Shown: positions 1-39,581 of the stretch, piece by piece
Position numbering within the stretch: position 1 is the stretch's first letter
Layout: each line of letters starts with the position of its first letter
Source of the DNA: an uncultured Acetobacteraceae bacterium
Lineage (GTDB): Bacteria > Pseudomonadota > Alphaproteobacteria > Acetobacterales > Acetobacteraceae
Length of the DNA: 39,581 nucleotides
Assembly (NCBI GenBank): GCA_903918315.1
Contig: CAIXEA010000232.1
Span: 1-39,581, forward strand
Reading direction: 5' to 3'
Notes under the pieces: generated by a model
What the model was told of the DNA's origin: nothing
What the model saw: the letters and a program-made list of their open reading frames with translations, nothing else
Database searches by the model: none
Program-made: the position numbers and the translations under genes

Positions 1-2
1 CC

Positions 3-71
3 AAGACGATCTCCACCAACACCACTATGATCCCCGCCAGCACAAACGTCTGGTTCTGGGGCATAGTATGA
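3..71 (+). CDS. C-terminal end of an unidentified upstream protein (partial)
   Basis: The frame beginning at base 3 is open to a TGA at 69-71 and ends in STNVWFWGIV. The stop overlaps the ATG of the next gene in an ATGA arrangement, the usual sign of translational coupling, so this is probably the last 22 codons of the preceding gene of the same polysaccharide operon. The frame of the cytidylyltransferase gene is also open over these bases, so the assignment is not certain. The fragment is too short to assign a family. Confidence 0.45.
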   Translation, partial: KTISTNTTMIPASTNVWFWGIV

Positions 72-841
72 AAGCGGTCATTCTCGCCGGCGGGCTGGGC
101 ACACGGCTCAGTGAGGAAACAGCCCTCCGCCCCAAGCCCATGGTGGATATCGGCGGGCGCCCGATCCTATGGCATATCATGAAGATCTACGCAGCCCACG
201 GCATCAATGATTTCATCATTTGCCTCGGCTACAAAGGCTTTCAAATCAAAGAATACTTCGTCAATTATCGGCTCCATGACGCCGACGTCACCGTCGATGT
301 GGCCAGCGGCACACTCAGCTTTCACCGCTCGCACGCAGAACCCTGGCGCGTCACCCTCGTCGATACCGGCGATACCACCCAGACAGGCGGCCGGATCAAA
401 CGGATCGCGGAATACGTCGCGGATGAGCCGGCCTTCTGCATGACCTATGGCGATGGCCTCGGCGATGTCGATATCACCGCCCTGTGCGCCTTCCACCTGG
501 CCCATGGCAAAGAGGCGACGTTCACAGCCGTCCGCCCCCCAGGCCGCTTCGGCACATTGGACCGCGTCGACAATGCCGTTGTCTCCTTCGCCGAAAAGCC
601 AGTTGGCGACGGGGTCGGCACCATCAATGGCGGGTTTTTCGTCCTCTCCCCCTCGGTTCTCGACCGCATCGCCGGGGACGCGATGCCGTGGGAGCATGAA
701 CCCCTTGAAAGCCTGGCGCGTGACGGGCAACTGATGGCCTTCGATCATCTGGGATTCTGGCAACCCATGGATACGCTGCGTGAACGCAACCTGCTCGATC
801 AGCTCTGGGCATCGGGCAATGCGCCGTGGAAGGTATGGTGA
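68..841 (+). CDS. rfbF: glucose-1-phosphate cytidylyltransferase
   Basis: This enzyme transfers CMP from CTP to glucose 1-phosphate to give CDP-glucose, the precursor of CDP-linked 3,6-dideoxy and related sugars in O-antigen or capsule. The 257-residue product has the usual length. It opens with the nucleotidyltransferase signature (GGLGTRL at residues 8-14, then RPKPMVDIGGRPILWH near 22-37). The GDGLGDVD segment near residue 128 carries the metal-binding aspartates. The start ATG overlaps the stop of the preceding reading frame (ATGA). The gene overlaps the next one, which encodes the enzyme acting on its product. Substrate specificity is inferred from family resemblance and the rfbG neighbour; it is clearly closer to cytidylyl- than thymidylyltransferases. 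Confidence 0.93.
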   Translation: MKAVILAGGLGTRLSEETALRPKPMVDIGGRPILWHIMKIYAAHGINDFIICLGYKGFQIKEYFVNYRLHDADVTVDVASGTLSFHRSHAEPWRVTLVDTGDTTQTGGRIKRIAEYVADEPAFCMTYGDGLGDVDITALCAFHLAHGKEATFTAVRPPGRFGTLDRVDNAVVSFAEKPVGDGVGTINGGFFVLSPSVLDRIAGDAMPWEHEPLESLARDGQLMAFDHLGFWQPMDTLRERNLLDQLWASGNAPWKVW

Positions 842-1893
842 CCGCGCGCCGCCCGGACACAGCGTTCTGGTCCGGGCGCACCGTTCTGCTGACCGGCCAC
901 ACCGGCTTTAAGGGGGCCTGGCTGGCGCGCATGTTGCGGCAGCTGGGTTCTCGCGTCGTGGGCCTATCCCTGCCCCCCTCGACGGAACCGGCCTTGTTCA
1001 CCATGCTGCTGCCTGACAAGCAGGTCGACCACCACCTCGGGGACATACGCGACGCCGAACGGGTTCGTGCGGTGATCCGGTCAGCCAGGCCTTCGGTGGT
1101 GTTCCATCTCGCGGCGCAGGCCCTGGTGCCCGCCGGTTACGATGATCCCGCGGGCACCTTCGCCACCAATGTCGACGGCTCCATTCATATCATGGAGGCC
1201 ATGCGCGGATGTTCCAACATCGAAGCGGCGGTGCTAGTAACCACGGATAAGGTCTACCATAACGATAACACCGGCCTGCGCTTCCGTGAGGCCGATCGGC
1301 TTGGCGGCAAGGACCCGTACAGCGCGTCTAAAGCCGCGGCAGAGGTTGCGGTCGCATGTTGGCGCGAGTCGTTTGGCGCCCAGATGCCGCCGATGGCCAC
1401 CGCCCGCGCCGGCAATGTGATCGGTGGCGGCGATTTCGCGCCGACACGGCTGGTTCCTGATATTGTCCGCGCGTTGGTACAAGGGGAGTCGCTGGTTTTG
1501 CGGTACCCCGATGCGACCCGGCCCTGGCAGCATGTCCTGGATGTGCTGGTGGGGTACCTCTTGCTCGCCGAACAGACCGCTGCGACCCGGGGCAGCATCC
1601 CGGCCATGAATTTCGCCCCGGATGCGCCGGCCGATATCAGGGTTCGCGATGTGATCGCCGCCTTCGAACAGGCGTTTCAGTCCAGGTTACCCTGGACCCA
1701 GGCGGTGGACCCGCCGCCTGAGGCCGCGACGCTGGCCCTGGATCCACGGTTGGCGATGGAGACGCTTCGCTGGCGTCCCCGGCTGGATCATCAGCAGATG
1801 ATCGAGTCGACGGCCGCTTGGTATGCGGCCTGGCGCCGCGGCGACGACATGGCCCGCCGATGTGAGGCCGATGTCGCTGACGCGCTGGCCTGA
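835..1893 (+). CDS. rfbG: CDP-glucose 4,6-dehydratase
   Basis: An NAD-dependent extended short-chain dehydratase that converts CDP-glucose to CDP-4-keto-6-deoxyglucose. The Rossmann motif GHTGFKGAW lies near residues 20-28, typical of RfbG where most epimerases have GxxGFIG. The catalytic YSASK motif lies near residues 162-166, preceded by the TTDKVY segment. About 352 residues, normal for the family. Possible starts are GTG 826, ATG 835 and GTG 838; 835 is chosen because it gives the short N-terminus usual for the family. It overlaps rfbF by a few bases, so the two are translationally coupled. Later genes of the dideoxysugar pathway are absent: the next gene is convergent and unrelated, so this is the end of the polysaccharide cluster. 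Confidence 0.92.
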   Translation: MVTARRPDTAFWSGRTVLLTGHTGFKGAWLARMLRQLGSRVVGLSLPPSTEPALFTMLLPDKQVDHHLGDIRDAERVRAVIRSARPSVVFHLAAQALVPAGYDDPAGTFATNVDGSIHIMEAMRGCSNIEAAVLVTTDKVYHNDNTGLRFREADRLGGKDPYSASKAAAEVAVACWRESFGAQMPPMATARAGNVIGGGDFAPTRLVPDIVRALVQGESLVLRYPDATRPWQHVLDVLVGYLLLAEQTAATRGSIPAMNFAPDAPADIRVRDVIAAFEQAFQSRLPWTQAVDPPPEAATLALDPRLAMETLRWRPRLDHQQMIESTAAWYAAWRRGDDMARRCEADVADALA

Positions 1894-1903
1894 CTGAGGC
1901 GCG

Positions 1904-2785
1904 CTACCCCCGCTCCGCATCGGCCAGAACCTCTCGTGCCAAAGGCAACATGGCATAATCCACCATCGCACCTTGATAACTGACGGCGCCGAGGCCCGCT
2001 TTCTCCGCCGCTTCAAACGCCGCCAGCAAGCCCGTGAAATACGCCACCTCCTCCGCCGTGGGCCGATAGACGGCGTTCGCGACTGGTACATGCGTCGGAT
2101 GCATCACCGCGACACCGGTATACCCAAAGTCCCGGGCGCGGCGGACGAGGCGCTCCACAGCGTCCAGGTCCGATGCGGGGGTGCCGAACACGGCGGCGAT
2201 CGGAAACAGGGCGCCACCGGCGCGGCTGTCGAGCACCAGTTTGGAGGCCAGGTACATCTGCTCCAACCCTTCTGTCGTCGCGCGGAAGCCAAAGGCCCGG
2301 GCGAGATCGCCAGACACAGGGCCGCTCAGCGCGCCATGGATGCCACGCACGCGGGGACTGGCTTTCGCGATGTCATGCGCCGCGTACATCGCCTCGGGCG
2401 TCTCGGGCAGCGGCAGGATGCCGACGCTCCCATGCGCGACTCCAGCCCGGCCTTCGGCGTAGCTCAGCATATCGGCCATACGCCCGACGTCAGCCGGTGA
2501 CAGGACTTTCGGCATGATGATGGCGGTCAGCCCGCCGGTGACCGCGGCCGCGACCTCTGCCGCCGTGCCGTCATGCATCGGCTGCACCCGCACGATCGCA
2601 CCCATGCCGGCCGCCTGGAGTTCGGCGATCTCATCCTTGAGCAGAGTCATCGCCTGAGGCTTGAACTGCGGCGGGACCGAATCTTCGATATCGAGGATGA
2701 CGGCGCCAGGCTTGACCCGGATCGCCTTGGTCACCCAGTCCCGGCGATGGGCCGGGAGGTAAAGCATCGAACGGATGGGCCACAT
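1904..2785 (-). CDS. CitE-like CoA-ester lyase (HpcH/HpaI aldolase family)
   Basis: A 293-residue protein of the citrate-lyase beta-subunit-like family, which includes malyl-CoA, beta-methylmalyl-CoA and citramalyl-CoA lyases and thioesterases. It begins RSMLYLPAHRRDW (family pattern RSxLfxPg), with the metal-binding LDIEDSVP near residues 31-38 and the closing segment GAMVDYAMLPLA typical of the family. A good AGGAG lies nine bases before the ATG. It lies divergent to a class III CoA-transferase gene with 138 bp between them, so one shared control region may serve a CoA-activation and CoA-ester cleavage route. The true substrate cannot be read from the sequence. It is a stand-alone gene with no citrate lyase alpha or gamma subunit genes nearby, so it is not part of classical citrate lyase. 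Confidence 0.85.
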   Translation of the reverse strand: MWPIRSMLYLPAHRRDWVTKAIRVKPGAVILDIEDSVPPQFKPQAMTLLKDEIAELQAAGMGAIVRVQPMHDGTAAEVAAAVTGGLTAIIMPKVLSPADVGRMADMLSYAEGRAGVAHGSVGILPLPETPEAMYAAHDIAKASPRVRGIHGALSGPVSGDLARAFGFRATTEGLEQMYLASKLVLDSRAGGALFPIAAVFGTPASDLDAVERLVRRARDFGYTGVAVMHPTHVPVANAVYRPTAEEVAYFTGLLAAFEAAEKAGLGAVSYQGAMVDYAMLPLAREVLADAERG

Positions 2786-2812
2786 CGGGGCAAACTCCTG
2801 CTTGGACGGTTG

Positions 2813-2824
2813 GCATGATCATGC
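2813..2824. promoter_or_regulatory. 12-bp perfect palindrome between divergent CoA genes
   Basis: GCATGATCATGC is a perfect dyad in the 138-bp region between the CitE-like gene (start 2785, minus) and the CoA-transferase gene (start 2924, plus). It lies 28 bp upstream of the CitE-like start codon. A role as an operator is inferred from position only; no regulator gene lies next to it. Confidence 0.35.
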
Positions 2825-2923
2825 AAGCCGCGGAGCGGGCTGTCGATGGAGCCGCGTGCCTTTGCAATTGCGCGCGACTGCCCGATGATGCGGCAACCGT
2901 CATCCCCGTCCAAGGAACGCATC

Positions 2924-4105
2924 ATGGCTGTCCTGCCGTTAGCCGGCCTCAAGGTCCTCGACCTCACTGCTCATCGCGCGGGTCCGACCGCCGTGCGGCA
3001 ATTGGCCGATTGGGGGGCGGATGTCATCAAGATCGAACCGCCGGGGGAGGCCAAGGGCGATGTCGTTGGGGGTAACCGGCACGGCTTCGATGTCCAGAAC
3101 CTGCACCGCAACAAGCGCGGCATGACCCTCAACCTGAAGACGCCGGAAGCGCATGCGATCTTCATGCAGCTGGCGGAAACCGCCGATGTGGTGGTGGAGA
3201 ATTACCGTTCCGACGTGAAGTTCCGTCTGAAGGTTGATTACGACACCATCGCCGCGGTCAACCCGCGCATTGTCTACGGCAGCATCTCCGGGTTCGGGCA
3301 GAGCGGCCCCGACGCGACTCGTCCGGGCGTGGATCAGATCGCGCAGGGGATGGGCGGCCTGATGTCCATCACCGGCCTCGCTGGCCAAGGCCCTGTCCGT
3401 GTCGGCATTCCGATCGCCGATCTGACGGCGGGCCTTTTCCTGTCTCAGGCCATCCTGCTGGCATTGATGCAGCGGGCGCAGACGGGCAAAGGGCAGTGGG
3501 TGCACACGTCCCTGCTGGAAGCGCAGATCTTCATGCTGGATTTCCAGGCGTCGCGCTGGCTGATGGCGCATGAGGTTCCCGGCCAGGCCGGCAACGACCA
3601 TCCGACCGGCATTCCCACCGGCGTGTTCCCCACCGCCGATGGCCATATTAATATCGCCGCTTCGGGGCAAGGCCTGTGGGAGCGGTTCTGCAAAGCCATC
3701 GGATGGGACACGGCGCTGACCAACCCCGACTATGCCACCGGCGGCTTGCGCTCCAAAAACCGCAAGCAGGTCAATGAGGCCATCGGCCGGATCACGCAGA
3801 CGAAACCCAGCGCGCATTGGCTGGCGGTCATCAACCGGGCGGGCGTCCCCTGCGGGCCGATCAACGACATCGCGGCGACCTTCGCCGAACCGCAGACGCA
3901 GCATCTGGGCATCGCCCGGACCATCCATCATCCCCAACTCGGGGACATCAAGGTTGTCGGTCAGCCCATCAATCTGACGGACGCGCCACAGCCGGAGGCG
4001 TTGGGTCCGACGCCGGATTTGGGGCAACACACCGACGCCATCCTGGGCGAATTGGGCTACGACGCGCCGACGATAGCCGATCTGCGGGCCCGTGGCATTG
4101 TTTGA
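2924..4105 (+). CDS. class III CoA-transferase (CaiB/BaiF family)
   Basis: Moves a CoA group from a donor thioester to a carboxylic acid by the family III mechanism. The start is ATG 2924 with AAGGAA seven bases before it; the longer frame from 2846 lacks family similarity in its extra N-terminus. The 393-residue product begins AVLPLAGLKVLDLT, then has the CoA-site segment GADVIKIEPPGE. The nucleophilic aspartate is D137 in PGVDQIAQGMGG. The C-terminal helices match the family up to the usual length of 390-400. It sits eight bases before a MetE-like gene and divergent to a CoA-ester lyase gene. CaiB-family transferases paired with CitE-like lyases occur in citramalate, itaconate and 3-hydroxypropionate routes, but the acid used here is unknown. 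Confidence 0.9.
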   Translation: MAVLPLAGLKVLDLTAHRAGPTAVRQLADWGADVIKIEPPGEAKGDVVGGNRHGFDVQNLHRNKRGMTLNLKTPEAHAIFMQLAETADVVVENYRSDVKFRLKVDYDTIAAVNPRIVYGSISGFGQSGPDATRPGVDQIAQGMGGLMSITGLAGQGPVRVGIPIADLTAGLFLSQAILLALMQRAQTGKGQWVHTSLLEAQIFMLDFQASRWLMAHEVPGQAGNDHPTGIPTGVFPTADGHINIAASGQGLWERFCKAIGWDTALTNPDYATGGLRSKNRKQVNEAIGRITQTKPSAHWLAVINRAGVPCGPINDIAATFAEPQTQHLGIARTIHHPQLGDIKVVGQPINLTDAPQPEALGPTPDLGQHTDAILGELGYDAPTIADLRARGIV

Positions 4106-4113
4106 GGCAGATC

Positions 4114-5154
4114 ATGACATACCCAACCCATCTGATTCCGACCACGGTCGTCGGCAGCTACCCGCAGCCGGATTGGCTGGTGAATCGCGAAACGCTGCAC
4201 CATCACGGGGTGCCACGGACCCACGCGCATGACGTCTGGCGGATCGCCGGCGACTGGCTGGAACAGGCTCAGGATGACGGTACCATTCTGGCAATCCGGG
4301 AAATGGAGCGTGCCGGGATCGACATTGTCACCGATGGGGAGGTGCGGCGGGAGAGCTACTCCAATCGCTTCGCCTTGGCGCTGGAGGGAATCGATACCGA
4401 CCATCCTGGGACGGTGACATCATCGGGCGGTCGCTCGACCGCGGTGCCTCGGGTTGTCGCGCCGATCCGGCGGGTGGCCGCGGTTGAAACACGGGACGCT
4501 CAGTTTCTGCTGCGCAACACCGGTCATGCGACCAAGATCACCCTTCCCGGACCCTTCACCCTGTCGCAGCAGGTGCAGAACGATTTCTATAAGGACGAGG
4601 AGGAGATGGCGATGGATTACGCCATCGCCGTCAATCAGGAACTCCGCGACCTCAAAGCCACGGGCGTGGATGTGATCCAATTGGATGAGCCCTGGGTGCG
4701 GACCTCGCCCGAGAAAGCCACCCGCTTCGGCATCAAGGCGATCAACCGCGCGCTGCAGGGGATCGAGGGGACCACGGCGGTGCATCTGTGTTTCGGCTAT
4801 GCGGCGGTCGTGGCGAACAAACCGTCCGGCTACAGCTTCCTGCCGCAACTGGCCGACACCATCGCCACGCAGATTTCGATCGAGGCAGCGCAGCCGCGTC
4901 TGGATCTCGGTGTGCTGCGCGACCTCGCGGGGAAGACGATCATGCTCGGGGTGCTCGACCTCGGCGACAACACCGTTGAAATGGCCGAGACGGTTGCCGC
5001 GCGGCTTCGGGCCGGGTTGCGGTTCGTAGACGCAACCCGACTGGTCGCAGCCCCGGATTGTGGGATGAAATACCTGCCGCGGGACGTGGCCTTCGGAAAG
5101 TTGAAGGCGATGGTGGCGGGGGCGGCGATCGTGCGGCGGGAATTGGCGGGTTAG
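4114..5154 (+). CDS. MetE-core-like cobalamin-independent methyltransferase
   Basis: A 346-residue protein matching only the catalytic C-terminal barrel of cobalamin-independent methionine synthase, which is about 750 residues when full length. It starts at ATG 4114, eight bases after the CoA-transferase stop. It begins TTVVGSYPQPDW, and DVIQLDEP is the pterin/substrate segment. Candidate zinc ligands are the H and C of AVHLCFGY, the E of QISIEAAQ and the C of APDCGMKY, so the metal site looks intact. Core-MetE proteins exist that use a methyl donor other than methyltetrahydrofolate-polyglutamate, and other homologues are not methionine synthases. Coupling to CoA-ester genes argues for a catabolic or demethylating role, but this is inference. 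Confidence 0.82.
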   Translation: MTYPTHLIPTTVVGSYPQPDWLVNRETLHHHGVPRTHAHDVWRIAGDWLEQAQDDGTILAIREMERAGIDIVTDGEVRRESYSNRFALALEGIDTDHPGTVTSSGGRSTAVPRVVAPIRRVAAVETRDAQFLLRNTGHATKITLPGPFTLSQQVQNDFYKDEEEMAMDYAIAVNQELRDLKATGVDVIQLDEPWVRTSPEKATRFGIKAINRALQGIEGTTAVHLCFGYAAVVANKPSGYSFLPQLADTIATQISIEAAQPRLDLGVLRDLAGKTIMLGVLDLGDNTVEMAETVAARLRAGLRFVDATRLVAAPDCGMKYLPRDVAFGKLKAMVAGAAIVRRELAG

Positions 5155-5158
5155 CCGG

Positions 5159-6832
5159 TTAAACCCCCAGCACCGACCGCGCCTCCTTCACGACATCCTC
5201 CAGGGCGCCAGCGGAGAACGGCGACATCAGGCCGGCCGAGTCAACCAAAGCTCCAAACGGGGCCGAACCGCCACGCCCGCATAGGGCGATATAGGCATCC
5301 AAGGCCTCGGCCTCATTGCGGCGGGCGCGCACCCAGAACTGCATCGCGCAGCACTGCGCCAAGGTGTAGTCGATATAATAGAAAGGCGAGGCATAGATGT
5401 GGTGCTTCGCCTGCCATCGCCCGCCCTTCGCCGGATAAGCGAGGTCGCCATAATCTGTCCAGGGCATGTAGAGCCGTTCCAGCCGGGCCCAGATGGCGTG
5501 GCGTTCTTCCGCCGTTGCGTCGGGCCTGGCATAGACTTCATGCTGAAAGTGATCGACGCATACGCCGTAAGGCAGGAATGCCAGGGCCCCAATCAGGTGC
5601 ATGCGGCGAAACCGCTCCGCGGCTCCGGCGCCGACCATCAGCTCCATATGGGGATAGGTGAGAAATTCGAGGCTCATGGAGTTGATTTCGGCGGCCTCCA
5701 TCGTCGGCCATAGATAATCGATGCCGGGCTGATTCCGGCTTTCCCAGTTCTGAAAGGCGTGTCCCATTTCATGGGTGAACACGCCGATATCGTTATGGGT
5801 GCCGTTGAAATTGGCAAAGATATAAGGCACGCCCGCGGTCGGGAACGATGTGCAGAAGCCGCCGCCGGCTTTGCCGGGCCGGTTGCGCAAATCAAGGAAA
5901 CCGCCTTCGTTCATCAGCCGGAAGAAGGCGCCCAGCCGTGGCTCCATCCGGTCGAACAAGGTCTGCGCCTGCGCGACCAGGACGTCATGATCGCCCGTGG
6001 GTGCCGGATTGCCGGCCGGATCGATCAGCGCCTCATCCCAGAACCGGAGCCGATCCCACCCATGGGCGACCCGGCGCTGCTCCAGCAGGCGGCTCACAAG
6101 GGGTACGACATGCGTCCGCACCTGTTCGCGATAGCGGGCGACGTCTGCCGGGCCATAATCGACCCGTCGCAGCCGCTTGTAACCGAGTGGTGTGTAAGTC
6201 TCGTACCCCAGCGTCCGCGCCATGGCGTGTCGGACGCGGACCAGGTCCGTGTAAATGCGGTCGAGTTCTTCGCCATGCGCCGCCAGGAACGCCCAGCGCG
6301 CTTGTTCCGCCTGGTACCGCACGGCCCGATCCGGTGATTCCGCGAAGGGAACCAGCCCGGACAGATTGACGGTCTGCCCGCCGATTTCGATGGATGCGGC
6401 CGCGAGCAGTGACGTGTAACGCGCGCTGAGCCGCGCTTCCTCCTCCAGGTCTGCTTTGATGGCCGGATCGAACGTCTCAATGTCGCAGGCCCAAAGCCGC
6501 AGGGCATGCGCACCGGCCACCCGCTCCCACGTGGTCCGGTCGGGGTCCGCCAGAATGCGCCGTTTGATCGCGACCTCGCATTCCGTCGCTTCGGGCGCCA
6601 GGGAATCGGCGTAATCCCGGTCAGCGATGGCAACCGGGTCCTGGGTATTTTGGGCAAAACGGAGATGAACCAGCGCGCTCCAGCTCTCATAAGCCCGGCG
6701 CTGCGCATCCCAGGCGGCAAAGGCCGCGGGTTGATCGCCACGGTCAAGCAACGCACCGATCGCCGCATGGGCCTCTTTCAGGCTCTCGCGCGTGGGCTTT
6801 GGCGCATCGATATCGGCGAAACGAAGGGTCAT
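5159..6832 (-). CDS. M3-family oligoendopeptidase (PepF type)
   Basis: A cytoplasmic zinc metallopeptidase that cuts short oligopeptides. The 557-residue product has the HEMGH active site (HExxH) near residues 353-357 in the context GVFTHEMGHAFQNWES. The third ligand glutamate follows in MEAAEINSMS, as in M3 enzymes. There is no signal peptide. The start ATG overlaps the stop of the upstream HutD gene (ATGA at 6829-6832). It is the last gene of a four-gene operon whose second gene encodes an SbmA/BacA-like peptide importer, so it probably degrades peptides after uptake. The length and motif order fit the shorter PepF group. Confidence 0.92.
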   Translation of the reverse strand: MTLRFADIDAPKPTRESLKEAHAAIGALLDRGDQPAAFAAWDAQRRAYESWSALVHLRFAQNTQDPVAIADRDYADSLAPEATECEVAIKRRILADPDRTTWERVAGAHALRLWACDIETFDPAIKADLEEEARLSARYTSLLAAASIEIGGQTVNLSGLVPFAESPDRAVRYQAEQARWAFLAAHGEELDRIYTDLVRVRHAMARTLGYETYTPLGYKRLRRVDYGPADVARYREQVRTHVVPLVSRLLEQRRVAHGWDRLRFWDEALIDPAGNPAPTGDHDVLVAQAQTLFDRMEPRLGAFFRLMNEGGFLDLRNRPGKAGGGFCTSFPTAGVPYIFANFNGTHNDIGVFTHEMGHAFQNWESRNQPGIDYLWPTMEAAEINSMSLEFLTYPHMELMVGAGAAERFRRMHLIGALAFLPYGVCVDHFQHEVYARPDATAEERHAIWARLERLYMPWTDYGDLAYPAKGGRWQAKHHIYASPFYYIDYTLAQCCAMQFWVRARRNEAEALDAYIALCGRGGSAPFGALVDSAGLMSPFSAGALEDVVKEARSVLGV

Positions 6833-7353
6833 GGGGCCGGTTCCTGTTCGATGCGGATCACGGCCAGCACCGCGTCGCCGGCTTCGGTCATCGGTTCGGT
6901 CAGATGGAGCGTATCGAGCAGGCCTGCGTCACCGACCCGCCCGCGCAGGATGACGGCGAATACCAGCGGCCCTGGCGCGATGGTCGGAAGAGCCGTGCCG
7001 CTGAGGATCTGCACGGTATGCGCGTATCCGGGCCAGGCAGTGATCACGTTCAGCACCCGGCACGGCCCGCCCAGCAAACGGCACGCCATGGGCCCGGCGC
7101 CATCGAAGGCGGTGGGCTTGTTGTGCTCGCGAACCGTCAGCGTCCGCCCGGCCGGCAGCTCCAGCGCGAAGCCGGTGCCCTCCAGCAAGGTGATTGTCCG
7201 ATCGAAGCCCCGATAGTCCGAGAAGGGCGCGTCGTGGTCCAACCAGGCGAAGCCGATGAGCCAGCCTTCACCGGCGGCGATATCCGCTTTCCGGCCGGCC
7301 TGATTGGCCCAAAGGGAAACCGGCAACGTCGCGCCGCGCATGATCGCGGTCAT
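6829..7353 (-). CDS. HutD/Ves family cupin protein
   Basis: A 174-residue beta-rich protein of the HutD/Ves family. The segment DHDAPFSDYRGFDRT followed by TLLEGTGFALEL is the family hallmark, and the HNKPTAFDGAGP region forms the second conserved strand pair. HutD occurs in histidine-utilisation operons without a proven enzymatic role, and Ves was described as a cold-related protein. No other hut gene is nearby. Both ends overlap their neighbours by four bases (ATGA at 7350-7353 and at 6829-6832), so its synthesis is tied to the transporter and the peptidase. A small-molecule or peptide-fragment sensing role is possible but unproven. Confidence 0.85.
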   Translation of the reverse strand: MTAIMRGATLPVSLWANQAGRKADIAAGEGWLIGFAWLDHDAPFSDYRGFDRTITLLEGTGFALELPAGRTLTVREHNKPTAFDGAGPMACRLLGGPCRVLNVITAWPGYAHTVQILSGTALPTIAPGPLVFAVILRGRVGDAGLLDTLHLTEPMTEAGDAVLAVIRIEQEPAP

Positions 7354-9113
7354 AGCGGCATCTGCGATGCGACGAGATGGCCGGGGGTGGCGTCGTCACG
7401 TTGGAGATCCAGCCGCGTCTCATGCAGCGCGGCGACGGATTGCCGGTGCGCGATGGATACCAACGTCACACCCGGAATCTGCTCGCGCAGGACCCGGTAC
7501 AGCGCCGCCTCCGCGTCCGGATCGAGGCTGGCGGTCGCCTCATCGAGGAAGATCCACGATGGTCTGGCCAGCAGCGCCCGCGCCAGGGCAACCCGCTGCT
7601 TTTCGCCACCCGACAACCGCTGCGCCCAATTTTCGTCCCGATCCAACTGGTCGGCCAGGTCCGGCAGGCCGGCATCTGTCAGCGCCTGCGCGATCGCATC
7701 GCGATCGTAGTCATTGGCACCACGCGGGTAGCATACGACGTGCCGCAAGGATCCCAGCGGAATATACGGCAATTGCGGCAGGAAGAACGCGTTCTCCGGC
7801 ACCGCGATCCGGCCCTCCCCGAACGGCCAGATGCCGGCGATGGCCCGGAAGAGCGTCGACTTGCCCGAGCCCGATCGGCCGGTCACCACCACAGAATGGC
7901 CAGAGGTCAACGTCAGATCGGCGTTTTCCAGCAGCCGCTGCCCCGAGGGCAGGGCGATTGTCACGCCGGACAGATGCAGGTCCTGGTCGGGTGAGGTCTC
8001 CATGATGAACCCCTGTCCGGCATGCGCGCGGGCATCCGCGATCGAGGCCTGGAACGTCGATAGCCGCTCCACCACCGCGCTCCATTCGGCGAGATTGGGG
8101 TAATGGTTGATGAACCACGACATCGTGTCCTGCACCCGCCCGAACGCGCCGGCGGTCTGAGTCAGGCCGCCCAGTGGCAAAGTGCCGAAGAAGTATTTGG
8201 GTGACGCGACGATATAGGGGAAGACCGTGGCGATCTGATCGTAGCCAGCCGTCAACATGCTCAGCGCCTTCACCCGCCGCATGATGGCCCACCAGTTGCC
8301 CGCGAGTGCGGTGAAACGGTGAACCAGGCCGGCTTTCTCTTCGTTTTCGCCCCGGTAGAGGGCCACGCCTTCCATGTTTTCCCGGAACCGCACCAGGGCA
8401 TAGCGGAAGTCCGCTTCGACCCGTTGCTGGCGGAAGCGCAGCGCGGCGAGCGGCTTGCCGACGAGATGCGTCGCCCAGGTGCCCGCCACCGCGTAAATCA
8501 GCGCGACCCAAACCATATACCCGGGGATGGACACGCCCATGATGGTCGTCGCCCCGGACAGGCCCCACAGGATGCCGATGAAACTGACGAACGTCGCGAT
8601 ATTGGCAATGAAGCTGATTCCCAGCGTCAGCGCGTTGTCGACGAATTCGCGGATGTCCTCGGCGATACGCTGATCGGGGTTGTCAGGACCGCTGGCACGC
8701 AGGTCCTGCGTCATGGCGATCCGATAATAGGCCCGATCCGCCAGCCACTCGTCCAGAAAGCGGCCGGTCATCCAGCGCCGCCACCGTATCTGCAGCCATT
8801 GGGTCAGAAACGTGAAATAGATCGCAACAACGATATAGACCACGGCGACCTCGCAGAAGCCGGGCATCAGACCGCTATCCGTCCGTCGATAGGTGAACAG
8901 CAGATCCATGAACGCGTCCCAGTTCTTCTCCTGCAACGCATTGAAGAATTCGCGATTCCAGTAGCTCAGGACCACGCTCATGCCCACGAGGCCGAACCGC
9001 AGACCCAGGATGCCGATCAGCAAACCAATCGCTGAAGCCCGTTCGTCCGACTGCCAGAAATAGGGCTTGGCCAGTTGCCAGGAGCCGCGCAAAAACGGTC
9101 TTAAACCACGCAT
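7350..9113 (-). CDS. SbmA/BacA-like ABC transporter, membrane domain fused to ATPase
   Basis: A 587-residue half-transporter. Residues 1 to about 340 form the SbmA/BacA-like membrane domain: SYWNREFFNALQ and RWRRWMTGRFLDEWLADRAYYR are recognisable, the latter spanning the family's conserved segment. The C-terminal third is an ATPase with Walker A GRSGSGKST near residue 412, signature LSGGEKQR near 499 and Walker B WIFLDEAT near 520. Family members such as BclA of Bradyrhizobium, Rv1819c and YddA import peptides, vitamin B12-type hydrophilic molecules or peptide antibiotics. The ATG is preceded by AGGA within the end of the DUF1499 gene, seven bases away. An oligopeptidase encoded in the same operon supports peptide import. 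Confidence 0.9.
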   Translation of the reverse strand: MRGLRPFLRGSWQLAKPYFWQSDERASAIGLLIGILGLRFGLVGMSVVLSYWNREFFNALQEKNWDAFMDLLFTYRRTDSGLMPGFCEVAVVYIVVAIYFTFLTQWLQIRWRRWMTGRFLDEWLADRAYYRIAMTQDLRASGPDNPDQRIAEDIREFVDNALTLGISFIANIATFVSFIGILWGLSGATTIMGVSIPGYMVWVALIYAVAGTWATHLVGKPLAALRFRQQRVEADFRYALVRFRENMEGVALYRGENEEKAGLVHRFTALAGNWWAIMRRVKALSMLTAGYDQIATVFPYIVASPKYFFGTLPLGGLTQTAGAFGRVQDTMSWFINHYPNLAEWSAVVERLSTFQASIADARAHAGQGFIMETSPDQDLHLSGVTIALPSGQRLLENADLTLTSGHSVVVTGRSGSGKSTLFRAIAGIWPFGEGRIAVPENAFFLPQLPYIPLGSLRHVVCYPRGANDYDRDAIAQALTDAGLPDLADQLDRDENWAQRLSGGEKQRVALARALLARPSWIFLDEATASLDPDAEAALYRVLREQIPGVTLVSIAHRQSVAALHETRLDLQRDDATPGHLVASQMPL

Positions 9114-9120
9114 GATCGTC

Positions 9121-9609
9121 CTATCTTTCCGAGGCCATTGGGCTTTCCAGGGCTGCCTGAATCGCCGGGAGCCAGGCGTCGATGCGCGCCCGGTTTACGC
9201 CGAGATCGGAATGCCCGTACACGCTTCGCGAATACAGCACGAGCGTGCTCGGGCCGTCATCCGGTCCCGACACCGCCGCGGTGATCAGGTCGGGGAAGTT
9301 CAGCCAGGCACTGCGGGCCACGAAATGGACCTGCCGCAGATCATGATATTGTGCGGCGGGAAACACCCGCGGCTGCGCCTGCGCCAGGGCCAGAATCGCC
9401 TGATACAGACGCTCCGGCGGGACGCGATACGGGCCGGTCACGACATCAGGCGTGGGCAGGAAATCCGCGGGCGCGGCCAATGCGGTATTGGGCGTGGTGG
9501 GGCGGATGATCGCGGTCACATCCAATGGCCGCGGCACCGGCAGGCCGCGAACCCCTTCCGCGCCACACGCCGGCATGAGAAAGCTCAGGAGCCATGGGAG
9601 AGGGTTCAT
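9121..9609 (-). CDS. DUF1499 family protein, probable lipoprotein
   Basis: A 162-residue product beginning MNPLPWLLSFLMPACG, a short hydrophobic leader ending in a cysteine at residue 15. This resembles a lipoprotein signal, though proline before the alanine departs from the usual lipobox. The rest matches the DUF1499 pattern: RPTTPNTALAAP, then VARSAWLNFPDLITA and DLGVNRARIDAWLPAI. A longer frame starts at TTG 9669, but it would run through the CtrA-type site at 9662-9676, so 9609 is preferred. It is the first gene of the operon running to 5159. The function of DUF1499 proteins is not established. Confidence 0.78.
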   Translation of the reverse strand: MNPLPWLLSFLMPACGAEGVRGLPVPRPLDVTAIIRPTTPNTALAAPADFLPTPDVVTGPYRVPPERLYQAILALAQAQPRVFPAAQYHDLRQVHFVARSAWLNFPDLITAAVSGPDDGPSTLVLYSRSVYGHSDLGVNRARIDAWLPAIQAALESPMASER

Positions 9610-9661
9610 AGGTCGGACATGGCTTGGCAATGCGGTTTCGGCAAGATGAATTCGTCGCGTG

Positions 9662-9676
9662 TTAACCAATCGTTAA
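9662..9676. promoter_or_regulatory. CtrA-type binding site TTAA-N7-TTAA
   Basis: TTAACCAATCGTTAA fits the full consensus of the alphaproteobacterial cell-cycle regulator CtrA, two TTAA boxes separated by seven bases, with the C after each box. It lies 53 bp upstream of the DUF1499 start at 9609, a usual distance for a CtrA-controlled minus-strand promoter. It is also only 15 bp upstream of the plus-strand start at 9692. An outer inverted pair TAACCA (9663-9668) and TGGTTA (9685-9690) flanks it. Binding is inferred from the consensus. Confidence 0.6.
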
Positions 9677-9691
9677 CTTTGTTTTGGTTAG

Positions 9692-10699
9692 ATGGCGCAT
9701 ATGACCGAACCGGCCTCCGCCCAGCAGACCCATTGCGTGCTCGAACATCGATTGTTCGCATTCTTCGACACTCCGTTCTTTCGCCGCTCGGACATGGATA
9801 CCACGGCTGTCATGGTGGTCCGGCTGGGTGAGCGTGAAGCGTCGATGCCACTGGACTCGATCCGCAGGGAGTTCGGTATCGCGGAAGACACGCCGGATGG
9901 CCGGATGCTCGCGATGATCAACGAGGCCCTCGATTTCGTCCCCGTGCTCCGGATCGGGGATCTATTGCCGTCGGAAATTCTGACAGGCAGCGCGAGTTGG
10001 GAGCCTGGGCCGGATTACCGCCGCCTCGCGTTGACCCGGCTGCAAGTGCAACTGGTGGCCTGGTTGCATGGTGAAAACGGGGCGGAGACCACGTTGTGGG
10101 ACCCCGCCGCGCTGGCGGGTGCCGATGAGGACCCGGTCTTGAGGCAGCAAATTCAGGACGCCTTCCAGCGCGCCGCGACGGCGCTCGATCTGCCGTCGAA
10201 AGAGGCGGTGATCGCGCAGATGGAGGATCTGGCTTATGAGCTGTCGTTCATCGAGGCATCGCGCGAACGGCTCCTGGATCGGGTCCGACGCCTGGCCCGG
10301 CGGCTGGAGCAGTGGGCGCGCAGCTTCCGCGGGGATAGCGAGCAGCGGACCACACTGGATCGCCTGCGCCACCTGAGCGGAGAGGCGTTGCGTCAGATCA
10401 ACCACCGCTTCGAACAGCAGGATGCCCAGACCGGCGAGATTCTGTCCGCGCTGCGCCATCTGGACAGCCATCGCACATTCATCCGCTCCAACCGCGATTG
10501 GCTGCACCGCTGCGATCTTGCCTGGGCGCCGTTGCTGGATGAATGGGATCAGGCCGGAGACGTCCGGACCGAGGCCCATCGGGCGCTGTTGGCGCGCACC
10601 TACCAGTTCCTCGCGCCCCGCTTCATGCCCGTGACCGAATGGCTCAAACCGCGCAAACCCGGGCGCAAGGACGCCCCTGGCCCCCGGATGGACTGGTAG
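9692..10699 (+). CDS. unrecognised 335-residue protein
   Basis: I do not recognise a family. The product is acidic to neutral and has no signal peptide or membrane segment. The N-terminal third includes FAFFDTPFFRRSDMD and a DFVPVLRIGDLLPSEIL segment. From about residue 165 to 265 it is strongly helical and rich in R, E, L and Q, ending with QINHRFEQQDAQTGEIL, which suggests helical bundles or a coiled coil. The C-terminal part has FLAPRFMPVTEWLKPRKPGRK with a basic tail. ATG 9692 or ATG 9701 could be the start; neither has a clear ribosome binding site, and a start at 9794 (MDTTAVMVV) is also possible given how close the CtrA-type site lies. It converges on the P450 gene with four bases between them. 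Confidence 0.75.
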   Translation: MAHMTEPASAQQTHCVLEHRLFAFFDTPFFRRSDMDTTAVMVVRLGEREASMPLDSIRREFGIAEDTPDGRMLAMINEALDFVPVLRIGDLLPSEILTGSASWEPGPDYRRLALTRLQVQLVAWLHGENGAETTLWDPAALAGADEDPVLRQQIQDAFQRAATALDLPSKEAVIAQMEDLAYELSFIEASRERLLDRVRRLARRLEQWARSFRGDSEQRTTLDRLRHLSGEALRQINHRFEQQDAQTGEILSALRHLDSHRTFIRSNRDWLHRCDLAWAPLLDEWDQAGDVRTEAHRALLARTYQFLAPRFMPVTEWLKPRKPGRKDAPGPRMDW

Positions 10700-10703
10700 C
10701 GGA

Positions 10704-11948
10704 TCAGCCCGCGTCCCAGCCGATGACGAAGCGCTCCGGCAGCGGTTTGCCTTCAAAGCTGAGGGGTTCGATCACCCGCGGATTCGGGCGCAGCAGGACC
10801 TGCCGGATGATTTCAGGGATGATGACACCGCCGACATAGCGGCCCATGCACTCATGCAGGCCATAGCCGAAATGGAAGGTATTGACTTGCGGCGGACGGG
10901 TTGGATCAAAAGCCGCCGGATTGGGGAACCGGACCGGGTCGTGCATCGCGGCGAGGACCAGCGGCAGCACGTCGGTACCGGCCGCGATCTCGGTCTGCCA
11001 GGGACGGCCGGCACCGAGCGTGTAGGGCGCCTCGGCGGTACGGAAGAGATAGGGCGAGATGGGGTTGAAGCGCAGCGCCTCCCACACATAAGCGTCGAAT
11101 TCAGCGGGATCGTCCGATTGCGCGGCGGCGGCCGCGGACGCCAGCACCTGCGGACGATCAAGAAGTTGCGCGAGGGCCTGGGCTGTTGCCTGGGACGCTG
11201 TCTCGACCGTGCCAATCAGTAATCCGCCGATATTCAGGCCTTTCCATTGCAGGCCATATTGGTCGGGCGTTTCAATATGGGTGCGCATCACCCGGGTCAC
11301 GACGTCATCGGGAACCGGGAGCATGGCGAGGATCGCGGCCTCCCGCTTGATCAGAAGCGATCCGATATACGCCACCAATTCCTTTTTGCAGCGCGTGACA
11401 TTGTCGTTCACCAGCCCCCGATCGGCTACGATATCCCAGGGATGGTTGTGAAAGGCATCGTACTGGTTCCAGAAGGACCATTCCGCCAGCTTACCCGGCG
11501 GGGCACCCGTCAGGCCGAAATAATCCTCCACCACCCGGATGGGGACATGGCGGGTCAGGCCCGGGACGGCGTCGATCTGGCCCTGGGCGGCATCGAGTGC
11601 CAGGTTGGTTTCTTTGGCGACCAGGGCGCGGATGCGGGGAATATCCGCCCGATCCAGAAAAGCCGACATCGCGGATTTGTCACGAAAATGGACGTCCGTA
11701 TCGTCCTGCGACATCAGGTAGGGTTTCATTTTTTCGTGATACGGCTTCACGCTGAAAACCTGATTGACCCGCAGGACTTCAATCACATCGTTGAAATCCG
11801 CGACGAACGTACAGACCGAAGTCTGGAGAATGGGGCGCCGGTCGCGGAGTTCGTTAACGAGCGGCAAAGCCTCGGTATCCAGCCACCCTCGGATCAGCGC
11901 GAACCGATCAGCTTCCGGCGTGGCGTCGATGCGATCGAGATAGCTCAT
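10704..11948 (-). CDS. cytochrome P450
   Basis: A soluble bacterial P450 of 414 residues. The haem loop FHFGYGLHECMGR gives the thiolate cysteine C367. The ExxR helix is in YVWEALRFNP. The I-helix segment GTVETAS keeps the acidic-threonine pair but has threonine where the usual AGxET has glycine. There is no membrane anchor. A good GGAGGGGG lies before the ATG. No ferredoxin or ferredoxin reductase gene is adjacent, so its redox partner lies elsewhere. The substrate is unknown. The next gene upstream, proB, is separated by 88 bp holding a terminator-like hairpin, so the P450 is probably transcribed on its own. Confidence 0.92.
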   Translation of the reverse strand: MSYLDRIDATPEADRFALIRGWLDTEALPLVNELRDRRPILQTSVCTFVADFNDVIEVLRVNQVFSVKPYHEKMKPYLMSQDDTDVHFRDKSAMSAFLDRADIPRIRALVAKETNLALDAAQGQIDAVPGLTRHVPIRVVEDYFGLTGAPPGKLAEWSFWNQYDAFHNHPWDIVADRGLVNDNVTRCKKELVAYIGSLLIKREAAILAMLPVPDDVVTRVMRTHIETPDQYGLQWKGLNIGGLLIGTVETASQATAQALAQLLDRPQVLASAAAAAQSDDPAEFDAYVWEALRFNPISPYLFRTAEAPYTLGAGRPWQTEIAAGTDVLPLVLAAMHDPVRFPNPAAFDPTRPPQVNTFHFGYGLHECMGRYVGGVIIPEIIRQVLLRPNPRVIEPLSFEGKPLPERFVIGWDAG

Positions 11949-12024
11949 GAACGGCCCCCTCCGATGTCATTTGTGGGCCGATATTAGCAACCTGATGTTG
12001 TAATGAACAGTAAAAAGGCGTTGC

Positions 12025-12053
12025 ACCTCGTTTCGTTCAAAGGAGAACGAGGT
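12025..12053 (-). terminator. terminator-like hairpin after proB
   Basis: On the minus strand ACCTCGTT pairs with AACGAGGT across a 13-base loop. The stem starts just inside the end of proB. A run CTTTTT follows about seven bases after the stem, at 12013-12018 read on the minus strand. It would end the rplU-rpmA-obgE-proB transcript. The gap between stem and T run makes intrinsic termination plausible but not certain. Confidence 0.5.
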
Positions 12054-13158
12054 CATCCCGGTGGATCATCTCGTCGCGGCCGCGCCAGCCCAGGATGGCT
12101 TCGATCTTGTCGGACCGATGCCCGGCAATCTGTTGCGCGTCATCGCTGGCATAGGCCGACAGGCCGCGCGCCAAGGCCCTTCCATCGGGCCCCTCCACCA
12201 CCACCGCGTCACCGCGGTTGAACGTGCCGCGCACCGATCGCACGCCGGCGGGCAGCAAGGATGTGCCGGCCGCCAGCGCGCGGGCGGCGCCGGCATCGAC
12301 GGAAAACGTGCCGAGTGGCGACAGCGCCCCGGCGATCCACCGCTTGCGCGCGGTGCGGCCCTCCGGCGCCGGCATGAACCAGGTGCACCGCGCGCCCGCT
12401 TCCAGCGCGGCCAGCGGATGGGCGATGTTGCCGATGGCGATGGCCATCGCACAGCCCGCCTGGGTCGCGATCCGCGCGGCGACCAGTTTCGTTCGCATGC
12501 CGCCGGAGGAATAGCCAGGGGGCGGTTCGCCGCCCATGGCTTCGATCTCCGGCGTCAGGGCCTCGACCACCGGTATATGCGCCGCCTCCGGGTCCCGCTT
12601 GGGGTCCGCGGTGTAAAGCCCGTCGATGTCCGAAAGCAGGATCAACTGATCCGCCTGCACCATTTCCGCGACCCGCGCCGCCAGGCGGTCATTGTCCCCG
12701 AATCGAATTTCAGCCGTGGCGACCGTGTCGTTCTCATTGATGACGGGGATGCAGCCGAGGGCCAGCAATGTATTCAGCGTCGCGCGGGCGTTCAGATAGC
12801 GGCGCCGATCTTCGGTATCGTCCGGGGTCAGCAGCAGTTGCGCGGCGGTCAGTTTTTGCCCCGAGAGCGCGTGGCTCCAGGCCTGTGCCAGTTGGATCTG
12901 CCCGACCGCGGCGGCGGCTTGCTTCTCTTCGAGCTTCAACCGCTTGCGGCGCAGCCCCAGGGCAGGGCGGGCGAGTGCGATCGCACCGGACGATACGACG
13001 ATCACATCGACCCTCCGGGCGCGCAGGCCCGCGATATCGGCCGCGACTCCAGCGAGCCAGGCTGCGCGGGGGGCGGCATTGGCGGAATCGACGACCAGCG
13101 CGCTGCCGATTTTGACGACGACTCGCTGGGCTTGCGCGAGACCCGGGAGCAGGCTCAC
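12037..13158 (-). CDS. proB: glutamate 5-kinase
   Basis: The first enzyme of proline synthesis, phosphorylating L-glutamate with ATP to gamma-glutamyl phosphate. The 373-residue product has the amino-acid kinase domain ([10 protein letters not shown] near residues 11-20, [14 protein letters not shown] near 53-66, [23 protein letters not shown] near 137-159, [10 protein letters not shown] near 173). A C-terminal PUA domain follows (residues about 275-355). It starts with GTG at 13158 and overlaps the obgE stop (GTGA), so it is translationally coupled. proA is not in the window. The linkage to obgE after rplU-rpmA is a common bacterial order. Confidence 0.97.
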
Positions 13159-14165
13159 GCTGCCTTCTCCCGCCGCTCCGTCGTGATGGTGTTCTGTAAG
13201 GCGCGCAGAACCTCCGGCACGCCCTGGCCGGTGACCCCGGACATCAGCATGACCGGGGCACCGGAGGCCTTGCGGAGCGCGGCCATGCGCGCCGAGGTTT
13301 CACGCGGGGTCATGGCGTCCGCTTTGTTCAGGACGATGATCTCGGGCTTTTCCGCCAGGCCGCCGCCATACGCATGCAGCTCCTCCCGGATGGTGCGCCA
13401 GGCCTGCACGACGTTGCCCGCCGCGCCGTCAACCAGATGCAGCAGCACCGCGCAGCGCTCGACATGGCCCAGGAAACGGTCGCCGAGGCCGGCGCCTTCA
13501 TGGGCCCCTTCGATCAGGCCGGGAATGTCGGCGAGCACAAATTCTTCCGACATGGACAGCCGGATGACGCCCAATTGCGGATGCAGGGTCGTGAAGGGAT
13601 AATCGGCAATCTTGGGGCGCGCCGCGGACGAAGCCGCCAGAAAGGTCGATTTGCCCGCGTTCGGCAGCCCGACCAGGCCGGCATCGGCGATCAGTTTCAG
13701 CCGCAGCCAAACCCAGCGCTCTTCCCCCGGCCAGCCTTTGGTCGCTTTGCGCGGCGCGCGATTGGTCGACGATTTGAAATGCGTGTTGCCGAACCCGCCA
13801 TCGCCGCCCTGCAGCAACGTTACCTGCATGCCCGGGCGATCCAGATCGGCCAGCATCGTTTCCTGATCTTCAGCGAAAATCTGGGTGCCGATGGGCACTT
13901 TGATGACGACATCGAATGCGCCCGCCCCGGTGCGGTCGGAGCCGGAGCCGTTGCCGCCCTTGGCGGCCCGAAAATGCTGCGTATAGCGAAAATCGATCAG
14001 CGTATTCAGCGCATCAGCCGACTCGAAGATGATGTTGCCGCCTTTGCCGCCGTTGCCGCCGTCGGGCCCCCCGAATTCGATGAATTTCTCCCGCCGGAAG
14101 GCGATCACACCATCGCCGCCGTCGCCGGAGCGCACATAGATCTTGGCCTGGTCGAGAAACTTCAT
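13155..14165 (-). CDS. obgE: Obg-family ribosome-associated GTPase
   Basis: An essential GTPase working in large ribosomal subunit assembly and stress signalling. The chosen start is ATG 14165, giving the invariant [19 protein letters not shown]; the frame extends five codons further to a TTG. The 336-residue product has the glycine-rich Obg fold (residues 1-158) with [12 protein letters not shown]. The G domain follows: G1 [10 protein letters not shown]3 DIPG in [20 protein letters not shown]4 NKAD. The C-terminal OCT extension of some Obg proteins is absent, as is normal for short forms. It follows rpmA by 74 bp that hold a strong hairpin, and overlaps proB. Confidence 0.97.
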
Positions 14166-14185
14166 GGGAGGGGGTACCAAACAGA

Positions 14186-14214
14186 ACGGGGGCCGGCACG
14201 CGGCCGACCCCCGT
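14186..14214 (-). terminator. strong intercistronic hairpin between rpmA and obgE
   Basis: On the minus strand ACGGGGG-T-CGG pairs with CCG-G-CCCCCGT around a 7-base loop, giving ten pairs with one mismatch. Only scattered T residues follow (TTCTGTTTGG). It probably works as a partial terminator or RNA-stability element that sets obgE-proB expression below that of the ribosomal proteins. This role is inferred. Confidence 0.5.
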
Positions 14215-14239
14215 CGAAACAGTCAGTCAGGGGGCGGCG

Positions 14240-14509
14240 TTACTCGGCGGCGAGGGCAACCGGCACCACGGACACGTGCACCTTGTCTTCGCCGCGGCGG
14301 GTGAATTCCACCGTGCCGTCGATGAGGGCGAAAATGGTGTGGTCACGGCCCATGCCGACATTCTTGCCCGGATGCCACTGCGTGCCACGCTGGCGCAGCA
14401 GAATGTTGCCGGCGACGACGGCCTGACCACCGGACTTCTTCAGTCCAAGGCGGCGGCCTTCGGTATCGCGACCGTTGCGGGAGGAGCCGCCTGCTTTCTT
14501 ATGTGCCAT
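14240..14509 (-). CDS. rpmA: 50S ribosomal protein L27
   Basis: The 89-residue product begins [22 protein letters not shown], the near-invariant N-terminus that reaches the peptidyl transferase centre. It continues with [19 protein letters not shown] and a normal end. No N-terminal extension of the Firmicutes type is present. It lies 17 bp after rplU, in the same transcript, with AGGAGG seven bases before the ATG. Confidence 0.98.
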
Positions 14510-14526
14510 GGAAGAACCTCCTGCCT

Positions 14527-14841
14527 TTAAGCTGCGTTGATATCGGCGACGCGCAGCACGGTGACATGCTGACGGTGCCCGTTGCGGCGGCGGCTGTTCT
14601 GCCGGCGGCGCTTCTTGAAGATGATGATCTTGTCGAGGCGATCCTGCGCGATCACGGTCGCGGTCACAGTCGCGCCCGGCACGGTCGGCCCGCCGATGGT
14701 CAGGCCATTTTCGCCGCCGACGGCTAACACGTCATTAAAGGTGACGATGGAGCCGGGTTCGGCTTCCAGCTTTTCGACCTTCAGCACGGCGTTCGGCGTC
14801 ACGCGGTATTGTTTTCCGCCGGTGCGGATCACAGCAAACAT
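14527..14841 (-). CDS. rplU: 50S ribosomal protein L21
   Basis: The 104-residue product begins [14 protein letters not shown] and contains the basic [16 protein letters not shown] stretch that binds 23S rRNA in domain I. The ATG at 14841 is the only start giving the family N-terminus; the frame extends upstream to 15006 but without similarity. It heads the rplU-rpmA-obgE-proB operon and is served by the promoter at 14903-14930. Confidence 0.98.
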
Positions 14842-14902
14842 GGGGACTACTTTCCAAGACGACACGGGCCGCTGGGGAAACCCGGCGACCGGAGAGGGAG
14901 GC

Positions 14903-14930
14903 GTTATAGCCGTCGGAGACCGTGTGTCAA
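14903..14930 (-). promoter_or_regulatory. sigma-70 promoter of rplU
   Basis: On the minus strand a perfect -35 TTGACA (14925-14930) is followed by 16 bases and -10 TATAAC (14903-14908). Transcription would start near 14895, leaving a leader of about 54 bases before rplU. This is the best consensus promoter in the window, fitting a ribosomal protein operon. Confidence 0.75.
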
Positions 14931-14994
14931 CGAGGTTTCGTCGCGGGCGTCGCCACTCTATACCGACAGTGCCCATGAGCATTGAGGAAACCCC

Positions 14995-15960
14995 ATGCAA
15001 ACCCATTCGTTTGGTTCACTTTTCCCGGTTTCGACCCTGACCCTCGGCGGCGGGGGACTCGGTATGCTCTGGGGACAAACCACCTTCGATGAATGTGTGG
15101 CAACCGTGCGCGCGGCCGTCGATGCCGGGATCAACCTGCTCGACCTGGCGCCGCGCTATGGGGACGGCAAGGCCGAAAGCGTCGTGGGCGCTGCCTTCGG
15201 CGGGCGTCTGCCGGCTGGCGTTCGCGTGACCACCAAATGCAATCTCGGCAATCCGCCGATCGCCCGGATCGAGCGCATTCTGCGGCAATCCATCGAGTCG
15301 AGTCTGCGCCTGCTTCAAACCGACCGGATCGACCTGTTCTTCCTGCACTCCAACATCGTGCCGGACGGGCATCCGATGTGGGCCAACAAGGACGCGATCG
15401 AGCGCTTCACCCCCTATCCGATGTTCACCGACCACGTGCGGCCCTTGTTCGAAAAATTCGTCAAGGAAGGCCTGATCGGCGCCTGGGGGATCACCGGCAT
15501 CGGACAGCCGGATGCGATCCTGGCCGTCCTCCGCCAAGGGCCGGCGCCGGCGGCGGTTCAGTGCATCGCCAATCTGCTCGACTCGCCCGGCGGCCTGAAA
15601 TTCTACGAAGGACCGTCCAAGGCGCGGGAGATCATGGCCGTCGCGCGCGCCCAGGGCATCGGGGTGATGGGGATCCGCGCGGTGCAGGCCGGCGCTTTGA
15701 CCGCCGAGATCGATCGCGCCTTGCCGGCGGCGCATCCGGAGGTTCTGGACTATGCCCGCGCCGCCGGTTTCAGGGCCCTCTGCGCCGAAATCGGGGAAAA
15801 CCCGGCCGTCATCGCGCATCGCTACGCGCTCGGCCAGGCGATCGATACGCTGGTTCTCGGGGTGAAGAACCGGCTGGAGCTGGCGGAATGCGTGGCCGCC
15901 GCCGCCGCCGGACCGCTCCCGGCGGATTTGGTGGCTCGCGTGGATGCGTCCGTGCGCTAG
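14995..15960 (+). CDS. aldo/keto reductase family oxidoreductase
   Basis: A 321-residue TIM-barrel protein of the aldo/keto reductase superfamily, expected to use NADP(H). [20 protein letters not shown] contains the catalytic D and Y. VTTKCNLG carries the catalytic lysine. [15 protein letters not shown] matches the family's conserved LHxP-type segment. AGGAAA lies six bases before the ATG. It is divergent to rplU and not obviously in an operon, though gpt follows by 34 bp. The substrate is unknown. The NLGNPP after the lysine and the long loop before the C-terminus place it among L-fucose or galactose dehydrogenase-like reductases rather than classical aldose reductases, an inference. Confidence 0.86.
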
Positions 15961-15994
15961 ATTACAGGTCTGTGAACGGAGTCGATGAAGTCTG

Positions 15995-16450
15995 ATGGCA
16001 ACACGATATTGGGCGATTTCCTGGGACGAGTTCCATCGGGACGCGCAGGTTCTGGCCGAACGGCAGCGGGATCTCGGCCCCTGGAAAGGCATCGTGGCGA
16101 TCAGCCGGGGCGGTTTGGTGCCAGCGGCGATCCTCGCGCGTTCATTGAATATCCGTTTCGTGGAAACCGTTTCGGTGGTCGCGTATGATCAGGAAGGCAA
16201 GGGGGAGGAGGAAGCGCTCGGTGAGCCGGTTGTCACCAAGCCCGCCGCCGCTGCCGGCGATGGCGAAGGCTTCCTGATCGTGGACGATCTGGTGGACACC
16301 GGTACGACCGCGCGTGTCGTCAGGGCGCTGCTGCCGAAGGCGCGGTTCGTCTGTGTGTATGGCAAGCCGGCCGGGCGCGGCTTGTCCGATGATGTGGTGA
16401 CCGAAGTCACCCAGGACACCTGGATCGTCCTGCCATGGGAAAAGGACTGA
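15995..16450 (+). CDS. gpt: xanthine-guanine phosphoribosyltransferase
   Basis: A purine salvage enzyme making XMP, GMP and IMP from the free base and PRPP. The 151-residue product is nearly the length of E. coli Gpt (152). It starts with ISWDEFHRDAQVLAERQ, then has IVAISRGGLVPAAILARSL. The PRPP-binding loop is LIVDDLVDTGTTARVV near residues 93-108. It ends TWIVLPWEKD, close to the E. coli C-terminus. It is encoded 34 bp after the aldo/keto reductase and converges on the SNF2 gene. Confidence 0.93.
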   Translation: MATRYWAISWDEFHRDAQVLAERQRDLGPWKGIVAISRGGLVPAAILARSLNIRFVETVSVVAYDQEGKGEEEALGEPVVTKPAAAAGDGEGFLIVDDLVDTGTTARVVRALLPKARFVCVYGKPAGRGLSDDVVTEVTQDTWIVLPWEKD

Positions 16451-16462
16451 CCGGACCGCATC

Positions 16463-16490
16463 GTTCGCCGGCTGGCTTTATCCGGCGAAC
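16463..16490. terminator. hairpin between convergent gpt and helicase genes
   Basis: GTTCGCCGG (16463-16471) and CCGGCGAAC (16482-16490) form a perfect nine-base stem with a ten-base loop. It overlaps the stop codon of the helicase gene and lies 13 bp after gpt. No T run follows on either strand, so it may act as a transcript-end stabiliser more than as an intrinsic terminator. Confidence 0.4.
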
Positions 16491-19400
16491 AAAGCCTCCA
16501 CATCCGCTTCGGTCATCTTCAAGGCCCCGCCCTTCTCGGCTTCGAGGACGCTGGCCACCAGACCGCGTTTCTTCGCCTTCAGGACCTCCATTTTCTCTTC
16601 GATCGTACCAAGCGTGACCAGGCGGTGCACGATGACCTTCTTGTCCTGTCCGATCCGATGCGCGCGATCGGTGGCCTGATCCTCGACCGCGGGATTCCAC
16701 CAGGGGTCATAATGGATGACCGTATCGGCGGCGGTCAGGTTCAGGCCGACGCCGCCGGCCTTCAGACTGATCAGAAACAGCGGCACATCCCCCTTCTGGA
16801 ACTTTTTCACCGGCGTGCCGCGGTCCTTCGTGTCCCCGGTCAGCATCACATATTTCAAGCCATCCTCTTTGAACCGGGCCTCGATCAGCGCCAGCATTTC
16901 CGTGAACTGGGAGAAGACAAGCACGCGCCGGCCTTCCTCCAGCATCACGGCCAGCATCTCCATCAGGCGGTCCAGTTTGGCGGAGCCGGCCTTGGCCCGT
17001 TCCACCGATTTCAGCTTGATCAGCCGCGGATCGCAGCATGCCTGCCGCATTTTCAGCAGCGCATCGAGAATGATGATGCCGGACCGTGCCATGCCCTTGT
17101 CAGCGATGGCGGCCTTGACGCGTGCGTGCATCGACAGGCGGATGCCGTCGTAGATGCCGCGCTGGGCGGATTCCATCTCCACGACTTCATTGATTTCGGT
17201 TTTCGGCGGCAGGTCGGTGGCGACCTCATCCTTGGTGCGGCGGAGCAGGAAGGGTTTCACCCGGCTTGTCAGCAGGCCTTGGCGTTCTTCGTCACCGTGC
17301 TTTTCAATCGGCGTCCGATAGCGGGCCTTGAAGCCGCGTTGCGAACCCAGGAAACCGGGGGCCAGGAAGTCGAATAGCGACCAGAGTTCGCCCAGATGGT
17401 TCTGTAACGGCGTCCCGGACAGGCACAGGCGTTGATTGGCCTTCAGCCGCAGCGCCTGCCGGGTCGTTTCGGCCTGTGGGTTCTTGATCGTCTGTGCCTC
17501 GTCCAGGATGACGATGTGCCAGTCCTGCGCGGTCAGGATGTCGTGATCGCGCGCCAGCAGCGGGTAGGTGGTCAGCACCAGATCATGCCGCGGGATCTGC
17601 TTGAACAGCTTCTTCCGTTCGGTCCCGTGCAGGACCAGAACCTTGAGGCCGGGCGCGAATTTTTCCGACTCCAGCGTCCAGTTCGGGATCAGGCTGGTCG
17701 GGCATACGATCAGGGCCGGTTTGGTCAGGCGGCCGGCCTTCTGTTCGATGAGCAGATGCGCCAATGTCTGGACGGTCTTGCCCAGCCCCATGTCGTCGGC
17801 CAGCACGCCCCCGAGTCCCGCCCCGGCCAGGAACTGCAGCCAGTTCACCCCCTGCGCCTGATAGGGGCGCAGGGTCCCTTTGAACGTCTTCGGCACCACC
17901 GCGTCAGGGATCGACCCACCCGAATCCCGCAGCTTTTGGCCCAGCGCCCGCAGCGTCTCGCCGCCTTTCAGAAGCAGCCCCGCGCGATGTTCCAGGGCCG
18001 CCAGGTCCGCGGCATCGAGGCGGGAGAACCCGATTTTTTCGGATTCAGTATCAATGCCGCCGGATGCGGCAAGCTCCATCAATGCCTGGAGCGTCGGCCG
18101 GATGCGGCCGACAGGCAGTGACAGCAGGCGTCCACCGGGGAGGGGGATGACAAAGGAGTCATCGTCGCCGCGATCGAGTTGCGCCAGCAATTCCGGGCGA
18201 TCGATCAGACGGATCAGCGCCGGGACGAGGTCCACCCGTTCCCCGTTCACCATCACACCCAGATTGAGTTCCAGCCAGTCGATACCCGATCCTTCGACCA
18301 GCTCGCCGTCGATGGTGCTGTCGGCGGTCAGCATTTGATACGGGAAATTGTCGTCGATATCGACGACCCAGCCATCGTTGCGCAGGTGCGGCAGTTCGTT
18401 GGTGAGCAGGTCCAGCCAATCCGCATCCGTGTCGGACAGCACCATGTCGTCGGTATGGGCATGCCGGTAATGGCTGGGGCTCAGCTGGGCGACGCGGTTG
18501 AACCCGAGGTCCCGAAGGCGGCTGACCGCGCTGCCCTCCGCCTGGATATCGCGTTTGGGCTCATACAGCGTGCCCTCATGCGCGATGACCTTGGGATGGC
18601 GCTGATCGGTGAAGGGAAGGCGCAGGGGCCCATAACCGAAGGTCAGACGGGCCACCGGGACTTCGAACAGCCCACCGGCGACCCGGCGGGCTGTGCCGCG
18701 CCCGCGAAAGGGATCCGCGGGCAGGGTGCCCGTCAGCAGCCGTAAATACGGCACCATCGGCGCTTTCAACGCTTGCGGCGCTGACACCTCGGCCGGCAGA
18801 GGGGCTTTGAAGCCGGGCAGGCGGCGGGCGACTTCGGCCCCCACGCGCGCCGTCAGTTCGGCGGGAATGGGCGGGGCGGCGAGCAGCTTGGCGGCCATCG
18901 CCGCGGGCATCCCAAGGTTGACAGGCCCCATCGTGCCCCGCACGGGGTCCGCGTACCAAGGCGCCGGCAACCGCACGACCCGCAAATCGCCGGGGAGGGT
19001 GACGGTCGGACACTGGTTGCCATCCGGCGTCATTTGCCAACCCAGCTGGCCGGGCCGGGCCGGCCCTTCGCTGATTCGGGGCCCGGTCACTTCCCCCCAG
19101 ACGGCGCGGCCCGTGGCGATCATCCGCCGCATGGCATCGATCGTATCTTCTTCCCCGAGCGCCGGCGTTTGATGGCGCTGCCGGCGCAACAGCCAGGTCA
19201 GGATGGCACGGTCGGACGGGCGGACAAAGCGCGCCTGATTGGTCACGTTGGCGGGGGCATAAGGCTTGAACGCACCCGGCAGATTATTCGTGCGCAGCAG
19301 GACGTTCATGGTCTGGATGCGCAGCTCGGGGACCCCGTCCTTGGTCGGGGCCTGGTCGAGGACATAGAAGATCCGGTTGCGGACAATCGCCGGGTACTCT

Positions 19401-19915
19401 TCGGAATCCAATTCGTCGGTGGCGTCCAGGGAGGTGAGCCAGGCGCCGATGGCGAGGGGCATCGGCTCCGTCGCCCGGGCGGTCGGGGTCGTGACGGGAT
19501 TGAGCCGGGGCCGCCCGCGGCGCCGGGGCATCGTGGGGTCGACCGCCGGTGGCATGGGGGTCGGGGCGGTCATCGGCGCTGACCGGGCCCGCTGTGCCCG
19601 TTGCGCCCGATGCGCCGCGATCAGCACCGCCGCGATATGCTTGCAGCTCCGCCCCACCGGGCAGGTGCAACGGCCCGTGATCATCAGCGGACCGAACGGG
19701 AAACGCTTCAGCGTGATCTGCTGCACATAGGGATCAGGGAGCGAACCGACAGTGGTCGCCGCGATCGCCGTCCCATCCGGTTCGATATGCAGATTCTGCA
19801 CCCGGCCACGCTGCTCGTACACCCGCCCTCGATCGAGAGTCGCGGCGTCAAACTGACGTTTGATCACGCTGTCAGACAGGGAAAGATCGGGGGGGGAGGT
19901 CGCGTCCATGGGCAT
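16478..19915 (-). CDS. SNF2/RapA-type DEAD-like helicase with SWIM zinc finger
   Basis: A large protein of about 1145 residues. The SWIM finger CTCPVGRSCKH (CxC-x6-CxH) lies near residues 82-92, followed by a low-complexity proline/arginine linker. The middle region (about 250-600) is a bacterial SNF2-associated domain. The SNF2 ATPase has LADDMGLGKT near 703, DEAQTIKN near 803, SGTPLQN, and a second RecA domain with LVFSQFTEM, GGVGLNLTAAD and DRAHRIGQ near 1080. Such proteins are ATP-dependent DNA translocases thought to remodel protein-DNA complexes; the precise role of the bacterial SWIM group is not settled. ATG 19915 or 19909 is the likely start; the frame extends to 19987. It stands alone. 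No methylase, nuclease or DISARM-like gene is adjacent, so a defence role is not supported. Confidence 0.93.
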   Translation of the reverse strand: MPMDATSPPDLSLSDSVIKRQFDAATLDRGRVYEQRGRVQNLHIEPDGTAIAATTVGSLPDPYVQQITLKRFPFGPLMITGRCTCPVGRSCKHIAAVLIAAHRAQRAQRARSAPMTAPTPMPPAVDPTMPRRRGRPRLNPVTTPTARATEPMPLAIGAWLTSLDATDELDSEEYPAIVRNRIFYVLDQAPTKDGVPELRIQTMNVLLRTNNLPGAFKPYAPANVTNQARFVRPSDRAILTWLLRRQRHQTPALGEEDTIDAMRRMIATGRAVWGEVTGPRISEGPARPGQLGWQMTPDGNQCPTVTLPGDLRVVRLPAPWYADPVRGTMGPVNLGMPAAMAAKLLAAPPIPAELTARVGAEVARRLPGFKAPLPAEVSAPQALKAPMVPYLRLLTGTLPADPFRGRGTARRVAGGLFEVPVARLTFGYGPLRLPFTDQRHPKVIAHEGTLYEPKRDIQAEGSAVSRLRDLGFNRVAQLSPSHYRHAHTDDMVLSDTDADWLDLLTNELPHLRNDGWVVDIDDNFPYQMLTADSTIDGELVEGSGIDWLELNLGVMVNGERVDLVPALIRLIDRPELLAQLDRGDDDSFVIPLPGGRLLSLPVGRIRPTLQALMELAASGGIDTESEKIGFSRLDAADLAALEHRAGLLLKGGETLRALGQKLRDSGGSIPDAVVPKTFKGTLRPYQAQGVNWLQFLAGAGLGGVLADDMGLGKTVQTLAHLLIEQKAGRLTKPALIVCPTSLIPNWTLESEKFAPGLKVLVLHGTERKKLFKQIPRHDLVLTTYPLLARDHDILTAQDWHIVILDEAQTIKNPQAETTRQALRLKANQRLCLSGTPLQNHLGELWSLFDFLAPGFLGSQRGFKARYRTPIEKHGDEERQGLLTSRVKPFLLRRTKDEVATDLPPKTEINEVVEMESAQRGIYDGIRLSMHARVKAAIADKGMARSGIIILDALLKMRQACCDPRLIKLKSVERAKAGSAKLDRLMEMLAVMLEEGRRVLVFSQFTEMLALIEARFKEDGLKYVMLTGDTKDRGTPVKKFQKGDVPLFLISLKAGGVGLNLTAADTVIHYDPWWNPAVEDQATDRAHRIGQDKKVIVHRLVTLGTIEEKMEVLKAKKRGLVASVLEAEKGGALKMTEADVEALFAG

Positions 19916-19964
19916 AACAGGGACGTCTAGCACAAACTTATACCCGAGTCGGGAGTGCCCTTCG

Positions 19965-19978
19965 TGCAAATTTTTGCA
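19965..19978. promoter_or_regulatory. dyad between helicase and amidohydrolase genes
   Basis: TGCAAA-TT-TTTGCA is a perfect inverted repeat in the 134-bp gap between divergent genes, 50 bp from the helicase start. A second dyad, CCCGA-G-TCGGG, lies at 19943-19953. Either could be an operator or part of a promoter; nothing in the sequence names the regulator. Confidence 0.3.
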
Positions 19979-20049
19979 GGGGCCCACGCCCTTGCGCCGA
20001 TGCGCGAGTCCGTGAATGCTCGCTGCTTTGCATCGTAGGGTTGAAAGAC

Positions 20050-21762
20050 ATGCACGACATCGTGATCCGGGGTGGCACCATCGTCGATGGCACCGGCAAG
20101 GCCCGGTTTACGGGCGACCTCGCCATTGACGGCGGCCGGATCGCGCAAGTCGGCGGCAAGGCCGGGCCGGGAAAGCGCGAATTCAATGCCGACGGTCAGC
20201 TCGTTACCCCGGGCTGGGTCGACATTCATACGCATTATGATGGTCAGGCGACCTGGGACCCGGTCCTGGCACCGTCATCCTGGCATGGCGCCACCACGCT
20301 GCTCATGGGCAATTGCGGCGTCGGCTTCGCCCCCGTCCGCCGCCAGGACCACGACTGCCTCATCGATCTGATGGAAGGGGTGGAGGACATTCCGGGCATC
20401 GCCCTCGCCGAGGGGTTGAAATGGGACTGGGAGAGCTTTCCCGAATACCTCGACACGCTCGCCCGCCTGCCCCGCACGATCGATATCGCCGCCCAGGTGC
20501 CGCATCACCCGCTGCGGGTCTATGTCATGGGTGATCGCGCCGTGCGCCGCGAAGCCGCGACGGCCGATGATATCGCGGAGATGGCGCGCCTGACCGAACA
20601 GGCCCTGCGCGCCGGCGCATTCGGCTTCACCACGTCCCGCACCGAGCAGCACAAGACCACGCGCGGTGAACTCGTCCCCGGACGCAACGCCGAAGAACAG
20701 GAACTGTTCGGCATCGCCGCCGCCATGGGCCGGGCCGGCCGCGGCGCTTTTGGCATGCTGAGCGATTTTGATGACGAGAAGGCCGAGTTCGAGTGGATTA
20801 CCCGCCTGACCAAGGAATCCGGCCGCCCGTTCTGGTTCCTGCTGACCGACCGGTCCTATGACCCGGACCGCTGGCGCCGCCTGATGACGGGGGTGCGGAC
20901 CGCGCGGGCCAACGGGGCCAATGTCACCGCGCAGGTGGCTGGCCGCCCGGTGGGAATCATTCTGGGCCTGACCACCTCGCTCAGTCCGTTTGCCGCCCGC
21001 CCCGCCTTCGCGGCCTTGTCCGGTCTGCCCGTGGCGGAACGGCTGGCCCGCCTCCGCGACCCCGCGGTACGGGCGGAGATCCTGGCGCAGCCGTCCTCGG
21101 AACGCCTGCTTTCCATCCTGCCGCCCTTGCAGCAGCCCATCGCGACCCGCTTTGATCGGCAGTACGTGCTGGGCGATCCGCCGGATTATGAGCCAGATCA
21201 GAGCCGCAGCATCGAGGCCATTGCCGCCAAGACCAATCTGACGCCGGAAGAATTCTGCTACGACTACCTCACCGGCGAAAACGGCGATCGGATGCTGTAC
21301 TATCCGGTCACCAACTACGTCTTTGGCGACCATGGCGTTGTGCGTGAGATGATCACCGACTCCGCCACGATCCTGGGTCTGGGCGACGGCGGCGCGCATT
21401 GTGGCCAGATTTGCGACTCCAGCCTGCCCAGCTACATGCTGACCCACTGGACGCGCGACCGCAGCCGGGGCCCGAAGCTCGATCTGGAATTCGTGGTCAA
21501 GCGCCTGACCAGTGAAACCGCCGATTTCTTTGGTTTCACGGATCGCGGCCGTCTCGAAGTCGGACGCAAAGCCGACCTCAATATCATCGATCATGATCGG
21601 CTGCGCCTGCATCATCCGGAATTGCGGCATGATCTACCGGCCGGTGGCAAGCGTCTGGTGCAACGCGTGGATGGCTACACCGCGACCATCGTGGCCGGGA
21701 CGCCGATCTTCGAAGATGGGCATGAAACCGGCGCGCGGCCGGGGCAACTGGTGCGGGCCTGA
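20050..21762 (+). CDS. N-acyl-D-amino-acid deacylase-like amidohydrolase
   Basis: A metal-dependent hydrolase of the D-aminoacylase group, 570 residues from ATG 20050 (a TTG at 20041 is in frame). It starts DIVIRGGTIVDGTGKARF. The metal-binding HxH is H60 and H62 in VDIHTHYDGQATWDP. NCGVGFAP supplies the cysteine ligand seen in D-aminoacylases. GLGDGGAHCGQICDSS near residue 445 carries the catalytic aspartate. The protein closes with the usual composite beta domain (FFGFTDRGRLEVGRKADLNIID). It would remove acyl groups from N-acyl-D-amino acids or related amides. The exact substrate is unknown. It stands alone, followed by the repeat array. Confidence 0.88.
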   Translation: MHDIVIRGGTIVDGTGKARFTGDLAIDGGRIAQVGGKAGPGKREFNADGQLVTPGWVDIHTHYDGQATWDPVLAPSSWHGATTLLMGNCGVGFAPVRRQDHDCLIDLMEGVEDIPGIALAEGLKWDWESFPEYLDTLARLPRTIDIAAQVPHHPLRVYVMGDRAVRREAATADDIAEMARLTEQALRAGAFGFTTSRTEQHKTTRGELVPGRNAEEQELFGIAAAMGRAGRGAFGMLSDFDDEKAEFEWITRLTKESGRPFWFLLTDRSYDPDRWRRLMTGVRTARANGANVTAQVAGRPVGIILGLTTSLSPFAARPAFAALSGLPVAERLARLRDPAVRAEILAQPSSERLLSILPPLQQPIATRFDRQYVLGDPPDYEPDQSRSIEAIAAKTNLTPEEFCYDYLTGENGDRMLYYPVTNYVFGDHGVVREMITDSATILGLGDGGAHCGQICDSSLPSYMLTHWTRDRSRGPKLDLEFVVKRLTSETADFFGFTDRGRLEVGRKADLNIIDHDRLRLHHPELRHDLPAGGKRLVQRVDGYTATIVAGTPIFEDGHETGARPGQLVRA

Positions 21763-21781
21763 TCCGGCGGCGGCGGGGGCC

Positions 21782-22218
21782 TTGACGGTCCCCGCCGGCT
21801 GACCGGGTGGTTCTGACCCGACTGGATTCACACATCGCGGGAATGATTTTTGCGGGCGCTGCTCTACACCGTCATAGCCCGGCTTGTCCAGGCTACCTAT
21901 CGAGGCACGATGCGGGCGGCGGGGGCTTTGACGGTCCCCGCCGGCTGACCGGGTGGTTCTGACCCGACTGGATTCACACATCGCGGGAACGATTTTTGCT
22001 AACGCTGCTCTACACCGTCATAGCCCGGCTTGTCCGGGCTACCGATCGCGGCATGGTGCGGGCGGCGGTGGCCTTGACGGTCCCCGCCGGCTGACCGGGT
22101 GGCTCGACCCGACTGGATTCACACAGCGCGGGAACGATTTTTGCTGGCGCTGCTCTACACCGTCATGGCCCGGCTTGTCCGGGCTACCTGTCGCGGCATG
22201 GTGCGGATAGCGGTGGCC
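21782..22218. repeat. three tandem direct repeats of about 146 bp
   Basis: Copies begin at 21782, 21928 and 22074 with TTGACGGTCCCCGCCGG and have lengths 146, 146 and 145. Each holds GACCGGGTGG, GACTGGATTCACACA, GCGGGAAYGATTTTTG, CTGCTCTACACCGTCAT and then the palindromic core GCCCGGCTTGTCCGGGC (one base differs in copy 1). The copies differ at roughly a dozen positions, so the expansion is fairly recent but not brand new. No frame is coding in all copies. The core resembles REP-like palindromes dispersed in alphaproteobacterial genomes. Confidence 0.9.
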
Positions 22219-22239
22219 CGAACAAGCCGGGCCATGACG
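22161..22239. repeat. long inverted repeat at the edge of the array
   Basis: The 24 bases at 22161-22184 pair with 22216-22239 with one mismatch (A at 22221), around a 31-base loop. The arms are the palindromic core of copy 3 and of the inverted fourth copy. In RNA this would be a very stable hairpin, and it could end transcription from either side between the amidohydrolase and peptidyl-prolyl isomerase genes, which converge here. Confidence 0.8.
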
Positions 22240-22312
22240 TGTTAGAAATCCCTTTGTTTGGCTTACGAATTTTCGTTTCCACGATGTGTGAACACGGTAG
22301 GCTCTGACCGGG
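22216..22312. repeat. inverted, diverged fourth copy of the 146-bp unit
   Basis: Read on the minus strand, the unit is recognisable here: AAGCCGGGCCATGACG (22224-22239), TTTTCGTTTCCACGATGTGTGAA (within 22269-22294, matching the unit's CGATGTGTGAA on that strand) and CTCTGACCGGGCGG near the end. Identity is lower than among the three direct copies and the middle has drifted. It reaches almost to the stop codon of the isomerase gene at 22319. With the direct copies it explains nearly all of the 556-bp gap 21763-22318. Confidence 0.65.
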
Positions 22313-22318
22313 CGGCGT

Positions 22319-23272
22319 TTACTGGGCGGCCTCTTCTTCCCGCCCGCTGATCGGGTAGCGCCGGACCGTCACCGTCTCGATCGCCTCCTTCACGATCGGC
22401 GTCACACGCTCGACTTCGACGATCTGGCGGATCGCCTCGCGCACTTCGAAGAAATTGGGTGCTGTGCCGACCCGACGCTCCTGGGCCCGGACCACGAACC
22501 AGCCGCCGGGGGCGCGGACCGGATAAGACGATATCTGGTCGGGGGGCAACGCAAAGGCGACCGCGCCCAGTTCCGCCATCAGGGCCTCCCGTCTGACAAA
22601 CCCCAGATCCCCGCCGCGGGGGGCGGAGGTGTCCTGACTGACATCCCTGGCCACAACGGCGAAGTCGCTTCCGTTCTTGATGTCCTTGATGGCTTTGGCG
22701 GCCGCTTCCTCGGTCGTGGTCAGGATGAGCCAGACATGCACTTCGGTCGGGCCGGGCTTGCCTTCGAAAATCGAATTGTATTTCTCCAGCAGCATCGGCT
22801 CGGTGATCGCGGCCTTCAGGTCCTGTTCCAGCATGGCGGCGGCGATGGCCTGTTCGGTCGCGCTTTTCGCGCGGCGGCGGACGGTATAGAGCGCGTCGAC
22901 CCCCGTGCGTTGCGCTTTGGCGATCAGGGCATGCCGGCGGATCAACTGTTCCGTCGCGACCGCAAACAGTGTTTCGAACGGCTGTTGTTTCGCCGGGGTG
23001 GGCATTTGGGTGATGATGTCGCCGACTTCCCCGAGGGTGATGGGTCTGCCATCGACCTCGGCGACGATCGTTTGCGACGCCTTTTCGGTCAGATGGGTGA
23101 CGTTATAGAGCGGCGTGACGGTATCGAAGGCCGGTTTCGTGAGATCGGTCTGCGCGGCCGGGGAGGGGCTGCTTTGCCGCGTTGGCGTCTGGGCCACCAC
23201 GGGCGATGGCAGGTGCGCCATGGTGGCCGCGATGAGCAGGGGAACGAGCCGGACCAGTGCGCGTTTGGACAT
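22319..23272 (-). CDS. periplasmic parvulin-type peptidyl-prolyl isomerase
   Basis: A 317-residue exported protein. The leader SKRALVRLVPLLIAATMAHLPSPVVAQ is a Sec signal with probable cleavage after VVAQ or nearby. An N-terminal chaperone-like helical part (residues about 65-165) contains VDGRPITLGEVGDII. The PpiC/SurA isomerase domain follows (EVHVWLILTTTEEAA to VVRAQERR, about 175-280), with the GGDLGFVRREAL hallmark. It assists folding of outer-membrane or periplasmic proteins. CAGGAG precedes the ATG. A -10-like TATAAC lies at 23329-23334 on the minus strand. It diverges from the LLM oxidoreductase gene. Confidence 0.9.
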   Translation of the reverse strand: MSKRALVRLVPLLIAATMAHLPSPVVAQTPTRQSSPSPAAQTDLTKPAFDTVTPLYNVTHLTEKASQTIVAEVDGRPITLGEVGDIITQMPTPAKQQPFETLFAVATEQLIRRHALIAKAQRTGVDALYTVRRRAKSATEQAIAAAMLEQDLKAAITEPMLLEKYNSIFEGKPGPTEVHVWLILTTTEEAAAKAIKDIKNGSDFAVVARDVSQDTSAPRGGDLGFVRREALMAELGAVAFALPPDQISSYPVRAPGGWFVVRAQERRVGTAPNFFEVREAIRQIVEVERVTPIVKEAIETVTVRRYPISGREEEAAQ

Positions 23273-23328
23273 TGGGTCTCCTGGGATGGAACGACGTTCG
23301 GCTGTGGTGCAAAATGTTGCCGCGGCGG

Positions 23329-23356
23329 GTTATAGCGCTCTGAAGAGGGAACCAAA
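23329..23356 (-). promoter_or_regulatory. candidate promoter of the isomerase gene
   Basis: On the minus strand the -10-like TATAAC (23329-23334) equals the rplU -10. A weak TTTGGT lies 16 bases upstream (23351-23356). The -35 overlaps the ribosome binding region and start codon of the divergent gene, so the two genes could interfere. Confidence 0.3.
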
Positions 23357-23358
23357 CC

Positions 23359-24228
23359 ATGAAATTCGGTATCCGCTATTGCAACACGGGCCGTTACACG
23401 GACCCGGGCCGCGCGGTCGAACTGGTGCAGGCGGCGGAGGCCGTGGGCTTCGAATCCGCCTGGACGGTCGAACACACCGTGATCCCGCGCGGCTACCAGT
23501 CCGCCTATCCCTACACGTCCGACGGCCGTCTGCCCGGCGGGGAGGGGGATTTCGTCCTGCCGGACCCCCAGATCTGGATGGCCTGGGTGGCCGCCCATAC
23601 GACGCGCATCAAACTCGCCACCGGCATCCTGATCCTGCCCCAGCACAACCCGGTGATCTGTGCCAAGCAGGTCGCGACGCTGGATTCGATGTCGCGCGGG
23701 CGCGTGCTGCTCGGCGTCGGTGTCGGCTGGCTGAAAGAGGAGTTTGAGGCTTTGGGCGTTCCCTTCGCTGACCGTGGCGCCCGCACCGAGGACTATATCC
23801 ACGCCTTACGGGCGCTCTGGACCATGGATTGCCCAACCTATGAAGGGCGGTTCGTGTCCTTCAAAGAGGCCTATATGCGTCCCAAACCAGCCAATGGCAC
23901 GGTGCCGATCATCATCGGGGGGCATTCGAAGGCGGCTGCGATGCGGGCGGGGCGGGTGGCGGATGGGTTCTTCCCGGCCCGCGGCGCGTCGCCGGAGCTG
24001 CTGGCGCTGGTTCGCTCTTCCGCGATCGCGGCGGGCCGCGATCCCGCCAGCGTGGAAATCACGGCCAGCATGCCCGATGACCCCGATCAGCTCCCCGCCA
24101 TGGCGGCGGCCGGAATCGGCCGGGTGCTGATCCCGGTCACCGGCGTTGCCGGGTTGAAAAGCGCCGTATCGGGCGTCGATGGTGTGCTGTCCTGGAAGGA
24201 TACGATTGCGCGCTATGCCACGCTCTGA
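23359..24228 (+). CDS. LLM-class (luciferase-like) flavin oxidoreductase, F420-type
   Basis: A 289-residue TIM-barrel oxidoreductase of the bacterial luciferase-like superfamily, resembling the subgroup annotated as probable F420-dependent. It begins MKFGIRYCNTGRY, then has AVGFESAWTVEHTVIP, KLATGILILPQHNPVICAKQVATLD, and GVGWLKEEFEALGVPF, all family landmarks. AGAGGGA lies eight bases before the ATG. Whether it uses F420 or FMN cannot be decided here; F420 biosynthesis genes are not in the window. Its last 16 bases overlap the end of the convergent Gfo/Idh gene. Confidence 0.88.
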   Translation: MKFGIRYCNTGRYTDPGRAVELVQAAEAVGFESAWTVEHTVIPRGYQSAYPYTSDGRLPGGEGDFVLPDPQIWMAWVAAHTTRIKLATGILILPQHNPVICAKQVATLDSMSRGRVLLGVGVGWLKEEFEALGVPFADRGARTEDYIHALRALWTMDCPTYEGRFVSFKEAYMRPKPANGTVPIIIGGHSKAAAMRAGRVADGFFPARGASPELLALVRSSAIAAGRDPASVEITASMPDDPDQLPAMAAAGIGRVLIPVTGVAGLKSAVSGVDGVLSWKDTIARYATL

Positions 24229-25214
24229 TGGATGCGTTCCGGCCTGCCGGAGGCCGCGGATCGGAGAATGGCCTCGAAGACCTCCACACCATGCAGGATC
24301 TCCGAGAGGGGGGTCGGAAACGGCTGGCGCGCCACGATGCTGGCCGCGAAGGCTTCCAGTTCGGCGGTCAGCATGTTGAAGCCAACTGTGTCGGTGACGA
24401 CGGGTTCGGCGGGGCGGCGATGGTCGGTGGTGGCGGGTACCAGCCGATAGGTTGCCATAGGATGGCCGAGAATTTCGGCGAATCCCTCGGTCCCGTATGC
24501 CGCGAACCGGTAATGCGGGGTCGCCGCCGTGGAGCAGAACACCTGCCCGATAGCGCCGCTCTCGAAGCGTAAGGTGAGCAAGGTCGTGTCATCCACCGGC
24601 GCGGCGCGGCGGGTGACGAGGGCCTGCACCTCCGTCGCGCGTCCGAGCAGGTCGATCATACCATCCACGAGATGGACGCCGATGGCGGTCATCGCACCGG
24701 CCGGCGACTCGTCCGGGCTCGCTCGCCATGCCTCCGGGGTCAAGGCCAGTCCATGCAGCGCCGTCTGTTCGGCATTGATGGTGACGATGGTGCCAAGCGC
24801 GCCGGTCTTCACAGCCTCCCGCAGGCGCGCCATGGACGGATGAAAGCGCCGGTTGAAGCCCACCGCCAGGACGATGCCGGCCCGCGCGGCGTCGTGCAGC
24901 ATGCCGTGCGCATCGGCCACGGACAGGGCGAACGGCTTTTCGACGAACACGGCTTTGCCGGCGGCGGCGGCGCGGCGGACCTGATCCGCGTGCAGGCTAT
25001 GCGGCGTCGCGAAGACCACGGCGTCGATCGCCGTGTCGGTGAGAATCGCATCCAGACTATCAACCCATCGCAACCCGGTTTCGGCGCAGAAGGCCGCCGC
25101 GGTCGCGGGGTGGCGGGTATGGGCTGTCGTGAACCGGATCGCGCCGCTCGCGCGCACGGCGTTCACCAGATTCTGTCCCCACCAGCCAAGGCCGACGATC
25201 GCCGCGTTGATCAT
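24213..25214 (-). CDS. Gfo/Idh/MocA family NAD(P)-dependent dehydrogenase
   Basis: A 333-residue sugar or inositol dehydrogenase-like protein. The start at 25214 gives MINAAIVGLGWWGQN with the Rossmann glycines immediately after the start; the frame extends 24 codons more. FVEKPFALSVADA near residue 92 contains the EKP motif with the catalytic lysine, and GVHLVDGMIDLLG near 175 has the substrate-binding D. It is divergent to an SMP-30 lactonase gene with 99 bp between starts. A dehydrogenase that makes a lactone next to a lactonase suggests sugar oxidation, but the sugar is unknown. The last 16 bases overlap the LLM gene tail to tail. Confidence 0.87.
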   Translation of the reverse strand: MINAAIVGLGWWGQNLVNAVRASGAIRFTTAHTRHPATAAAFCAETGLRWVDSLDAILTDTAIDAVVFATPHSLHADQVRRAAAAGKAVFVEKPFALSVADAHGMLHDAARAGIVLAVGFNRRFHPSMARLREAVKTGALGTIVTINAEQTALHGLALTPEAWRASPDESPAGAMTAIGVHLVDGMIDLLGRATEVQALVTRRAAPVDDTTLLTLRFESGAIGQVFCSTAATPHYRFAAYGTEGFAEILGHPMATYRLVPATTDHRRPAEPVVTDTVGFNMLTAELEAFAASIVARQPFPTPLSEILHGVEVFEAILRSAASGRPERIHQSVA

Positions 25215-25313
25215 GTGCTGTATCCCGTATGTGCGGGGCGCAGGGTGCGTGACCCCGGGGTGGAAAGGCAATCCCGGATGCCGCACTATCGCGCCAATAT
25301 AGAGGAACGCGGC

Positions 25314-26183
25314 ATGAGCACATTCGAACTGGTCTGGGATTCCCGCTGCGGCGTGGCGGAATCACCCGTGTGGGACGCAGCCAACCGGCGGCTGCTGTTC
25401 TGCGATATCAACGGCAAGCGCATCAATGCGCTCGCGATCGACACGGGCGCTCGGGAGTCCTGGGATTTCCCCGAGGTCGTGGGCAGTTTCGGCCTGTGTG
25501 AAACGGGGCGGTTGGTCGTCGCGCTGCGGCACCGTGTCGTCCTGTTCGACACCCGGTCCAAGATGTTGACCGATCTCACCGCGCCGGTGGATGAGCCCGC
25601 GACCAACCGCCTCAACGACGGCAAGGTTGGGCCGGATGGCGCCTTCTGGGTGGGCAGTATGGATGAGAATTCGCCGCGGCAACCGCTGGGCGCGCTCTAT
25701 CGTATCACCGCCGACGGGCGGGTCGAAAAGCGGTCCACGGGCTACGCGGTGTCGAATGGACTGGCGTGGTCGCCGGACGGGCGGGTGATGTACCATTCCG
25801 ATTCGACCTCCGCGATCATCGAGGCCTGGGACTTCGATCCGGCGTCCGGCGCCACGGCGAACCATCGGATCGTGGCCAAACTCACCAACGAGGACGGCAG
25901 GCCGGATGGGGCCGCGATGGATTCCGAGGGCAACTACTGGTCCGCCGGCCCCTCGGCTGGCTGTATCAACTGCTTCTCACCGGCCGGTGCGCTGCTGCGC
26001 AAGCTGCCCTTTCCGGTGCCTGGACCGACCATGCCATGCTTTGCCGAGGGGTTCCTGTATGTGACCTCATTGCGTGAAGGAAAATCGGCGGAGGTTCTGG
26101 CCGCGCATCCGACCCTGGGCGGGCTGTTCCGCTGCCCGGCGCCGGCTGTCGGCGCGCCGGTCGCCCTGTTTCGGGACACTTGA
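25314..26183 (+). CDS. SMP-30/gluconolactonase family protein
   Basis: A six-bladed beta-propeller lactonase of 289 residues that would hydrolyse sugar lactones with a divalent metal. Metal ligand candidates are E16 in GVAESPVWD, the N of TNRLNDGK, the N of SNGLAWSPDG and the D of YHSDS, all in the expected order. ATG 25314 is chosen because AGAGGA precedes it and it gives the typical N-terminus; the upstream frame to 24672 is antisense to the dehydrogenase gene. There is no signal peptide. It is paired with the divergent Gfo/Idh dehydrogenase. Confidence 0.9.
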   Translation: MSTFELVWDSRCGVAESPVWDAANRRLLFCDINGKRINALAIDTGARESWDFPEVVGSFGLCETGRLVVALRHRVVLFDTRSKMLTDLTAPVDEPATNRLNDGKVGPDGAFWVGSMDENSPRQPLGALYRITADGRVEKRSTGYAVSNGLAWSPDGRVMYHSDSTSAIIEAWDFDPASGATANHRIVAKLTNEDGRPDGAAMDSEGNYWSAGPSAGCINCFSPAGALLRKLPFPVPGPTMPCFAEGFLYVTSLREGKSAEVLAAHPTLGGLFRCPAPAVGAPVALFRDT

Positions 26184-26240
26184 CGGTATCGCCCCCGTCG
26201 GGGCTACCATGGCTGATCGATAACGGATCGGGACGACGTG

Positions 26241-26402
26241 ATGACCAGAAAACTGCCCTCCCTCCTGCCGGCTTTGGTGGCGCTCGCGCTGGCCGTGGGA
26301 CCCTTGACGGCGTGCAACACCATTGCCGGGGCCGGCCAGGATCTGAGCGCGGCCGGCCATGCCGTGACGCATGGGGCGGAAAAGAGCGGCGCGTCCAAAT
26401 AG
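26241..26402 (+). CDS. entericidin-like small lipoprotein
   Basis: A 53-residue product from ATG 26241 (a GTG is just upstream). A short basic start MTRKL is followed by a hydrophobic leader and the lipobox LTAC, with lipid-bearing C25. The mature part NTIAGAGQDLSAAGHAV matches the EcnA/EcnB entericidin pattern. Entericidins are small outer-membrane lipoproteins described as a toxin-antidote pair in E. coli; alphaproteobacterial relatives are usually single genes of unknown role. It sits 57 bp after the lactonase gene and 89 bp before threonine aldolase. The family call is clear despite the small size. Confidence 0.82.
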   Translation: MTRKLPSLLPALVALALAVGPLTACNTIAGAGQDLSAAGHAVTHGAEKSGASK

Positions 26403-26491
26403 GCCGCGCCGCCCTGCACTGAGAGAGGGCCTCGGTTCACGATGGCGTCGCGGCGTGATAGCCATGGGTTTCCCATCGCGAGAGTCCTCCC

Positions 26492-27559
26492 ATGAGCTAC
26501 GCACCCCAGCGCGCTGATTTCTCCATTCCGGTCCGGATCAACCTCTATTCCGATACCCAGACCCGCCCCTCCCGCGCCATGAAAGAGGCGATGATGGAGG
26601 CCGATGTCGGCGATGAGCAGGGTGGCTCCGACCCCTCCGTCTGGGCGCTGTGCGATTACGCGGCGGCGCTGCTGGGGAAGGAGGCGGCGATGTTCCTGCC
26701 GTCCGGCACGATGTGCAATCAGGTCGCGATCGCCACGCATTGCCGGCCGGGTGATGAGATCCTGGCGCATGAGGATGCGCATATCCAATCGAGCGAAGCC
26801 GGCGGCCCCGGTGCCATCAGCGGCGTGCTCATCCGCGGATTACCCGGCGCGCGCGGGATATTCTCGGCCGAAGCGTTGCGCGCTGCGATCCGCGCCCCGT
26901 CGCGGTATTCACCGGCCCAGACCCTGGTTGAGGTCGAGCAGACGGCCAACAAAGGCGGCGGCGCCTGTTGGACCGTGGACGGCCTGACCGCGGTGGGTGC
27001 TGTCGCGCATGCGCAGGGAATGCAGGTGCATATGGACGGCGCCCGGCTGATGAACGCGGCGGTGGCGCTTGCCGTCCCCGCGGCGGAGATCGCCGCCCCC
27101 TGCGACACCGTCTGGCTCGATTTCACCAAAGGTCTGGGCGCCCCGCTGGGTGCCGTTCTGGCCGGAAGCCAGGCATTCATCGGGGAGGCCTGGCGTTGGA
27201 AACAGCGTCTCGGCGGCTCCATGCGGCAGGGGGGAATGAACGCGGCGGCGTGCCTTTACGCGTTGCAGCACAACATCCCGCGCCTGGTCGAGGATCATGC
27301 CCATGCGGCCGCTTTGGCACGGGGCATGGCGCAGATCCCAGGGATCACGGTGGAAACGCCGGAAACCAACCTGGTGTTTTTCGATACGCGCGGCACCGGG
27401 CTGACGGTGCCGCAGTTCGCGGCCCGCCTGCGTCCCCATGGGGTGACGGTCTCGACCACCGACACCTATCGCGGCCGCGCCTGCCTGCATCTGGACGTCA
27501 GCGCGGCTCAGGTCGATGAGGCTTTGGCGATCATGCGGACCGTCGTGTCCGGAGTCTGA
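26492..27559 (+). CDS. ltaE: low-specificity L-threonine aldolase
   Basis: A PLP enzyme that splits threonine or allo-threonine to glycine and acetaldehyde. The 355-residue product begins its conserved part with INLYSDTQTRPSRAMKEAM. SGTMCNQVAI near residue 71 binds the cofactor phosphate, MDGAR gives D182 and R185, and DFTKGLGAPLG contains the PLP lysine K213. The usual ENTHN segment reads EQTANKGGG here, a small departure. It converges on the MFS gene with seven bases between stops. Confidence 0.9.
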   Translation: MSYAPQRADFSIPVRINLYSDTQTRPSRAMKEAMMEADVGDEQGGSDPSVWALCDYAAALLGKEAAMFLPSGTMCNQVAIATHCRPGDEILAHEDAHIQSSEAGGPGAISGVLIRGLPGARGIFSAEALRAAIRAPSRYSPAQTLVEVEQTANKGGGACWTVDGLTAVGAVAHAQGMQVHMDGARLMNAAVALAVPAAEIAAPCDTVWLDFTKGLGAPLGAVLAGSQAFIGEAWRWKQRLGGSMRQGGMNAAACLYALQHNIPRLVEDHAHAAALARGMAQIPGITVETPETNLVFFDTRGTGLTVPQFAARLRPHGVTVSTTDTYRGRACLHLDVSAAQVDEALAIMRTVVSGV

Positions 27560-27566
27560 TCGGGGG

Positions 27567-28763
27567 TTATGGTGAGCGTCCGCGATAGGTCTCCGGCGCG
27601 AAGGCCGCGAACAGGCCACCGGCGATGACCAAAAGCCCCGCGGCGGTGACCAGCGCCGCGACGGCGCCAAACCAATCGGAAATCAACCCCAGCGCCAGCG
27701 GGCCGGCGACATAGCCGATGTCGCCGGACATCCGGAACATGCCGATGGTCGTCGCGTTCAGCCCGGGCGGGGCGCTGTCGGCGGCGTAGACCGATGGTGC
27801 CGAACCGCCAACCGAACCGGCGATGCCCCAGGCGATGCTGGCGGCGACGAACCACAGATAGTCGGGCGCCACGCAGAACAGCAGCATCGACACGCCGGAG
27901 ATCACCGTCGAAGGCGCGATCACCGCCTTGCGGCCGAAATAATCCGTCAACATCCCGCCGGGATAGGCGGCGAACAGCCCAACGGTCGTGCCGATAGCCA
28001 AAGCGAACCCGATTTCAGACACGCCGAGATGCAGGCGCTGGTTGCCCAGCAGGGGAACGACACTGAACAGCCCGCCGGTCCGCGCGGCAGCGTTGGCGAG
28101 CGCGACCAGGCAGGCCAGCATGAACCCGGTCTGCCCGCTGAGGCGCCGCATCTGCGTGAAGGTCGAGATCGCTTTGCCGCCACGCCGGACGGCGGCATGG
28201 TTGGGATCGCGGGTTTCCCCCACCGCCAGGGCAGCCACCGCTCCGGCGGCAAGACCGGCACAGGTGTAAGCGATGAAGGGGGCGGTGAGGCCATAGGCCT
28301 CCGACAGCAGGCCGCCGGGGTAAGGGCCGACGCCGGCGGCGAAGATGAAGGTGCCCTGATAGATCGCGACCATCCGCCCGCGGCGCTCGGGGGTGGTGAT
28401 GTCGGCGAGAACGATCTGTCCGGTGGTCACGATCAGCCCGGCACCGGTGCCGGCGACCAGGCGGGCGAGGATGAATTCCGGATAGCTGGTCGCATAGGCG
28501 CACCACAGGTTTCCGGCGGCGGTGACCAGCCCCCCGATCGCCAATGTCGGCCGCCGACCAAGGGCGTCGGCAAGCCAGCCACCGGGGACGGCGCCGGTCA
28601 GCCGGCCGAGGCCGTATATGCCCACCGCCATGCCAATGGCCGACACCGAGACCCCAAATGATTGCGCATAAAGGGGGAGGGCGGGCATGACCCCGCCGAA
28701 CCCGAGCTGGTTGATCGCCACCAGCACGCACATCCAGAACAGGGTCCAATTGGTTCTACGCAT
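27567..28763 (-). CDS. MFS transporter
   Basis: A 398-residue major facilitator protein with about 12 membrane segments. The motif A region GGWLADALGRRPTL lies between helices 2 and 3, and GGMLTDYFGRKAVIAP is its copy in the second half. GTGAGLIVTTGQIVLADI is typical of drug or sugar efflux and uptake members. GAGG precedes the ATG. No neighbour names the substrate. The organisation looks most like the multidrug/sugar-efflux groups, a weak inference. Confidence 0.88.
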   Translation of the reverse strand: MRRTNWTLFWMCVLVAINQLGFGGVMPALPLYAQSFGVSVSAIGMAVGIYGLGRLTGAVPGGWLADALGRRPTLAIGGLVTAAGNLWCAYATSYPEFILARLVAGTGAGLIVTTGQIVLADITTPERRGRMVAIYQGTFIFAAGVGPYPGGLLSEAYGLTAPFIAYTCAGLAAGAVAALAVGETRDPNHAAVRRGGKAISTFTQMRRLSGQTGFMLACLVALANAAARTGGLFSVVPLLGNQRLHLGVSEIGFALAIGTTVGLFAAYPGGMLTDYFGRKAVIAPSTVISGVSMLLFCVAPDYLWFVAASIAWGIAGSVGGSAPSVYAADSAPPGLNATTIGMFRMSGDIGYVAGPLALGLISDWFGAVAALVTAAGLLVIAGGLFAAFAPETYRGRSP

Positions 28764-28827
28764 CGCCTCGACCGTTGTGGGAGTCTGTGGCGCAGCGGTA
28801 GCGCGTTTCGCGGGGAAGCGGAAATCC

Positions 28828-28867
28828 CGTGACGGCCAGCCGCACTACGTGACGGCAGGCCGCACCG
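28828..28867. repeat. 20-bp tandem duplication upstream of the MFS gene
   Basis: CGTGACGGCCAGCCGCACTA at 28828 is repeated at 28848 with four differences (CGTGACGGCAGGCCGCACCG). It fills much of the 107-bp gap between the protease stop and the MFS start. It could be paired regulatory sites or replication slippage. Confidence 0.6.
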
Positions 28868-28870
28868 GGA

Positions 28871-29572
28871 TCAGCGGCTTTTCAATACCATCCGATCGTT
28901 TTCCACCTTAAAGCTGGACAGACGGGCCATGAAGGTCTGGCCCAGCAGGTTTTCGTTCAGCGTGCCGGCCTGGTGCACCACACCCTCGATGTCATGTTCC
29001 GTGATATTTCCGATCTTGATCGTATCGATCATGATCGGCGCGACGGCTGTCACGCCGTTGGCGGTGCGAACCTGCCGCGTAAAACGGAGGCGGTCGGCGC
29101 TGAACCCCAGACGATCCGCATCTTCGGCCCGCAGGGCGATCACGGTCGCGCCCGTGTCGAACATCATCCGCGCGCGCACGCCGTTGATGGTGACATCGAA
29201 TCGGAAATGACTGTCGGGGCTGCGTTCCGCGATGGCCTGATTCTGCCCCGCGCTCGGACGCGCGGCCGCGCTGGGTGCCACCTCGGTCGGTTTTTGCACG
29301 GTTGGCATTTTCGGGGCCGCCGCTGGCGGTGTGGCCTGAACCGGGGCCTGAACCTGCGCCTGCGCCACAGTGGGCGTGGGACCGGCGGCGGGTGCGACGA
29401 TCACGGGCGGCGGGGCGGGGGGCGATGGTGCCGCCCGGGTCGTGGCGGCCTGGACCGTTTCGACGCCCCGCGGCGAAGCACCGCTCGTGAACTGGTTCAG
29501 CGCGACATAGGCCGTGCCGGCGGTCCCGGCGACACTCACCCCCATCAGAACCCACAGTATTCTGGCCGCCAT
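28871..29572 (-). CDS. membrane-anchored retropepsin-like aspartic protease
   Basis: A 233-residue protein with an N-terminal membrane helix (ILWVLMGVSVAGTAGTAYVAL, residues about 5-25), an alanine/proline-rich linker to about residue 110, and a C-terminal retropepsin-like domain. The active site is D139 in MMFDTGATVIALRAEDADRLGF, and ENLLGQTFMARL is the closing family motif. This matches the bacterial clan AA group related to RC1339/APRc of Rickettsia, active as dimers since only one DTG is present. The start at 29572 is chosen for the clean anchor. It follows the fused liv gene by 118 bp on the same strand. The target protein is unknown. Confidence 0.88.
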   Translation of the reverse strand: MAARILWVLMGVSVAGTAGTAYVALNQFTSGASPRGVETVQAATTRAAPSPPAPPPVIVAPAAGPTPTVAQAQVQAPVQATPPAAAPKMPTVQKPTEVAPSAAARPSAGQNQAIAERSPDSHFRFDVTINGVRARMMFDTGATVIALRAEDADRLGFSADRLRFTRQVRTANGVTAVAPIMIDTIKIGNITEHDIEGVVHQAGTLNENLLGQTFMARLSSFKVENDRMVLKSR

Positions 29573-29690
29573 TCTGTCCCGTACTTTCGCTGTCGAGGGG
29601 GCGGCGATCGGCTGGATCGCCCGACCGCTCCTTACCCATCTCGCGGGTCGGCGTCCAGAACCGCGGAGCGCCCCGCGCTTCAGCCTCTCA

Positions 29691-32198
29691 TCAGGCCGCG
29701 TCGGCGTGCACCACCCCCAGCAGCCTCGCCTGGAGCGCCGGATCCGCCTCAAGGGCCTTGGCGCTGCCCTCGAACGCCACTTGCCCATTCACCAGCACAT
29801 AGGCGCGATCGACCAGCGGCAGCACGGTCTCGGCATGGTGCTCCACGATCACCATCGCCACCTTGCCGCGCAGGCGGGCCAGGGCGTCCATGACCTCTTT
29901 GACGATGGTGGGCGCCAGACCTTCGAACGGTTCGTCCAGCAGAATCAGCTTCGCCGGAACCACCAGCGCGCGGGCGATGGCCAGCATCTGGCGCTCGCCG
30001 CCCGACAGGCTCTCGGCCTTCGATTTCTGCAGGATCTTCAGCTTGGGGAACAGCTCGTAGACCTCATCCAGGGAAATGCCCCCGGGGCGCATGGCGATCT
30101 TGAGGTTGTCGATCACCGTGAGGTTGGGGAACAGGCGCCGCCCTTCCGGCACCAACGAGATCCCGCGCTGGTTGATCTCATAGCTTTTGGCGCCCGTGAT
30201 GCTCTGCCCGTCCAGCGTCATGGTGCCCGAGGTCGAACGCACCGTCCCGGTGATGGCCCGCAGCGTGGTGGTCTTGCCCACCCCGTTGCGGCCGAGCAGC
30301 GCCACGGCCTCGCCTTCATGAATGACCAGCGACAGGTCTTCCAGCACCACGCTGCCCGCGTATCCCGCGCGCAGCTTGTCGACCGTGAGCACCGGCTTGC
30401 TCATCGCATGCGCCCGTGCCTCCGCGTCGCTCGGCGAGGGCGGGGTGATGATCCGGTCCGCGCCCAGATAGGCGGTGATCACGTCGGGGTTGCGGGCGAC
30501 ATCGGCCGGCTTGCCGTCGGCGATCAGATGTCCCTGATGCAGCACGGTGATGCGGTCCGACAGCGCCAGCACGCGGTCGATGTCATGCTCGATCAGGAGC
30601 ACCGCATGCGTATTCGCCAATTCCCGGATCAGCGCGCCCACCACTTGGCGATCCGCCTCCGCCAGGCCCGCGAGGGGCTCATCGAGCAGCAGCATCTTGG
30701 CGTCGGTCGCGAGGGAGATCGCGATCTCCAGCAGCCGCTGTTCGCCATGCGCCAGATTCTGGCAAGGTTCCGCGGCGCGATCCTGCAGGCCCACGGCCGC
30801 CAGCAGCGACCAGGTCCGCGCGTTCAGATCGTCATAGTCATAGGCGTCGTGCCACAGACCGCGGCTGCGCGCGTCCTTGGCCTGCACCGCCACCCGCACA
30901 TTCTCAAACGCCGTCAGGTTGCGAAACACGCTGAGGATCTGGAACGAGCGCGACAGACCCAGCCGGATGCGCTTGTGCACCGGCATGGTCGTGATGTCGT
31001 GCCCGTCGAACACGATCCGGCCGGCGTTGGGCTGCAGAATGCCGGTCATCATGTTGAAGAACGTGGTCTTGCCGGCGCCATTGGGGCCGATGAAGCTGTG
31101 CAGCTGATACGGATAGACATCCAGGCTGATATCCGTCGCCACCACCAGCGATCCGAACCGCTTATGCAGCCCGGTCACCGTCAGGATCGGCTTTGCCGGA
31201 TCGAGCTTCGCGCCGCCGCCATGAAAGGGCGCGATGACCGCCGGGCGCGCCGGGATGCGGCCACGGGTCAGGGTCCAGTCCTCCCGCCCGCGCAGGCGGA
31301 ACACCAGGCCCTGGATGCCCTCCGGTGACGCCAATGCGAACAGGATCACGATCGGGGCGAAAATCAGCCACCACCCCTCGGTGATCGCGGACAGGCGATC
31401 CTCCAGCAGGATGAAGGCGATCGCCCCCCAGAGCGGGCCGAGGAAATGATGCACCCCGCCCAGCACCGCCATCAGGAGGGAGTCACCGGCATGCTGCCAG
31501 CTCAGATTATCCGCATAAGCGCCCTTGAGCATCAGCGACAACAGGCTGCCGGCATATCCGACGAAGCCGCCCATCAGCACGAAGGAGACGAATTTCAGCC
31601 GGAAGGTGTCGTAGCCCAGGCTCTGCACCCGCTGCTCATTGTCACGCAGCGCCTGCAAGGTGCGCCCGAACGGCGAATGCGCGATGCGCCACAGCAGCCA
31701 GAGCGCTACGGCGACGGTGGCGATGGTGAAGAAATGGAAGGTCCAGGGGCTGGTCAGCATCGGCCGGGGCACGCCCTGCACCCCGTTCTCCCCACCCGTC
31801 ACGTCGGTCCATTTATACGCGATCTCGAACGCGATCTGCGAAAAGGCCAAAGTGAGCAGGGAGAAATACAGGCCACGCCGGCGCAGGATGATAGCGGCGA
31901 TGATGGCGGCCAGGATCAGGGAGAACACGACCCCGAACACCAGTGCCACGATCTCATTGCCGGCGCCGCGCAGCATGATGAAAGCGACCGCGTAGCTGGC
32001 GCAGCCGAAGAAGACCGACGCACCGAAGGGCACCAGGCCGGTATGGCTGACCAGCAGGCACACGCCGGCGCCGTACAGCGTGTAGATCGCGATCTGGGTG
32101 ATCAGCCCGATCGGTGTGCCGATCGCGGCGGACAGGCCGGTCAGGGCCAGCAGGACCAGGACCGTCACGACGACGGGATGACGCAACATCGGGCTCAT
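29691..32198 (-). CDS. branched-chain-type ABC transporter, LivM-LivG-LivF triple fusion
   Basis: One 835-residue chain carries three normally separate subunits. Residues 1 to about 320 are a LivM-type permease (LRRRGLYFSLLTLAFSQIAFE is its signature region). About 333-585 is LivG with Walker A GPNGAGKTT near 371 and LAHGEQRLLEIA as signature. Residues 599-835 are LivF, starting MSKPVLTVDK, with Walker A GRNGVGKTT near 636 and LSGGERQMLAIARAL. The LivF part has exactly the length of a free LivF and keeps its methionine (30404), a likely relic of an old start codon. There is no stop or frameshift between parts. The start at 32198 overlaps the livH stop (ATGA). Substrates of Liv-type systems include amino acids, amides and aromatic acids; the context suggests shikimate-type acids. 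Confidence 0.93.
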   Translation of the reverse strand: MSPMLRHPVVVTVLVLLALTGLSAAIGTPIGLITQIAIYTLYGAGVCLLVSHTGLVPFGASVFFGCASYAVAFIMLRGAGNEIVALVFGVVFSLILAAIIAAIILRRRGLYFSLLTLAFSQIAFEIAYKWTDVTGGENGVQGVPRPMLTSPWTFHFFTIATVAVALWLLWRIAHSPFGRTLQALRDNEQRVQSLGYDTFRLKFVSFVLMGGFVGYAGSLLSLMLKGAYADNLSWQHAGDSLLMAVLGGVHHFLGPLWGAIAFILLEDRLSAITEGWWLIFAPIVILFALASPEGIQGLVFRLRGREDWTLTRGRIPARPAVIAPFHGGGAKLDPAKPILTVTGLHKRFGSLVVATDISLDVYPYQLHSFIGPNGAGKTTFFNMMTGILQPNAGRIVFDGHDITTMPVHKRIRLGLSRSFQILSVFRNLTAFENVRVAVQAKDARSRGLWHDAYDYDDLNARTWSLLAAVGLQDRAAEPCQNLAHGEQRLLEIAISLATDAKMLLLDEPLAGLAEADRQVVGALIRELANTHAVLLIEHDIDRVLALSDRITVLHQGHLIADGKPADVARNPDVITAYLGADRIITPPSPSDAEARAHAMSKPVLTVDKLRAGYAGSVVLEDLSLVIHEGEAVALLGRNGVGKTTTLRAITGTVRSTSGTMTLDGQSITGAKSYEINQRGISLVPEGRRLFPNLTVIDNLKIAMRPGGISLDEVYELFPKLKILQKSKAESLSGGERQMLAIARALVVPAKLILLDEPFEGLAPTIVKEVMDALARLRGKVAMVIVEHHAETVLPLVDRAYVLVNGQVAFEGSAKALEADPALQARLLGVVHADAA

Positions 32199-33070
32199 TC
32201 GAAACGCTCCCACCGCTCACCGAGCAACCCGCGGGGCCGGAGCAGCAGCATCAAAGCCATGAACAGATACATCATCGCGCCGGAGGCTTCCGGCCAGAAC
32301 TGGATGGTCATGGCGATGACCACGCCCACCAGCAGCCCGGCAATGACCGCGCCGGCGAAAGAGCCGAGGCCGCCAATCGCCACCACCACGAAGGCCGGCA
32401 TGATGGCATTGGTCGCCATCGCCGGGGTGATGGTCCAGAGCGGTGCGGCCAGCACCCCGGCGATGCCGGAAATGGCGCAGCCCAGCCCGAACACCCAGGT
32501 CAACACCTTCGGCAGATTGATCCCGAGCAAGCCAACCATCTCGGGGTCGCGGGAGCCGGCGCGCAGGATGCGGCCGAAGGGCGTGTGTTCCAGAAACAAC
32601 CAGAGCGCGACCAGCACCACGACCGTCGTGCCGAACACAGCGGCGCGATATTTGGTGATCAGCACCGGGCCCCAGATGAAGATCCCGGACAGGAAGGGCG
32701 GCGGGCTGAAGGGCTGGCCGATGCCGCCCCAGATCAGCCGTACCGAAGCCTCGATCAACAGCGCCAGGGCGAAGGTGACGATCAACGAGACCAGCGGTTC
32801 CTTGTCATACAGCCGCTGGATCAGCAGCCGCTCGGCGATCATGCCGATGGCGCCGACGCCAATCGGCGCCAGGATGACGGCGGGCCAGCCAAAATACTGA
32901 TACAGGGTCAGCGCGAAATACGCGCCGAGCGTGAAGAACACCCCATGCGCGAAATTCACGATGCCCAGCAGGCCGAAAATGATCGACAGGCCGATGGCAA
33001 TCAGAACGTAAAGTCCGCCAAGGACGAGACCGCTCGCCAACTGGGACAGAAGGACTTCGGGGTCGAGCAT
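32195..33070 (-). CDS. LivH-type ABC transporter permease
   Basis: A 291-residue inner-membrane permease of the branched-chain amino acid type with about eight membrane segments. LSIIFGLLGIVNFAHGVFFTLGAY near residues 28-51 is the LivH hallmark. RAGSRDPEMVGLLGIN near 190 is the cytoplasmic coupling segment contacting the ATPase. CGGAG precedes the ATG. It overlaps the fused livMGF gene by four bases and follows the binding-protein gene by 79 bp holding a strong hairpin. Confidence 0.93.
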   Translation of the reverse strand: MLDPEVLLSQLASGLVLGGLYVLIAIGLSIIFGLLGIVNFAHGVFFTLGAYFALTLYQYFGWPAVILAPIGVGAIGMIAERLLIQRLYDKEPLVSLIVTFALALLIEASVRLIWGGIGQPFSPPPFLSGIFIWGPVLITKYRAAVFGTTVVVLVALWLFLEHTPFGRILRAGSRDPEMVGLLGINLPKVLTWVFGLGCAISGIAGVLAAPLWTITPAMATNAIMPAFVVVAIGGLGSFAGAVIAGLLVGVVIAMTIQFWPEASGAMMYLFMALMLLLRPRGLLGERWERFE

Positions 33071-33088
33071 GGGAGCTCCGCATAAAAG

Positions 33089-33121
33089 CCTCCCTCCCCA
33101 GGACGACCGGGGGGAGGGAGG
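33089..33121 (-). terminator. hairpin between binding-protein and permease genes
   Basis: CCTCCCTCCCC (33089-33099) pairs with GGGGAGGGAGG (33111-33121) around an 11-base loop. It lies between the binding-protein stop (33150) and the livH start (33070). Such elements commonly let binding proteins be made in excess over the membrane subunits by partial termination or mRNA protection. No clear T run follows. Confidence 0.55.
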
Positions 33122-33149
33122 GGAAAGGGACAGCGTGCGGGCGGGGGCA

Positions 33150-34385
33150 TCACCCCATCTTGCAGCCGATTTCCTCTTCTGAGCCGAACACCTTCTGCAA
33201 GTCGGCCGGGTTCTCCGGCAGGGTCGCCTTCACGTCGAAGAAATCCCACTTGTCGGTGATCTTGTCCTTCACCGACACGGCCAGATTGCGCACCAGCATC
33301 TGATGGTCGAAGCGGCGGTAGCTGTAGGCGGTCGAGCCGGCCTGGAACTTCCAGGCCTCCAGCCCTTCGACGATCTTCATCGCGTCGGTGGACTTCACGG
33401 CATCGATCGAATCGAACAGCGACTTGGCGGTGATCCAGCCCATCCAGGCCTTATCCGCGGCCGGCTTGCCGTGCTTCTTGAGGTAGTCGGCGGCGAAGGC
33501 CTTTTCTTCCGGCGGGTTGGCGGGATTGTTGTAGTACCACATCTTGGTGAAGGTGCCGTTCGCGGCTTCGGCGCCAACAGACCAGATGTCGGTGTCGCCG
33601 ATGGCGATTTCGACGAAGGGGATCTTGCCCTTCATGCCCAGTTCGTTCCACTGCTTGAGGAAGGTGGACAGATCGCCGGCGGCCAGGCCACCCACGACCA
33701 CGTCCGGCTTGGCAGCCCGGATCTTGAGGATGAAAGAGCTGAAATCGGCGGTGTTCAGCGGCACTTCATCGGCGCCCACCTCGGTGCCGCCAGCGGCCTT
33801 GAGCAGTTCGCGCGAGGATTTCAGAATGTCCTGGCCGAAGGCGAAGGACGCCGTGATGTGGTACCAGCGCTTGCCGTAGCTCAGCGCATAGGGCGCCAGC
33901 ATACGCGATTGCACCACGACCGGCGTGTTCAGCCGGAACGTATAACGGTTGCAGTTCTTGCCCGTGATGTCGGTCGCCGCGGCATTGTCGCACACGAACG
34001 GGATTTTCAGCTCCGCCGCCTTGGCTTCCTCGGCCAGGGCGTTGGAGGACAGGGAGCCGCCGAGGATCGCGCAGACCTTATTTTCCTCGACCAGCTTCTG
34101 CATGTTCTGCGTCGCGGCCTGCGGGCTCGGCTCGTCGAGCCACACCAGTTCGGCCGGCTGGCCCATCAGCGTGTTGCCGCGCTCTTCCAGCGCGAGGAAC
34201 GTGCCATTGGCGAGGTATTCGGTCTGTGCCGCGATGCTGCCGGTCTTGGCGAGCAGGACGCCGATCCGGATCGGGTCCGCCGCACGCGCGATGTGCGGCA
34301 TCGCGAGCGGGGCGGCGGCCAGGCCGGTGGCCCCCAATAAAAGCTTACGGCGCGGCAGAACCAGCGCGGGTTTCAGAACGTCCAT
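33150..34385 (-). CDS. periplasmic substrate-binding protein of a Liv-type ABC transporter
   Basis: A 411-residue exported protein of the LivK/periplasmic-binding-protein type. The leader PRRKLLLGATGLAAAPLAMPHIARA has paired arginines and looks like a Tat signal, cleaved before ADPIRIGVL. The mature part has the two-lobe fold: PIRIGVLLAKTGSIAAQ, then VCAILGGSLSSNALA and AAKPDVVVGGLAAGD. GGGAGG lies seven bases before the ATG. It follows quiC by 76 bp on the same strand, so it is probably co-transcribed with it. Ligand specificity cannot be read, but the neighbourhood points to shikimate, quinate or dehydroshikimate. Confidence 0.9.
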   Translation of the reverse strand: MDVLKPALVLPRRKLLLGATGLAAAPLAMPHIARAADPIRIGVLLAKTGSIAAQTEYLANGTFLALEERGNTLMGQPAELVWLDEPSPQAATQNMQKLVEENKVCAILGGSLSSNALAEEAKAAELKIPFVCDNAAATDITGKNCNRYTFRLNTPVVVQSRMLAPYALSYGKRWYHITASFAFGQDILKSSRELLKAAGGTEVGADEVPLNTADFSSFILKIRAAKPDVVVGGLAAGDLSTFLKQWNELGMKGKIPFVEIAIGDTDIWSVGAEAANGTFTKMWYYNNPANPPEEKAFAADYLKKHGKPAADKAWMGWITAKSLFDSIDAVKSTDAMKIVEGLEAWKFQAGSTAYSYRRFDHQMLVRNLAVSVKDKITDKWDFFDVKATLPENPADLQKVFGSEEEIGCKMG

Positions 34386-34461
34386 GGTTTCCTCCCTTAG
34401 GTCCGGACTCCCCTTCAGGGGCCGGAATGGTCAACAGTTTGCGCCGAACATGGCGGATGTT

Positions 34462-36327
34462 CTAGCGGTTTGGGCGTTGCTGCGCCTGCGCGGCCATGCG
34501 CACCGGCGCATTGGCGGCGCCGTATTGCTGATAGTCCCCGATACGCTGGACGAATTCGAAGAAGAAGCGCCCATCGAAGGTCTCGGTATAAGCGTGCAGG
34601 AATTCGCCGTTCTCATCCTGATCATAGAGCAGGTTGTGCTGGCGAAGCTGTTCGATGCGCTGGTCGGACAGGCCCCATTTGGCGCCGATATCCTCGTAGT
34701 AGTTCGCGGGAATGCCCAGCAGGCGCGAACCCCGCGCGGTCGCCCGTTCCAATGTGCGCAGGATGTCATCGGTCGCCAAAGCGATGTGATGCACGCCGGC
34801 ACCGGCATAGGTGGTCAGGAACCGGCCAGTGGCGGTTTCCCGGCTTTCGGACACGTTCAATGGCAGCCGCACGGAGCGGTCGGGACTGACCATGGTGCGG
34901 CTGCGGATCAGGCCATAGGGGTCCGCGATCTCCCACAACTGTTCCGGGGCGAAGCCGAAAACGGCATGGTAGAACAGGACGAAATTATCCATCCGTCCCA
35001 TCGGCAGGGCCTGCGCGACATGGTCGACGGCGGTGACCAGAGCGTCCGGCGGGGTGTCCGCGGTCAGGTTGAAGTCGTCGTCGTAAATGGTGCGGCCGGT
35101 GGGGGCCGGCTGAACCAGATAGACCAGGGTCCCATCCGGTGCCCGCACCGCGGGAATGCGGCGCTCACCGTCCCCGATGCGTTCGCGCCATTCCGGGCAG
35201 AGCAGGCCATTGGCGCGCTCGATGGCCGCGGCGGCGTCATCGACCCGTAGCGCCATGGCGCAGACGGAGGGGCCATGGAACTGGAAATGTTCCGACGCCG
35301 CGCTGTCGGGCTCGCTGTTCAGAATGAGATTGACCCGTCCCTGACGGAACAAATCAACCGATTTGGAGCGATGCCGGCCGGCATGATGGAAACCGAGGCC
35401 GCGCAGCGTCTCCCCCAGGCGGATCGCGTGCTCGTCATCGACGGCGAATTCCAGAAACTCGACCCCATCGAACGCCGGGGGCGGGGGCAGCACGGTGCCG
35501 CCAGCTTCGGCTTCGACCATCAACAAGGACCGCAACCCATCACGGGCCGTGAGTCTCGCGGGGGCGGCTCGGAACTCGTCGTTGAAAATCTCAAGCGATA
35601 AGGGGCCGCGATAGCCGGATGCCAGGACCGCGCGCACGAAATCGGCGACGGGGAGCTGGCCCTGACCGGGGAAGTTGCGGAAATGCCGGCTCCAGGACAG
35701 GACGTCCATGGACAGGCGCGGCGCGTCGGCCAACTGCACGAAAAACAGCTTGTCGGCGGGCACATCGGCGATCCCCGAGGGATCGTCGTTCAGCGCCAGG
35801 GTATGGAAACTATCGACCAGCAGGCCCAAAGCCGGGTGGTTGCCTTCTTGCACGATCTTCCAGGCATGCCGCCATCGGTTGACGTGGCGGCCCCAGGCCA
35901 GGGCCTCATAACACACCCGCAGGCCGCGTCTGTGCGCCCGCTCCGCCATCTCCGCCAGATCGGCTGCCGCGCGGGCATCGTCGTTGATCGTGAGCGGGCT
36001 GACATTGCTGCATACCATCAGCAATTCGCAGCCCAGCGCCTGCATGACATCGAATTTGCGTTCGGCGCGGTCCATGTTGCGGGCGCGCTGCGGGTCCGGC
36101 ATCGCTTCGAAATCGCGGAACGGCTGGAAGCAGGTGATGCTCAGGCCAAGGGTCAGCGCCAGCGCGCGGATATCGTTCGGCGTGCCGTCGAAGGTCAGCA
36201 GATCGCTTTCGAAAATCTCCACCCCATCGAAGCCGATGGCCGCCGCGGCTTCCATTTTTTCGGGAAGGGTGCCGCTGAGGGACACGGTCGCGATCGATTT
36301 GGGGAGTGGCCGATGCAGGCGTGTCAT
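34462..36327 (-). CDS. quiC: 3-dehydroshikimate dehydratase, bacterial QuiC type
   Basis: Converts 3-dehydroshikimate to protocatechuate, feeding aromatic ring cleavage. The 621-residue protein has an N-terminal xylose-isomerase-like barrel (residues about 8-275). The four metal ligands E141, D172, Q198 and E246 are present with the same spacing as in Pseudomonas QuiC1. The C-terminal part (about 285-610) is a pair of VOC modules like 4-hydroxyphenylpyruvate dioxygenase, keeping H436, H514 and E591 as a possible second metal triad. Such two-domain fusions are typical of one QuiC lineage. It diverges from a quinate/shikimate dehydrogenase gene and a dyad overlaps its promoter region. Confidence 0.92.
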   Translation of the reverse strand: MTRLHRPLPKSIATVSLSGTLPEKMEAAAAIGFDGVEIFESDLLTFDGTPNDIRALALTLGLSITCFQPFRDFEAMPDPQRARNMDRAERKFDVMQALGCELLMVCSNVSPLTINDDARAAADLAEMAERAHRRGLRVCYEALAWGRHVNRWRHAWKIVQEGNHPALGLLVDSFHTLALNDDPSGIADVPADKLFFVQLADAPRLSMDVLSWSRHFRNFPGQGQLPVADFVRAVLASGYRGPLSLEIFNDEFRAAPARLTARDGLRSLLMVEAEAGGTVLPPPPAFDGVEFLEFAVDDEHAIRLGETLRGLGFHHAGRHRSKSVDLFRQGRVNLILNSEPDSAASEHFQFHGPSVCAMALRVDDAAAAIERANGLLCPEWRERIGDGERRIPAVRAPDGTLVYLVQPAPTGRTIYDDDFNLTADTPPDALVTAVDHVAQALPMGRMDNFVLFYHAVFGFAPEQLWEIADPYGLIRSRTMVSPDRSVRLPLNVSESRETATGRFLTTYAGAGVHHIALATDDILRTLERATARGSRLLGIPANYYEDIGAKWGLSDQRIEQLRQHNLLYDQDENGEFLHAYTETFDGRFFFEFVQRIGDYQQYGAANAPVRMAAQAQQRPNR

Positions 36328-36363
36328 GGCGTCGATGCTCCCCGTTTGGGCGTTGACGTGGAT

Positions 36364-36381
36364 TAACTAGATGGTTAGTTA
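36364..36381. promoter_or_regulatory. probable TetR-family operator upstream of quiC
   Basis: TAACTA-N6-TAGTTA is an inverted repeat 37-54 bp before the quiC start and 59-76 bp before the dehydrogenase start. Its right half carries GTTAGT at the same distance from the dyad centre as the site at 37985-38004 before the tetR gene. This supports control of the divergent catabolic genes by the nearby TetR protein. Confidence 0.55.
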
Positions 36382-36439
36382 CAGGTCTCGCGGGCGTGAC
36401 ACAAGCCCCAAAATCACATAACCGCGGAGCCCCGCCCCC

Positions 36440-37288
36440 ATGCGCCCAACCGTCCTCGTCGGCCTGATCGGCACCGGCATCCAGGCCTCCCGCAGCCCGG
36501 CCTTGCATATGCGGGAAGGGGAGGCGCAGGGCCTGTCCTACCAATACAAGCTGATCGATCTGACCCGGCTGGGATTGGGGGTCGATGCGCTGCCGGAGCT
36601 GCTGACCGCGGCGGAGCGGCTCGGCTTCGACGGTCTCAACATCACCCACCCCTGCAAGCAGGCCGTCATTCCTTATCTGGATGCGTTGTCGCCGGATGCG
36701 CGGGCCTTGGGCGCGGTGAATACGGTCGTATTCAAAGACGGCAAACGCACCGGCCATAACACCGACTGGTATGGCTTCGCGGAAGGCTTTCGCCGCGCCC
36801 TCCCCGATGTCAATCGCGGCCACGTCGTCCAGTTCGGGGCCGGAGGCGCCGGCGCCGCGGTCGCCCATGCGGCACTGACGCTCGGCATGACACAACTGAC
36901 ATTGATCGATGTTGATCCGAGCCGGGCCGCGACGGTCGCCGCCGGGTTGAATGAGCGATTCGGTCCCGGCCGTGCGGTCGTGGGCACCGACGCCGCGACG
37001 GCGGTGGCGGGCGCCGATGGCATCATCAATGCGACTCCGCTCGGCATGGACGCACATCCCGGCATGGCCCTGCCGGCATCGCTGCTCCGTCCGGCCCTTT
37101 GGGTGGCGGAGGTGGTGTATTTCCCCTTGGAGACGGAACTGCTGCGCACCGCCCGCGCCATCGGCTGCCGCACCGCCGATGGCGGCGGCATGGCGGTGTT
37201 TCAGGCGGTGGAGGCATTTCGTCTGTTTTCCGGCGTCACGCCGGATGCTGAACGGATGCGCCAGCATTTCGCCTCGATGGGGGCCTGA
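36440..37288 (+). CDS. quinate/shikimate dehydrogenase
   Basis: A 282-residue oxidoreductase of the AroE/QsuD family. GLIGTGIQASRSPALH near residues 8-23 binds the substrate carboxylate. K73 in NITHPCKQ and D109 in NTDWYGF are the catalytic pair. GAGGAG at 133-138 is the dinucleotide loop. An aspartate (D157 in LIDVDPSRA) ends the second strand where biosynthetic AroE has an NADP-selecting arginine, which indicates NAD and a catabolic role, as in Corynebacterium QsuD. It oxidises quinate to dehydroquinate and shikimate to dehydroshikimate, the quiC substrate. It is divergent to quiC and its stop abuts the stop of tetR. Confidence 0.9.
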   Translation: MRPTVLVGLIGTGIQASRSPALHMREGEAQGLSYQYKLIDLTRLGLGVDALPELLTAAERLGFDGLNITHPCKQAVIPYLDALSPDARALGAVNTVVFKDGKRTGHNTDWYGFAEGFRRALPDVNRGHVVQFGAGGAGAAVAHAALTLGMTQLTLIDVDPSRAATVAAGLNERFGPGRAVVGTDAATAVAGADGIINATPLGMDAHPGMALPASLLRPALWVAEVVYFPLETELLRTARAIGCRTADGGGMAVFQAVEAFRLFSGVTPDAERMRQHFASMGA

Positions 37289-37939
37289 TCAGGCGCCTCG
37301 CATATAACCGGCGATCACGTCGCGGATCATCGCCTTGTGCCGTTCCCGGACCGCGGGGGCGCCCATGTCGCGGCCGAACAATGTGCCGAAGGTGTGCCGG
37401 TTGGAAACGCGATAGTAACACAGCGCACTGATCATCATATGCAAATCCACCGCGTCGATGTCGCGGTGGAACTGTCCGGCCGCCTTGCCGCGGGCAAGAA
37501 TCGTCGCCAGGCTGGTGATGACGGACGAGTTCAGGTTGCGCAGCGTTTCCGACTGCCTGAGATGCACGCCATGGTGAATGTTCTCGACGCTGACCAGCCG
37601 GACGAAATCGGGGTTTTCCTCGTGGTAGTCGAAGGTGAAATCGACCATCTGGTTCAAGGCCTCGATCGGGGTCAGCCGATCGAGGTCGAGCGTCAGCTCC
37701 AACCCGCGAATGCCGCCATAGACCTGTTCCAGCACCGCGAGGTAAAGGCCTTCCTTGCTGCCGAAATAGTAATAGATCATGCGCTTGGTGGTGCTGATCT
37801 GCGCGGCGATCGCATCGACCCGCGCGCCGCTCAACCCATGTTCGGCGAAGGCCCGACGGGCGACCGCCAGGATGTTCTGCCGGGTCTTTTCCGCGTCCAG
37901 CTTGCGGGACGGGGCGGTTGGGTTGCGGCTGTCCGGCAC
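37289..37939 (-). CDS. TetR/AcrR family regulator
   Basis: A 216-residue repressor-type regulator. The N-terminal HTH domain spans residues about 18-64: TRQNILAVARRAFAEHGLSG, then VDAIAAQISTTKRMIYYYFGSKEGLY. The remaining helices form the ligand and dimer domain. It begins with GTG at 37939 preceded by AAGGA. It lies next to the quinate/shikimate dehydrogenase gene, and dyads with a shared half-site occur before its own gene and before quiC, so autoregulation and control of the locus are likely. The inducer would be a pathway acid, by inference. Confidence 0.9.
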   Translation of the reverse strand: MPDSRNPTAPSRKLDAEKTRQNILAVARRAFAEHGLSGARVDAIAAQISTTKRMIYYYFGSKEGLYLAVLEQVYGGIRGLELTLDLDRLTPIEALNQMVDFTFDYHEENPDFVRLVSVENIHHGVHLRQSETLRNLNSSVITSLATILARGKAAGQFHRDIDAVDLHMMISALCYYRVSNRHTFGTLFGRDMGAPAVRERHKAMIRDVIAGYMRGA

Positions 37940-37963
37940 GGATTGGGGTCCTTGGGGCGGGGT

Positions 37964-38004
37964 GGTTCGTGTGATGGGCAGAAATTCACGAACCAGTTAG
38001 TGAA
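37964..38004. promoter_or_regulatory. probable TetR operator before the regulator gene
   Basis: The 20-bp dyad at 37985-38004 reads TTCAC, G, AAC, CA, GTT, A, GTGAA. Only the pair G/A and the central pair fail to match. It lies 46-65 bp before the GTG start of the TetR gene. A further half-site GGTTCGTG at 37964-37971 is the complement of CACGAACC at 37987-37994. The right half shares GTTAGT with the dyad before quiC. Confidence 0.6.
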
Positions 38005-38124
38005 TGCAGAATGGCGGAATTGGCACCCGGATGCAACGGCCGTCCTTCACCGGCGGCGACAAGGCCTTGTCACACAAGCCCGGTGGTGCTCAAAGCGGCG
38101 GCCAAACAACCCGGATTGCCCCCT

Positions 38125-38430
38125 ATGAACAACACCGCCCCCCTTGGTTTTCCCGAAGCTGCGCGCCGTCTCGGCGTCCCTGTCCGGGTGCTACGCCGCG
38201 CTATTCGCGCCGGCCGCATTCCCGCCCCGGCGAATGGCGCCGCCACGGCCGCGCTGTCCGCCGAGTGGCTGGCCAGCGCCCAGGCCGCCGCCGCTGCCTC
38301 GCCCCGCGCCCTGAGCCGGGCGGCTGCCCAGACCGTGCCCGCCTTCGCGCGCTATGAAGGCACCTCGGCCTGGCACAAATACAACAACCGTGTCCGCGAA
38401 TACGCGCGGTTCCGTGCCACGGCCGGCTAG
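38125..38430 (+). CDS. small protein with excisionase-like helix-turn-helix
   Basis: I do not recognise a family. The 101-residue product from ATG 38125 has GFPEAARRLGVPVRVLRRAIRAGRIP near residues 8-33, a pattern like MerR- or excisionase-type winged helices that recognise DNA. An alanine-rich middle and a basic, aromatic end (SAWHKYNNRVREYARFRA) follow. A longer frame opens at 38011 but has no start features. No integrase or phage gene is nearby, so a recombination role is not supported. It ends 51 bp before a strong hairpin. Confidence 0.65.
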   Translation: MNNTAPLGFPEAARRLGVPVRVLRRAIRAGRIPAPANGAATAALSAEWLASAQAAAAASPRALSRAAAQTVPAFARYEGTSAWHKYNNRVREYARFRATAG

Positions 38431-38480
38431 ACCGTGATCGGCCGAGGTGGACTCACCGAAGCCGTGAATCACGCGATCAA

Positions 38481-38518
38481 CAACGCCACCCCCTGGTTCG
38501 CTCCGGGGGGTGGCGTTG
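38481..38518. terminator. bidirectional hairpin between convergent genes
   Basis: CAACGCCACCCCC (38481-38493) and GGGGGTGGCGTTG (38506-38518) form a perfect 13-base stem with a 12-base loop. It lies between the ends of the small HTH gene and the LysR gene. No long T run follows on either strand, but the stem strength and position suit a shared terminator. Confidence 0.65.
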
Positions 38519-38529
38519 TCGTAGGCCTC

Positions 38530-39393
38530 TCAGTCCTCCGCCGCCAAAGCGAGAAACGCGCGGAGCGCGCTCGACAGATGCGCCTCCCGCCGATGGATGA
38601 AAACGGTCGTCACGGACGCTTCGTCCGGCGGCAAGGCGTGCACGGCCACGCGGCCGGCCTGCCACACCGGCCCGATCAGGGCACGGGGCAGAAGGGTAAT
38701 CCCCAGGCCAGCGGATACGCAGCCAAAAATCGCCTCCAACGTGCCAAACTCCATCAATCGGGGCACCGCGATACCCCGGCGCGCCAGCACGTGCTCCAAC
38801 CGCTGGCGGTAGGAGCATCCGGCCCGTAGCACGACGATGCGGGCGATACCGCCCTGGGTCGCTGCCTCCATCGAGGCCAGGCCGGGCGCGCTCAGGATTG
38901 CCAGTTCTTCCTGGAACATGATCCGTTCAATCAGGGACGGGTGCGCCACCGGGCCACACACGAATGCGCCTTCCAGCCGCCGTTCCAGCACCGCTTCGAT
39001 CAGTTCCGCCGTGGTCCCCGGGCGGATGGCCAGATCGACCTCTGAATATTGGCGCGCGTAACGGGCAAAGAGCGGGGATAATCGCAGGGCCGCCGTGGTT
39101 TCCAGGGAGCCGATGGTCAGCGGCCCGCGCGGCGTACCGCCGTCGCGCACCGCCCGCTCCGCATCCGCCAGCAGCCACGCGACCCTGCGGGCATAGGGCA
39201 GCAGCCGATCACCGGCGGCGGTCAGGGTCACCCCGCGGCTATGGCGTTCAAACAAGGGGCAGCCCAACGCCGCCTCCAGCATCCGGATGCGGGCGGTGAC
39301 ATTGGATTGCACGGTGTTCAACGCCGCGGCCGCGCGGTTCATCCCCCCCGTGCGCGCGACGGCTTCAAAAACCTTCAGATCGGCCGTGTCCAT
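38530..39393 (-). CDS. LysR-family transcriptional regulator
   Basis: A 287-residue regulator. The N-terminal HTH (residues 1-60) reads LKVFEAVARTGGMNRAAAALN, VQSNVTARIRMLEAAL and FERHSRGVTLTAAG. The effector-binding domain starts near residue 90 (GPLTIGSLETTAALRL). It ends the window on its right side. LysR proteins usually control a divergent neighbour; here that gene would lie beyond base 39581. The effector is unknown. Confidence 0.92.
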   Translation of the reverse strand: MDTADLKVFEAVARTGGMNRAAAALNTVQSNVTARIRMLEAALGCPLFERHSRGVTLTAAGDRLLPYARRVAWLLADAERAVRDGGTPRGPLTIGSLETTAALRLSPLFARYARQYSEVDLAIRPGTTAELIEAVLERRLEGAFVCGPVAHPSLIERIMFQEELAILSAPGLASMEAATQGGIARIVVLRAGCSYRQRLEHVLARRGIAVPRLMEFGTLEAIFGCVSAGLGITLLPRALIGPVWQAGRVAVHALPPDEASVTTVFIHRREAHLSSALRAFLALAAED

Positions 39394-39581
39394 CCATCCA
39401 GCTCGCTTGCGATCGCTTTATGAGATCGATTCTATCACATCTAGCCCATCTTATTCATCCTGGCCCAGCCCAAGCGCCCGCCCGGGTCATATGGTGTCAT
39501 ACCGAAATAATAAACCGCGCGCCTCGCCGATGCTTGCCGTGCCGCGTTTCGAACCAGATTTGTCAGGCGTTGGCGGTGGAG
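39394..39581. other. upstream region of the LysR gene, no gene seen
   Basis: This 188-bp edge segment holds no convincing coding frame. It is locally AT-richer than its surroundings near 39417-39455, with TTTATGAGATCGATTCTATC and a GCGATCGC palindrome at 39409-39416. A promoter and LysR site are plausible but not defined. Confidence 0.35.

Follow-up and report, generated by a model that had tools for sequence, protein, structure and literature searches.

A Liv-type ABC importer linked to quiC probably takes up shikimate-type acids in an Acetobacteraceae bacterium

The window analyzed in this study, a stretch of 39,581 nucleotides from an uncultured Acetobacteraceae bacterium, probably encodes an ABC importer of shikimate-type acids, as judged from its gene content and from comparison with other genomes. 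We consider it rather likely that the importer belongs to an inducible operon that takes up a shikimate-type (hydroaromatic) acid and carries out the first stage of its catabolism. Four minus-strand genes are arranged head to tail: quiC, which encodes a two-domain protein, followed by those of a binding protein of the Liv type, of LivH and of a LivM-LivG-LivF fusion. The dehydrogenase gene is divergent from quiC and is faced by a tetR gene. All genes named in the original prediction are present with open reading frames, and so is the claimed 76-bp gap between quiC and the binding-protein gene (34386-34461). Folding of this gap is indistinguishable from that of its shuffles (z -0.01). A hairpin between the binding-protein gene and livH (33071-33149, minus strand; -34.3 kcal/mol, z -2.52, equaled by 3 of 200 shuffles) possibly acts as an expression step-down between these two genes; it received no terminator call. 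A consensus sigma-70 scan of the locus returned no promoter.

The two enzymes of the locus belong to known families. QuiC (34462-36327, minus strand), a predicted 3-dehydroshikimate dehydratase, aligns over its full length with the NCBIfam equivalog NF042435 at 806 bits, not reaching the cut-off of 1200, and matches the P. putida QuiC structure 5hmq at 717 bits (query residues 8-618). As claimed earlier, Glu141, Asp172, Gln198 and Glu246 are intact. They align to residues 134, 165, 191 and 239 of 5hmq, which we take to be the metal ligands of P. putida QuiC. The protein has the TIM-barrel N domain (Pfam AP_endonuc_2) with a putative E/D/Q/E metal site and the HPPD-like C domain (Glyoxalase_5) of two-domain QuiC enzymes, and in both respects it resembles P. 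putida QuiC. Corynebacterium QsuB (PMC7442255) is also a two-domain 3-dehydroshikimate dehydratase. However, the P. putida and Corynebacterium enzymes have a different transporter partner from window QuiC. The dehydrogenase (36440-37288, plus strand) passes PRK12549, a broader shikimate dehydrogenase model (459 bits, above cut-off). Its best structure match is C. glutamicum QsuD (3jyo; 276 bits over residues 2-279), but it differs from QsuD in falling under the cut-off of the PRK14027 equivalog (302 bits; cut-off 515). Lys73 and Asp109 are presumably the Lys/Asp pair of the AroE family, and residues 155-162 read LIDVDPSR, which we take to be an NAD-type motif. These features are consistent with the NAD-type quinate/shikimate dehydrogenase proposed originally.

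The transporter has a Peripla_BP_6 protein, two BPD_transp_2 domains and two ABC_tran ATPase domains, the composition of a Liv/HAAT system. The description of the locus as a complete Liv-type ABC system is therefore correct for the subunit domains but not for the number of genes, as LivM, LivG and LivF form one ORF rather than three. The LivH-type permease (32195-33070, minus strand) matches PF02653 at 132 bits. The fusion (29691-32213, minus strand) contains one permease domain (34-293, PF02653) and two ABC_tran stretches with Walker A motifs at 376 and 641; an ATGA overlap with livH indicates that it probably starts at 32198 (835 aa). Among the 63 loci that extend 4.3 kb or more beyond the binding-protein gene, 60 have a fused ORF of at least 790 aa, so the fusion is a family trait and an assembly error as its origin is ruled out. 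L024 has a broken fusion ORF, and neither LivH nor the fusion has a match in L056 or L072. E. coli LivKHMGF shares the subunit set and fold, whereas its livM, livG and livF are separate genes.

The binding protein (33150-34385, minus strand; PF13458, 210 bits) is predicted to be a hydroaromatic-acid receptor. Its AlphaFold model has a mean pLDDT of 90.4, and the best fold matches of the model are Liv-type binding proteins, some with hydroxybenzoate-type ligands including p-hydroxybenzoate. It is 21% identical to E. coli LivK. We placed the pocket positions by sequence alignment to LivK, using residues that we assume to be the LivK ligand residues. It is highly improbable that the system is simply an importer of branched-chain amino acids that lies beside quiC by chance, although the permeases of relatives are named for branched-chain amino acid transport in databases. 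In the alignment, the equivalents of LivK Ser79 and Glu226 are retained. Glu259 aligns with LivK Glu226, presumably the residue that holds the amino group of the ligand, so that an amino-acid ligand is compatible with the sequence. However, LivK Trp18, Thr102 and Tyr202 are replaced by Gln, Ala and Ala, and the protein scores 57 bits against the NCBIfam branched-chain binding-protein model with a cut-off of 477. In addition, the transporter is linked to AroE-family or quiC genes in both alpha- and betaproteobacteria, which also argues against a chance neighborhood.

The linkage of the transporter, quiC, the dehydrogenase and TetR is conserved in related loci. The gene calls in these relatives came from a simple codon-usage script that missed quiC in L116 and split it in L003, and their starts may be wrong. 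The transporter was found beside quiC in 15 of 76 loci, contrary to the possibility that the two would never be neighbors elsewhere. Nor do homologous binding proteins always adjoin quiC, as no quiC was found in the fetched (in some cases short) flanks of the other 61 loci. In the binding-protein tree, aligned and built without L035 and L070 (binding proteins shorter than 365 aa) and the L076 stub, the quiC label changes 2 times compared to 15.5 in shuffles, and 17 of the 18 rows in the smallest starred set holding every quiC row are at quiC loci. One quiC locus in this clade, L010, has a different gene order (tetR-SBP-livH-livMGF-sdh-quiC). Its binding protein is 82% identical to that of the window, while its QuiC (62% and 46% in the N and C domains) and dehydrogenase (43%) are more distant. 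The L010 QuiC lies far from the other QuiC proteins on an end branch of 2.1, with an unsure placement, suggesting that the linkage between the transporter and quiC may have arisen twice.

Among 150 genomes of the bacterial family, quiC occurs in 8 of the 12 with the transporter and in 30 of the 138 without it (p = 0.002, uncorrected for kinship). The two are on different contigs of draft assemblies in 6 of the 8 sampled genomes that have both. A transporter exclusive to quiC is ruled out by the 61 loci described above and by the 4 of 12 transporter-bearing genomes that have no quiC. Other quiC loci in the family are adjoined by ShiA-like MFS, MFS, TctC or unrelated Liv-type genes; the ShiA-like genes in L121 and L128 score 322 and 247 bits (PRK09952), under the cut-off of 538. 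In one genome (G064), quiC adjoins a ShiA-like MFS gene (L128) and the fused ABC system is located elsewhere (L091). Several loci have TM-rich neighbors of quiC. An ABC system dedicated to these acids was considered unusual in the original prediction. At a quiC locus, however, an ABC system is less singular than that prediction assumed, since a different Liv-type ABC system is near quiC in 3 of the 19 other loci of the family where quiC was called.

Dehydrogenase genes are the commonest non-transporter neighbors. An AroE-family gene is present in the fetched flanks of 49 of the 76 transporter loci, some of them related and not independent, compared to a chance expectation of ~0.016 per 20 kb from the 4 AroE homologues in the organism's own 5.04-Mb genome. 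These dehydrogenases act before aromatization, which argues against an importer that takes the product, protocatechuate or another hydroxybenzoate, with QuiC as a neighbor that co-feeds the protocatechuate branch. We regard this alternative as unlikely. It has a precedent in rhizobial PcaM, a Liv-type (HAAT) protocatechuate-binding protein according to the passages of PMC4495286, and is consistent with the fold matches to p-hydroxybenzoate-binding proteins. In 7 loci (L007-L009, L011-L013 and L016; families were scanned in L008 only), the pcaH-pcaG pair immediately precedes quiC and the transporter, and L068, which has no quiC, carries pcaHG ~8 kb from the binding-protein gene. However, no PcaH match was found on the window contig or in the flanks of L002-L005 and L050, and L068 is the only one of 30 quiC-less rows with AroE-like and ring-desaturating flavoprotein genes to have pcaHG in its fetched flank. 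The organism's own genome contains a pcaH above the cut-off, a pcaG-like gene, and a pcaB-like gene barely under its cut-off. It is probably able to cleave protocatechuate via PcaGH encoded on another contig.

The commonest setting of the transporter has no quiC. It combines AroE-like and FAD dehydrogenases, NIPSNAP and TIM-barrel genes (30 of 77 rows). A third setting has a ThDP enzyme, an aldehyde dehydrogenase and epimerases. These settings are in favor of a different cargo, a polyhydroxy alicyclic or cyclitol-like acid other than shikimate and quinate, on which AroE-like, Gfo/Idh, SDR and TIM-barrel enzymes would act, with a shikimate relative as the substrate of the quiC operon. Five of the 11 LivK-equivalent pocket positions (Gln54, Ser113, Asn134, Ala136 and Lys312) are identical in all 17 quiC and 30 AroE+FAD rows, which also favors it. 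However, the other six (Ala135, Ala137, Val156, Phe183, Ala235 and Glu259) vary among the rows, with all positions taken from the LivK sequence alignment and its presumed ligand residues, and the quiC clade has the enzymes of the standard shikimate route. We consider this alternative quite unlikely. In many quiC-less loci there is a divergent AroE-like gene together with genes of ketosteroid-dehydrogenase-like flavoproteins, and "hydroaromatic acid" is thus a safer label than "shikimate". It is possible, though we propose it tentatively, that the fused LivH and LivM-G-F importers of alpha- and betaproteobacteria are an unnamed ATP-driven family for hydroaromatic (shikimate/quinate-like) acids, that many members feed an undescribed AroE-like/flavoprotein (ketosteroid-dehydrogenase-like)/TIM-barrel/NIPSNAP aromatization route that replaces QuiC, and that the window represents the branch joined by quiC.

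The locus also contains a candidate control element for the TetR-family regulator (37289-37939, minus strand; TetR_N and TetR_C_29). Upstream of tetR, a dyad at 37984-38005 with the core ACGAACCAGTTAGT (37988-38001) has 0 mismatches to the dyad shared among the relatives, and no other perfect match was found in the organism's own genome. With up to 1 mismatch, 17 of 19 dyad matches precede tetR, dehydrogenase or pcaH genes, compared to an average of 1.5 and a maximum of 9 matches for 61 shuffled dyads. In the own genome, the 6 sites at this threshold, including the perfect one, are barely above the 4 of the control. Beyond its derivation set, the dyad recurs in other quiC clusters, in L113 ahead of an unrelated livH and in L126 ahead of a dehydrogenase-MFS pair; L010 has no dyad. 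TetR relatives are present at 6 of the 19 other quiC loci. In the divergent quiC/dehydrogenase promoter region, the variant dyad ATTAACTAGATGGTTAGTTA (36362-36381) has 2 mismatches to the strict dyad and a different half-site spacing, and the same or a close sequence is found at the equivalent place in L002, L003, L004, L005 and L050. The proposed TetR control is thus supported by a conserved candidate operator, perfect at tetR, but the site at quiC and the dehydrogenase is only a 2-mismatch variant.

In the hydroaromatic-acid operon that we favor, the periplasmic binding protein would catch a shikimate-type acid, and LivH and the LivM-LivG-LivF fusion would bring it in at the expense of ATP. 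The NAD-dependent dehydrogenase would convert shikimate to 3-dehydroshikimate, which QuiC would dehydrate to protocatechuate for cleavage by PcaGH from the other contig. Alternatively, the dehydrogenase could convert quinate to 3-dehydroquinate, and a dehydroquinase from elsewhere would then be required. Until it binds an intermediate, TetR may repress both tetR and the divergent promoter of quiC and the dehydrogenase gene. The quiC and transporter genes would be co-transcribed.

Rhizobial PcaMNVWX, as described in the passages of PMC4495286, is likewise an ABC system of the Liv type connected with the protocatechuate branch, but it is regulated by the LysR-type PcaQ, whereas the window has a tetR gene. 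The R. palustris Liv-type binding proteins for hydroxybenzoates and phenylpropenoids share the fold and superfamily (PMC3223731 and PMC3610893). Their ligand library included quinic and shikimic acids, both of which are reported not to support growth of R. palustris, and the passages of PMC3223731 name no binder for either acid. The bacterial shikimate/quinate uptake proteins named in the passages of PMC11258901, such as ShiA and QsuA, are secondary permeases made of single proteins, in contrast to the ATP-driven system with a binding protein in the window. No report of ABC-type transport for shikimate or quinate appeared among the open-licence papers listed in the literature search.

Plants commonly contain the acids shikimate and quinate. 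If our reading is correct, binding-protein-dependent, ATP-driven import would permit the scavenging of these acids at low concentration, and shikimate sensors could use the binding protein as their receptor. Related genes now named "branched-chain amino acid transporter" would then have their name corrected. The wider transporter family hints at an unexplored aromatization pathway in rhizobia and Burkholderiaceae.

The window carries the quiC gene, the dehydrogenase, the TetR gene and the Liv-type transporter of the original prediction. quiC (34462-36327, minus strand) encodes a protein matching P. putida QuiC (5hmq; 717 bits, query 8-618). It keeps E141, D172, Q198 and E246, presumably the metal ligands, all of which had been called intact. 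The dehydrogenase (36440-37288, plus strand) is closest to QsuD (3jyo, 276 bits) and contains K73, D109 and an LIDVDPSR stretch that we read as NAD-type. The TetR gene (37289-37939, minus strand) encodes TetR_N and TetR_C_29 domains. The binding-protein gene (33150-34385, minus strand) follows quiC after 76 bp, as first noted, livH lies 79 bp beyond it, and the last ORF overlaps livH at ATGA. This ORF, livMGF, joins a permease domain and two ATPase domains in a single polypeptide, a LivM-LivG-LivF fusion on which the prediction had made no remark. The gap between the binding-protein gene and livH (33071-33149) contains a strong hairpin followed by CUUUUAU, which may act as a brake on permease expression. 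tetR is separated from a LysR gene by a small ORF (38011-38430) with weak, below-cut-off helix-turn-helix (excisionase-like) matches; the top NCBIfam match of the LysR gene, PtrR, is also below cut-off.

Searching GTDB genomes with the window binding protein yielded 76 loci. Three main settings emerged when their genes were compared with those of the window and the neighbors were clustered. Sixty of the 63 loci of sufficient length encode the fusion. Homologous binding proteins do not always neighbor quiC: 15 of the 76 loci, the first setting, have it (L002-L005, L007-L014, L016, L050 and L076) and the rest show none in the flanks fetched. Seven of the 15 (L007-L009, L011-L013 and L016) have pcaH- and pcaG-like genes immediately ahead of quiC; when the L008 pair was scanned, pcaG scored above cut-off and pcaH, apparently shortened by the gene caller, just below. 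L007 and L009 have two tandem binding-protein genes ahead of one livH-livMGF beside quiC, possibly serving two ligands through one permease.

The second setting contains a divergent AroE-like gene with flavoprotein, NIPSNAP, TIM barrel, IclR and Gfo/Idh genes. Defined by an AroE-like gene and FAD cluster with quiC absent, it accounts for 30 of 77 aligned rows (one binding protein each), and annotated plasmid records agree with it. The L022 AroE-like protein is 30% identical to the window dehydrogenase; the flavoproteins are kin of ketosteroid and 4-oxocyclohexene-carboxylate dehydrogenases, scoring under the cut-offs of the corresponding models. Among the 30 rows, L068 carries pcaHG in its flank as well. 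Within 10 kb around the match, L022, L027, L054, L092, L105 and L106 show the AroE-like gene, ketosteroid/ChcC-like flavoprotein dehydrogenases, NIPSNAP (not found in the stretch of L106 covered) and TIM barrel beside the fused transporter; the L022 TIM barrel weakly matches the QuiC N-domain. This recurrent cluster appears to be an undescribed route that would aromatise an alicyclic acid. The third setting, an aldehyde dehydrogenase with an acetolactate-synthase-like ThDP enzyme, comprises four rows. The same transporter accompanies these two genes in L049, L058, L077, L107 and L109; the L109 ThDP enzyme also scores 268 bits against IolD (cut-off 715), and L107 and L109, both annotated records, add cupin, dehydratase or epimerase-type genes. 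Twenty-six rows (19 'other', 7 'AroE only') fall outside all three settings, some of them because the contig ends. In L108, from a Roseomonas plasmid, an IS5 transposase gene (10101-10919) splits the binding-protein gene from livH.

Mapped on a tree of the 77 binding proteins, the presence of quiC requires two changes, versus a shuffled mean of 15.5. The smallest well-supported set to include the window together with every quiC row comprises 18 rows, 17 with quiC. L010 has the order tetR-SBP-livH-livMGF-sdh-quiC and a binding protein 82% identical to that of the window. Its QuiC stands apart on a very long branch, which makes its placement unsure, and the other 14 quiC genes accompanying this transporter form one group, suggesting, without proving, that transporter and quiC were joined a second time.

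Among 150 sampled Acetobacteraceae genomes, the binding protein occurs at ≥60% identity in 12 and, by our reading of the match table, a QuiC-type protein in 38, a few of the latter incomplete; 19 further genomes matching the HPPD-like part only are outside this count. The two occur together in eight genomes (p = 0.002, Fisher's test, uncorrected for kinship). They are adjacent only in the window genome (G000), where the window quiC is the only match, and in G099; in the other six they are on separate contigs. G069 has the transporter at the start of an AroE-like/FAD cluster (L092) and quiC elsewhere with its own dehydrogenase (L098). In G064 quiC is accompanied by a ShiA-like MFS and pcaHG-like genes (L128), and the fused transporter is elsewhere (L091). 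These separated cases speak against strict transporter-quiC pairing. G000 also has a binding-protein paralogue (37% identity), and after it come two unlabelled genes, one of 280 aa and one of 398 aa (L084, C16:14000-33900).

Of 20 further family quiC places fetched, QuiC was called in 19. A different, unfused Liv-type ABC system is near quiC in three (L110, L113, L118). The binding proteins of L110 and L118 gave no convincing match to that of the window; L113 has tetR between quiC and the Liv genes and no Liv-type binding protein within the stretch. ShiA-like MFS genes, below model cut-offs, are near quiC in two (L121, L128), another MFS in one (L126) and TctC-type binding proteins in three (L123 and L125 by Pfam, L124 by cluster). 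In L116, where the gene caller missed quiC, an MFS of the L121 cluster adjoins its place. No transporter was recognised among the annotated genes of the other quiC loci of this set, which also contain TM-rich genes. Several unrelated importers at the same position would be expected if that position served the pathway substrate, as we infer.

A dyad, ACKAACYRGTTMGT, is common to upstream regions of relatives. Allowing one mismatch or none, 1.39 Mb of loci contain 19 sites, a count that is partly circular because the dyad was drawn from these same upstream regions; 61 shuffled-half control dyads average 1.5 occurrences (maximum 9). Seventeen sites precede tetR, dehydrogenase or pcaH-like genes in TetR/quiC-type loci, counting L035 and L070, which have tetR and the dehydrogenase with no quiC in view. 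In a later locus set, one-mismatch sites precede livH of an unrelated Liv operon (L113) and a dehydrogenase-MFS pair (L126), and two-mismatch sites occur in L121, L124, L125 (two sites) and L127. The window has a perfect dyad, a candidate operator, before tetR (37988-38001), the sole perfect site in the genome; the six genomic sites with at most one mismatch are hardly above the control (4). In the quiC/dehydrogenase interval lies a variant with two mismatches that near relatives share.

The binding-protein model is of good quality (mean pLDDT 90.4). Foldseek ranks Liv-type proteins highest, the top three (3i09, 4maa, 3n0w) with titles that name no ligand; the matches 4ey3 and 4evq carry hydroxybenzoate. 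Against E. coli LivK, at what we take to be ligand-pocket positions, S79 is kept and W18, T102 and Y202 are not. LivK E226 corresponds to E259 in 17/17 quiC rows, but not family-wide. Five of 11 LivK-equivalent positions are identical across all quiC and AroE+FAD rows and six vary. The D238, D266 and W283 columns are likewise identical, although D266 and W283 are uninformative on specificity because they are invariant in the whole alignment. The comparison fits a non-leucine carboxylic acid as ligand, and perhaps related ligands in the two settings; it does not separate shikimate from quinate, 3-dehydroshikimate or protocatechuate.

For the downstream path, pcaH scores above the family cut-off on contig C102 of G000, beside a pcaG-like gene and a pcaB-like gene just below cut-off. 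Elsewhere in G000 (L096, C137:5000-24900), another AroE-like gene adjoins an FMN-dependent monooxygenase gene, with an intradiol-dioxygenase-like gene ~2 kb away from the AroE-like gene.

Among the papers listed in open-licence full-text searches, we recognised none that reports shikimate or quinate import by an ABC system. QsuA and ShiA are named as the quinate and shikimate transporters of Corynebacterium (PMC11258901), PcaM is a Liv-type binding protein for protocatechuate (PMC4495286), and a ligand library screened with R. palustris proteins included quinic and shikimic acid (PMC3223731); passages of PMC6449761 yielded nothing on quinate. The locus is probably a TetR-controlled operon that takes up shikimate-type acids and carries out the first steps of their catabolism; its fused Liv-type importer would have such an acid as cargo.
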